39,008 bases of DNA from a virus: positions 1 through 39,008 of the IMG/VR virus record IMGVR_UViG_3300050821_008879, one strand, 5' to 3'. The notes beneath the pieces were generated by a model that was given only the letters and a program-made list of their open reading frames with translations, made no database searches and was not told the origin of the DNA. Positions 1-39,008 of this stretch are shown here, one piece after another; positions within the stretch are counted from its first letter, which is position 1; each line of letters opens with the position of its first letter. The position numbers and the translations under genes were made by a program.

Positions 1-27
1 TTGGCTGATGCTTCTAGCGATGCTCAT
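1..27. repeat. Left copy of 27-bp terminal repeat (contig closure)
   Basis: These 27 bases are identical to 38982-39008. A small reading frame continues without interruption from the right end into the left end. I read this as the overlap left when a circular molecule is assembled, not as a biological long terminal repeat. Confidence 0.93.
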
Positions 28-61
28 CGGCCTGATGTGGTTTCTTCACCCGAATAGCTAA
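1..61 (+). CDS. 3' part of small membrane protein gene split by the contig ends
   Basis: This is the distal part of a 34-residue gene that starts at 38938. The frame enters at base 2 and ends at TAA 59-61. The joined product is short and almost entirely hydrophobic in its middle (residues about 11-29, rich in L, M, I, W), so it should be a single-pass membrane peptide. The next gene starts 10 bases after its stop. Its function is unknown. It lies at the end of the run of early mini-genes rather than in the lysis cluster, so I do not call it a holin. Confidence 0.7.
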   Translation, partial: WLMLLAMLIGLMWFLHPNS

Positions 62-71
62 GGAGAGAGCC

Positions 72-275
72 GTGCCCAACATCATCGTCGAACTCCGCGC
101 GGAAATGACGCGCGTGCGCCAGATCCTCGGAAGGCTCGATCCGCAGCAGCGGGTCTACGCTTCGAATTGCGTCCGTTTCGCCGAGGAAAATATCTGTCTG
201 AACTCGCTCGAGGGAATGCAGGAATCGCTCTCCGATCTCCGAGCGATCCGCATTCAGCCTCAGGACGCCGCCTGA
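72..275 (+). CDS. Small hypothetical phage protein, 67 aa
   Basis: GTG start at 72, preceded by the ribosome binding site AAGGAGAG. The protein is 67 residues, predicted helical and charged, with two cysteines (about residues 32 and 42). Its length, its N-terminal pattern (N-I/L-I, then E and R-V-R) and its C-terminal L-x-x-L-R resemble the 67-residue product of 37905-38108, which lies about 1.1 kb upstream on the circle. The two could be distant paralogues. Its stop overlaps the next ATG (TGATG), so the two genes are translationally coupled. No function is recognised. Confidence 0.75.
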   Translation: MPNIIVELRAEMTRVRQILGRLDPQQRVYASNCVRFAEENICLNSLEGMQESLSDLRAIRIQPQDAA

Positions 276-580
276 TGGAACCGAAACAGATGCTCCGAAA
301 CCACCTGCTCGCCGCGACCATGCGCAACAGGTGGGAAACGCTGACCGAAATGGTTCGCGCGCTCACGAAGGAAACCGGCGCGCGTTTCTCACGGGCGGAC
401 GTCGCGACCTGGCTCAGGCAGCTTGCCGAGGACGGAGTTCACAGGCTCGCTTATCAAACGCGCCTGCCAAGCGGTCACATGGAATACCGGCTTTTCGTGC
501 GGGAGGAAAAAGTAGGGCGGGTTCCTCAATCGGGGAGGCGTGCGATTCCGTTGCCATTGAAGGGCGACCGGAAGGTTTGA
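275..580 (+). CDS. Hypothetical protein with winged-helix-like pattern, 101 aa
   Basis: I chose ATG 275 because it overlaps the previous stop (TGATG). The frame is open further upstream, but that part is antisense-like. The alternation of helices with a short beta-hairpin-like end (residues about 15-75, including V-A-T-W-L-R-Q-L-A-E-D-G then a Y-R-L-F strand) suggests a winged helix-turn-helix fold, as in small phage DNA-binding or replication accessory proteins. The C-terminal 25 residues are basic. It sits just upstream of the nuclease and initiator genes. The fold is inferred and the function unknown. Confidence 0.7.
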   Translation: MEPKQMLRNHLLAATMRNRWETLTEMVRALTKETGARFSRADVATWLRQLAEDGVHRLAYQTRLPSGHMEYRLFVREEKVGRVPQSGRRAIPLPLKGDRKV

Positions 581-586
581 TTCAGC

Positions 587-619
587 GGAGGCGTCTCTGC
601 GCCTCGCGCCGACGCCTCC
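587..619 (+). promoter_or_regulatory. Perfect 9-bp inverted repeat (hairpin) upstream of nuclease gene
   Basis: GGAGGCGTC (587-595) and GACGCCTCC (611-619) form a perfect stem with a 15-base loop, just after the stop at 580. No T-run follows, so it is not a standard intrinsic terminator. It could be an mRNA stability or attenuation element, or a protein binding site. The left arm contains GGAGG, so folding would hide a ribosome-binding-like sequence. Confidence 0.45.
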
Positions 620-740
620 TAGCCGTGAAGCAGGTTAACCATACGGGTATGGTATCGCGGAGGGCATCATTCCGGCAAAGCAAAAAATCTCGTCGTTTCC
701 GTTCCCGTGGCAGGAACCGAAGCACGGCGATCTCTACCTG

Positions 741-1178
741 ATGCAATGCGTTACGGAGTCGCAGGTTCAGGCGCAGATCCTCGAGCTGCTCGCGGCGTAC
801 CGCGTCGACGCCGTGCCGATCGATGCGGGCGGTCGCCGGCAGCGCGGGCGAATGATGGTGGCTGCGAAATCTTGGGGATTGGACATCGGCCGAGTGATCA
901 ACGTGAAAACCGGCGGCGCAATTCCGAAAGGCTTCGCCGACCTCGAGGCGACGCTCGCGCCTAAAGGCCGGTCGCTCTACATCGAGGTCAAGGCGCCGCG
1001 CTGGATCAATGCCGACGGATCTCTCGTTCGCCAAGCCGGAAAGCCGTCGGACGAGCAGCTCGCATTTCTGATGTCGAAGCACGTTCGCGGCGCGCTGGTC
1101 ATGGTCGCCTGGTCATCGATGGAGGTCGCCGCGCACCTGGCCGAGGCGCTCCTGGAAAACAAGAAGGCTCTGCATTGA
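741..1178 (+). CDS. VRR-NUC domain nuclease
   Basis: Predicted PD-(D/E)XK-fold nuclease of the VRR-NUC family, which cuts branched or replication-associated DNA in phage, often beside replication genes. In the 145 residues the signature is visible: G-F-A-D67-L, then a strand with E82-V-K84, then the helix with Q106 (E-Q-L-A-F-L). D67, E82 and K84 are the expected metal-binding and catalytic residues. ATG 741 overlaps the stop of a 30-codon basic frame (649-741) and has no good ribosome binding site. The nuclease frame itself is open back to 639 and reads like protein there, so the true N-terminus may be upstream at a non-standard codon. It stands 12 bases before the initiator gene. Confidence 0.88.
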   Translation: MQCVTESQVQAQILELLAAYRVDAVPIDAGGRRQRGRMMVAAKSWGLDIGRVINVKTGGAIPKGFADLEATLAPKGRSLYIEVKAPRWINADGSLVRQAGKPSDEQLAFLMSKHVRGALVMVAWSSMEVAAHLAEALLENKKALH

Positions 1179-1190
1179 GAGGCGGTTCGA

Positions 1191-1817
1191 ATGTCGAAGT
1201 TTCGTTACGTCGCCATCGCTCCTGGGCGCGCGGACGGCAAACACGTAGACGGAATGGGGAAGGCAGTCTTCCTTCACGACTTCCTCATCGATCACCAAAC
1301 CGACGAAGCCGGCCGCGTTCAGTACGGCAGGCTCATCACCTACGCCTGGATCCGCGAGCGGTTCAAAAATCCGCCTCCGCTTCGAACGCTGCAGCGATGG
1401 ATGGCTCGGCTCCGCGACGCCGGTTACATCGATTGCACGGCGGTCAGCTCTCAGCACGGCATGCGCGTCCGCGTTCTGAACCAGAAAAAGTGGCCGGCAA
1501 AGCCGATGCAGGGTTCGCTTTTCTCGCCCGAACCGCGGCAAATCAGCAGTGGAAAGGTCTGTGAGAAACCTGTGAAAAAGCCATCGAGTCCTGGTACTAC
1601 CCTCCCGCCAAAAGTGGCGGCAGCCTCCCGCCAAAAGTGGCGGTCGTATTCCTTAGGAGAAGAAAAGAACGAAGAAACAATCAAGAGCGCGGTCCGGGAG
1701 ATCTCACAGTCGCACTCTGTGGAAAACCCTCGGATGTCGGAGGCGGAAATCGAAAAGCGCCGGCAGTTCCTCCTGGATCAGGCTGACCAGCTCAAGCGGA
1801 AGTTCAAAATCTCCTGA
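1191..1817 (+). CDS. Replication initiator, winged-helix O-like protein
   Basis: 208 residues, with ribosome binding site GAGAGG before ATG 1191. Residues about 20-80 (start M-G-K-A-V-F-L-H-D-F, later L-Q-R-W-M-A-R-L-R-D-A-G-Y-I) fit the winged-helix DNA-binding domain of phage replication organisers such as lambda O. The C-terminal part is basic and low in predicted structure, with a charged helix at the end (about 170-205). The coding sequence itself contains two 20-bp iterons and DnaA-box-like motifs (1560-1726), as expected for an initiator that binds an origin inside its own gene. The downstream half would recruit host helicase. No phage helicase or primase is present. The role is inferred from fold and context. 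Confidence 0.72.
   Translation: MSKFRYVAIAPGRADGKHVDGMGKAVFLHDFLIDHQTDEAGRVQYGRLITYAWIRERFKNPPPLRTLQRWMARLRDAGYIDCTAVSSQHGMRVRVLNQKKWPAKPMQGSLFSPEPRQISSGKVCEKPVKKPSSPGTTLPPKVAAASRQKWRSYSLGEEKNEETIKSAVREISQSHSVENPRMSEAEIEKRRQFLLDQADQLKRKFKIS
1560..1579 (-). other. Two DnaA-box-like 9-mers
   Basis: Read on the minus strand, 1571-1579 is TTTTTCACA, which fits the DnaA-box consensus TTWTNCACA. 1560-1568 is TTTCTCACA, with one mismatch. They lie 21 bases before the first iteron. Confidence 0.4.
1601..1643 (+). repeat. ori: Two 20-bp iterons, probable replication origin core
   Basis: CCTCCCGCCAAAAGTGGCGG occurs exactly at 1601-1620 and 1624-1643, a 23-bp period (about two helical turns). Each copy contains an internal palindrome CCGCCA-AAAG-TGGCGG. 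An AT-richer stretch follows (1648-1683). The architecture of palindromic iterons inside the initiator gene next to an AT-rich segment matches the lambda-type origin, though lambda has four iterons. Function is inferred. Confidence 0.65.
1718..1726 (-). other. DnaA-box-like 9-mer
   Basis: The minus strand reads TTTTCCACA, a full match to TTWTNCACA, 75 bases beyond the second iteron and past the AT-rich stretch. Confidence 0.4.
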
Positions 1818-1831
1818 TAGGTGAAAAGCAA

Positions 1832-2065
1832 ATGCCAATTCCAAACCGACGCGACGACCTGCAGTCTTTCGGCTACTCCTATTCGAACACCGCGCGCTGC
1901 GGATCCGGAGTTCCAGGCAAGGGATGCAACGCCGTAATCGAATGGTGGCTCACTCCCAGCGGCAAAAAGATGCCGTTCACGATCACCATGTCGGGCGAAA
2001 ACGAAGTCCTGGAGCCGCACTGGTCGAGCTGTCCGAAAGCCGATTCTTTCAGGAGGAAAAAGTGA
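1832..2065 (+). CDS. Zinc-ribbon small phage protein, 77 aa
   Basis: A small, widely seen phage protein type. It has an N-terminal cysteine pair (A-R-C-G then G-C-N-A), the hallmark W-W-L-T-P-S-G-K-K-M-P-F segment and a C-terminal H-W-S-S-C-P, giving a likely C/C/H/C zinc site. Family members usually sit among phage replication genes and their function is unknown. ATG 1832 is preceded by AGGTGAAA. The stop overlaps the next start (GTGA at 2062-2065), and the codons just before it form the next gene's AGGAGG site. Confidence 0.8.
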   Translation: MPIPNRRDDLQSFGYSYSNTARCGSGVPGKGCNAVIEWWLTPSGKKMPFTITMSGENEVLEPHWSSCPKADSFRRKK

Positions 2066-2703
2066 AAATCGACGCGAAGGTCGATGTGGAATCAGTCGTG
2101 AAGCTCACCGCGGCCGTTTTGCGCCAGCTGCCGTTCGCCACGAACAACGCGCTCACTAGAACCGCGAAGGAAGCGGTCGACGCTGGTCGAAAAGAGCTGC
2201 AGCGCGACGTCACCGTCAGAAAGCAGTTCATCGTGAACAGGATCCGCATTTTGCAGTATTCCAAAGTCGGAAATCTGACCGCGATCGTCGGCCTTGACGC
2301 GAAGGTTCAAGGAACGCCGTTGCTGCTCGGTTTCCTCGAAGAAGGCGGCGAAAAAACGTCATCGAGCGGCGTCGGAATCGCGATCCCGCTCACTGGCGAA
2401 GCTGCTAGGCCGACGTTTCAGCAATCCGTGCCGACCGGATTTCGCTATAAGAATCTGAAGTTCATCGGCAGGGAAGGCAAAAAGAAAACCTACATCGTTC
2501 CGGACGTCGGCGTGTTCCAGCGCATCGCGCCCGGCGACTCACCTGATGCGACCGTTCTCATCTACTCGTTCAAGCCGTCCGCTCCGTTGCCAATCCACAC
2601 CCACATCCGTGAGGCGATGATCGCAGTCATCCGCGAACGGTTCGGAGCAATTTTCAACGACGAGTTCACAAAGGAAGTGCTTCACAAGGCGGGATCGCTG
2701 TGA
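2062..2703 (+). CDS. Minor tail protein Z-like / tail completion protein
   Basis: I chose GTG 2062 because it follows AGGAGGAAAA and overlaps the upstream stop. The frame is open to 1924, but the extra part is a shadow of the previous gene. The 213 residues show the pattern of phage gpZ-type tail proteins: an N-terminal helix with A-L-T-R-T-A-K-E-A, a basic segment (about residues 50-60), a G-x-L-E-E-G-G-E-K-T strand region, a V-P-D-V-G-V-F-Q-R segment and a C-terminal amphipathic helix ending near H-K-A. Such proteins help finish the tail end that meets the head. Its position before terminase, some 11 kb from the tail operon, is unusual. The assignment rests on pattern only. Confidence 0.5.
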   Translation: MKIDAKVDVESVVKLTAAVLRQLPFATNNALTRTAKEAVDAGRKELQRDVTVRKQFIVNRIRILQYSKVGNLTAIVGLDAKVQGTPLLLGFLEEGGEKTSSSGVGIAIPLTGEAARPTFQQSVPTGFRYKNLKFIGREGKKKTYIVPDVGVFQRIAPGDSPDATVLIYSFKPSAPLPIHTHIREAMIAVIRERFGAIFNDEFTKEVLHKAGSL

Positions 2704-2984
2704 GCGGCGCTGAGAAGATTCACCTAATGGGAAAGGACGACCGTGGCAACGATCTCTATGCGTTTCACTGTCCGGGCTGCGAGCACGGGCATCACGTCTC
2801 TGTGCCGATGTGGACCTGGAACGGGTCGTTGACTCTGCCGACGTTCACACCGTCCCTTCTTGTCAACGCACACGATCCTGCCTTCCGCTGCCATTCGTTC
2901 GTCAAGGACGGCCGGATCCAGTTCCTCGGCGACTGCCATCACTCGCTCGCTGGGCAGACCGTTGATCTGCCGGACTGGGAGTAG
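2700..2984 (+). CDS. DUF6527 family protein
   Basis: 94 residues, GTG start overlapping the previous stop (GTGA). It carries the hallmarks of the phage DUF6527 family: F-H-C-P-G-C-E-H-G-H-H near residues 22-32, W-T-W-N-G, P-T-F-T-P-S, and a C-terminal C-H-S-F-V-K-D-G-R-I-Q-F-L-x-D-C-H-H with A-G-Q-T-V-D-L. The conserved cysteines and histidines suggest a bound metal, probably zinc. The family is common in tailed phages next to terminase or replication genes, and no function is established. Confidence 0.88.
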   Translation: MSGAEKIHLMGKDDRGNDLYAFHCPGCEHGHHVSVPMWTWNGSLTLPTFTPSLLVNAHDPAFRCHSFVKDGRIQFLGDCHHSLAGQTVDLPDWE

Positions 2985-3144
2985 TGGACTTGCGGGGTTC
3001 GCTGGTGGGCCGCGCTCTGGGCGCGCCTACGAATGGGTCCTCCCCGGGCCCGGTGCCGGCCGCGGGTGACGGCGAGCGCGATTTATTTCTTGGGACTGAA
3101 ATTTTCTGACGGACTTTGTTTTTCTTTTTCGTTTGGGAGGATTC
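2985..3144 (+). other. Non-coding gap: GC-rich block then T-rich tract
   Basis: No gene fits in these 160 bases. The first half (to about 3078) is very GC-rich with CCCGGG/GGCCC/CCGCGGG self-complementary words. The second half is AT-rich and carries a pyrimidine tract (about 3117-3130). I see no convincing promoter hexamers and no stem followed by Ts. The composition switch just upstream of the packaging genes makes it a candidate for a promoter or packaging (cos/pac) site. Confidence 0.4.
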
Positions 3145-4467
3145 GTGGCTGCAGAGATGAAAGTTTCCTCATGGTCGGTCGACGAAGTGATTCCCTACAA
3201 AGGGAACCCAAGAAAAAATGAGGCGGCCGTCGAGAAAGTAGCGGCGTCGATCAAGGAGTTCGGATTCCGCGTGCCGATCATCGTCGACAAGGACGGCGTG
3301 ATCATCGCTGGCCACACCAGGCTGCTCGCCGCGCTGCGTCTCGGCATGAAGGAGGTCCCGGTCCACGTCGCCAAAGGTCTCACTCCCGCGCAGGTGAAGG
3401 CGTTTCGCCTGGCCGATAACAGATCCGGGCAGGAGGCCGAGTGGGACGAGGAACTCCTGAAGCTCGAGCTGGGCGACCTCTCCAAGATGGGCTTCGATCT
3501 CGCGGCCACGGGATTCGACGCGGACGAGATCTCCGCGTTCCTATCGATCGGCGACGGCGGTTTGCTCGAGGGCATCGACGAGGACGCGGTACCGGCGGCG
3601 CCGGAGAAACCGGCCGCCTTCCCAGGCGAGGTGATCACGCTCGGCAAGCACCGAGTCATTTGCGGCGACTCGACCGACCCGTTCGTCATCGAGAAACTTT
3701 TCGCCGGCGCGCGGGCCGACGCCGTTTTTACCGACCCTCCCTACAACGTGAACTACGAAGGCTCCGCCGGCAAAATTCAGAACGACGACATGGAGGACCT
3801 GAAGTTCAGAAAGTTTTTGCTCCGCGCGTACGCCGTGATGTTCCGCATGCTGAAGGACGGCGGAGCGATCTACGTTTGCCACGCTGACACCGAGGGATTG
3901 AATTTTCGGAGCGCGTTTCAGGAGACCGGTTTCAAGCTGGCCGGCTGCCTCGTCTGGGCCAAGGATGCGCTGGTCCTCGGCCGCTCAGATTACCAGTGGC
4001 AGCACGAGCCGATTCTCTACGGCTGGAAGCCGACCGGCTCGCATCGCTGGTACGGCGATCGCAAGTCCACGACCATTTCGGAATTCATGCTGGAGGCGCC
4101 TCTCACGCAGATCGAGCCGAACCTCTACCGGCTTCGCCTGGGCGACCAGTGGTTTGAAATCCGCGGCGAGAAGATCTCCGTCAAGGAAATCTCCACCACA
4201 GTCCTGAAGGTCCCGCGGCCGAAGCGCAACGAGGAACACCCCACCATGAAGCCCGTGCAGCTCATCGACAAGCTGCTCAAAAATTCCACGAAGAAGGGCG
4301 ACGTGGTGTTCGACTCGTTCGGGGGATCGGGCTCGACGCTCATCTCCTGCGAGAAGCTCGGCCGCACGGCGTACCTGTGCGAGCTGGAACCGAAGTTCTG
4401 CGATGTGATTGCTCTCCGCTGGGAACAGGCCACGGGGAAGAAAGCCAAGAGGGAATCCCGCCAATGA
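3145..4467 (+). CDS. ParB-like nuclease domain fused to beta-class DNA methyltransferase
   Basis: 440 residues from GTG 3145, which follows GGGAGG (TTG 3133 and ATG 3157 are alternatives in frame). The N-terminal third is a ParB/sulfiredoxin-like domain (P-Y-K-G-N-P-R-K-N, later I-I-A-G-H-T-R-L-L-A-A). The rest is an amino-methyltransferase with catalytic D197-P-P-Y200 ahead of the SAM-binding F392-G-G-S-G-S. This order marks the beta class, and DPPY suggests N6-adenine methylation. Such ParB-methylase fusions are common in phages and plasmids and modify phage DNA, likely against host restriction. No restriction gene lies nearby. The stop overlaps the next ATG. Confidence 0.92.
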   Translation: MAAEMKVSSWSVDEVIPYKGNPRKNEAAVEKVAASIKEFGFRVPIIVDKDGVIIAGHTRLLAALRLGMKEVPVHVAKGLTPAQVKAFRLADNRSGQEAEWDEELLKLELGDLSKMGFDLAATGFDADEISAFLSIGDGGLLEGIDEDAVPAAPEKPAAFPGEVITLGKHRVICGDSTDPFVIEKLFAGARADAVFTDPPYNVNYEGSAGKIQNDDMEDLKFRKFLLRAYAVMFRMLKDGGAIYVCHADTEGLNFRSAFQETGFKLAGCLVWAKDALVLGRSDYQWQHEPILYGWKPTGSHRWYGDRKSTTISEFMLEAPLTQIEPNLYRLRLGDQWFEIRGEKISVKEISTTVLKVPRPKRNEEHPTMKPVQLIDKLLKNSTKKGDVVFDSFGGSGSTLISCEKLGRTAYLCELEPKFCDVIALRWEQATGKKAKRESRQ

Positions 4468-4667
4468 GAAAAATCCGCCTTGCGATAAGCGATGGAGGCC
4501 ACGTCGCCGACGTCAGCGTACCGGAGTTTTTGAAGATGCCCGAGGTCGTGATCTGGGGCGATCGGTTCTTCGGGTTCCACGAGATGCTCCCTGAGCCCGA
4601 GGACGAATGCGTCGCAGAGTACCGCGAGGTGTTCGCCTATTTCATCATCCCGGAGGTGAAAGAGTGA
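4464..4667 (+). CDS. Hypothetical protein, 67 aa
   Basis: ATG 4464 overlaps the methyltransferase stop (ATGA). The product is acidic and beta-rich, with a central V-V-I-W-G-D-R-F-F-G-F segment. It ends in the GGAGG site of the next gene and overlaps it as GTGA. I recognise no family. The position between methyltransferase and terminase, in a translationally coupled chain, suggests expression with the packaging genes. Confidence 0.7.
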   Translation: MRKIRLAISDGGHVADVSVPEFLKMPEVVIWGDRFFGFHEMLPEPEDECVAEYREVFAYFIIPEVKE

Positions 4668-4927
4668 CTCTCCTCTTCGCCGAGTCCGGCGCGCAGCTCG
4701 TTCGCGAATTCCGGATCAAAATCTTCCGTCCCGGCAACGAGACGGCCAAGGTGCTGAAGATGCGCGCGCCAGGCGGTCACGGCTACAGCGAGAAAGACAT
4801 CGACGCGATCCTCGAGCTGACCGCCGACAAAATCGAAAAGGATTTTCCCGGCCACGAGTACGCGCTCGTTCCCGTGAGCCCCGTGCAATTCAACTTCGTG
4901 CATCGAGGCGAGCGTGCCTCTAGCTGA
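4664..4927 (+). CDS. Hypothetical protein, 87 aa
   Basis: GTG 4664 lies just after CGGAGGTGAA and overlaps the previous stop. The frame is open upstream, but only in antisense-like sequence. A basic-aromatic strand region (residues about 12-35) is followed by a helix (S-E-K-D-I-D-A-I-L-E-L-T-A-D-K-I-E-K). It overlaps the small terminase gene by 14 bases. No family is recognised. Confidence 0.65.
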   Translation: MTLLFAESGAQLVREFRIKIFRPGNETAKVLKMRAPGGHGYSEKDIDAILELTADKIEKDFPGHEYALVPVSPVQFNFVHRGERASS

Positions 4928-5399
4928 TGTTGGCCGCGTCGCGCAGGCCCTGAACCTCACCGAGCAGCGGGTCCAGCAGCTCGTCAAGGAGGGCATGCCC
5001 AGGGAATCGCGGGGGCAGTACGACGCCGTGAAGTGCATGCTCTGGTACATCCGGTACCTGCAGGCGGCGCTCGAAAAGAAATCGGTGCCGGTAGGCGACG
5101 GGCAATATGCCGGCGAGCGCGAGGAGCGAATTCGATTGCTCCGCGCGGACGCCGACCTCAAGGAGATGGAGCTCGCCAAAGAGCGCGGCCAGGTCGTGGC
5201 GATCCAGGACGTCGAGAAGGAAATGACCGACATGGTCCTCACGTTCAAAGCGCGAATCATGGCCGTCGCTCCGCGGCTCGCGCCCGAAATTCTCGGCGAA
5301 ACTTCGCGCGTCATGGCGCACGCGAAGATCGAGAAGGCGCTGAAGGAAGCGCTGCTCGTCCTGTCCAAGTGGGAAGACAAAAAGCGCGGAAAGGCTTAG
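4914..5399 (+). CDS. Terminase small subunit, Nu1-like
   Basis: The small terminase subunit binds the packaging site on phage DNA and hands it to the large subunit. The 161-residue product begins with a helix-turn-helix typical of Nu1-type proteins (V-G-R-V-A-Q-A-L-N-L-T-E-Q-R-V-Q-Q-L-V-K, then E-G-M-P-R). A long charged oligomerisation helix follows (E-E-R-I-R-L-L-R-A-D-A-D-L-K-E-M-E-L-A), then a C-terminal helical domain. It starts at GTG 4914 and its stop is immediately followed by the ATG of the large subunit gene, the normal order. Confidence 0.88.
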   Translation: MPLADVGRVAQALNLTEQRVQQLVKEGMPRESRGQYDAVKCMLWYIRYLQAALEKKSVPVGDGQYAGEREERIRLLRADADLKEMELAKERGQVVAIQDVEKEMTDMVLTFKARIMAVAPRLAPEILGETSRVMAHAKIEKALKEALLVLSKWEDKKRGKA

Positions 5400-7328
5400 A
5401 TGTCGGAGATCGTGACGTACGAATCCGGAGCGGTGAATTTCCAGGCGATGCTCGTTCGCGTCCGCCTGCACTGCGAGCCTCCGCCTGACCTCACCGTCTC
5501 CGAGTGGGCGGTCAACAATCGCGTGCTGCCCAAGGGAACGACCTCGCGCCCGGGCCCGTTCAGGCCCGAGAAATTCCAGATCGAAATGATGGACTGCATA
5601 CTCGACCCGGACGTCCACGAGGTCGCCATCATGAAATCCACGCAGGTGGGCTACTCGGATGCGATCCTGAACAACGTCATCGGCTACTTCGTGGACTCGG
5701 ATCCCAAGCCGATCATGATGGTGCAGCCGACCATCGATAACGCCAAGGACTACGGGAAGAAGCGAATCACTCCCATGATCGAGGCGTGCGCTGCGCTGCG
5801 CTCGAAAATCCGGCCGCCGACCTCGAGGCGTGCGGGGAACACGCTCGCACTGAAAGAATTCCCGGGCGGGTTCCTGAAACTGACGGGAGCCAACTCCGGC
5901 GCCGGGCTTCGTTCGGATCCCGTTCCCATCGTGCTGTTCGACGAGATCGACGGCTACCCGCTCGACGTTGAAGGCGAGGGAGACCCGGTCGCCATCGGCA
6001 CGCGCCGCACGGACGCCTTCGCCGATTACAAAATCGTGAAGGGCTCGACGCCGGCAAAGCCTAAGGGCATCTCGCCCATCGAGCGCGACTTCCTCCGCAG
6101 CGACATGCGGCGCTTCCACGTCCCGTGTCCCTTTTGCGGAGCGATGCAGGTGCTTTGGTGGAGGGACCCGCAGACCAAGGAGTATCGCCTCTACTATGAA
6201 ACGAACGAGGACCGCCAGGTCAATCCCGCTAGCGTCGCGTTCATTTGTGCCGGCTGCAAGGCGAAAATCCCCGAGCGCTACAAACAGCAAATGCTGAACG
6301 CCGGGCAGTGGGTCGCCGAAATGCCCGGGCGACCGATCGCGGGGTTTCACATCAACGCGCTCTATTCGCCGTGGCGCGAGAACTGGTTTGCTCTCGCGCA
6401 GGAGTGGCACGAAGCCAACCACGAGAAAAACGCCGAGAAGCTGAAGGCGTTCATCAACCTCCGACTCGGCGAGACCTGGGAGGAAGATGGCGACGCAATC
6501 GAGGCGGTGACGCTGAAGTCTCGGCTCGAGGAGTACTCCGCGGAAGTTCCGGATGGCGTGGGGATCCTCACGGCGAGCGTCGACGTGCAGGGCGATCGCC
6601 TGGAGGCGGTCGTGAAGGGCTGGGGCGAGAAGGAGGAATCGTGGCTCATCGCCTACCAGCAGTTCTGGGGCGATCCGGGGCAAGAGCAGGTCTGGTCGGA
6701 GCTGGACTCGTTTCTTCTGGGGAGCTGGGAGCACGGCTCCGGCCGGCAGGTAAAAGTGTCATCGACCATGATCGACTCCGGCGGCTCGCACACCGATTCG
6801 GTCTACCGTTTTGTGCGCGCGCGCCAAGGCCGGAGAATCTTCGCGCTAAAAGGTTCGAGCGAGTCGGGGAAGGAAATCCTCGGCAAGTTCTCGACGAACA
6901 ATCAGCTCCGCGTGCGGCTCTTTACGATCGGCACGGACACGGCGAAGGACCGCATCTTCGCTCGCCTGAAAATTCCGGCCGCCGGTCCGGGCTTCATGCA
7001 CCTGCCCGATTTCATCGAGGAGGAGTACCTCGCGCAGCTCACGGCCGAGAAAGCCGTCAGGCGTTATAAGCGCGGGCGCGGCACGGTCCGCGAGTACGTG
7101 AAGATCCGGGCGCGCAACGAGGCGCTCGACCTGGAGGTCTACGCGCTGGCCGCTCTTTACGTTATGGGGCAGGCTACGCTTCGCAAGCTGGGGGAACTGG
7201 CCGAGGCGCTCAAAGTCCCGCCTGGGCCTGGCGACGGTGGCAACACGGGGGGTTCTGGGGGCGATCCTGGACCGCAGAGGGGGCCTGCAGGCGGGGGTAG
7301 GCGGTCCAATTGGGTGCAGGGATGGTAG
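5400..7328 (+). CDS. Terminase large subunit, GpA family
   Basis: ATPase-nuclease that cuts concatemers and drives DNA into the prohead. At 642 residues it has the normal length for lambda gpA relatives. The packaging ATPase shows a deviant Walker A (K79-S-T-Q-V-G-Y-S) and Walker B I-V-L-F-D181-E182. A zinc pair C243-P-F-C246 / C283-A-G-C286 is typical of the GpA family. The nuclease domain follows with acidic residues in S-V-D395-V-Q-G-D399 and M-I-D-S-G-G. The last 40 residues are a glycine/proline-rich tail. GpA-type terminases generally belong to phages with cohesive ends. Confidence 0.96.
   Translation: MSEIVTYESGAVNFQAMLVRVRLHCEPPPDLTVSEWAVNNRVLPKGTTSRPGPFRPEKFQIEMMDCILDPDVHEVAIMKSTQVGYSDAILNNVIGYFVDSDPKPIMMVQPTIDNAKDYGKKRITPMIEACAALRSKIRPPTSRRAGNTLALKEFPGGFLKLTGANSGAGLRSDPVPIVLFDEIDGYPLDVEGEGDPVAIGTRRTDAFADYKIVKGSTPAKPKGISPIERDFLRSDMRRFHVPCPFCGAMQVLWWRDPQTKEYRLYYETNEDRQVNPASVAFICAGCKAKIPERYKQQMLNAGQWVAEMPGRPIAGFHINALYSPWRENWFALAQEWHEANHEKNAEKLKAFINLRLGETWEEDGDAIEAVTLKSRLEEYSAEVPDGVGILTASVDVQGDRLEAVVKGWGEKEESWLIAYQQFWGDPGQEQVWSELDSFLLGSWEHGSGRQVKVSSTMIDSGGSHTDSVYRFVRARQGRRIFALKGSSESGKEILGKFSTNNQLRVRLFTIGTDTAKDRIFARLKIPAAGPGFMHLPDFIEEEYLAQLTAEKAVRRYKRGRGTVREYVKIRARNEALDLEVYALAALYVMGQATLRKLGELAEALKVPPGPGDGGNTGGSGGDPGPQRGPAGGGRRSNWVQGW
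7280..7294 (+). repeat. 15-bp direct repeat, copy 1
   Basis: GGGGCCTGCAGGCGG occurs here, inside the end of the large terminase gene, and again at 7434-7448 in the following gap. The core CCTGCAGG is an 8-bp palindrome. The meaning is unknown. It could be a binding site or simply a product of GC-rich sequence. Confidence 0.45.
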
Positions 7329-7494
7329 CCGGAAGCCATTCGGTGCCTGTTCGCCTGTCCCTATTATCGAATGGTACTTTAGTGCTATGGTACACACCGT
7401 CCGGTAATGGGAAACTGGGGCTGTCAACAAAGCGGGGCCTGCAGGCGGTGCGAACGCCGACAAGCCCCTAACCGACAAAGTGAGGTCAGTCACC
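7329..7494 (+). promoter_or_regulatory. 166-bp non-coding gap with possible promoter
   Basis: The gap between terminase and head genes contains an AT-rich island (7361-7392) in GC-rich surroundings. ATGGTAC is repeated at 7371-7377 and 7386-7392. An extended -10-like TGCTATGGT occurs at 7383-7391 without a good -35. Copy 2 of the 15-bp GGGGCCTGCAGGCGG repeat is at 7434-7448. A promoter for the head operon is plausible but unproven. Confidence 0.35.
7434..7448 (+). repeat. 15-bp direct repeat, copy 2
   Basis: Exact second copy of GGGGCCTGCAGGCGG, 154 bp downstream of the copy at 7280-7294. Confidence 0.45.
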
Positions 7495-7743
7495 ATGTCA
7501 GCTAACGAAACGGTACTCGAAACCGAACGCCAGGAGAAGAAGCAAGAATTCAGGAAGATGCTCGACCGCCGCTCGGCCGTTCGCTGCAATTGCGGTCACA
7601 CGCACGTGGCTCACCTCGATGGCCTGACGTGCCTTCTCTGCCGCGAGCAAGCCGACCTCAAAAATGACGGTCGTGCTCCCGCCTCATCGTATTGCCTGGA
7701 ATTCGTTCCTGCTCCAGACCGTCGCCAGCAAGGGCGGGTATAA
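7495..7743 (+). CDS. Zinc-ribbon hypothetical protein, 82 aa
   Basis: ATG 7495 follows GAGGTCAGTCACC at proper spacing. GTG 7480 in frame is a weaker alternative. A charged N-terminal helix is followed by C-N-C-G-H-T-H-V-A-H and then C-L-L-C, a likely zinc-binding C/C/H/H + C/C ribbon (residues about 30-55). No known function. It opens a short run of three small genes between terminase and the connector genes. Confidence 0.72.
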   Translation: MSANETVLETERQEKKQEFRKMLDRRSAVRCNCGHTHVAHLDGLTCLLCREQADLKNDGRAPASSYCLEFVPAPDRRQQGRV

Positions 7744-7745
7744 TC

Positions 7746-7907
7746 GTGTGGTTTCCGGTCGTGGTTTTAATTCTCTCTTTCGCCGCGCTCGTCAAGCTCT
7801 CAGTCGGGGCGGTCCGGGCCTACCGCTCGCCTGATTACAGGCGCGAGGCCGAACAGCTGAGGGAACAAAAGATTCGCCGTGAAGCAGCCAGGAGGAAGCC
7901 GTGCTGA
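7746..7907 (+). CDS. Small membrane protein, 53 aa
   Basis: GTG 7746 begins 2 bases after the previous stop. The N-terminal 22 residues are a strongly hydrophobic membrane segment (W-F-P-V-V-V-L-I-L-S-F-A-A-L-V). The rest is a basic, charged helix (Y-R-R-E-A-E-Q-L-R-E-Q-K). The stop overlaps the next start. The layout resembles small phage inner-membrane proteins, but it is far from the lysis genes and I assign no function. Confidence 0.55.
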   Translation: MWFPVVVLILSFAALVKLSVGAVRAYRSPDYRREAEQLREQKIRREAARRKPC

Positions 7908-8233
7908 AGATGCTTGGAATCGGTTTCGGAATTCTCACCGCCGCGCTCATCGCGTTCAGTTTCTTCGGCGACAGCCATCCTCAGCAGTCGGCGAGCGCGG
8001 TGAAGCCGATTGATCGCGCCTTCGCATCCTGCAAGGAGTGGACTCGGTCGAACAGCAAACTTCCTGTGGGAGAATTCGTCTGGGTCGAAGAAATCAAGGG
8101 CGCGAAGGTTCCCCAGAACCATCACATGCTGGAGTACGACTACCGCGCGAAGGACTCCGGGGTCCTGATGCAAACGCGCTGCGAATACCTCGAGGACGGA
8201 AGCGTCGTGTCCGCTCACTCATCCCTGAAGTGA
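7901..8233 (+). CDS. Secreted or membrane-anchored hypothetical protein, 110 aa
   Basis: GTG 7901 follows AGGAGGAAGCC. Residues 1-22 form a signal-anchor (M-L-K-M-L-G-I-G-F-G-I-L-T-A-A-L-I-A-F). The remaining domain has two cysteines (about residues 44 and 92) that could form a disulfide in the periplasm. Such exported proteins encoded between packaging and head genes can be superinfection-exclusion or moron-type products, but this is only context. A weak hairpin (8252-8267) follows the stop. Confidence 0.6.
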   Translation: MLKMLGIGFGILTAALIAFSFFGDSHPQQSASAVKPIDRAFASCKEWTRSNSKLPVGEFVWVEEIKGAKVPQNHHMLEYDYRAKDSGVLMQTRCEYLEDGSVVSAHSSLK

Positions 8234-8251
8234 TGCGCGAGGTTTCGAGTT

Positions 8252-8267
8252 TCGCTCATTAGAGCGA
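8252..8267 (+). terminator. Weak hairpin after 7901-8233 gene
   Basis: TCGCTC (8252-8257), loop ATTA, GAGCGA (8262-8267): a 6-bp stem followed by mixed GATTCTAATTCC, not a T-run. It may weakly terminate the small-gene transcript. Confidence 0.3.
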
Positions 8268-8275
8268 GATTCTAA

Positions 8276-8304
8276 TTCCGACCGCTCGGCAAACACTTTA
8301 GATT
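8276..8304 (+). promoter_or_regulatory. Weak promoter-like pair upstream of connector gene
   Basis: TTCCGA (8276-8281) and TAGATT (8299-8304) are spaced by 17 bases in an otherwise non-coding gap. The start codon GTG 8313 is only 9 bases beyond the -10-like element, so a transcript starting here would be nearly leaderless. The hexamers match consensus poorly. Confidence 0.25.
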
Positions 8305-8312
8305 CAGGCGCA

Positions 8313-9164
8313 GTGCCTCCGATCATCCCCGACTCGGTGCCTTCGCATTTCCCTGCCGGAACGACTGTCCGTTTTACCCGCTCCCTTGATGATTACAGTT
8401 CGGCCGATGGCTGGACTTACACCATCTACCTGAACGGTCTCACCCAAAAATTCAATAAGGCCGCGTCCGTTCAGAACGACGGCCAGTTCCTCATCGAGCT
8501 ACTCCCCACGGACACCGAACCTCTCTCGCCTGGTCCCTACCGCTATTGCGAGCGCCTCTCGAATCCTGGGACGCGTTTCGTGCTCACCGGAGTCTCGACC
8601 GACGGCACGCACGCGACCTACGCCTATTCGTCCTTCACAGGCCCGGCTCCGTACATCGGCATGCCCGTCACGACGAGCGGATTCTCGAACAGCGGAAACA
8701 ATGTCTCCGTCGCCTCCGCGATAACCGCGATGGTGGAAGGTCCGAGTGGTACGTTCACGATCGCCAGCACCACGGCGGTCAATGAATCCTCGGCGGCAGC
8801 TGGAGCCGGGCCACAGCAAGTCTTCGACATTCGCGGCGACGAGCTGGTCATCAACATCGAGCCCGACGCCGCGAGTTCTCCCGCCGGCACGTTCCAGACG
8901 TTCGAGGAAAAGACGCTGGCGGTCCTCGAGGCAGCAATCGCCGGAAATCTTTCGGGCGGGATCCAGAGCTATCAAATCTCCGGGCGCGCGGTGAGCAAGT
9001 ACCAGATGGCGGAGCTCATGAAGCTGCGCGGCATGTTCCGTGCCGCGGTGTGGCGCCAGCAGAATCCCGGCAAGCTCGGCAAGCCCTACGAGGCCACGTT
9101 CACGACCGAGCAGGAAACGCCGTATCCGCCGACCTGGGTCGACGTCACGGGGATTGACCGATGA
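8313..9164 (+). CDS. Head-tail connector-type protein with gpW-like C-terminus and inserted domain
   Basis: 283 residues. It lies exactly where lambda gpW lies, between terminase and portal. The N-terminal beta domain (residues 1-85) and the C-terminal helices (about 195-255, with S-G-R-A-V-S-K-Y-Q-M-A-E-L-M-K-L-R) fit a common phage neck family whose C-terminus resembles gpW. Residues about 86-167 are an extra beta-rich module (Y-S-S-F-T-G-P-A-P, G-M-P-V-T, S-G-F-S-N-S-G-N-N, G-T-F-T, V-N-E). It recurs in the tail gene at 26784 and interrupts the normal fold between Y-R-Y-C-E-R and V-F-D-I-R-G-D-E-L. GTG 8313 has no strong ribosome binding site. The stop overlaps the portal start. Confidence 0.7.
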   Translation: MPPIIPDSVPSHFPAGTTVRFTRSLDDYSSADGWTYTIYLNGLTQKFNKAASVQNDGQFLIELLPTDTEPLSPGPYRYCERLSNPGTRFVLTGVSTDGTHATYAYSSFTGPAPYIGMPVTTSGFSNSGNNVSVASAITAMVEGPSGTFTIASTTAVNESSAAAGAGPQQVFDIRGDELVINIEPDAASSPAGTFQTFEEKTLAVLEAAIAGNLSGGIQSYQISGRAVSKYQMAELMKLRGMFRAAVWRQQNPGKLGKPYEATFTTEQETPYPPTWVDVTGIDR

Positions 9165-10726
9165 AACTCCCGCGCGCCATCCAGCGAATCGTGAATTTCG
9201 TCACCGGCAAGCGCAATCTCACCGTCTTCAACGGCGCATCCGGTTCGCGGCTCACAAACGACTGGGTCGTTTCCATCCTCTCGCCCGATCAGGAAATCAA
9301 GTCCAACATGCGGATCCTCCGCGCGCGCGCGCGTGAGCTGTCCCGCAACAATCCGATCGCCAAGAGCTACCTGAAGCTCCTGCTCGCGAACGTCCTCGGC
9401 GAGAAAGGCGTCGGCTACCAGGCGCAGGTCCGAAACAATAACGACGAGCTGAACAAGCCGTTCAACAAAAAAATCGAGACCGCCTGGCGCGAATGGTCGA
9501 AAAAAGGGAACTGCACGGTCGACGGAAAGGTTTCCTTCCGCGCGGTCCAGAACTTGGTGCTCAAGACCGTGGCCACGGACGGCGAGGCCTTCGTCCGCAT
9601 GGTTCCCGGGTTCAACAACAAATATCGTTTCGCGCTGCAGATGATCGACGCCGACCAGGTCGACCATCTGTTCAGCAGATTCCCGTCGAAGCAGGAGAAC
9701 GAGATTCGCCTGGGCATCGAGGTCGACGTCTGGGGAAAGCCCGTCGCCTACCACGTGAATCCGAAGCATCCCTCCGACCTCGGCGGGTCGCTTCTGCGCG
9801 AACGAATCCCGGCCGAGTACATCCTGCACCTCTACGATCCGGAGCGCGTGAATCAAACGCGCGGCGTCACCTGGTTTCACCCGGTCATGGTTGAGATGCG
9901 GATGCTCGGCGGCTACGTCGAAGCTGAGCTGGTCGCCGCGCGCGTCGGCGCCGCGAAGATCGGGTTCCTCGAATACGCGGACGCCTCCGCGTTCGAGGAG
10001 CCCAACAAAGACGCGAAGTACCAGATCGAGGCGAATCCCGGCGTGATCGAGCAGCTCCCTCCGGGAATGAAGTTCACGCAGTGGAATCCCGACCATCCGG
10101 CCGGCGCGTTCGAGATGTTCGTGAAGGCCATGCTGCGCTTCGTCGCCGGCGCTCTCGGCGTTTCCTACAACGCGCTCGCTGCCGATCTCCAAGGCGTCAA
10201 CTATTCCTCGATGCGCTCCGGGCTTTTGATCGAGCGCGATCAGTGGAAGATGACGCAGTCGATGATGAAAGAGGATTTCCTGCAGCCGATTTTCGAGAGC
10301 TGGATGTCGATGGCGCTGCTCTCCGGGCAGCTCGTTCTCGACTCGCGCGATCCATCGCGCTTCATGGAAGGGAAGTGGGAGGCCCGCGGCTGGCAGTGGG
10401 TCGACCCGCTCAAGGACGTGCAGGCTTCGATCCTCTCTGTCGGCGCCGGCTTCAATTCGCGCGACGCCATCATCGCGGAAAGCGGCGGCGACGTTTCGGA
10501 GATCTTCGAGCAGCTCGCCGAGGAGAAGGAAATCGCGGAGTCCTTCGGCCTGGAGTTCGACATCTCGGCGACGAAGCCGACCGTGCAGAAAGGTCCACAG
10601 GATCCCGTGACCGCGACGGACGAGGAGCCCGATGAGCCACAGGACGAAGTCGAGGCGGACGGGAAAGACAAAAAGTCGGCGGCCGCAGCCGGTAGGAATC
10701 TCGTTCCCATGAGGAGGGGCCAATGA
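9161..10726 (+). CDS. Portal protein, lambda gpB family
   Basis: The portal forms the 12-subunit ring at the head vertex through which DNA passes. The 521-residue product shows the lambda-type portal pattern: R-A-R-A-R-E-L-S-R-N-N-P-I-A-K-S-Y near residue 50, G-E-A-F-V-R-M, D-A-D-Q-V-D, the P-A-E-Y-I-L-H-L-Y loop, R-G-V-T-W-F-H-P-V, the wing/stem helices, and S-Y-N-A-L-A-A-D-L-Q-G-V-N-Y-S-S-M-R-S-G. The C-terminal tail is acidic then basic. It starts at ATG 9161, overlapping the previous stop, and its own stop overlaps the capsid fusion gene (ATGA). Confidence 0.95.
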   Translation: MKLPRAIQRIVNFVTGKRNLTVFNGASGSRLTNDWVVSILSPDQEIKSNMRILRARARELSRNNPIAKSYLKLLLANVLGEKGVGYQAQVRNNNDELNKPFNKKIETAWREWSKKGNCTVDGKVSFRAVQNLVLKTVATDGEAFVRMVPGFNNKYRFALQMIDADQVDHLFSRFPSKQENEIRLGIEVDVWGKPVAYHVNPKHPSDLGGSLLRERIPAEYILHLYDPERVNQTRGVTWFHPVMVEMRMLGGYVEAELVAARVGAAKIGFLEYADASAFEEPNKDAKYQIEANPGVIEQLPPGMKFTQWNPDHPAGAFEMFVKAMLRFVAGALGVSYNALAADLQGVNYSSMRSGLLIERDQWKMTQSMMKEDFLQPIFESWMSMALLSGQLVLDSRDPSRFMEGKWEARGWQWVDPLKDVQASILSVGAGFNSRDAIIAESGGDVSEIFEQLAEEKEIAESFGLEFDISATKPTVQKGPQDPVTATDEEPDEPQDEVEADGKDKKSAAAAGRNLVPMRRGQ

Positions 10727-12873
10727 ATCCGACCGAGCGCGCCAAGGAAAAACTCGGCACAGAACTCCCGATGCTGACGCGGGAGTTTCAAATCTTGGAG
10801 ATGACTCTAATCGCCAAGCGCGAGAAGAAAGTGCTCACCGCTGCGCAGACCGCCGAGCGGCTCGCAAAAATGGCACGCCGCAATGCGAGGAAAGCCGCCG
10901 GCGAAGAGCCCGATCCAGCCGACGACGAAGACGACGACGAGTCTGGCGAAAACTCCGACGACACCGGGAACGAAGGCAAGGAAGCGGCCGGCAAACGCGA
11001 CGAGGACCGCTTCGACATTTCGATTTCATCCGAGTACCCGGTCGAGCGCTGGTTCGGGAAGGAAATCCTGGATCACTCGGCGGACGCCGTGGATCTCTCG
11101 CGCGCCAAGAAGGGTCTCGCGTTCCTCGATTCGCACGATGCCAAGTCCATCGTCGGCGTCGTGGACAAGGTGAAGATCGGCGACGATAAAAAACTTCGCG
11201 GTGTGCTCCGTTTCTCACGGAGCGCGCCGGCGCAGCAAATCAAGACGGACATTCAGGACGGCATCCGTCGATTTATTTCTGTCGGCTACCAGGTCAACGA
11301 GTACACGCTGGAGAAGTCCTCGAAGGAAGAGGGCGACACCTACCGCGCGACCAAGTGGACACCGATGGAGGCGAGTTCGGTCGGCGTTCCCGCCGATCCG
11401 ACAGTGGGGCACGATCGCAAGGCCGAGGGCAGGCAGTATCCGGTCCTCGTTCGCAATGCAAATCCGGCTTCCGAGCCGAATCTCAAGGAGGTCACCGTGG
11501 AAATAGCAACGCAGGTTACAGACGCACGGACCGCCGCGGCTGAAATCATTCGGCTCGGCAAGGTTCACGGAATCGATCAGGAGCGGGTCGCCGAGGCCGT
11601 CACCGCGGGTCAAACCGTCGACGCATTCTCGCGCCTGGTGCTCGACGAGGTCGCCAAGCGCGGCGCGCGACCGATCACGCAACCGCCGGCCGAGGACCAG
11701 GAACGGCTCGCGCTCACCGAGAAAGAGCAGAAGGAATACAACCTCGCGCGCGGGATCATGACGGCCGTCACGAACATCGAGGCGGCGTCGAATGGGTCAG
11801 CGAACAAGCGCGAGAACTCTTTCGAGATGGAAATCTCGCAGGAGATCGAGAAGAACTGGAAGGGCACGCGGCACGGCGGTTTGTTTGTGCCGTGGAGCCT
11901 GCGTCACGCCTGGACGCCGGACCTCGCGAAAGCGTATCCGCACCAGCGGATGTCGCCGAAAATGCAAACGCGCGCCGGTCTCGATTCCGCAACGGCCACG
12001 GCCGGTCTCGAACTGAAATTCACCGAACCCGGTGAGTTCATTCAGTTCCTCTACAACCAAATGCGCGTCAAGGAACTCGGCGCGCGCACCATCGCGGGTC
12101 TCCGCGATAACGTGTCCTACCCGAAGCAGACCGGGAAAGCGACCGGCTCCTGGGTAGGTGAAAATCCGGGCTCCGACGTCGCCGATTCCGCGCTGACGCT
12201 CGGCTCCATCGCCAGCTCGCCTAAGACGTACCAGTCTTCCTCGAGCTATTCCCGCCAATTGCTCGCGCAGGCCGTCGTGGACGTTGACACCCTCGTCCGC
12301 GAAGATCTCGGTCGCGATCTCGCGCTCGCGATCGACAGCGTGGCCATCGTCGGCGGCGGTTCAAACCAGCCGACCGGAATCGTGGCCACGTCCGGCGTGC
12401 AGTCCTACGTGATGATTTCGGACTCCGGCAACGGCGGCGTTCCGGCGTGGGACGACATCGTCATCATGTCGGAAAAGCTCGAGGACGCGAACGCGGACCA
12501 GCTCGGCGATGGCGCCTGGCTGACCACGCCGGGTCTGAAGTCCTCCCTAAAGCGCATCGCGCGTTTGGGGAACACCATCGGTCTGCCGATCTGGGCCGAC
12601 GACAGCACGGTGGACGGCTACCGCGCGCGATCATCGAACCAGGTCACCAAGAATTCCACGAAGGGTTCGAGCGGCGCGACGCTGCACACGCTCATTCGCG
12701 GAATCTTCGAGACGATGGTGATCGGCATGTGGGGCAGCGGGTTCGAGCTGGTCGTGGACCCGTACCGCCTGAAGAAGCAGGGCATGATCGAACTCACGAC
12801 GTTCATGCTCACCGACGTTGTCCTGAAGTACCCCGTCGCCTTCGTTGTGGCGAAGTACGTAGCGACGACCTAG
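10723..12873 (+). CDS. Prohead protease / HK97-type major capsid protein fusion
   Basis: A single 716-residue frame joins two functions usually encoded separately. Residues about 95-230 are an HK97-type (U35/S78) prohead protease with the catalytic pair H138 (D-S-H-D) and S186 (R-F-I-S-V-G-Y). A 30-residue acidic linker precedes it (about 62-95). Residues about 260-365 look like a helical delta/scaffold region, and about 368-716 form the HK97-fold capsid protein (H-G-G-L-F-V-P-W, later the A-I-D-S-V-A-I-V-G-G-G-S-N-Q-P-T-G-I signature). The protease would cut scaffold from capsid after assembly. A strong internal ribosome binding site lies at 11485 with an in-frame GTG at 11497. Confidence 0.93.
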   Translation: MNPTERAKEKLGTELPMLTREFQILEMTLIAKREKKVLTAAQTAERLAKMARRNARKAAGEEPDPADDEDDDESGENSDDTGNEGKEAAGKRDEDRFDISISSEYPVERWFGKEILDHSADAVDLSRAKKGLAFLDSHDAKSIVGVVDKVKIGDDKKLRGVLRFSRSAPAQQIKTDIQDGIRRFISVGYQVNEYTLEKSSKEEGDTYRATKWTPMEASSVGVPADPTVGHDRKAEGRQYPVLVRNANPASEPNLKEVTVEIATQVTDARTAAAEIIRLGKVHGIDQERVAEAVTAGQTVDAFSRLVLDEVAKRGARPITQPPAEDQERLALTEKEQKEYNLARGIMTAVTNIEAASNGSANKRENSFEMEISQEIEKNWKGTRHGGLFVPWSLRHAWTPDLAKAYPHQRMSPKMQTRAGLDSATATAGLELKFTEPGEFIQFLYNQMRVKELGARTIAGLRDNVSYPKQTGKATGSWVGENPGSDVADSALTLGSIASSPKTYQSSSSYSRQLLAQAVVDVDTLVREDLGRDLALAIDSVAIVGGGSNQPTGIVATSGVQSYVMISDSGNGGVPAWDDIVIMSEKLEDANADQLGDGAWLTTPGLKSSLKRIARLGNTIGLPIWADDSTVDGYRARSSNQVTKNSTKGSSGATLHTLIRGIFETMVIGMWGSGFELVVDPYRLKKQGMIELTTFMLTDVVLKYPVAFVVAKYVATT
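11485..11499 (+). promoter_or_regulatory. Internal Shine-Dalgarno and in-frame GTG start inside capsid fusion
   Basis: AAGGAGGT (11485-11492) is a full-strength Shine-Dalgarno sequence, followed after 4 bases by GTG 11497, which is in frame and corresponds to residue 259. Initiation here would give a 458-residue product (scaffold/delta region plus capsid) without protease. The position, exactly at the protease-capsid boundary, supports function, as in lambda C/Nu3-type nested genes. Not proven. Confidence 0.6.
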
Positions 12874-12884
12874 TTCAAGACCCG

Positions 12885-12896
12885 CGCTCCGGAGCG
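12885..12896. other. 12-bp palindrome after capsid gene
   Basis: CGCTCCGGAGCG is a perfect palindrome 12 bases after the capsid stop. With the hairpin at 12917-12941 it makes this gap strongly structured. Confidence 0.4.
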
Positions 12897-12916
12897 GACG
12901 ATCCGAAGCGCGGCGC

Positions 12917-12941
12917 GCGGGCGGGATTGGTTCCCGCCCGC
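12917..12941 (+). terminator. Strong GC hairpin after capsid gene
   Basis: GCGGGCGGGA (12917-12926), loop TTGGT, TCCCGCCCGC (12932-12941): a perfect 10-bp stem. It lacks a T-run, so it may act as a partial terminator or, more likely, as a 3' stabiliser that lets capsid mRNA accumulate relative to downstream genes. Confidence 0.5.
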
Positions 12942-12965
12942 CTCCGTCCGAAGAGAGGAGGTCAC

Positions 12966-13289
12966 TTGTCCGAAAGAAAGTCAGTCCCAGAAGGCATGAA
13001 ACGTATCCGGCTAACCCGGTCCGTGATCATGGCCGGGGAGCACGCGGAGGTCGGAGAAATTCACGATGCCCCGCGCGCGCTCGCGCAGCGACTCATCGGC
13101 GAAGGATCCGCCGTCCAGCACCTCGAGGAAGGCGAATCAGCCGAACCGCCGGCGACGGCCGTCAATCGCATGGAGCACGCCACGAACCGCGATCCGCAAT
13201 CGGTCCGCGTTTCCGGGCAGCCTCCGAAAGTGAAAACCGAGCCCGAGGAAAAGGCGAAGAGCGCCTCCAAGGGTAAGGACAAAGAGTAA
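12966..13289 (+). CDS. Small structural-region protein, 107 aa
   Basis: TTG 12966 is chosen because it stands 5 bases after AGAGGAGGT. No ATG or GTG fits as well. The N-terminal 50 residues (M-K-R-I-R-L-T-R-S-V, G-E-H-A-E-V-G-E-I, A-Q-R-L-I-G-E-G-S-A-V) match a small beta-strand protein type often encoded right after the capsid gene, of unknown role. The C-terminal half is disordered, with a K/E-rich tail. The next gene begins at the base after its stop. Confidence 0.65.
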   Translation: MSERKSVPEGMKRIRLTRSVIMAGEHAEVGEIHDAPRALAQRLIGEGSAVQHLEEGESAEPPATAVNRMEHATNRDPQSVRVSGQPPKVKTEPEEKAKSASKGKDKE

Positions 13290-13604
13290 ATGCCGAGGCC
13301 GTCCACAGCCGCTGCGTTCGGTAACGCCGATATCCCCGCGCTCATGGCGGACATGGGTATCGCGGTCACCGTCGGCGGCGTGGGCGGCGTCGGTCTTCTG
13401 GACGAGTCCGACGAGATCATCGTCCAGGACGCGCAACGCGGGCAGGTCGTGGTCATGGCCACGACGCTGACCGTTCAGACGTCCGCATTTCCGGCCGTGG
13501 CCATCGATGCGGCCGTCGTAATCGGCTCCAAGAATTTCACGGTTCGCGAACGCCTCCGGGTGGGCGATGGCGGGCTGACCAAGCTACTGCTCGGCACTGC
13601 CTAG
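13290..13604 (+). CDS. Head-tail joining protein, gpFII-like
   Basis: 104 residues. In lambda, FII closes the head and provides the tail-binding surface. The pattern fits: an N-terminal A-D-M-G-I-A-V-T-V helix/strand, the D-E-S-D-E loop, a central A-F-P-A-V-A-I-D-A-A-V-V-I-G strand and the ending F-T-V-R-E-R-L-R-V-G-D-G-G-L-T-K-L-L-L, all in the usual order and spacing. Its position between the capsid gene and the tail terminator agrees. Confidence 0.72.
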   Translation: MPRPSTAAAFGNADIPALMADMGIAVTVGGVGGVGLLDESDEIIVQDAQRGQVVVMATTLTVQTSAFPAVAIDAAVVIGSKNFTVRERLRVGDGGLTKLLLGTA

Positions 13605-13629
13605 CAGAGACCTTTCGGAGGAGGAAGCT

Positions 13630-14106
13630 ATGTCCAAAACGGCAACTCTCGGACTCGTAAAACCGACGCACGGAATCAACGAGGTCGAAGGGCAGGACCC
13701 GAGCGGCGAATCAAACGAGGCGATGAATTTAGACAAGATCGATGTGGCGATCGCGCTCGTTAACACCACGCTCTCCGGACTCGGCGCGAGCGTGGGACCG
13801 GGCTCCGTTCCGACCTACGCCGCGGATGGCGCCATCACCCAGAAGCTGGGAACGGTGACTATCTCTAAAGGAAGCGCCGCGGCGATGACGCTCGCTGCTC
13901 CTACCTCCGGCACGGACGACGGAAAGCACCTCACGATTTTGTCGACGACCGCGTTCGCGCACGTGGTCACGGGCGCAGCGGGTTTCAACGGGGGAGCGAA
14001 TCACACCGCGACCTTCGGTGCGGCAGTTGGGAACATGCTCAAGCTCGTCGCGATCGGCGGCGTCTGGTACGAGGAGCCGTCGACCGGAATCACTCTCTCG
14101 ACGTAG
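13630..14106 (+). CDS. Hypothetical virion protein, 158 aa
   Basis: ATG 13630 follows GGAGGAGGAAGCT. The N-terminus (L-G-L-V-K-P-T-H-G-I-N-E-V-E, then N-L-D-K-I-D) is a motif seen in phage structural proteins. The C-terminal 100 residues are glycine/alanine/threonine-rich beta strands (G-G-A-N-H-T-A-T-F-G-A-A-V-G-N-M-L-K-L-V-A) like trimeric decoration or fibre domains. Its place amid neck genes suggests a head or neck decoration, which is inference. Confidence 0.62.
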   Translation: MSKTATLGLVKPTHGINEVEGQDPSGESNEAMNLDKIDVAIALVNTTLSGLGASVGPGSVPTYAADGAITQKLGTVTISKGSAAAMTLAAPTSGTDDGKHLTILSTTAFAHVVTGAAGFNGGANHTATFGAAVGNMLKLVAIGGVWYEEPSTGITLST

Positions 14107-14122
14107 CGGAAAGAGGTCCTCG

Positions 14123-14305
14123 TTGGCGACACCAACGCCGACGCCTGAGCAAGTACTTGTTCAGACGTCGGAAGCTCTCGCAAAAGCAAAGGCGGCGTAC
14201 GACGTGGCGGATCTGGCGCTGACGAATGCGTGTAAAGCGTACGCGGTTGCTCTCGCCGCGACGCAAACGTTCGTGCCGGATTACAACGCGCGCTGCAGCC
14301 GATAG
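14123..14305 (+). CDS. Small helical protein, 60 aa
   Basis: TTG 14123 follows AAAGAGG. The frame is open further upstream, but only as a shadow of the previous gene. After a T-P repeat at the N-terminus, residues 10-50 form one alanine-rich helix (A-L-A-K-A-K-A-A-Y-D-V-A-D) with coiled-coil character. It may be a small neck or assembly protein. No family is recognised. Confidence 0.55.
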   Translation: MATPTPTPEQVLVQTSEALAKAKAAYDVADLALTNACKAYAVALAATQTFVPDYNARCSR

Positions 14306-14314
14306 GGAGAACGA

Positions 14315-14773
14315 GTGGCGAATTCGATTCGCGAGCAGATCATGACCGCCGTGGTAGCGGCTCTGGCAGGGGGAACGCCGCCGGCGGGACTCACGGTTCA
14401 CCGCGAACGGACGCGGCCGATCGAGACCGATTCGCTTCCGGCGATCATGGTTTATTCCGAGGACGAGCAGCCGAAGAACCTCGGAAGCCAGACGTACCGC
14501 GCGCCGCTCACCGAACGGCAGCTTTCCGTCGGGCTTCAGTGCCGAGCGAAAGGTTCGACGGGAGTCGCTCCGGACGTGGCTCTCGACCCGATCCTCGTCT
14601 GGGCGGTCAAAACGATTTCGCAGAACGAGACTTTCGGCGGTCTCGCGAACGGTGTTGAGGAGGACCGAACGGTCTGGAGTTCTCGCGAGGGAGACGATCC
14701 TATCGCAGCAGCCACGGTTCACTTCACGATCAAATATCGGACGAGCAGACTCGATCCGACTTCGACGTCTTAG
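14315..14773 (+). CDS. Tail terminator protein, gpU-like
   Basis: 152 residues, GTG start after GGGAGAACG. The arrangement is an N-terminal helix (R-E-Q-I-M-T-A-V-V-A-A-L), then V-H-R-E-R-T-R-P-I-E with L-P-A-I-M-V-Y, two strands ending in R-Q-L-S-V-G-L-Q-C, and a closing strand T-V-H-F-T-I-K-Y. This is characteristic of minor tail U/tail terminator proteins, which cap the growing tail tube at the correct length. It sits immediately before the major tail gene, as in lambda. Confidence 0.72.
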   Translation: MANSIREQIMTAVVAALAGGTPPAGLTVHRERTRPIETDSLPAIMVYSEDEQPKNLGSQTYRAPLTERQLSVGLQCRAKGSTGVAPDVALDPILVWAVKTISQNETFGGLANGVEEDRTVWSSREGDDPIAAATVHFTIKYRTSRLDPTSTS

Positions 14774-14782
14774 GAGGACACG

Positions 14783-15577
14783 ATGAGCATAGTTTATCCA
14801 GTACCTCATGTCCCGATGCTCGGAAAAGGCTCGGTCCTGCTCGATATTTTCGATCCGACAGGGCTTCCGACCGGCTTCCAGCACCTGGGCAACTGCACCA
14901 AGTTCGAGCTGGACCTGAAGGACGACATCGCGGAGCTGTACCAGTCGATCAACAAATCTGTCACGTTGATTGCCACGGCGCTGAAAAAACGCCAGCCGAA
15001 GGTCACCATCGTCGGGACGGACTTCAATTCCTCCCACGCGGCGATCTTCTCGATGGCGTCTGGCAAGACGACGCTCGCGCAAACGGCGCAGACCATAACG
15101 TCGGAAACGCTCATCACCGCGGCGCAGGCGGCCACGGCGATCGGCCGGTTCTTCCGCGCTGTGCAGCTCAACACCGACAATGTCACCACGCCTCCGGTTC
15201 TGACCTCGAATTCGGTCACGCTGGTCGCCGGCACGGACTACGTCCTGGTCGATGCGACGAAGAGCCTCTATTACATTCCGGCAGGTTCCTCGATCGCGTC
15301 ACATGCCGTGACTGTGACCTACCACACGCTCGTCGGGAACTTCGACCAGGTCGCCGGCGCGACGATCCCGTTCGTTCAGGGACACCTGCTTTTCGTCCCG
15401 GATCCGGTCGACGGCCAGAAGATCGGCTGCGATATCTGGAAGTGCAATCTCAATCCGAATGGTCAGCTCGGTCTCATCGCGGACGACTACGGGAACTGGA
15501 CCCTCGACGGGAACATTCTCGATAACACCGCGAACACGCCGAACGCTCCGTTTTATCAGTACACGTTCTTCCAGTAG
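14783..15577 (+). CDS. Major tail protein, gpV-like
   Basis: 264 residues, ATG after GGAGGACACG. The tail tube subunit pattern is present: L-L-D-I-F with G-F-Q-H-L-G-N-C near the N-terminus, D-D-I-A-E-L-Y, K-K-R-Q-P-K-V-T-I, then an inserted Ig-like section (about residues 120-180), followed by G-H-L-L-F-V-P-D, C-D-I-W-K-C-N and L-D-G-N-I-L-D. It lies just upstream of the frameshifted tail chaperone genes and is followed by an intrinsic terminator, as suits a gene needing high expression. Confidence 0.85.
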   Translation: MSIVYPVPHVPMLGKGSVLLDIFDPTGLPTGFQHLGNCTKFELDLKDDIAELYQSINKSVTLIATALKKRQPKVTIVGTDFNSSHAAIFSMASGKTTLAQTAQTITSETLITAAQAATAIGRFFRAVQLNTDNVTTPPVLTSNSVTLVAGTDYVLVDATKSLYYIPAGSSIASHAVTVTYHTLVGNFDQVAGATIPFVQGHLLFVPDPVDGQKIGCDIWKCNLNPNGQLGLIADDYGNWTLDGNILDNTANTPNAPFYQYTFFQ

Positions 15578-15610
15578 AGGCGTGGCGCGTCTCTGGAAGC
15601 ATGCAGACGA

Positions 15611-15653
15611 GCGGGGAGCGGGCGGATGGAGGGGAGCGCTCCCCGCAGTTTTT
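15611..15653 (+). terminator. Rho-independent terminator after major tail gene
   Basis: GCGGGGAGCG (15611-15620) pairs with CGCTCCCCGC (15637-15646), followed by AGTTTTT (15647-15653). A shorter alternative palindrome, GGGGAGCGCTCCCC (15631-15644), competes for the same right arm. The T-run makes this the best terminator in the genome. It would separate abundant head/major tail transcripts from the rest of the tail genes. Confidence 0.78.
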
Positions 15654-15695
15654 CACCTGAGATGACACGGGCGGCTCATCCGACCCGGAGGGCAA

Positions 15696-16130
15696 ATGGA
15701 AACTTTGAAACTGGACGGCAGGGAGTTCACCGGCATCAGCCAAACCCTTACCGCCAGCCAGGACGATTACATCCTCGCGCACCTGCGTCTCGCAGGCGCG
15801 ATGGATATCCTGGCCGACATCGGCGGCAAGAAAAATCCCGAAGAAAAAGCAGAGGCGCTGCTCACCCAGATCCAGCTCTCTGGCAGGAAGCCGTTCGTAC
15901 TCGCCGGCTGCCTCACCGAGACCGGCAAGAAGTGGACGCGCGTCGAGGCCGACCGCAATGCCGCTCTTTTCGCGGAGATCACGGACGAGAAGGAAAAACT
16001 CGCCATGACTCAGGCGATCGTTCAGGTCGTGATCGGTTTTTTTCGGTTAGGGGAACCATCATCGAAGAGTTCCCCGAGATCTTCGTCCCGGAGCGACAAG
16101 GGCCGCCGCACCGTGAACGTGGCGCAATAG
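15696..16130 (+). CDS. Tail assembly chaperone, G-type (unshifted product)
   Basis: 144 residues, ATG after GGAGGGCAA. The helical product begins M-E-T-L-K-L-D-G-R-E-F and is in the position of lambda G, between major tail and tape measure genes. G-type chaperones coat the tape measure protein during tail assembly. The last 28 residues after the slip site are a low-complexity S/R-rich tail, as expected when only the shifted frame is conserved. Confidence 0.85.
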   Translation: METLKLDGREFTGISQTLTASQDDYILAHLRLAGAMDILADIGGKKNPEEKAEALLTQIQLSGRKPFVLAGCLTETGKKWTRVEADRNAALFAEITDEKEKLAMTQAIVQVVIGFFRLGEPSSKSSPRSSSRSDKGRRTVNVAQ

Positions 16131-16360
16131 ATCTCGGCGACTTCGCTCCCATCGTGCGCGCGATGGCCGGATTCGATCCGGGACGCTACGCCGAAGTCAT
16201 GGACTGGCCGCTTCGCGATCTATTCCTCGGATTCATCGAGCGGCTTCGCGACCAGGTCAGGCGGAACTATGAGGTCGAAATGCTCATCTGGGCGACGCTC
16301 GCTCCGCACCAGAAGAGGCAGAAGAAACCGCCTGACCTTCCGGCGCTCTTGAGGGGATGA
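15696..16360 (+). CDS. Tail assembly chaperone GT (-1 frameshift product)
   Basis: A -1 slip on T_TTT_TTT (16037-16043) joins the first 116 residues to a 105-residue second frame ending at 16360, giving 221 residues. The T part is helical, with R-G-A-I-D-L-G-D-F-A-P-I-V-R-A-M, W-P-L-R-D-L-F-L-G-F and an E-V-E-M-L-I-W-A-T-L segment typical of T domains, which bind tail tube subunits. The second frame has no ribosome binding site of its own and ends overlapping the tape measure start (ATGA). The arrangement matches lambda G/GT, but the actual slip rate cannot be read from sequence. Confidence 0.82.
16037..16043 (+). other. Programmed -1 slippery heptamer T_TTT_TTT
   Basis: Seven Ts, phased as GG-T_TTT_TTT in the G frame. 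Both tRNAs can re-pair perfectly after a one-base backward slip, and the shifted frame runs to 16360. It lies about 90 bases before the unshifted stop, as in other tail chaperone pairs. Confidence 0.82.
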
Positions 16361-19071
16361 TGGCCGACGCTCCCGAAATCAAAGTTAAGCTGACAGCCGA
16401 GGATACCGGCGTCGCCGCGGCGATCAAGGAACTCGGCGTACAGCTGAAAAACCTCAAGACGCAAGAGGAAGCCACAGCCTCGAGCGCCATCACGCTCGGT
16501 TCCGCGCTGCGCGGCATCGCCTCCGCCGGCGCAGTCCTGGAGTTCGGTCTCATCGGGAAAGCCGCGTTCGATTCCGCCGTCAACATCGGGAAGATGGCCG
16601 ACAAAACCGGCCTGTCGACCCAAACTCTCAGCGTGTTCCATCACGTCGCCGAGGAGCTGGGCGTCTCGACGGAAACCGTCGACAAGAGCCTGGTCAAAGC
16701 CGCGCGCTCGGTCACGCTGTTTGAGCAGGGAAGCAAGGCCGCGTCGCAGGGCTTCGCGCTGCTCGGCATTAAACAGAAGGACTTCATCGGGCTGAACGCG
16801 GACCAGAAAGTTCAGCTCGTCACCGAGCGGCTCGGAAATATGGCCAGCGGTCTGCAGAAGACCACGGCCGCGCAACTGATTTTCTCGAAGGGCGGAGCGG
16901 ACTTCATCCCCATCGCGAACGCCATCGCCGGCGAGGGCTTCGACAAAATCACCGCCTCGGTTTCGAAGCTCGGTCTTCTGCTCACGCGCGACATGACCGA
17001 TTCCGCGCAGGCGGCGAAGGCATCGATTCAGGAGCTGCAGGACGCGGGCGCCGGCTTCGCGACGCAGTTCGAGGCGGGGATCCTTCCGGCGGTTTCCGAC
17101 GTCGCCGAGGCGCTCTCGAATTCCCTCACTCAGGGCGGCGTCGATTTTAAGCAGCTCGGTCAGTACGCGGGAGACGTCGTTCGCGGCATCTCTCTCGTTT
17201 TTCTCGGTCTCGGCCAGTTCCTCGGAACGATCGCGGCGAGCATCGCTGATTCATTCACCGCTGGATGGCAGCGGATCAAGATCGAGGGCACGTCGTATTT
17301 CGAGGCTCTCGGCCAGGCAGCCAGAGGTCATCTCTCGACGGCGTACGACACGCTGAAACAGGGAGCCAGGGAATCTACCGCGATCGCGACCGAGGAAGAA
17401 GCTCGCCAGCAGGCCATCTGGAAAACCCTCGGCCAAAGCCTCAAGGAAGATTACGCGAACCTCTTCCCGTCCCCCGAGGAGGAAGCGCGCCGGCAGAAGG
17501 AGCGCGTCGCGCGTCTCCGCCCGGAGAAAACGACGGAGGCGCCACAGGTCGCCTTGACGGGTCCGAACGATGCCGCGGAGAAGGCTGGGATCGCGCTCCT
17601 GCAGAAACAGCTCGAGGACCAGCTCGCCATTCGGCGCGCGTACGCCAAGCAAACGGAGGAGATCGAGAAGGAGCAGTTCGACCGCGGACTGATCTCGCTC
17701 GAGGAATATTTCTCGCGCCGGCGCGCGGCGGTGCTGGCCGACGCAGCCGACGAGGTCGCCATCCTCGAAAAGGAAAAGGCCAACGCGCAGGCCGAGGCCG
17801 ACAAAGCGGCAGCCGCGGCGAAAGCGGCCGACACTCCGAAGGACAAGGACAAGGAGGACGCGACTCGCCTGCAGTCGCTCGCGAAGGTCGACGAGCTGCA
17901 GACCAAAATCGCGGAGGCGCAAATCGCGCGGGATACTAAAACCCACGCGCTGAATATCGAAGAGGCCAAGGCCCAGGACGAGCGTCAGAAAAAGCTGCTC
18001 ACGTTTCAGAACGAGCTGCTCGTCGCCCAGGGAAAAACCTTCGACGCTCAACGGCAGAAGATCATCGCCGAGGGCGAGGAAATGAAGAAATCGCTCGCGC
18101 AGGCGGGCAGGTCCTCGGCCGACGTCGACCAGCTCACGCAAACGCGCCTGCAGACTCTGGCGTTCGAGCAGCAACAAAAATCCGAGCAGGACGCGCTGCA
18201 GGAGAACGCCGATAAACGCGACGAGGTCCAGAACAAGGTCAAGACCGGGCAGCTTTTCGAGGCGCAGGGTGAAGAGCAAATCAGGGAAATCGAAAGGGAA
18301 CGCCTGGCCATTCTTCAGGCCATCGCGAAGCAGCTCGAGGCCCGTGCCGAAACGACCGGCGCGGATTCCGACAAAGCCGCAGCCGCGGCAGCCGCGAAAA
18401 ACGTCGACGACCAGAACGCGCAGCTCGACATCACCGGGCAGCGCATCGGGCAGTTGAAGGAGACGCTACAGACGTCGCTGACCGGCAGTTTTGCCACGTT
18501 TTTTGAAACCGTCGGGCGCGGCACGGAGACGGTCGCTCGTTCGTTCGAGAATCTCGCCGGCAGCGTGGTGCGCTCGCTCGAGCAGATGGCTGCGAAGATG
18601 CTCGCGCAGATCATCATCACCAAACTTTTGAAATCCGTTTCGAGCGGCTTCGGATTCGGGGAAGGCGGCGCGGTCGGAGGCGGCGCATCCGTCGGAGCTG
18701 CAGGCGGCGGTCTCATCAAGGGCCCGGGCGGTCCACAGGCGGACGCCATTCCCGCGCGGCTCTCGGCCGGCGAGTTCGTCGTGAAGGCGTCAGCCGTCAG
18801 CGCTTTCGGCGCGCACAACCTCGAGGCCATCAATCGCGGGATCAAACCGCCGACGCTCGCGAACCTCGCGCTTCCGAAATTCGCCGAGGGCGGACTTGTG
18901 GGAGGCGCGTACGGTCCAGGTTCGCCGTCGAGCATCGAGCTCGGAATCGGTCTCGACCAGGGACTGATTCTCCATCACCTGTCGAGCAAGGACGCTGGCC
19001 GGATCATCCTGAACCATCTGACGAACAACCCGAAGGCGGCAGGGAAAGCGCTCGGAAGGAGCCAGTCGTGA
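16357..19071 (+). CDS. Tape measure protein
   Basis: 904 residues, by far the longest helical protein here, directly after the chaperones. It sets tail length and is ejected ahead of DNA. Residues about 1-230 are alanine/glycine-rich helices (A-D-K-T-G-L-S-T-Q-T-L-S-V-F, typical of tape measures), then a hydrophobic stretch (about 268-300). Long charged coiled coils follow (about 400-700), then a glycine-rich C-terminus (about 760-850). There is no obvious peptidase domain. If tail length scales as in other siphophages, the tail is of ordinary length, somewhat over 100 nm. ATG 16357 overlaps the GT stop. Confidence 0.93.
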   Translation: MMADAPEIKVKLTAEDTGVAAAIKELGVQLKNLKTQEEATASSAITLGSALRGIASAGAVLEFGLIGKAAFDSAVNIGKMADKTGLSTQTLSVFHHVAEELGVSTETVDKSLVKAARSVTLFEQGSKAASQGFALLGIKQKDFIGLNADQKVQLVTERLGNMASGLQKTTAAQLIFSKGGADFIPIANAIAGEGFDKITASVSKLGLLLTRDMTDSAQAAKASIQELQDAGAGFATQFEAGILPAVSDVAEALSNSLTQGGVDFKQLGQYAGDVVRGISLVFLGLGQFLGTIAASIADSFTAGWQRIKIEGTSYFEALGQAARGHLSTAYDTLKQGARESTAIATEEEARQQAIWKTLGQSLKEDYANLFPSPEEEARRQKERVARLRPEKTTEAPQVALTGPNDAAEKAGIALLQKQLEDQLAIRRAYAKQTEEIEKEQFDRGLISLEEYFSRRRAAVLADAADEVAILEKEKANAQAEADKAAAAAKAADTPKDKDKEDATRLQSLAKVDELQTKIAEAQIARDTKTHALNIEEAKAQDERQKKLLTFQNELLVAQGKTFDAQRQKIIAEGEEMKKSLAQAGRSSADVDQLTQTRLQTLAFEQQQKSEQDALQENADKRDEVQNKVKTGQLFEAQGEEQIREIERERLAILQAIAKQLEARAETTGADSDKAAAAAAAKNVDDQNAQLDITGQRIGQLKETLQTSLTGSFATFFETVGRGTETVARSFENLAGSVVRSLEQMAAKMLAQIIITKLLKSVSSGFGFGEGGAVGGGASVGAAGGGLIKGPGGPQADAIPARLSAGEFVVKASAVSAFGAHNLEAINRGIKPPTLANLALPKFAEGGLVGGAYGPGSPSSIELGIGLDQGLILHHLSSKDAGRIILNHLTNNPKAAGKALGRSQS

Positions 19072-20246
19072 GCGTACTGATCGGCTCGGCAACGGACTAC
19101 GGCGATCTCTTAAACCAGCTCGACACGTTCCTCACCGGGACGGGGATGGCGCTGACGCCGTCCTTCGTAGGAACGGGGAACGGCACGATCTCCGCGCTGG
19201 GCGGCTCGGCGAGCGTAGTCGAAACGATCACCGTCACATTCACGAGCGCGACGGCGTTCGGCGTCGTGGGATCCGTTTCCGGCTCACTCGGCACGGGCAC
19301 CGTCGGGACGCCGTTCACGAGCACGAAGACAAACTTCACGATCACCGCGGGAGGAACCGCGTTTGTCGCGACCGATGCCTTCACGTTTGCCACTACGCCG
19401 AAGTGGACCTCGCTCAGGCGCACGTCGGGCACGGAGATGATCTGGCAGGCGCCTGGAAACGGCGGGGTCGATCAGATCATCGTCGGCGCCAGCATTTTTT
19501 CGAACGTCGGAGCGGATTACTACAACTGGCGGCTCGGAGGTTTCACCGGCTTCGATTCATCGCTCGCGTTCAATGCGCAGCCCGGCTACGTCGGAGGCTT
19601 CGGACAGACTGGACCGTCGCCCGTTCTTCCGCTCTGGAATTCGACGATCCCGTTCTGGTTTATCGCCAACGGCCGGCGGGTGATCGTCATCGCGAAGGTC
19701 TCGACGGTTTACACGAGCTGCTATCTGGGCTTCATGGCTTCGTACATGGCTCCTGGCACTTTTCCGTATCCGTTGGTCGTGGGAGGAAGCCTCGCGTTTC
19801 AATCGAGCGAGCCCGTGGCAACGAGCACCAACTGGCGATGGAGCTACACTGGCGCTGAGATGGCAGCGTTCCCGATCGGCCGGACGGCGGCGTTCACTGG
19901 CGATACCGAGAGCGTGATTCGGCTTCGACTTGTCGGGGGAACGTGGCGCGGATTCGCTTCGAGCAACTCGCAGGTGGGGCCAGCCGGCGCAATCTGGCCG
20001 TACGGATGGTGCACTCCGACGAATTGGGACTGGAGGCCGGACCTCGACGGCGGCTATTCCTTGCTGCCTGTAGTGCTTTGCGACGAAACGCCGAACGTGT
20101 ACGGAGAGCTCGAGGGAGTGAAAGCGCTAACCGGATTTTCGCAGTCGGTCGAAAACACGGTCACCGTGAACAACATCCAGCATCTCGTTGTGCAGAACGT
20201 CTTCCGCAACACGAAGTCGGATTTCTTCGCTGTCCGACTGAGCTGA
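19068..20246 (+). CDS. Tail structural protein with inserted GNGTI module
   Basis: 392 residues, GTG overlapping the tape measure stop. The N-terminus (I-G-S-A-T-D-Y-G-D-L-L-N-Q-L-D-T-F-L) resembles that of the next gene product, and the C-terminus (L-L-P-V-V-L-C, G-E-L-E-G-V-K, V-Q-N-V-F-R-N-T-K-S-D-F-F-A-V) is typical of a family of phage tail-tip or fibre proteins. Residues about 35-108 are an inserted beta module (G-N-G-T-I-S-A, F-G-V-V-G-S-V-S-G-S, N-F-T-I-T-A-G-G-T-A-F). It occurs again in the gpJ-like protein. Probably part of the tail tip; exact role unknown. Confidence 0.68.
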   Translation: MSVLIGSATDYGDLLNQLDTFLTGTGMALTPSFVGTGNGTISALGGSASVVETITVTFTSATAFGVVGSVSGSLGTGTVGTPFTSTKTNFTITAGGTAFVATDAFTFATTPKWTSLRRTSGTEMIWQAPGNGGVDQIIVGASIFSNVGADYYNWRLGGFTGFDSSLAFNAQPGYVGGFGQTGPSPVLPLWNSTIPFWFIANGRRVIVIAKVSTVYTSCYLGFMASYMAPGTFPYPLVVGGSLAFQSSEPVATSTNWRWSYTGAEMAAFPIGRTAAFTGDTESVIRLRLVGGTWRGFASSNSQVGPAGAIWPYGWCTPTNWDWRPDLDGGYSLLPVVLCDETPNVYGELEGVKALTGFSQSVENTVTVNNIQHLVVQNVFRNTKSDFFAVRLS

Positions 20247-20255
20247 GGAGAAGCG

Positions 20256-21245
20256 ATGGCGTACCAAAATGGAAGCGCGACGAATTCGACCGATCTCCTG
20301 CAGCAGCTCGTCACGTTCCTCGTCGCGAACGGATGGACGCAGGACATGAGCCAGGCCGAGGGGCTTGGCTGGCGCGCGCACCTGCACAAGAGCGGAAACT
20401 ACGTCCATCTCCGCGCGCGCGAAAACGAAGCTGCGTTTCAGCAGAACGTCGGCAGCTCGAGCTACGGCGTCGACATTTACACGGGCACAGGGTTCTCGTC
20501 CGGCCAGCCGTGGAATAACCAAACGACGGGCGCGCCGATCGGATACCTCTTCAGTTATCCCGTGGGATCGAGCGCGTACACCTCGGTCGGTCCTTTCGCG
20601 AACTACTATTTCATGAGCGATTCGACGTCGGACAACGTCGTGGTGGTGATCGCGGTCACGCCTGGTTTCTTCACCTATTTCGGATGGGGGCTCTCGCTCA
20701 TCAAGGCCGGCAGCTACACCGGAGGCCCTTATTTCTTTGGGTCCTCGAATGGATGGCGGAGCACGTCTGGTGCTCCTGGAGCGAATCGCCCAGGCTACAC
20801 GACGACGGCTCCCTGCCCGGGAACGACGGTCGACGTCTTCAATCTCGCGACGACGTTCGTCCGCGCGGACGTCGATTCCTTCACCGGCCAATGGATTGTG
20901 ATCGGCGGTCCGTCGACGGCGTCGGAAGGCTACACGGGCAAGGTCGGCGCAAGTTCGGTCGGAGGGTTATCGAGCAATCCCTACCCTGCTTACAGCCTGA
21001 CCGGCGCCTCGAGCGAGTTCATCAATGTGCAAACGAGCGCTCAGGATAGCCGCGCGAATCTTCTGCCCGTGCTGCTGTGGGTCACCCGCGACGGCGGAAC
21101 GACCGGGTTCACACTTCTGGGATCCTTTCCGACGTGCTTCGCTTCGAATGGCGTCGGCAACGGATTTTCGAATGCCAGCGAGTACACCATCGGTGCTGAC
21201 ACCTATAAAATGTTTCCCAATTTCGCCGTGCTGAAGGTCGTCTGA
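20256..21245 (+). CDS. Tail structural protein, paralogue of preceding gene
   Basis: 329 residues, ATG after GAGGAGAAGC. The start N-G-S-A-T-N-S-T-D-L-L-Q-Q-L-V-T-F-L-V-A-N-G-W corresponds to the N-terminus of the upstream product (I-G-S-A-T-D-Y-G-D-L-L), and both end in an F-A-V strand. The rest is aromatic, glycine- and serine-rich beta structure. This indicates duplicated tail-tip or fibre components. It overlaps the next gene by one base (TGATGG). Confidence 0.68.
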   Translation: MAYQNGSATNSTDLLQQLVTFLVANGWTQDMSQAEGLGWRAHLHKSGNYVHLRARENEAAFQQNVGSSSYGVDIYTGTGFSSGQPWNNQTTGAPIGYLFSYPVGSSAYTSVGPFANYYFMSDSTSDNVVVVIAVTPGFFTYFGWGLSLIKAGSYTGGPYFFGSSNGWRSTSGAPGANRPGYTTTAPCPGTTVDVFNLATTFVRADVDSFTGQWIVIGGPSTASEGYTGKVGASSVGGLSSNPYPAYSLTGASSEFINVQTSAQDSRANLLPVLLWVTRDGGTTGFTLLGSFPTCFASNGVGNGFSNASEYTIGADTYKMFPNFAVLKVV

Positions 21246-22963
21246 TGGCGGACTTCGCTGGTTTCCTCGAGAGTCTGGGGCCCGGGCGGTTGAGCCCGAA
21301 CGGGGAATCGAGCGACGTCACGGGGATGCTCGCGGTCACCGCGCTCTCCGCCAGCATCACGAATAAGGCGCTCGCCGCGACGCGCGGAACGCCTCAGCCG
21401 ACAGTTTCCATCACCCACACGGCAAAGACGGGAACGAACGTCGACCTGTTCGGCGGCCGAATCTTCCATCGCATCCTGATGATTCCGCCCGTGAAGACTT
21501 TGGGCTTCGTTCTCACCGCGACGCAGTTCGCCGCGGAAGTGTGGAACACGTTCCTCGACACGGACCAGGTCCTCACGGCCATCGCCACGACCGGCACGGG
21601 AGGGACCGTCGTGGCGGATCCGTTCGGCGAACCGCTCATTTACGCCGCGCAGGATTCGCGAATCTACCAGGTCACCGTGCCTGGGTCGGGCGACGTGAAC
21701 ATCAATCAGCTCGTCGCGTGGACGTTCCTCTCCGGAGCGCCGGGCGGCTCGCTCACCATCACCGGCTCGCGCATCGCCCTTTTCTCGGTCGCTCCCGACT
21801 GGGACGAGGGAGTCGCCGAATCGATCGAATACCTCACTGACGTCCTGAAGGCGTATTCGGACAACGAGCAGCGGCGCGGGCTTCGCCAACTGCCCAGACG
21901 CGCTCTACGGTTCCGCGCAGCGGCTCTCACAGCCATTAACGCCGCCGGAATGGAGTCCTTGGTGTGGGGGTGGCAGAACCAGCCGTTCGGCGTTCCTTGG
22001 TGGCCTGACGCCTCGGCAATGACCTCTGACACGCCAGCCGGGTCGTTTGTCATCCCCTGCAACACCGTGGACCGCCAGTTCGCGCCCGGGGGGATGTGCT
22101 GCATCTGGCAGAACGAGTACCTGTTCGAGGCGCTGTCGGTCGTGAGCGTCTCCGCCGGCTCGGTCACCGTTTCTTCGCCTACCCAGCTCAACTGGTCCGC
22201 CTCTCCCGCGACGCTCGTCATGCCCGTGTTCCTCGGCCGCATCCCGGACTCGGTCGAGGTAAAGAGGTCGAGCAGCTTCATCGATCAAATCGACCTGCAA
22301 TTCATCGGGGAGGCCATGCAGCAGGCGCCCGGGCCGACGATCTCCCCGACGCAGTACAAGAGCATCGACGTCCTCGAGATCTCGCCGAACTGGGACGCCG
22401 TGCTCAACCGGGTCTACAAGCGCTCCATGGTGACGATCGATCCGAAGGTCGGTCCGATCACCGTCGTGGATAAAGGCGGGAGCGCCATCGTCGGCCAGGA
22501 GTTCCCCTGGTTTCTGAACGGGCACTCGCAGGTGACCGCCTTCCGTGCGTTCGTCCTCCGGCGGTTCGGTCAGCTCAATTCGTTCTGGATCCCGACATGG
22601 GATCAGGACCTCGTCCTTTCGCAGGACGTCGGCGCATCTGACGCCGGCATCGTCATCAGCACGGAGTTTTACTCGCGGTTCTTTTTCCCGAATCCCGCGC
22701 GCCGTTTCATCGCCTTCATTCCGATGGATGGCACGAGCAACGTCTACAGGAAAATCACTTCCTCCGCGGACAACGGCAACGGGACGGAAAGCCTGGTCCT
22801 CGACACGCCGACCGGCAAAGCGTTTCCGGCCGCGACGACGATGATCTCTTTCCTCACGCTCGCGCGCCTCGGATCCGACCGCACTGAAATCGAGTGGATG
22901 AATTCCGATCTCGCGCAAGCAAATCTGCAGCTCGAGGAGCTGCCGAGGGAGCTGCCATCATGA
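21245..22963 (+). CDS. Minor tail protein, distal-tail type
   Basis: 572 residues, located between the tail fibre-like pair and the gpL-like gene. A mixed beta protein with an N-terminal G-R-I-F-H-R-I section, a central basic stretch (Q-R-R-G-L-R-Q-L-P-R-R-A-L-R-F), and a C-terminal half with E-F-P-W-F-L-N-G-H, F-R-A-F-V-L-R-R-F-G-Q-L-N-S-F-W-I-P-T-W. This last pattern is shared with large tail-tip proteins of many siphophages and is likely part of the distal ring or hub. The stop overlaps the gpL-like start. Confidence 0.65.
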   Translation: MADFAGFLESLGPGRLSPNGESSDVTGMLAVTALSASITNKALAATRGTPQPTVSITHTAKTGTNVDLFGGRIFHRILMIPPVKTLGFVLTATQFAAEVWNTFLDTDQVLTAIATTGTGGTVVADPFGEPLIYAAQDSRIYQVTVPGSGDVNINQLVAWTFLSGAPGGSLTITGSRIALFSVAPDWDEGVAESIEYLTDVLKAYSDNEQRRGLRQLPRRALRFRAAALTAINAAGMESLVWGWQNQPFGVPWWPDASAMTSDTPAGSFVIPCNTVDRQFAPGGMCCIWQNEYLFEALSVVSVSAGSVTVSSPTQLNWSASPATLVMPVFLGRIPDSVEVKRSSSFIDQIDLQFIGEAMQQAPGPTISPTQYKSIDVLEISPNWDAVLNRVYKRSMVTIDPKVGPITVVDKGGSAIVGQEFPWFLNGHSQVTAFRAFVLRRFGQLNSFWIPTWDQDLVLSQDVGASDAGIVISTEFYSRFFFPNPARRFIAFIPMDGTSNVYRKITSSADNGNGTESLVLDTPTGKAFPAATTMISFLTLARLGSDRTEIEWMNSDLAQANLQLEELPRELPS

Positions 22964-23757
22964 GCTATGACGCACAGGAACAAGCCGGCTCAGGAGTCGA
23001 GCCCTATGAGCTGTACCTGTTTCAGGGCACGGGAATTTTCTTCGCGCTGACGAGCGCCGACGTCGCGATCACCTACCTCGGAAACAATTTCGTTCCCTCG
23101 ACGATTTCGCGCAGCGAGTCCGAGCAGTCGAACGAGGTCGTTTCCGGGCAGATGAAAATCTACATCAACAAAGATCATCCTCTCGCGAGCCTGCTCCTAC
23201 CGTATCTGCCTTCGTCGCCGATCGCCATCACGGTTTATGGCTCGCACTACGCGGACACCGAGACGGTCGTGCTTTTCACCGGGACCGTGGCGTCAGCGCG
23301 CTTCACCGACCAGTGCGAGCTGACCTGTAATTCCGATCAGTACTTGCTGCAGCGGAAAATTCCGCAGCAGCTCTACCAGGCGCCGTGCGCTCACGTTTTT
23401 GGAGACGTGGGATGCGGAATCGAGCTCATCGATCACACCTACGCGGGAACAATCGCAACGATCGATTCGACCGGCACGGTTTTGACGGTCACCGGGTTCG
23501 GTTCGCTTCCGGATTCGCTCACGGGCGGGTACCTCCGCCGCGGGAATGACGTCCGGATGATCGTCGCGAACACCGGGACGAGCGTCACGCTGCTCTCGCC
23601 CATCCCTGGCCTGCAGGTGGGGAACTCCGTCCTCGGCATCGCCGGCTGCCAGCTCACATTCGCGGCGTGCGAGGCTTACGACAATACGTTCAATTTTCTG
23701 GGGTTCGATCTCATTCCTGAGATCAACCCATTCGACGGGAGCGCCAGCATCGGCTAG
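22960..23757 (+). CDS. Tail tip protein, gpL/BR0599-like with four cysteines
   Basis: 265 residues, ATG overlapping the previous stop. The C-terminal domain carries C143, C152, C230 and C237 in the pattern A-P-C-A-H-V-F-G-D-V-G-C ... G-C-Q-L-T-F-A-A-C, followed by N-T-F-N-F-L-G-F and P-E-I-N-P-F. This matches the phage BR0599/gpL type, in which four cysteines hold an iron-sulfur cluster in lambda gpL. Two further cysteines (119, 123) lie upstream. It is placed directly before the gpJ-like gene. Cluster binding here is inferred. Confidence 0.8.
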   Translation: MSYDAQEQAGSGVEPYELYLFQGTGIFFALTSADVAITYLGNNFVPSTISRSESEQSNEVVSGQMKIYINKDHPLASLLLPYLPSSPIAITVYGSHYADTETVVLFTGTVASARFTDQCELTCNSDQYLLQRKIPQQLYQAPCAHVFGDVGCGIELIDHTYAGTIATIDSTGTVLTVTGFGSLPDSLTGGYLRRGNDVRMIVANTGTSVTLLSPIPGLQVGNSVLGIAGCQLTFAACEAYDNTFNFLGFDLIPEINPFDGSASIG

Positions 23758-23789
23758 GCGCTTGAGGGAGGTGAGTCTTCTTCTGGCTT

Positions 23790-26780
23790 TTGCTCTTACT
23801 TTTCGTCGCGACGACAGTCGTTGGCGCTTTGCTCTCCCCGCATCCCCAGGGGCCGCAGCCGAGCGCTCTCGGGGATTTCTCTATCCCGACGGCGGAGGAA
23901 GGGCGCGCCATCCCAGTCGTGTACGGGACGGTGAAAATCAAGGGAGGCAACACGGTTTGGTGGGGAGATCTGCTCGTCAAGCCGATCCGCCCATCGGCTC
24001 TAGCCGTGATCTTTTCGTTCGGAGAAGCGAAGGCCACGGGCTTTCAGTACTTCCTCGGCTGCCAGTTCGCGCTTTGCCACGGCGTCGTGGACGCGCTCCT
24101 GGCGATCGAGTCCGACGCGAAAGACATCACCTACTCGACGACGACGATCCTGAACGGCAACGGCTCGGAGAACTATCTGCAGCTCGCCGCCAACAGTCCG
24201 AATCTCTTCGGAGGGATCAAGGTCGCGGGCGGCGGAGGCGGGATCACAGGAACGATCGATTTCTACCGCGGGCAGCCGGGCCAGCAGCCGAACGATTACC
24301 TCAGCCGCGTGCAGGGCCGCGTGGTGCTGAACCAGTCGGGCATAGGCTACACCTATTCCGGAGTAGGGAACGGGACAATCACAGCCGAGTCCGGCGGTCC
24401 TTCGGCGCTGAACGAAACGATTCGCATCACCGCGACTTCCATCGACACGAACGTCTCGCACTCGACGTTTGGAAAAATGCAGTTCAACGTCGTGGGATCC
24501 GTCTCCGGCACGATTCTGGCGACGACCGCGAACACCGACGGCTCGCATCACTGCTTCGCGGACAACGCGTTCTCGGCGCCGCAAATCAACTTCACGATCG
24601 ACACGGGGAGCACGGCGTTCTCGACGGGCGACCAGTTCGTCATCGTCACCCTGCACTCACACATCGCGCCGGCGTATCCGAAGCTCTGCTACGCGGTGTT
24701 CGAGCAGCTTTACCTGGGAACGTCGAACTACATCAAGCCGCTGGCCTTCATCGTGAGGCGCTGCCCGGATCCCTTTGGGCAGGGCGGCTCCGTCGCCAAC
24801 ATCAACGGCGACGCGAACCCAGCGCTCATGATCTACGACCTCTTGACCGATGTGGACTTCGGTCTGGGGATTCCGGCGGCGCGAATCGACACCACGAATT
24901 TTCCGGCAGTGGCCGTCGTACTTGCAGGCGAGGGACTCGGTCTCTCGATGCAGTTCGACACGCAGGCGAGCGCCGACAATCTCATCGGCGAAATCCTCCG
25001 GCACGTCGACGGCGTGCTGTACACCGATCCCGCGACCGGGCTGTGGACGATCAAGCTCGCGCGCGCCGACTATAATCCGGCGACGGTTCCGGTCCTCACG
25101 GTCGACAATGTTCTCGCGACGCCGGATTTTTCGAGGGGTTCCTGGAGCGAGACGACCAACTACATCAACATCAGGTTCTGCTCGAGGGAGAATAACTACA
25201 ATTCGCGCATGGTCACGGCGTACGACCCGGCGAACATCGCCGTCACGAACGAGCGCCGGCCGCAGACCATCGACTTCATGGGAATTTCGCAGGAAGCGAC
25301 CGCCTCACTCGTCGCGACGCGCGTCCTGAAAACCTTCACCTACCCGCTCTCGAAAATCAGACTCGTGGCGAGCCGCACTGCCTGGCAGTGGCGGCCGGGC
25401 GGCGTGTTCAAGTTCACCTGGACGCCGCTCGGAATCTCTAACCAGATCTTCCGAATCACGCGCATCGGCTACGGGGAACTCGCCAACGGGAAGATCACCA
25501 TCGACGCGGTCGAGGATATTTTTGGGATCAACGAAACGGCGTTCGGCGCTCCGCCGGCTTCGGGATGGGCGAACCCGAACGTCGCTCCGGCGGTCCCGGA
25601 CTACCAGCTGGCGATGGAAAGCCCGTACGCGTTCCAGCAGTCTCAGGACGAGCGCATCACAGTCGGCTGCGTCCGCGGCGATTCGATCAGCAAGGGCTTC
25701 GAGAAATTCGCGGACGAAGCGGGCGGAAGCGCTTACATCTCCTACGACTCGGTCGACGGGTTCATGCCGTCCGGTCTGACGACAGCCGATTACCCCGTCA
25801 ACACGGCCGCGACCGATGCGACCGGCTTCGTTCTTTCGGCGACCGGCGCGCGGGATCTCGGAAATCTCACCAGCACGAACGCCGCCGGTCTCACGAACGG
25901 CTCGCAGCTCCTGATGTTTGCCGACACGGGCGAGATCTGCGCGTGGGAAACGGTGACGTTCAACACCGATGGGACGGTCTCGATCTCGAATGTCATGCGC
26001 GGACTTTTCGACACCGTTCCCGCGGACCATCCCCTCGGCACGCGCGTCGTGTTCTTCCAAACCGGCTACGACTTCCTGAAGTCGACCTCGATTCCCACGG
26101 CCGGCGCAACCGGGCCGACGGGTGCAACAGGCGCGACCGGAGCCACGGGCCCAACGGGTCCGACCGGATCCACGGGAGCGACTGGAGCAACCGGCGCAAC
26201 GGGCGCAGCTGGAGCCACGGGTCCTGCTGGTCCGACGGGTCCTGCTGGTCCCACAGGCCCGACCGGAGCAACAGGAGCGACCGGCGCGGCCGGCGCCACA
26301 GGTCCCGCAGGGCCGACAGGTCCGACCGGCGCGACGGGGGCAACCGGCGCGACGGGTCCAACAGGTCCCCAAGGCCCTGCAGGAACTATCGCCTCGCGCG
26401 GGAACGTCACCATCACCACGGCGTCTCTCGCGAACAACGCGAACGAGCAGGGGTTCGTGACGATCGGCAAATCGTTCGCCATCGTCAAACTCACGGCTAC
26501 CTGTGCATGCCGCGTGAGGCTCTATTCGACCGTCGCTCAGGCGAACGCGGACATTGGAAGGCCCGCGACTTCGAGCCCGGTCCTCGGCACGCCGCACGGC
26601 GTGATCATGGACTTCGTTCTGAATTCCTTCACCGGGCTCAGCTTCATCGCTTCGCCGGAGGTGTACGGTGCGAACGTGGAGACGTCCGTTTCGTCTTCGA
26701 TTTCTTACACGGTGATGAACCTCAGCGGAGTCACGCAATCCGTCGGCGTGACGCTGACGGCGAAAATTGAGGAGGCTTAG
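23790..26780 (+). CDS. Tail tip receptor-binding protein, gpJ-like, with collagen-like stalk
   Basis: 996 residues from TTG 23790, the first standard start in this frame. The frame is open from 23775 and continues a hydrophobic N-terminus, so the true start is uncertain. Residues about 25-110 ([29 protein letters not shown]) and the middle are the phage tail-tip hub family. Residues about 190-285 are an inserted GNGTI-type module. Residues about 772-865 are 31 G-X-Y triplets. The C-terminal 130 residues are a compact beta domain probably contacting the host receptor. Confidence 0.88.
26103..26381 (+). repeat. Collagen-like G-X-Y tandem repeat region
   Basis: 31 uninterrupted triplets coding [12 protein letters not shown] and similar. 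At DNA level they form short imperfect repeats such as GGTCCTGCTGGTCC. Such triple-helical stalks make trimeric phage fibres. The number of triplets is prone to change by slippage or recombination. Confidence 0.9.
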
Positions 26781-26783
26781 AAA

Positions 26784-27902
26784 ATGGCAACGCAGAGTCT
26801 TTCGACCATGGCACCGATCAGCGATACGCTCGCTCACTTTCAGGCGTGGGCCGAGCCGATCTCTTCGTTCATGGCGACCGCCGGATGGATCCAGACGAAC
26901 GACACGGGACAGGTCGTGTGGACCGCGACGGTGCTGACGCTCACGCAGGCCACGGTCAGCGGCGGAAACGCGGTCTACAATTTTTCAAGCTACACGGGAC
27001 CTGCTCCGCGCATCGGGATGTCCGTCACCGTGTCCGGCTTTACGAACGCAGGAAACAACCTCACTGCGACGATCACCGCTCTGACCGGAACGACCAGCGG
27101 AACCTTCACCGTCGTGAACGGCAGCGCGGTCAACGAGACGCATGCGGGATCAGCCACGACGACCGCTCAGGCTTCCGTTCCTTCGACTAGCAGTTACGTT
27201 TATGAAATCTGGACGAGCGCTGACGCCGCTTCCTCGACGAACCCCATTTACCTGAAGCTGGAGTATGGGCAGGGCTCGACCTCGAACAGCTTTTCCTTCG
27301 CTATCACCGCAGCGACGGGAACGGGCGGCGCGGGCACTCTGACAGGGAACGTGTCCACGAGGATTGTCCACACCGTGATTTCGAGCTCAGCGACGACCTT
27401 CCAGAGCGTGTTTTCAGGTTCGACCGGCCGGCTTACGATGATGTGTTTTTACACCGCCAGCACTACCGCCTGGGCCTTTTTTGTGGGGATCGAGAGGTCC
27501 CACGATTCCTCAGGCAACGACACGGACAACTATTTCACCGTGCTGGCCAATTTTTCCATTTCGGGGAACCGCAACGTCTCTCAGCAAACGGTTTTCAAGC
27601 CCGCAAACGGCGGCGTTCTGACGGCGGAGACCGAGTTCGTCTCCGCGCTCACCACGGTTTCGAGCGGCGTCGTGGGAACGACTGTCGCGATGGGGCCCTG
27701 CTTCCCGGTCGTGGGCAAGCTGGACAATCCGATCATGGCCTGCGCGTTCGCCAAGGGCGGCGACATCGTCGAGGCCGCCACGGTCTCGATTTCTTACTAT
27801 GGAGGCAGCCACACCTACTACTGCACAAAGGCCAACCAAGCGTGGACGGGCCTTCCTCGGAATTCGGGAACCTCGAACGGTTTCCTCATGAGGTACGAGT
27901 AA
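26784..27902 (+). CDS. Tail fibre/tip protein with inserted TGPAP module
   Basis: 372 residues, ATG after TTGAGGAGGC. The N-terminal helix region (I-S-D-T-L-A-H-F-Q-A-W-A-E-P-I-S-S-F-M-A-T-A-G-W) and V-V-W ... Y-V-Y-E-I-W belong to the same broad tail protein type as 20256-21245. Residues about 48-129 are a beta module (Y-N-F-S-S-Y-T-G-P-A-P-R-I-G-M, S-G-F-T-N-A-G-N-N, G-T-F-T, V-N-E) also found in the connector protein at 8313, sitting between those two halves. The remainder is serine/threonine-rich beta structure. Likely tail-tip, role unknown. Confidence 0.65.
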   Translation: MATQSLSTMAPISDTLAHFQAWAEPISSFMATAGWIQTNDTGQVVWTATVLTLTQATVSGGNAVYNFSSYTGPAPRIGMSVTVSGFTNAGNNLTATITALTGTTSGTFTVVNGSAVNETHAGSATTTAQASVPSTSSYVYEIWTSADAASSTNPIYLKLEYGQGSTSNSFSFAITAATGTGGAGTLTGNVSTRIVHTVISSSATTFQSVFSGSTGRLTMMCFYTASTTAWAFFVGIERSHDSSGNDTDNYFTVLANFSISGNRNVSQQTVFKPANGGVLTAETEFVSALTTVSSGVVGTTVAMGPCFPVVGKLDNPIMACAFAKGGDIVEAATVSISYYGGSHTYYCTKANQAWTGLPRNSGTSNGFLMRYE

Positions 27903-27905
27903 CCC

Positions 27906-28118
27906 GTGGCAACTCCGACACTTTACGATCCCTCGACAGAGATGACGCCGCCCTTGCCCGGCGTAATCTTCGATCCAGGAAGCACGAACATCGGCGTCGC
28001 CTGTTCGATCACTTCGCTGTGGGATACGACGATGCCGTTCAGCATCGGCTGCATCCTCGCCGGCGTCGTGAGTAACACCACGGGCCAGGGCCAGATTTAT
28101 CCCACGGGGAGAAACTGA
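27906..28118 (+). CDS. Hypothetical tail-region protein, 70 aa
   Basis: GTG 27906, only 3 bases after the previous stop. Proline- and threonine-rich with two cysteines (about residues 33 and 49). Its TGA overlaps the next ATG (TGATG). No family is recognised. By position it is likely a tail accessory or a small receptor-binding component. Confidence 0.6.
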   Translation: MATPTLYDPSTEMTPPLPGVIFDPGSTNIGVACSITSLWDTTMPFSIGCILAGVVSNTTGQGQIYPTGRN

Positions 28119-28570
28119 TGTCGGTCAACATCAAGCTCGCGCCGTATTCGCTCACCGCCGAGGTGCCCATCGCGTCGCTCTCGCCGGTCTCTGTCACCTA
28201 TGCCAGCCGCGCGCAGCTCCCTTATCCGCCTGGGAACGTGAGGGTCAACGGCGCGGCTTTTCCGTCGACGACGTCGGGCGACGCGGTCATCACCTGGAAC
28301 CATCGGTATCGGCTCGGTCCGTTCATCGTGGCGCAGGACGCGGCCGACGTCGCTGGAGGTCCGGAAGGGAACTACACGCTCGTTATCGTGATCAACGGCG
28401 TGACGATTCGCACGGTCACCGGGATCACGGGAAAGACGTACACCTACACTCGCGCGCAAAGGCTCATCGATAACTCGAATGCCAGTCTTCCGACGTCGAT
28501 CACGATCACTCCCGTCAACGGGAGCCTGGTCGGAACGCCGCGGACTCTGACGTTCGTCATGGGGCCGTAA
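28118..28570 (+). CDS. Fibronectin type III-like tail protein, 150 aa
   Basis: 150 residues dominated by one fibronectin III/Ig-like beta sandwich (L-P-Y-P-P-G-N-V-R-V-N-G, D-A-V-I-T-W-N-H-R, Y-T-L-V-I, Y-T-Y-T). The same segment, with the R-Y-R-L after the tryptophan strand, is usually a C-terminal piece of larger tail-tip proteins in related phages, so it may be a split-off part of such a protein. It probably helps the virion bind cell-surface sugars. Confidence 0.72.
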   Translation: MSVNIKLAPYSLTAEVPIASLSPVSVTYASRAQLPYPPGNVRVNGAAFPSTTSGDAVITWNHRYRLGPFIVAQDAADVAGGPEGNYTLVIVINGVTIRTVTGITGKTYTYTRAQRLIDNSNASLPTSITITPVNGSLVGTPRTLTFVMGP

Positions 28571-28586
28571 GCCCGGGGGTGTCCAA

Positions 28587-28871
28587 GTGAACGGACGAAA
28601 AAAGGCGGAGGAGACGCCGGAAGGTCGCATCGCCGCAGTCGCCGAGTCGCTGCGGCGCGAGTTCGAGAAGGCGTACCGAGAGCGAGGGAACGACGGACCG
28701 ACGGAGCCGGACTACGCGGATTTCAGGGAAGCGCTCCGTCCGTACATTCACCGGGAGATGGTTGTCTTCGCCATCAAGCGGGTGAGGAAAAGTTCGGCGA
28801 AGGCTCTCACCGACATCGTGAAAGAGCTGGCCGAGGAGCTGAGGCAGTGGGAAATCCAGATCAAGGATTGA
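28587..28871 (+). CDS. Hypothetical helical protein, 94 aa
   Basis: GTG 28587 after GGGGGTGTCCAA (weak site). Entirely charged helices: R-I-A-A-V-A-E-S-L-R-R-E-F-E-K at the N-terminus and a C-terminal helix A-L-T-D-I-V-K-E-L-A-E-E-L-R-Q-W. It stands between tail and lysis genes. No function is recognised. Confidence 0.65.
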   Translation: MNGRKKAEETPEGRIAAVAESLRREFEKAYRERGNDGPTEPDYADFREALRPYIHREMVVFAIKRVRKSSAKALTDIVKELAEELRQWEIQIKD

Positions 28872-28875
28872 CCGC

Positions 28876-29079
28876 GTGAGCCAGGTAATCATGTGGGTCA
28901 TCGGCGTCGTCTTCGGCGCCGGCGGCGCGCTCGCCGTGCTTCGCCGCATGGGTCGCGACCTGAACGGTGTCGGCGGCCGGCAGCGCAGGTTCGAGAAGAA
29001 CCTGGTCCTCGTCCTGATGGTGATCACGGAGAAACGTGAGGACCGCATGTTCCTCGCGCAATTTTTGAAGGACCCTTAA
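28876..29079 (+). CDS. Small membrane protein, 67 aa
   Basis: GTG 28876, 4 bases after the previous stop. Residues about 3-22 are a membrane helix (V-I-M-W-V-I-G-V-V-F-G-A-G-G-A-L-A-V-L), followed by a basic loop and a hydrophobic-amphipathic C-terminal helix. It lies two bases before the endolysin gene. A holin or antiholin role is possible from size and place, but the sequence alone does not show it. Confidence 0.6.
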   Translation: MSQVIMWVIGVVFGAGGALAVLRRMGRDLNGVGGRQRRFEKNLVLVLMVITEKREDRMFLAQFLKDP

Positions 29080-29081
29080 CC

Positions 29082-29669
29082 ATGAATTTTCCGCTGAGTG
29101 TCGACACGATCTCCGCAATCCTTGGACCCTATGGTCCGATCGATTCCGTCCGCGCGAACTGGCCGCTAGTCGAAGCGGCGCTCGACGCCGCCGGAATCTA
29201 TTCCGATCTGACGGCCGTCGGCGTGATCTCAACGATCGCGGTCGAGACCGGCTGCTTTTCGCCGATCAAGGAACGCGGCGGTCCGGCGTATCTGACCGAC
29301 GTCTACGAAAACAGGAAAGACCTCGGCAACGATCAACCGGGCGACGGCGCGAAGTTCCGCGGGCGCGGGTTCGTCCAGATCACCGGCAGGTGGGACTACG
29401 ACCATTTCGGAACCGAGACCGGGCACGACCTGGTAGGGAATCCGGATCTCGCGCTCGACCCGGCCATCGCCGCCGACATCCTCGCGCTGTTCTTCAAGGA
29501 GCGCCACATCCCCTATTTCGCGGACGCGAAAAATTGGGCGATGGTCCGCAAGCGCGTTGACGGCGGACTGAATGGCTGGCCACGTTTTTCGGACGCGGTG
29601 ACGAAGCTGCTCGCCGCGCTGAATCTAAACCCGGCAGCGGCCGGGATTTCACAGGAGGCAAAGATATGA
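29082..29669 (+). CDS. Endolysin, glycoside hydrolase family 19
   Basis: 195 residues of chitinase-like GH19 fold, which cleaves the glycan strands of peptidoglycan at lysis. The catalytic glutamate is E55 (V-E-T-G-C-F) with the second acid E64 (K-E-R-G-G). The hallmark G-R-G-F-V-Q-I-T-G-R is at 94-103 and N-P-D-L-A at about 120. It has no signal peptide, so it needs a holin. ATG is 2 bases after the upstream stop, and its own stop overlaps the next ATG. Single-domain length is normal for phage GH19 enzymes. Confidence 0.95.
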   Translation: MNFPLSVDTISAILGPYGPIDSVRANWPLVEAALDAAGIYSDLTAVGVISTIAVETGCFSPIKERGGPAYLTDVYENRKDLGNDQPGDGAKFRGRGFVQITGRWDYDHFGTETGHDLVGNPDLALDPAIAADILALFFKERHIPYFADAKNWAMVRKRVDGGLNGWPRFSDAVTKLLAALNLNPAAAGISQEAKI

Positions 29670-29875
29670 CTCACTTGCTCATCATCGGTCTGGCAGCCGT
29701 CGGAGGAATCTGCGTCGGAGCTATTTTGCACGCCTACTTCGCGAAGGAAGCGGCTGCTTCGAAGACCGAGGTCCAGAGCTGGGCCGAAGAAATCAGGAAA
29801 GCGCTGGCCGCCGATGCCGCGTCGGTCAGAGGCAGGATGGAAACGCTCGTCGCAAAACTCGAAGCCAAACTATAG
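29666..29875 (+). CDS. Small membrane protein with coiled coil, 69 aa
   Basis: ATG overlaps the endolysin stop (ATGA). Residues 3-24 form a membrane helix (L-L-I-I-G-L-A-A-V-G-G-I-C-V-G-A-I-L). Residues 30-69 form a charged coiled-coil-like helix. The form, N-terminal anchor with periplasmic or cytoplasmic helix, fits a lysis accessory (spanin-like or holin partner). Not decisive. Confidence 0.6.
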   Translation: MTHLLIIGLAAVGGICVGAILHAYFAKEAAASKTEVQSWAEEIRKALAADAASVRGRMETLVAKLEAKL

Positions 29876-29884
29876 AGGCGCCCG

Positions 29885-30139
29885 ATGTCCTGGCTTCGCG
29901 ATGCAGCGCACAAGATCCTGCAGATCACCCACGGGAGGACGACGGCGTTCTTCATCGCGTTTTTCATTTCTGGAAACGTGCTCGCCTACCTGGACAAGCT
30001 CGGCACGACCTACGTGTATTTCATGGGAACGCTCGGCGGTCTCGTCCTCGGTCATTCCGTGAAGGAGGACCTTATCGAACTGAAAAACCGGGCGGCAGGT
30101 GGGCCGCCTCCCGAAAGGAGTCCGGATGCTGACCATTAG
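29885..30139 (+). CDS. Putative holin, 84 aa, two membrane segments
   Basis: ATG after GAGGCGCCCG. Two hydrophobic segments (A-F-F-I-A-F-F-I-S-G-N-V-L-A and Y-V-Y-F-M-G-T-L-G-G-L-V-L-G) are joined by a short turn, with a basic N-terminus and a charged tail. This small phage membrane protein type is common next to endolysins and is the best holin candidate here. It overlaps the next gene by 14 bases. Confidence 0.58.
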   Translation: MSWLRDAAHKILQITHGRTTAFFIAFFISGNVLAYLDKLGTTYVYFMGTLGGLVLGHSVKEDLIELKNRAAGGPPPERSPDADH

Positions 30140-30767
30140 GCAGAAGTGGGAAATCGCGGGAGCGGCTCTCGCGATCGTCCTGTGCGGGATCCTCGGCGGG
30201 TCGTGGCTCGGCGCGCGCGAGGAAGGGATTCGCATGAAGGCGACCATCGACGCGCAGAACCAGGTGATAGCGACAGCCGCGAAGCAGGTCAAGGACATCC
30301 AGGACGCCGAGGCCGTCCGGGACAAGGTCACCGCGGCGAACGTCGCCGCTCTGCAGGCAGCCGCGGCGCATCAAACGACGCCTGCCGAAATAGCGGCATG
30401 GATTCCGAAGCAGCTCCCCACGCCGCAGCCGATCACGTTCACGATCCCCGCCGCAACGCCGGCAAACCCCACGCCGGCAGCCGTCGCGACCGTCCCGCAG
30501 GCCGATCTCCCCGCGCTCCGGGACCAGATCTCGCAATGCCAGGTCTGCGCCGTGAAGCTGTCGACCGCGGAGTCCGATCTCGCCGGGAAGGACGAGCAGC
30601 TCACGCTCAAAACAAACGAGCTGACGGCCATGACGAAGGAACGGGACGCGGCCGTCACCGCGTCCAAGGGCGGGGGATTCTGGTCACGCTTCAAACACGA
30701 CCTGAAAGTCATCGCCATCACCGCCGGCGTCGTGGCGATCGCGGCTGTCGCCGTCGCGAAAAAGTAG
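30126..30767 (+). CDS. Membrane protein with coiled coil, possible spanin-type, 213 aa
   Basis: ATG 30126 follows AAAGGAGTCC inside the end of the previous gene. N-terminal membrane helix (residues about 9-28), a helical stretch (30-85), a proline-rich segment (about 100-125), two close cysteines (C-Q-V-C about 139-142), a second coiled-coil helix (145-180) and a C-terminal hydrophobic segment (about 192-210). With hydrophobic ends and a long middle it could bridge inner and outer membranes like a spanin. The evidence is architecture only. Confidence 0.6.
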   Translation: MLTIRQKWEIAGAALAIVLCGILGGSWLGAREEGIRMKATIDAQNQVIATAAKQVKDIQDAEAVRDKVTAANVAALQAAAAHQTTPAEIAAWIPKQLPTPQPITFTIPAATPANPTPAAVATVPQADLPALRDQISQCQVCAVKLSTAESDLAGKDEQLTLKTNELTAMTKERDAAVTASKGGGFWSRFKHDLKVIAITAGVVAIAAVAVAKK

Positions 30768-30816
30768 GATTCCCACAGGCCGAGTCTTTTTGCACAAGGG
30801 CAAGGACGGAGTTCTA

Positions 30817-30853
30817 TTGACACGTTGTGCGCACATGCATTACCGTGTCGGCC
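30817..30853 (+). promoter_or_regulatory. Promoter with palindromic operator for RHH gene
   Basis: A perfect -35 TTGACA (30817-30822) is followed by a 10-bp palindrome TGTGCGCACA (30826-30835) in the spacer and a poor -10 region (around 30838-30845). A protein bound at the palindrome would block polymerase. Transcription would start close to the gene's GTG codons, giving a very short or absent leader. Self-repression by the RHH product is the simplest reading. Confidence 0.55.
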
Positions 30854-31075
30854 GTGGCAAGCCCCTCCAAGCGGTCCAACGGAAACGGCGCGGACGACCA
30901 GCGCGAAGACCGAATCTTCGTGCGGGTGAACGCGGCCGAGAAAAAGAAGTTCGAACGCCTCGCGCGCTTCCTGCACACCGACCTCAGTGAAATCGTCAGG
31001 CAGACTCTCCATCTGAAAGCCGACCAGTACCTGCTTCACGAGCGGCTCTCCAAACTCAAAAAGGCGGGGGGCTAA
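30854..31075 (+). CDS. Ribbon-helix-helix DNA-binding protein
   Basis: 73 residues from GTG 30854 (GTG 30827 and 30845 in frame are alternatives; none has a clear ribosome binding site). After a disordered basic start, the Arc/CopG-like RHH core is visible: strand D-R-I-F-V-R-V-N, helix A-A-E-K-K-K-F-E-R-L-A-R-F-L, turn H-T-D-L-S, helix E-I-V-R-Q-T-L-H-L-K-A. RHH dimers insert the strand into the DNA major groove at palindromes like the one at 30826-30835. It is probably a phage regulator of the lysis/lysogeny region, a role inferred from context. Confidence 0.78.
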   Translation: MASPSKRSNGNGADDQREDRIFVRVNAAEKKKFERLARFLHTDLSEIVRQTLHLKADQYLLHERLSKLKKAGG

Positions 31076-31188
31076 CGAATGTTCCTCCGGTTCCTTCCTA
31101 CCTGTTTCATCCCCGAGCAATCGCAACATAATATTCACAGGTGGGATACGTCCCGAAGTGGTAATCACGAAGTAACGGGCGGGACGCA
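31076..31188. other. Convergent intergenic gap
   Basis: This gap lies between the RHH gene and the leftward gene. CGTCCCG (31149-31155) and CGGGACG (31180-31186) could form a 7-bp stem with a 24-base loop right at the end of the leftward gene. Neither side has a clear T-run. Otherwise I see nothing. Confidence 0.3.
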
Positions 31189-31506
31189 TCAGGCGGATTC
31201 CAAAAGGTTTCGGAGGGACTCCCGGAAGTCTTCGAGCCGCTGCGGTCCTGGTTTCTCCGGCTCCGCCAGGCGTTGCAATTCGGTTATCGTTTCTGACCTG
31301 GTTACCAGGGCCATCAGCTCCGGTCCATGCTTCAGGAACCATTCGACGAGGAGCGCCTCCGCGCGTTTCTCCGCCCAGCTATCCATCAATTCGATGAGTT
31401 CCTTCCGGCGGTTCGCTGCGTCTCCCAGCCGATCGATAACGACGTTTTCGAGCGCGACCTGCGAGCCGTACAGAAGGTACTCCAGGAAATCGGGCGTGTT
31501 CATCAT
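31189..31506 (-). CDS. Leftward hypothetical helical protein, 105 aa (only minus-strand gene)
   Basis: On the minus strand an AGGAGAG site stands 6 bases before ATG-ATG (31506-31501). Longer versions from 31602 lack such a site. The product is wholly helical and charged: D-F-L-E-Y-L-L-Y-G-S-Q near the start, then R-R-K-E-L-I-E-L-M-D-S-W-A-E-K and E-S-L-R-N-L-L-E-S at the end. There is no recognisable helix-turn-helix. It is transcribed divergently from a Cro-like gene, the place where a phage repressor normally sits, so it may act in immunity or lysogeny. Function unknown. Confidence 0.65.
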   Translation of the reverse strand: MMNTPDFLEYLLYGSQVALENVVIDRLGDAANRRKELIELMDSWAEKRAEALLVEWFLKHGPELMALVTRSETITELQRLAEPEKPGPQRLEDFRESLRNLLESA

Positions 31507-31691
31507 CGCGTTCTCTCCTGTGCGAGCGCGGGTCCTCGCGACGCTCGGTGCGCGTTGCCGACAATGGCAAGTGAGAGGTGTATGAAGCAAGGGAATTAGC
31601 AAAGGTTACATAAAACATTTCGAGAAATGGCGAATTAGCAACGTAGTGGATGTGCGAAGTCTTGGTGTGATTTCCCGGCCAGGGAGAACCG
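31507..31691. promoter_or_regulatory. Divergent control region with operator-like repeats
   Basis: 185 bp between divergent genes, AT-rich in its middle. It holds TTGCC-N6-GGCAA (31555-31570), two exact copies of GAATTAGCAA (31593-31602 and 31632-31641, 39 bp apart) and, between them, the 14-bp inverted repeat CATTTC-GA-GAAATG (31616-31629). The layout resembles a phage switch with multiple operators. I could not fix promoter hexamers with confidence on either strand. Confidence 0.6.
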
Positions 31692-31982
31692 ATGCCGAAA
31701 CGATCCGAAGACGACCGCTGGGACTCGCCGTTCGCGACCTTCGTCGATTCCTACGGCGTCGATCTGCTCGCCGCACGGCTGAACGTCACCCGCGACGCGA
31801 TCTACAAGTGGGTCGCCGGCACGTCGAGTCTTCGCCTTGTCCGCGCTCGCAAGATCCAGCTGCTCGCCAAGCGCCGGCGCATCGCTCTTTCGCTCGATGA
31901 AATTTATCAGCATTTCCACGAGGCGCGAGGAAGTCGTCCCCCTCGCACCTCATCCCGTAAACCCGAACCAGCGCGCGCCTGA
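31692..31982 (+). CDS. Cro/CII-like helix-turn-helix regulator
   Basis: 96 residues, ATG after GGGAGAACC. Residues about 15-60 form a Cro/CII-type helix-turn-helix: F-V-D-S-Y-G-V-D-L-L-A-A-R-L-N-V-T-R-D-A-I, then Y-K-W-V-A-G-T. The recognition helix is V-T-R-D-A-I-Y-K-W. The C-terminal 20 residues are disordered and basic. It is the first rightward gene from the divergent control region, the position of cro, so it likely represses or activates the early operon. Confidence 0.78.
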   Translation: MPKRSEDDRWDSPFATFVDSYGVDLLAARLNVTRDAIYKWVAGTSSLRLVRARKIQLLAKRRRIALSLDEIYQHFHEARGSRPPRTSSRKPEPARA

Positions 31983-32026
31983 CGGCGCGTTCCACATTGG
32001 CCAACCGACAGGAGAGGAGCGATCAG

Positions 32027-32362
32027 ATGGAAGAAAGAGAAGACGTAAGTCTCAGCAACCTATGCGGCGGCGCGATCGAGGAGGTCTTCCAGAAAGAGTT
32101 TGCGGCCGTCCTCGCCAACATCGCCGACGTCAACACGAACCCCGAAGCGAAACGAAAAATCACCCTGGAATTCACCATCGCTCCGTTCGAGGACCGCTCC
32201 GGAGCGCAGGTCACATTTGCCTGCAAGTCGAAGACGGTTCCGGTCGAAGCGGTCAAGGGCACGGTGTTTCTGCAGCGTCGCGGGCTGGTCATGGTCGCGG
32301 TGCCGCACGATCCGAAGCAGCCGGGACTGTTCTCGCCGCAGGCGGGCACGAAACCGAGTTAG
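32027..32362 (+). CDS. Conserved phage protein of the so-called replication terminator type
   Basis: 111 residues, ATG after GAGAGGAGCGATC. The pattern N-L-C-G-G-A-I-E-E-V-F-Q-K-E-F-A-A-V-L-A-N-I-A-D, then N-T-N-P-E-A-K-R-K-I-T-L-E-F and V-T-F-A-C-K-S-K, is that of a family frequent in phages of Gram-positive bacteria and often labelled replication terminator protein. The label has no firm experimental support that I know of. In those phages it is usually followed, as here, by a partner of about 250 residues. Confidence 0.75.
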   Translation: MEEREDVSLSNLCGGAIEEVFQKEFAAVLANIADVNTNPEAKRKITLEFTIAPFEDRSGAQVTFACKSKTVPVEAVKGTVFLQRRGLVMVAVPHDPKQPGLFSPQAGTKPS

Positions 32363-32397
32363 GCCACGGAGTTCAATCCTGAAGGGAAGAGGGAATC

Positions 32398-33147
32398 ATG
32401 ATCAAAGAAGCGATTGACCGCGTCCTCCAGCTCGCGGTTCCGAACCAGATCAAAATCGGCGACCTGCTTTACGCCGACAAAACGATGGAGCTCATCAGGC
32501 CGCCGGCGCCGGGCACGGTCGATGTCTTCACGCTGCAGGGAATCGTCGATCTCTACACGCAGCAGCTCGACGACATGCAGAAAAGCGGCGACGTCCTGTT
32601 CCACGTCACGAGTTCCACGAGCGTCGAAGTAATCTCGCGCGCGTCGGACGAATACGGGCGGCGGCGCTGCTGGGCCCGGGCGATCTATCCGAAGCTCATC
32701 AAGACGTTCCCGTTCGGGTCGTGGCTCGATACCGAGTCGTTCATCATCGGCTGCCAGGCCGGTTTCCAGCGGACGAAAATCGAGAATGAGGACGGGACTT
32801 TCGCTCTCGACCTCGACTACGTCCTCAAGGTCGCGTCCGCGATCACGGCGGAGGCAATCGAAACGTCGGACGACGACGGGATCTCGCAGAAGGTCGCGAC
32901 TCGCCGTGGCGTGGTGCTGAAGGAACAGACGAACCTGAAGCCGCGGGTCAATCTCGCTCCCTACCGCACGTTCGCCGAAATCGACCAGCAGCTCTCGCAG
33001 TTCGTCTTCCGGGCCAGAATTGGAAATGACTCCGTCAATCTCGCTCTGTTCGAGGCCGACGGCGGTCGCTGGCATCTCTCGGCCATCGCCGAGATCGCGG
33101 AATGGCTGACGCAAAAAAGCGGCGGAAAGGTTCCGGTCATCAGCTAG
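32398..33147 (+). CDS. Conserved phage protein, partner of upstream gene, 249 aa
   Basis: ATG follows AGGGAAGAGGGAATC. The order of features matches a widespread but unnamed phage family: an N-terminal Y-A-D-K-T-M-E-L-I-R-P-P domain, L-Q-G-I-V-D-L-Y, V-T-S-S-T-S-V-E-V, D-T-E-S-F-I-I-G, a central D-D-D-G-I-S-Q-K-V-A-T-R-R-G-V motif, then N-L-A-P-Y-R-T-F and C-terminal A-L-F-E-A-D-G-G-R-W. It lies between the Cro-like/early genes and integrase. No function is established, and a DNA-metabolism role is inferred only from genomic company. Confidence 0.7.
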   Translation: MIKEAIDRVLQLAVPNQIKIGDLLYADKTMELIRPPAPGTVDVFTLQGIVDLYTQQLDDMQKSGDVLFHVTSSTSVEVISRASDEYGRRRCWARAIYPKLIKTFPFGSWLDTESFIIGCQAGFQRTKIENEDGTFALDLDYVLKVASAITAEAIETSDDDGISQKVATRRGVVLKEQTNLKPRVNLAPYRTFAEIDQQLSQFVFRARIGNDSVNLALFEADGGRWHLSAIAEIAEWLTQKSGGKVPVIS

Positions 33148-34214
33148 TGGCCATCCGGGGCATTTTCGAGCGTCCGCCGCGCAGCAGAACTTGGTGGATT
33201 TCCTACTGCGACGTCGAAGGCAAACGCCACAGGGAGAAAATCGGCCGCCGTTCTGCTGCGCTCGATGCGCTCGCGCGCCGCCGGATGGAAGTGAAGGACG
33301 GAAGGTTCATCCCGCCAAAAAAGGGAGCGCGCCTCACATTTCGCGAGCTGGCCATGGCCGCGATGGTTCGCAAGAAACTGAGGCTCGCTCCCCTCTCCTA
33401 CCGTTCCGACGGCGAACGGCTCGACGTGCTGCTACGTCTCATCGGCAACGTACCGGCCGACCGGCTCACGCCGGCGCGCATCGAGGAAACCCTCGCTGCG
33501 CTCATCGTCCAGCGCGGCATCAAAAAGGCCACGGCGAACCGTTACCACGCGCTCGGCAGCAGCGTGTACAAATTCGCGGTCGACGCCGGAAAGCTGCAGT
33601 TCAATCCATTCTCCAAGGTCCGGCGGTTCCCGGAAAAAGCCTCGCGCCTGCGTTTTTTGAGCAAGGACGAAGAGTTCGCGCTTCGGAAGGCGATCGCGGA
33701 TCCCGACGACCAGTCGATCACAAGGGAAGTCTGTCAGGCCCACATCGCCGAGTTCGACCTCGCGCTCAATTCCGGGATGCGTCGCGGCGAGCAATTTTTC
33801 GCCAAGTGGAGCGACGTCGACTACGAGCGGCGACTGCTCTCCGTCGTGGGCAAGACGGGACCGCGGCACATTCGCCTGAACAAGGCCGCGCTGAACGCGC
33901 TGAAGGATCTCGACCGTCTCAAGGAACGGAAGGAATCCCCGAAATATATCTGCCCAGACGCGTCGGATGAAATCCAGCGCGATTCCCGCACGTGGCTGAA
34001 CGACGCGCTGAAGAAAGCCAAGGTCTCTAATTTCCGCTGGCACGATCTCCGTCACACGTTCGCTTCGCGCTCCATCGCCGCCGGCGTCAGCATCGCTGCG
34101 CTGCAGGAGCTACTCGGCCACAAAACGATTCAGATGACCATGCGCTATGCGCACCTCGCGCCGAGTCATCTGCAGGACGCCGTCGAAAAAATGAACGAGG
34201 AGGTCCCGGCGTGA
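33147..34214 (+). CDS. int: Tyrosine integrase
   Basis: 355 residues from GTG 33147, which overlaps the previous stop (TAGTG). ATG 33102 in the same frame would add 15 residues that overlap the upstream gene. An N-terminal arm-binding strand domain (W-W-I-S-Y-C-D-V-E-G-K-R-H) is followed by a SAM-like core-binding domain. The catalytic domain has R212 (G-M-R-R-G-E), K236, H299-x-x-R302 (W-H-D-L-R-H-T-F), H325 (L-L-G-H) and nucleophile Y334 (R-Y-A-H-L). It catalyses site-specific integration and is the main evidence that the phage is temperate. I could not locate attP. Confidence 0.95.
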   Translation: MAIRGIFERPPRSRTWWISYCDVEGKRHREKIGRRSAALDALARRRMEVKDGRFIPPKKGARLTFRELAMAAMVRKKLRLAPLSYRSDGERLDVLLRLIGNVPADRLTPARIEETLAALIVQRGIKKATANRYHALGSSVYKFAVDAGKLQFNPFSKVRRFPEKASRLRFLSKDEEFALRKAIADPDDQSITREVCQAHIAEFDLALNSGMRRGEQFFAKWSDVDYERRLLSVVGKTGPRHIRLNKAALNALKDLDRLKERKESPKYICPDASDEIQRDSRTWLNDALKKAKVSNFRWHDLRHTFASRSIAAGVSIAALQELLGHKTIQMTMRYAHLAPSHLQDAVEKMNEEVPA

Positions 34215-35047
34215 TTTTGAAGCCCGACTCATCGACCAGTCCCGAATACGTGGAACTCGAGTCCGGTTTGATCGTTCCGGAATGGGTCGCCGAAGAAAAG
34301 TTTGCTGCGCGCCGGCCGCGGGCGGTCGACCTGTTTTGCGGTTGCGGAGGGATGTCGCTCGGAATGATTCAGGGAGGCTTCGAAGTAGTCGCCGCGGCCG
34401 AGATCGATTTGCTGTCGACCGTCACGTACATGCACAACCTCGGCAGCTATCCATGCGAGTTCCACTTCGTCGAGCCGGCCGACGGCGAGCGCCTGGAAAA
34501 ATATCTCAAGAAGGAAATGCTGCGCGGAGACGGAATCCACGAGTGCTTCGTCTCCGGCGGAAACCGCCAGGCGCTCGGCGACTTTCCGGGAGTCGGCCAT
34601 TTTTTTCTCGGCGACGTTCGAAAGCTGAAGGGGAGCGACGTCCTCCGCGCGATCGGGCTGAAGCGAGGCGAGCTAGATTGCGTTTGCGGCGGTCCGCCGT
34701 GCCAGGGGTTCACGTTCGCGGGAAAGCGCCAGATCCACGATCCGCGGAATTCGCTTGTGTTTGAGTTCGCGCGCCTGGTCGTGGAGATGCTCCCGAAGAC
34801 CATCGTGTTTGAGAACGTGCCGGGCATTCTCCACATGGTCACTCCGGAGGGCATCCCCGTCATGGATCTGTTCTGCAGGATCCTGCAGGACGGCGGATTC
34901 GCCGGCGTCGACGCGTTGAAGCAAACGATCGAATCTCAGCGCGGAGCCGTAGGTATGCTTCGCGTGAAAATGCCGCGCAAAAAGAAAGCGGAGAAGCCCG
35001 GGCCGAAGAAAGAGCCGCGCTCGACGCAGAGGAGGCTGTTCGCGTGA
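34211..35047 (+). CDS. C5-cytosine DNA methyltransferase, short form
   Basis: 278 residues, GTG overlapping the integrase stop (GTGA). It contains SAM motif I (A-V-D-L-F-C-G-C-G-G-M-S-L, 38-50), catalytic motif IV G-G-P-P-C164-Q-G and motif VI E-N-V-P-G (201-205). It then ends in a K/P-rich tail without clear motifs VIII-X or a target recognition domain. An insert (about 83-130) separates motifs I and IV. Short relatives of this kind occur in other phages, so it may be a distinct class, not a broken gene. Probably protects phage DNA, if active. Confidence 0.85.
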   Translation: MILKPDSSTSPEYVELESGLIVPEWVAEEKFAARRPRAVDLFCGCGGMSLGMIQGGFEVVAAAEIDLLSTVTYMHNLGSYPCEFHFVEPADGERLEKYLKKEMLRGDGIHECFVSGGNRQALGDFPGVGHFFLGDVRKLKGSDVLRAIGLKRGELDCVCGGPPCQGFTFAGKRQIHDPRNSLVFEFARLVVEMLPKTIVFENVPGILHMVTPEGIPVMDLFCRILQDGGFAGVDALKQTIESQRGAVGMLRVKMPRKKKAEKPGPKKEPRSTQRRLFA

Positions 35048-35202
35048 AATCTCCGCTCCGCTGGTTCATCGAGCGTCTCACCTGGTCGAAGTGCTGCCAA
35101 TGCGGGCAGCGCTCGCGCCTGGAAACGATTTGCTGCGAACGATGCGGTCACAGGTTTTGCGCGGTCTGCCGCGGCGAGCAGACGGGAAGAGGCTACGCAT
35201 GA
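35044..35202 (+). CDS. Zinc-ribbon mini-protein, 52 aa
   Basis: GTG 35044 overlaps the methyltransferase stop (GTGA), and its own stop overlaps the next ATG. The product has an amphipathic start (L-R-W-F-I-E-R-L) and then C-C-Q-C-G, C-C-E-R-C-G-H and F-C-A-V-C: seven cysteines in three clusters, enough for a double zinc ribbon. Function unknown, possibly an adaptor for host RNA polymerase or another enzyme. Confidence 0.72.
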   Translation: MKSPLRWFIERLTWSKCCQCGQRSRLETICCERCGHRFCAVCRGEQTGRGYA

Positions 35203-35393
35203 AATTCCGGCTTGAACTGACAGGCTCGCAGCTGATGGCGCTGCGCACGGTCCTCGTCGAAGCGATCCGTCTCCCGGGCGGAATCACGGCGCACGTGGAT
35301 TGCTCGCAGGATCCGCCGGTTGAAACGAAGCCCGAGGACCTCTTGACGCTGACGATGAATGCGCGCGCCGTGAAAGAGAGCTCCGATGCCTGA
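35199..35393 (+). CDS. Hypothetical protein, 64 aa
   Basis: ATG 35199 overlaps the previous stop (ATGA) and is preceded by GGAAGAGGC. Beta-alpha pattern: strand F-R-L-E-L-T, helix G-S-Q-L-M-A-L-R-T-V-L-V-E-A-I, strand. It ends 8 bases inside the next gene. No family is recognised. Confidence 0.65.
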   Translation: MKFRLELTGSQLMALRTVLVEAIRLPGGITAHVDCSQDPPVETKPEDLLTLTMNARAVKESSDA

Positions 35394-35628
35394 AAAACTC
35401 CTGCTGAAGATCCCCGTGATCGCCGAGGCGCTGACCTGGATGACGGTCCTCGGCTCGATTCAGCTCGCGCTCCGTCACCCCGAGAATCAAGGCCCGTCGG
35501 CCAAGATTGCCCGGCAGTTCGCTCGGCAGCTCGCCGACAAACTGCTCGAGGAGGGCATCCTTTCCACCGAGGAAATCGCGCTCATGCTCCGCGACGAAAT
35601 GCGCTCGGCGAACCGGAGGACTCCGTGA
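35386..35628 (+). CDS. Hypothetical helical protein, 80 aa
   Basis: ATG 35386 overlaps the preceding gene by 8 bases. A hydrophobic N-terminal half (I-A-E-A-L-T-W-M-T-V-L-G-S-I-Q-L-A-L) is followed by helices with R-Q-F-A-R-Q-L-A-D-K-L-L-E-E-G. Its stop overlaps the next GTG. Function unknown. Confidence 0.65.
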   Translation: MPEKLLLKIPVIAEALTWMTVLGSIQLALRHPENQGPSAKIARQFARQLADKLLEEGILSTEEIALMLRDEMRSANRRTP

Positions 35629-35873
35629 AGCGCTTAACCGCACCTCAACTGAAGATTCTCTACGCGCTTCGCGGCACGGGGCTGTACGTCGGCAAAGACG
35701 CGCTCTATCGCGGAAGGATCATCGAACAGTTCCCGCTCCGGACGCGCCTCCACCTTCGCAAACGCGGGCTGATCGAGTACTCAGCCGCTGGGCAGTGGCA
35801 CCTGACGGAAGCCGGCAGGGATTTCGTTTACAGGCGGAAAAACCCAGGCGCCATCAAAGGAGCGACTCCATGA
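35625..35873 (+). CDS. Small winged-helix protein, 82 aa
   Basis: GTG overlapping the previous stop. The pattern L-T-A-P-Q-L-K-I-L-Y-A-L-R, then R-T-R-L-H-L-R-K-R-G-L-I-E-Y, then Q-W-H-L-T-E-A-G-R-D-F matches a compact MarR/PadR-like winged helix, common as small phage DNA-binding proteins. The basic recognition region (R-L-H-L-R-K-R) supports DNA binding. Target unknown. Confidence 0.7.
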   Translation: MKRLTAPQLKILYALRGTGLYVGKDALYRGRIIEQFPLRTRLHLRKRGLIEYSAAGQWHLTEAGRDFVYRRKNPGAIKGATP

Positions 35874-36181
35874 CGCGCGGTCTGATCCACATCGGGTGCG
35901 TGAAGATGACGCCGCCGTCGACGAGGGAATCGCCGTGGCTGTTCGTGACGCTCCACGACGCGCGGGAGTTTTCACTGATCTCTGGTCGCGAGTTGTGGGC
36001 AGTCATCAGGTTCGATCCGAGCCTGTATCACGTCTGGCCAGGCGGCCGGGCCGAGGTCTACCCGGCGGAGGTCCGCGAAAAATGGGCGGCGCGCCGGCCG
36101 AAAAACCTTGGCACCAGCAGTGGCACTAGCCGTGAGAGCGATTTTTCGCGGCCTGCATCTAGTGAGAAGCGCAAGGGTTAG
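35870..36181 (+). CDS. Hypothetical protein, 103 aa
   Basis: ATG 35870 overlaps the previous stop (ATGA) and follows AAAGGAGCGACTCC. Beta-rich N-terminal 70 residues (S-P-W-L-F-V-T-L-H, W-A-V-I-R-F-D-P-S-L-Y-H-V-W-P-G-G) and a serine/arginine-rich disordered tail. It is the last gene before a hairpin-containing gap. No family is recognised. Confidence 0.62.
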   Translation: MTRGLIHIGCVKMTPPSTRESPWLFVTLHDAREFSLISGRELWAVIRFDPSLYHVWPGGRAEVYPAEVREKWAARRPKNLGTSSGTSRESDFSRPASSEKRKG

Positions 36182-36200
36182 GACCTAGCGGGAAAGTCTG

Positions 36201-36219
36201 ACAGGACTATGGGTCCTGT
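36201..36219 (+). promoter_or_regulatory. 7-bp hairpin before the 430-aa gene
   Basis: ACAGGAC (36201-36207), loop TATGG, GTCCTGT (36213-36219), ending 5 bases before the GGAGG of the next gene. Too weak and T-poor for a terminator. It may influence translation of the following gene or be an operator. Confidence 0.35.
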
Positions 36220-36234
36220 GAATTTGGAGGCGAA

Positions 36235-37527
36235 ATGAGCGAAAACGAGGGGCGCAGGAAGGACGGCTACGGCGGCGAGGTTCCGTGGGCGAACCCGATC
36301 CCGGACGAAGGTTCAGACGCTCCCCTGGTGTCACCAAACGCCGGGAAAGTGGCACCTGGCGAGGGCGGCGATTGGTGTCTCCTTTGTGGGCGAAACGTCG
36401 GCACTCCGCACGAACACGGTCCTCTCGGCCTAACGCCGGATCCGCGACTTAAGGCTCAGGCGCCGGCTGAAGTGGAGCCTGAGACCTGGCCGGAGATCCC
36501 CGCGGATTTCGTGAACCCGCTCGTTTTTCGTGACGCCAATCTCGGCATCGTGCTGGTCTCCGGTCCTCAGGGCGACCAGACGATCTGGCGAAAGCATGGC
36601 TCAATGATCTCCGGCTTCCATTGGTGCCTCGCCCGCAAGGTCGACGAGCGCGACGGGTTTCGAATGGTGGACGCGCTGAACCGGCCGACGTATCCCGTTC
36701 CCATTCCGGGTACGATCGCACCCAAATTGGGTGCGGAGCCTCTCCCTGGAGGCTCGCTCCGGCCGAAGCACGAATCTCCGGAGCCTCAAACCAAGGAAGA
36801 AAATCGGAAGTCTTGGAAAGCCGGCGACCGCGTTTGCTTCGCCCACCAGCCGCTCGGTCCGGCTCACACCGTGACGCGCCTCGTCCCGAACACGGAGATG
36901 CTCGAGCTGGACGACCTGACCGGCGCGTTCGCGAGAACAATTTTTGTTCCGGCGCCGGCGGAGCCCGTCACGCTTCCGCCGATCGAGGTCGAGCCGAAAA
37001 AAAACCGCGCTAAGCAGGAGCTGACCAGAATCGAACTCGAGCGGTTCGTGGCGACTCTCGATACCCCCCTTCAGGATGCTTTCACCATCGTCTACGGAGC
37101 CGTGCTTTCGATCGAGGACACTCTGACGAACGACTTCCAGGTCGCCTCAGGAATGTTTGAGGCGGTCCGAAAAGTCGCCAGGAATCAGGGGCTCTGTTCG
37201 ACTCCGGATCCCGAGGCTCACCCCATCTCCGCCGGGGAAATCGAACGGCTGCGCGCCGAGGTAGCTCGTCTCACCGCGCTCATCAACACGCCGGAGATCG
37301 TCGACTTCGTGAAAGCCGTCCAGATCGAGGCGGTTCATCAGCGCGAGCGCTGGCCGGCTGACCAGGACGCGCAAAAATCCCGCGAGGAATGGTTCTGGAC
37401 GCTCGGCTACCTGGCCGGCAAAGCGCTCGCCGCGCAGCGTCACGGCGATCCCGAAAAATTCGCGCATCACCTGATTTCCAGCGCGGCGCTGCTCTGCAAT
37501 TGGCACGCGCACGCGGTCAAAAAGTGA
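36235..37527 (+). CDS. Mosaic early protein, 430 aa
   Basis: ATG after TTGGAGGCGAA. At least three sections are visible: an N-terminal zinc-site-like W-C-L-L-C-G-R-N with H-E-H (about 47-61), a middle with W-R-K-H-G-S-M-I-S-G-F-H and a basic P/E-rich linker, and a C-terminal helical domain (about 355-428: V-H-Q-R-E-R-W, W-F-W-T-L-G-Y-L-A-G-K-A-L, H-L-I-S-S-A-A-L-L-C-N-W-H). The last domain is usually a small stand-alone phage protein. The gene seems to be a fusion of early mini-proteins. No function is known for any section. Confidence 0.7.
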   Translation: MSENEGRRKDGYGGEVPWANPIPDEGSDAPLVSPNAGKVAPGEGGDWCLLCGRNVGTPHEHGPLGLTPDPRLKAQAPAEVEPETWPEIPADFVNPLVFRDANLGIVLVSGPQGDQTIWRKHGSMISGFHWCLARKVDERDGFRMVDALNRPTYPVPIPGTIAPKLGAEPLPGGSLRPKHESPEPQTKEENRKSWKAGDRVCFAHQPLGPAHTVTRLVPNTEMLELDDLTGAFARTIFVPAPAEPVTLPPIEVEPKKNRAKQELTRIELERFVATLDTPLQDAFTIVYGAVLSIEDTLTNDFQVASGMFEAVRKVARNQGLCSTPDPEAHPISAGEIERLRAEVARLTALINTPEIVDFVKAVQIEAVHQRERWPADQDAQKSREEWFWTLGYLAGKALAAQRHGDPEKFAHHLISSAALLCNWHAHAVKK

Positions 37528-37537
37528 GGAGGCGGAG

Positions 37538-37894
37538 ATGGAGATCCAAGGTTTGACTCAGGACGGGATGGCTCTTTTCCAGGCCATGCGGAAACACCCG
37601 AACACAGCGTTCGAGCCTATGGGCGAAGCCAGCGCGTTCCGCGAACTGTTCGAAAGGGGAATCATCGTGAGTCATCCCACGGCGAAAGACTGCTACACGC
37701 TTTCCGAAGCCGCCCGCGGCATAGTTTCGATCGACATCGATTCCGGCGCACGGTTCAGCGTTAAGAAAACTCCGACCGGGCCGGAGCTGAAATTCGGCGA
37801 TTGCATCGTTCGAGAGTGGCTAGGAACCAACTACAACGCTCAGGCTGAGGCTTTCTGCGCGCGTCTGAATCTGTTGCTCGACGGCAAGGAGTGA
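37538..37894 (+). CDS. Hypothetical early protein, 118 aa
   Basis: Preceded by the cassette TGAGGAGGCGGAGATG (37525-37540), in which the previous stop directly abuts the ribosome binding site. Helical N-terminal half (L-T-Q-D-G-M-A-L-F-Q-A-M-R) with a winged-helix-like Y-T-L-S-E-A-A-R-G-I, then strands. Function unknown. Confidence 0.68.
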   Translation: MEIQGLTQDGMALFQAMRKHPNTAFEPMGEASAFRELFERGIIVSHPTAKDCYTLSEAARGIVSIDIDSGARFSVKKTPTGPELKFGDCIVREWLGTNYNAQAEAFCARLNLLLDGKE

Positions 37895-37904
37895 GGAGGC
37901 GGAA

Positions 37905-38108
37905 ATGGCGAACTTAATCGAAGCGATCCAGTCCGAGTGCAATCGCGTGCGTGGGGCGATCCCGCACTACGAAGAGCTCGGTCCTGTCGGAGCGTTCGGA
38001 GCTGCAGCTCTGCGCGCCGCGGTCAAAGAGGGCGAGGACTCTATCGCGTCGGGTGACGTCACGCGAATGGTCTCCGCGCTTCAGGGGCTTCGCGATTGCA
38101 GCGAGTGA
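37905..38108 (+). CDS. Small conserved phage protein, 67 aa
   Basis: Start in cassette TGAGGAGGCGGAAATG. The sequence I-E-A-I-Q-S-E-C-N-R-V-R, then Y-E-E-L-G-P-V-G-A-F-G-A, and A-S-G-D-V-T-R-M-V-S-A-L belongs to a type seen repeatedly in phage early regions, without known function. It may be a distant paralogue of the 67-residue product at 72-275. Confidence 0.75.
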   Translation: MANLIEAIQSECNRVRGAIPHYEELGPVGAFGAAALRAAVKEGEDSIASGDVTRMVSALQGLRDCSE

Positions 38109-38118
38109 GGAGGCGGAG

Positions 38119-38325
38119 ATGGGCGACATCGAACTCGATTATCCCGGCTTTTTCAGCAGCCGTGATCTGTCGCAAAAGGCGGGGGCATCGGACGGGACGA
38201 ACGCGGAGAGGGTCTGCGAAGACTGCGGAGAGCCGACTCCGACGCGCCGGTTTCGCTGTCGCGATTGCGGGAAGCTCGTTTGCGCCTGGTGCTCCGGGCA
38301 CGTTCATCGGACTCGAAACGACTGA
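38119..38325 (+). CDS. Zinc-ribbon protein, 68 aa
   Basis: ATG 38119 in cassette TGAGGAGGCGGAGATG. After 30 unstructured residues come C-E-D-C-G, C-R-D-C-G-K and C-A-W-C-S-G-H-V-H: three C-x-x-C pairs plus histidines, likely one or two zinc ribbons. Function unknown. Confidence 0.75.
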   Translation: MGDIELDYPGFFSSRDLSQKAGASDGTNAERVCEDCGEPTPTRRFRCRDCGKLVCAWCSGHVHRTRND

Positions 38326-38335
38326 GGAGGCGGAG

Positions 38336-38545
38336 ATGGAAAAGCAATGTCCGACGTGCGGTCACAGGCTGCTCGGAACATTTCAGGTGGAGGACCTCGC
38401 GAAAGGCGCGTACTCCGCGTACGGGCTTTCGACGAACAACAAAAATTTCCGCGGCGAGGAAATGCCGACCTGGGAAGCGCTTCCTCTGCCGATCCAGACG
38501 GCCTGGAAAGCGGCTGCAAAGTCTGTTTTCGACGTGATCACCTGA
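38336..38545 (+). CDS. Small phage protein with zinc knuckle, 69 aa
   Basis: ATG 38336 in cassette TGAGGAGGCGGAGATG. It opens with C-P-T-C-G-H. The C-terminal part (A-Y-G-L-S-T-N-N-K-N-F-R-G-E-E-M-P-T-W, L-P-L-P-I-Q-T-A-W-K-A-A-A-K) is a domain commonly found as a small phage protein of unknown role. Confidence 0.75.
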   Translation: MEKQCPTCGHRLLGTFQVEDLAKGAYSAYGLSTNNKNFRGEEMPTWEALPLPIQTAWKAAAKSVFDVIT

Positions 38546-38555
38546 GGAGGAGTTT

Positions 38556-38726
38556 ATGAATCACCAGGTTCAGATGTGGGTTTTTCCGCTGGTCGCTCTC
38601 ATCGTCGGCCTGCTCGTCTTCGGAACCTCTAAAGACAAGTGGGCGACGATCGGCGGCTACGTTTTTCTGTGCGGGTTTTTCATCGTGCTGTGGCTCGTAT
38701 CGTTCGGGCCAGCGGTAATTCGATAG
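38556..38726 (+). CDS. Two-pass membrane protein, 56 aa
   Basis: ATG 38556 after TGAGGAGGAGTTT. Two hydrophobic segments (V-F-P-L-V-A-L-I-V-G-L-L-V-F and Y-V-F-L-C-G-F-F-I-V-L-W-L-V) are separated by a short K-D-K loop. It could be an early membrane protein (superinfection exclusion or similar). It is far from the lysis genes, so holin is less likely. Confidence 0.68.
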   Translation: MNHQVQMWVFPLVALIVGLLVFGTSKDKWATIGGYVFLCGFFIVLWLVSFGPAVIR

Positions 38727-38735
38727 GAGGCGGCG

Positions 38736-38927
38736 ATGCTGGAGCGCTGCGATTTCAGGTTCGGCAAGGACGGTCCGTTTTGCCAGAAGTCGAAAAACCA
38801 CGAAGGCTCTCACACCTGGTCGAGCGCCGTCGCTCTCAGAGAAAAAAGCATCGTCCCTCGTCCATCGGCGGAGGCGGACGATGCGCTGGGCACGCCGTTT
38901 TTGTGGCGCGACGAACACCACGACTGA
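38736..38927 (+). CDS. Hypothetical protein, 63 aa
   Basis: ATG 38736 in cassette TAGGAGGCGGCGATG. Two cysteines (residues 5 and 16) and two histidines (22 and 26) within R-C-D-F-R-F-G-K, F-C-Q-K-S-K-N-H and S-H-T-W suggest a small zinc site. The tail is acidic and histidine-containing. Function unknown. Confidence 0.65.
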   Translation: MLERCDFRFGKDGPFCQKSKNHEGSHTWSSAVALREKSIVPRPSAEADDALGTPFLWRDEHHD

Positions 38928-38937
38928 GGAGGGTGAA

Positions 38938-39008
38938 ATGAAGATGGAACGCTTCCGCGAAATTGTCGGCAACCTGATTTTTTGGCTGATGCTTCTAGCG
39001 ATGCTCAT
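38938..39008 (+). CDS. 5' part of small membrane protein gene, continues at position 2
   Basis: ATG 38938 follows TGAGGAGGGTGAA. The first 24 codons run off the right end and continue in frame at the left end to TAA 59-61 (34 residues in all). The start is M-K-M-E-R-F-R-E-I-V-G-N, then a hydrophobic helix. See the left-end entry. Confidence 0.7.
   Translation, partial: MKMERFREIVGNLIFWLMLLAML
38982..39008. repeat. Right copy of 27-bp terminal repeat
   Basis: Identical to bases 1-27. It closes the circle, giving 38,981 unique bases. Confidence 0.93.

Follow-up and report, generated by a model that had tools for sequence, protein, structure and literature searches.

Tailed phages need hundreds of capsid subunits for each shell and a limited dose of the protease that matures it. 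The textbook cases in which a scaffold gene is nested, in frame, within a protease gene are C/Nu3 of lambda and I/Z of Mu, where the protease lies upstream and the inner, protease-free product is read in the same frame and has the same C-terminus; this inner product is scaffold only, the capsid protein being encoded by a separate gene. In HK97, gp4/gp5 provide an S78 protease, a delta scaffold and the capsid protein of a T-number shell, from which the protease removes itself; the order is protease–scaffold–capsid, with protease and capsid encoded by separate genes. Gifsy-2 reportedly goes one step further with a tripartite capsid gene, in which a ClpP-like (S14) protease, the scaffold and the capsid follow one another in one frame. 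Fusions of protease and capsid are thus of an already known kind, and many cultivated phages carry one that is annotated as a single major capsid protein gene. How fused protease–capsid genes meet the dosage need is not addressed in the searchable literature, and no report of a second start in such genes was found in the openly licensed literature, although an earlier report is possible. The paper describing the R4C structure does not mention the protease, and an internal start is absent from the annotation of all 18 phage records of fused relatives examined.

The fusion analyzed here lies in a stretch of viral DNA of 39,008 nucleotides (IMG/VR record IMGVR_UViG_3300050821_008879, positions 1–39,008), hereafter the window. 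It consists of a single open frame of 716 codons (10723–12873), located between a portal gene and a lambda FII-like head–tail gene (Table 1), which encodes an S78-type prohead protease, a scaffold and an HK97-fold capsid; the original prediction, made from the letters of the window, had read it as a prohead protease and an HK97-fold capsid in one frame. PHROG 617 matches the whole fusion (E 4e-95, 602 positions, residues 92–713), as expected for a fused head protein of this family, with protease, scaffold and capsid in one open frame. The capsid domain is recognized by Pfam at residues 446–711 (PF05065, E 8e-29) and by Foldseek. The PF04586 protease match (residues 112–227) reaches 20.4 bits, slightly below the curated cut-off of 21 bits; the assignment to the S78 type relies in addition on PHROG 617 and on the conservation of the catalytic histidine and serine, which are placed as predicted: among 77 aligned relatives, H138 (CAC, 11134–11136) is at least 90% conserved and S186 (TCT, 11278–11280) is invariant. 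No CLP_protease domain was returned by the Pfam search of the fused ORF. The window fusion therefore shares the one-frame protease–scaffold–capsid layout of Gifsy-2 but not its ClpP-like (S14) protease. ClpP-type fusions were also sought via phrog_10, which yielded separate capsid genes or broken frames and no usable fusion. Regarding the neighboring genes, the one that follows the capsid has its probable start at TTG 12966, behind AGGAGGTCAC, a sequence nearly identical to the Shine–Dalgarno (SD) sequence found inside the fused gene.

Table 1. Positions of the features discussed in the text, numbered along the window.
Feature	Position	Strand	Evidence or remarks
Portal gene	9161-10726		PF05136; upstream of the fused ORF
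Outer-start SD, AGGAGG	10712..10717	+	ATG 10723, overlaps the end of the portal gene
Fused protease–scaffold–capsid ORF, outer product	10723..12873	+	716 aa; Pfam, PHROG 617, AF2 model
Prohead protease domain, residues ~92–227	10996..11403	+	PF04586, PHROG 617, conserved residues, beta fold in the model
Disordered linker between protease and scaffold, residues 234–261	11422..11505	+	pLDDT <50, model residues 146–173
Hairpin CGGCU-UCCG-AGCCG	11465..11478	+	Stem kept, loop variable in close relatives
Internal SD, AAGGAGGT	11485..11492	+	Sequence and family comparison
Internal start codon GTG, codon 259	11497..11499	+	GTG/ATG here in nearly all relatives
Inner reading, predicted protease-free scaffold–capsid, 458 aa	11497..12873	+	Inferred product, sequence comparison
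Helical scaffold (delta-like) domain, residues ~262–409	11506..11949	+	Helices from model residue 174
HK97-fold capsid domain, residues ~435–716	12025..12870	+	PF05065; alignment with R4C capsid 8gta_A
Lambda FII-like head–tail gene	13290-13604		PF05354; downstream of the fused ORF

The domain boundaries were located on an AF2 model built from a 77-row alignment (mean pLDDT 80), which supersedes an earlier, poor model built from 16 rows (pLDDT 44). In a Foldseek search with this model, the best PDB match was the R4C capsid (8gta_A), followed by those of GTA, D3 and HK97. The mature R4C capsid, a solved structure of 268 residues, aligns to residues 436–701 of the fusion; from this alignment to the R4C virion protein and the fold match, the mature shell protein of the window phage should begin near residue 426. 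Linker 234–261 is the sole long disordered stretch between the protease and the scaffold in the model.

The GTG codon at position 11497 stands at the end of this linker, three residues ahead of the point where the scaffold helices begin (residue 262), in frame with the fused ORF and separated from AAGGAGGT by four bases, CACC. Such a ribosome binding site, four bases before an in-frame GTG at residue 259 and at the domain boundary, was the core of the original prediction; coordinates, frame, motif and boundary position all proved exact. The site had also been called perfect, which holds for the SD sequence and less so for the start codon, GTG being usually weaker than ATG. The inner reading continues through the capsid domain to 12873, in agreement with the claim that the inner product includes the capsid protein itself. 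The locus thus resembles lambda C/Nu3 and Mu I/Z, as judged from sequence, in having a protease upstream and, where the protease gives way to the scaffold, an in-frame start provided with an SD, from which a protease-free product with a common C-terminus would be made; it differs from them in that this product would comprise scaffold plus capsid instead of scaffold only. The SD pairing energy of the internal start (-12.0 kcal/mol) ranks sixth among the 28 predicted window starts compared. Note that AAGGAGGT occurs twice in the window, against 0.71 occurrences expected, numbers that in themselves would suit a chance encounter of an SD-like sequence and a start codon in a GC-rich coding region. 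Motif counting within the window alone is weak evidence, and the proof is comparative.

We therefore drew on IMG/VR, GTDB genomes and INPHARED phages for a comparison of 105 fused genes, with identities of 28–100%. Nearly all of them carry an in-frame ATG or GTG at the protease/scaffold junction, and in 75 of the 105 it is preceded by a strict SD core (GGAGG, AGGAG or GAGGT, 3–14 bases upstream of the start). Off the junction, these genes contain 52 strict SD–start pairs in 71,466 codons, or 0.024 for a stretch as long as the junction zone, so that the junction is enriched about 30-fold. Phages R4C, VP882 and CRP-811 have the same layout as the window fusion, and the "major head" or "major head and protease" proteins of PHROG 617/4523 (VP882, phiHAP-1, ep3, PPpW-3, R4C, S-CBS1/3) belong to the same family, with a fused layout and an in-frame start at the junction. 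The original prediction had named in advance what would speak against the internal start, namely fused homologues whose boundary has no ribosome binding site; it withstood this check in the present set, although the SD is weak or absent in about 30% of the relatives (e.g. Murka, Mano, Alexa and MQ-4). In the cyanophages S-CBS1, S-CBS3 and S-LBS1 the junction ATG is kept without SD, which fits the fact that cyanophage hosts rely little on SD pairing.

A scan in which each internal in-frame start was scored for anti-SD pairing in 90 representatives gave a similar picture. The best SD–start pair of the gene was the junction pair in 61 of the 90 (5.25 expected), in 21 of the 39 representatives below 60% identity and in 8 of the 14 below 40% identity (0.79 expected); as the P values of the scan ignore relatedness and are too small, the counts below 40% identity, which are independent of close relatives, are the safer figure. 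In a third of the representatives the junction start is not the strongest of the gene.

The way in which the site is conserved indicates what is being maintained. The SD core lies in codon phase 2, 0 or 1 in 82, 11 and 7 genes, respectively, and the residues that it encodes vary (LKEV, LKEG, LKED, TQEE, TTEE or EKGA), which argues that selection is keeping the nucleotides at the SD rather than the peptide. The residue at the junction start is V or M, encoded by GTG or ATG only; the V259 codon is GTG in 25 of 25 close relatives, whereas GTG makes up about one third of the Val codons in these genes. Finally, synonymous codon identity reaches its maximum for the gene at codons 248–256 (0.964; mean 0.595, sd 0.092); of the 703 codon windows in which it was computed, the 13 highest all fall within codons 244–264. 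The retention at synonymous sites that the original prediction had proposed to look for in an alignment of homologues was thus found. Conservation across 105 genes in shifting codon phases contradicts a chance origin of the site, which we regard as next to impossible.

Could a conserved SD-like sequence serve the fusion alone? It has been proposed, although this is disputed, that SD-like sequences inside genes slow ribosomes at the boundaries of domains, and the site does lie at such a boundary, so that it might act as a programmed pause giving the protease time to fold before the capsid is translated, with the fusion as the only product. A pause, however, would work without a start codon spaced for initiation, and GTG or ATG is kept nonetheless, even in the cyanophages that have lost the SD, and this explanation appears very unlikely to us. 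All 105 fused genes keep an open frame across the linker, for which separate genes would have no need; thus the long and the short readings both appear to be under selection.

More distant genes shed light on the origin of the site. In one relative (L023), the hairpin described below, the SD and the GTG all precede a capsid frame that has no protease upstream. The fused capsid genes of the lactococcal phages c2 (l5), D4412, Q54 and GE1, in which a protease-like domain is joined to the capsid, are too diverged for a sequence search with the window; their junction, located by the same start scan, displays an SD and an ATG precisely between protease and scaffold. A note in the c2 record places the beginning of the mature protein at codon 206, far past the internal ATG 131. 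In Maenad and L152, relatives of Lactobacillus phage SA-C12, an in-frame stop sets the capsid apart as a separate gene, whereas in SA-C12 itself the stop has been lost and the genes are fused, with TTGGAGG and ATG kept at the old capsid start. These observations suggest that the capsid was probably once a separate gene, whose own start survived the loss of the intervening stop and is now the internal start. Stop-loss fusion of the kind seen in SA-C12 as compared with Maenad and L152 leaves the old start in place, and would equally account for a site that is a non-working relic of the formerly separate gene. A relic is expected to decay, yet the site persists below 40% identity and attracts the strongest synonymous constraint of the whole gene; we consider it highly unlikely that it no longer works.

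In the window clade, the internal SD is preceded, at a distance of 6 nt, by a hairpin of the form CGGCU-NNNN-AGCCG. Among 28 distinct sequences of the clade its stem is constant and its loop varies; no covariation was seen there, as the stem hardly varies. A sister subclade (L069/L062/L019) has a different, longer stem, 4 of whose 9 pairs are changed on both sides, and one member (L026) folds with a z of -4.25. The preservation of the hairpin in close relatives, with a variable loop, and its covariation in the sister subclade would be consistent with a short product whose main template is a distinct or processed mRNA with its 5' end at the hairpin, arising from an internal promoter or an RNase cut, and not the long mRNA through direct internal initiation. 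The hairpin was rejected as a family-wide element, being absent from distant relatives; moreover, its stability in the window clade, around the 15–20th percentile of the gene's own hairpins, is ordinary for this GC-rich gene. Both points weigh against the mRNA explanation, which seems unlikely. We favor direct initiation at the junction; in the window clade the hairpin may serve to adjust the site, without belonging to the general design. A point against the internal start is that, when the window RNA is folded to minimum energy, the internal SD pairs with an upstream CUUCC, as a switch sequestering the SD would have it; loops such as AACG, GCAG and GAAA break this pairing.

The relative strength of the two starts bears on the ratio of the products. 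In the window, the SD energies of the outer (AGGAGG–ATG) and inner starts are equally strong (-12.8 vs -12.0 kcal/mol) and the outer start codon is ATG, both of which count against the proposed reading, but the outer start region is far more folded, with an opening energy of 18.7 vs 10.0 for the inner one. In the family as a whole, the medians are better for the inner start, with a stronger SD (-9.15 vs -7.0 kcal/mol) and a more open start region (opening energy 8.3 vs 11.2), even though the outer starts used in this comparison were the best candidates chosen by SD strength, which favors the outer start. An inner start that is stronger and more open across the family, and an outer start region that is more folded in the window, make an excess of the short product over the fusion plausible.

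Altogether, we think it very probable, from the comparison of sequences, that this one gene yields two products, the fusion and a protease-free scaffold–capsid protein of 458 residues. Ribosomes starting at ATG 10723 would make a few protease–scaffold–capsid subunits, and those that we infer to initiate in vivo at GTG 11497, behind AAGGAGGT, would make scaffold–capsid subunits without protease. Both products would co-assemble through their common capsid domain, in a stoichiometry such that most subunits are protease-free, and the covalent tether would place some protease in each prohead with no need for an extra targeting signal. Once the shell is assembled, the protease would excise both itself and the scaffold, so that the capsid domain remains from about residue 426 onward. 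The order protease–scaffold–capsid is that of HK97, where protease and capsid come from separate genes. The comparative evidence is strong and supports the original interpretation of nested in-frame genes in which the capsid protein itself is part of the inner product.

A broader question, on which we find ourselves evenly divided, is whether the protease–capsid fusions of tailed phages contain a nested capsid start as a general rule. According to this proposal, fusion by stop loss would have recurred only where the old capsid start was kept, since a fusion-only shell would not assemble; fused "major capsid protein" genes, including those of c2 and R4C, would each encode two head proteins, and a local hairpin would tune their ratio in some clades. 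An internal start kept throughout the family would be a direct and cheap answer to the dosage need, one that can be tested in existing phages, R4C being a solved virion and c2 a dairy model phage. If the dual-product reading is true, many capsid entries in the databases conceal a second gene product, and such a start would offer a simple route for two genes to fuse while keeping independent dosage.

In the minimum-energy fold of the window RNA, the Shine–Dalgarno (SD) sequence of the internal start of the fusion gene pairs with an upstream CUUCC (positions 11466–11493). This pairing is an alternative to the small hairpin upstream of the SD, formation of which leaves the SD unpaired, and it is disrupted by the hairpin loops of several relatives. 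Elsewhere in the window, the gene following the capsid probably starts at TTG 12966; the sequence preceding this codon, AGGAGGTCAC, is a ribosome site almost identical to that of the internal start of the fusion gene. For the ParB/methyltransferase gene, the listed start is TTG 3133, but GTG 3145, preceded by GGAGGATTC, is the more probable one.

Comparison of L151 (24521–26710) with L161 (1081–3594) and L152, loci collected for comparison, indicated that in Lactobacillus phage SA-C12 the protease–scaffold and capsid genes were joined by loss of an in-frame stop, which is still present in its relatives Maenad and L152. The former capsid SD and start are retained inside the fused gene of SA-C12.

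In locus L023 (1–360), the capsid reading frame opens just past the hairpin–SD–GTG unit and a breakpoint. The sequence upstream of this frame resembles part of a tRNA gene, with no tRNA called there by ARAGORN; L023 may be the edge of a prophage that underwent rearrangement, or a chimera introduced by assembly.

Capsid genes separate from a fusion gene were found in two settings (see table). In L025 and L084–L088, the capsid gene (62–74% identity) comes with the protease and most of the scaffold missing, and no other capsid gene was found in the same record. A small DNA-binding-protein-like gene lies upstream of it in L025, and L086 carries a tRNA-Leu together with a gene resembling a tape measure. 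These loci might represent satellites equipped with a capsid gene or, alternatively, prophages in decay.

Stand-alone capsid genes in the loci compared
Locus	Coordinates	Setting
L025	2546–3691	no fusion gene
L086 (example of L084–L088)	3863–5149	no fusion gene
L091	5964–7097	beside fusion gene
L092	6130–7194	beside fusion gene
L106	2088–3149	beside fusion gene
L107	2608–3660	beside fusion gene
L108	4834–5886	beside fusion gene

In the other five loci, an extra capsid gene, devoid of protease or scaffold and 32–37% identical to the window capsid, lies directly 3' of a fusion gene that retains the internal start. This additional gene may encode a second shell protein, for instance for the vertices.
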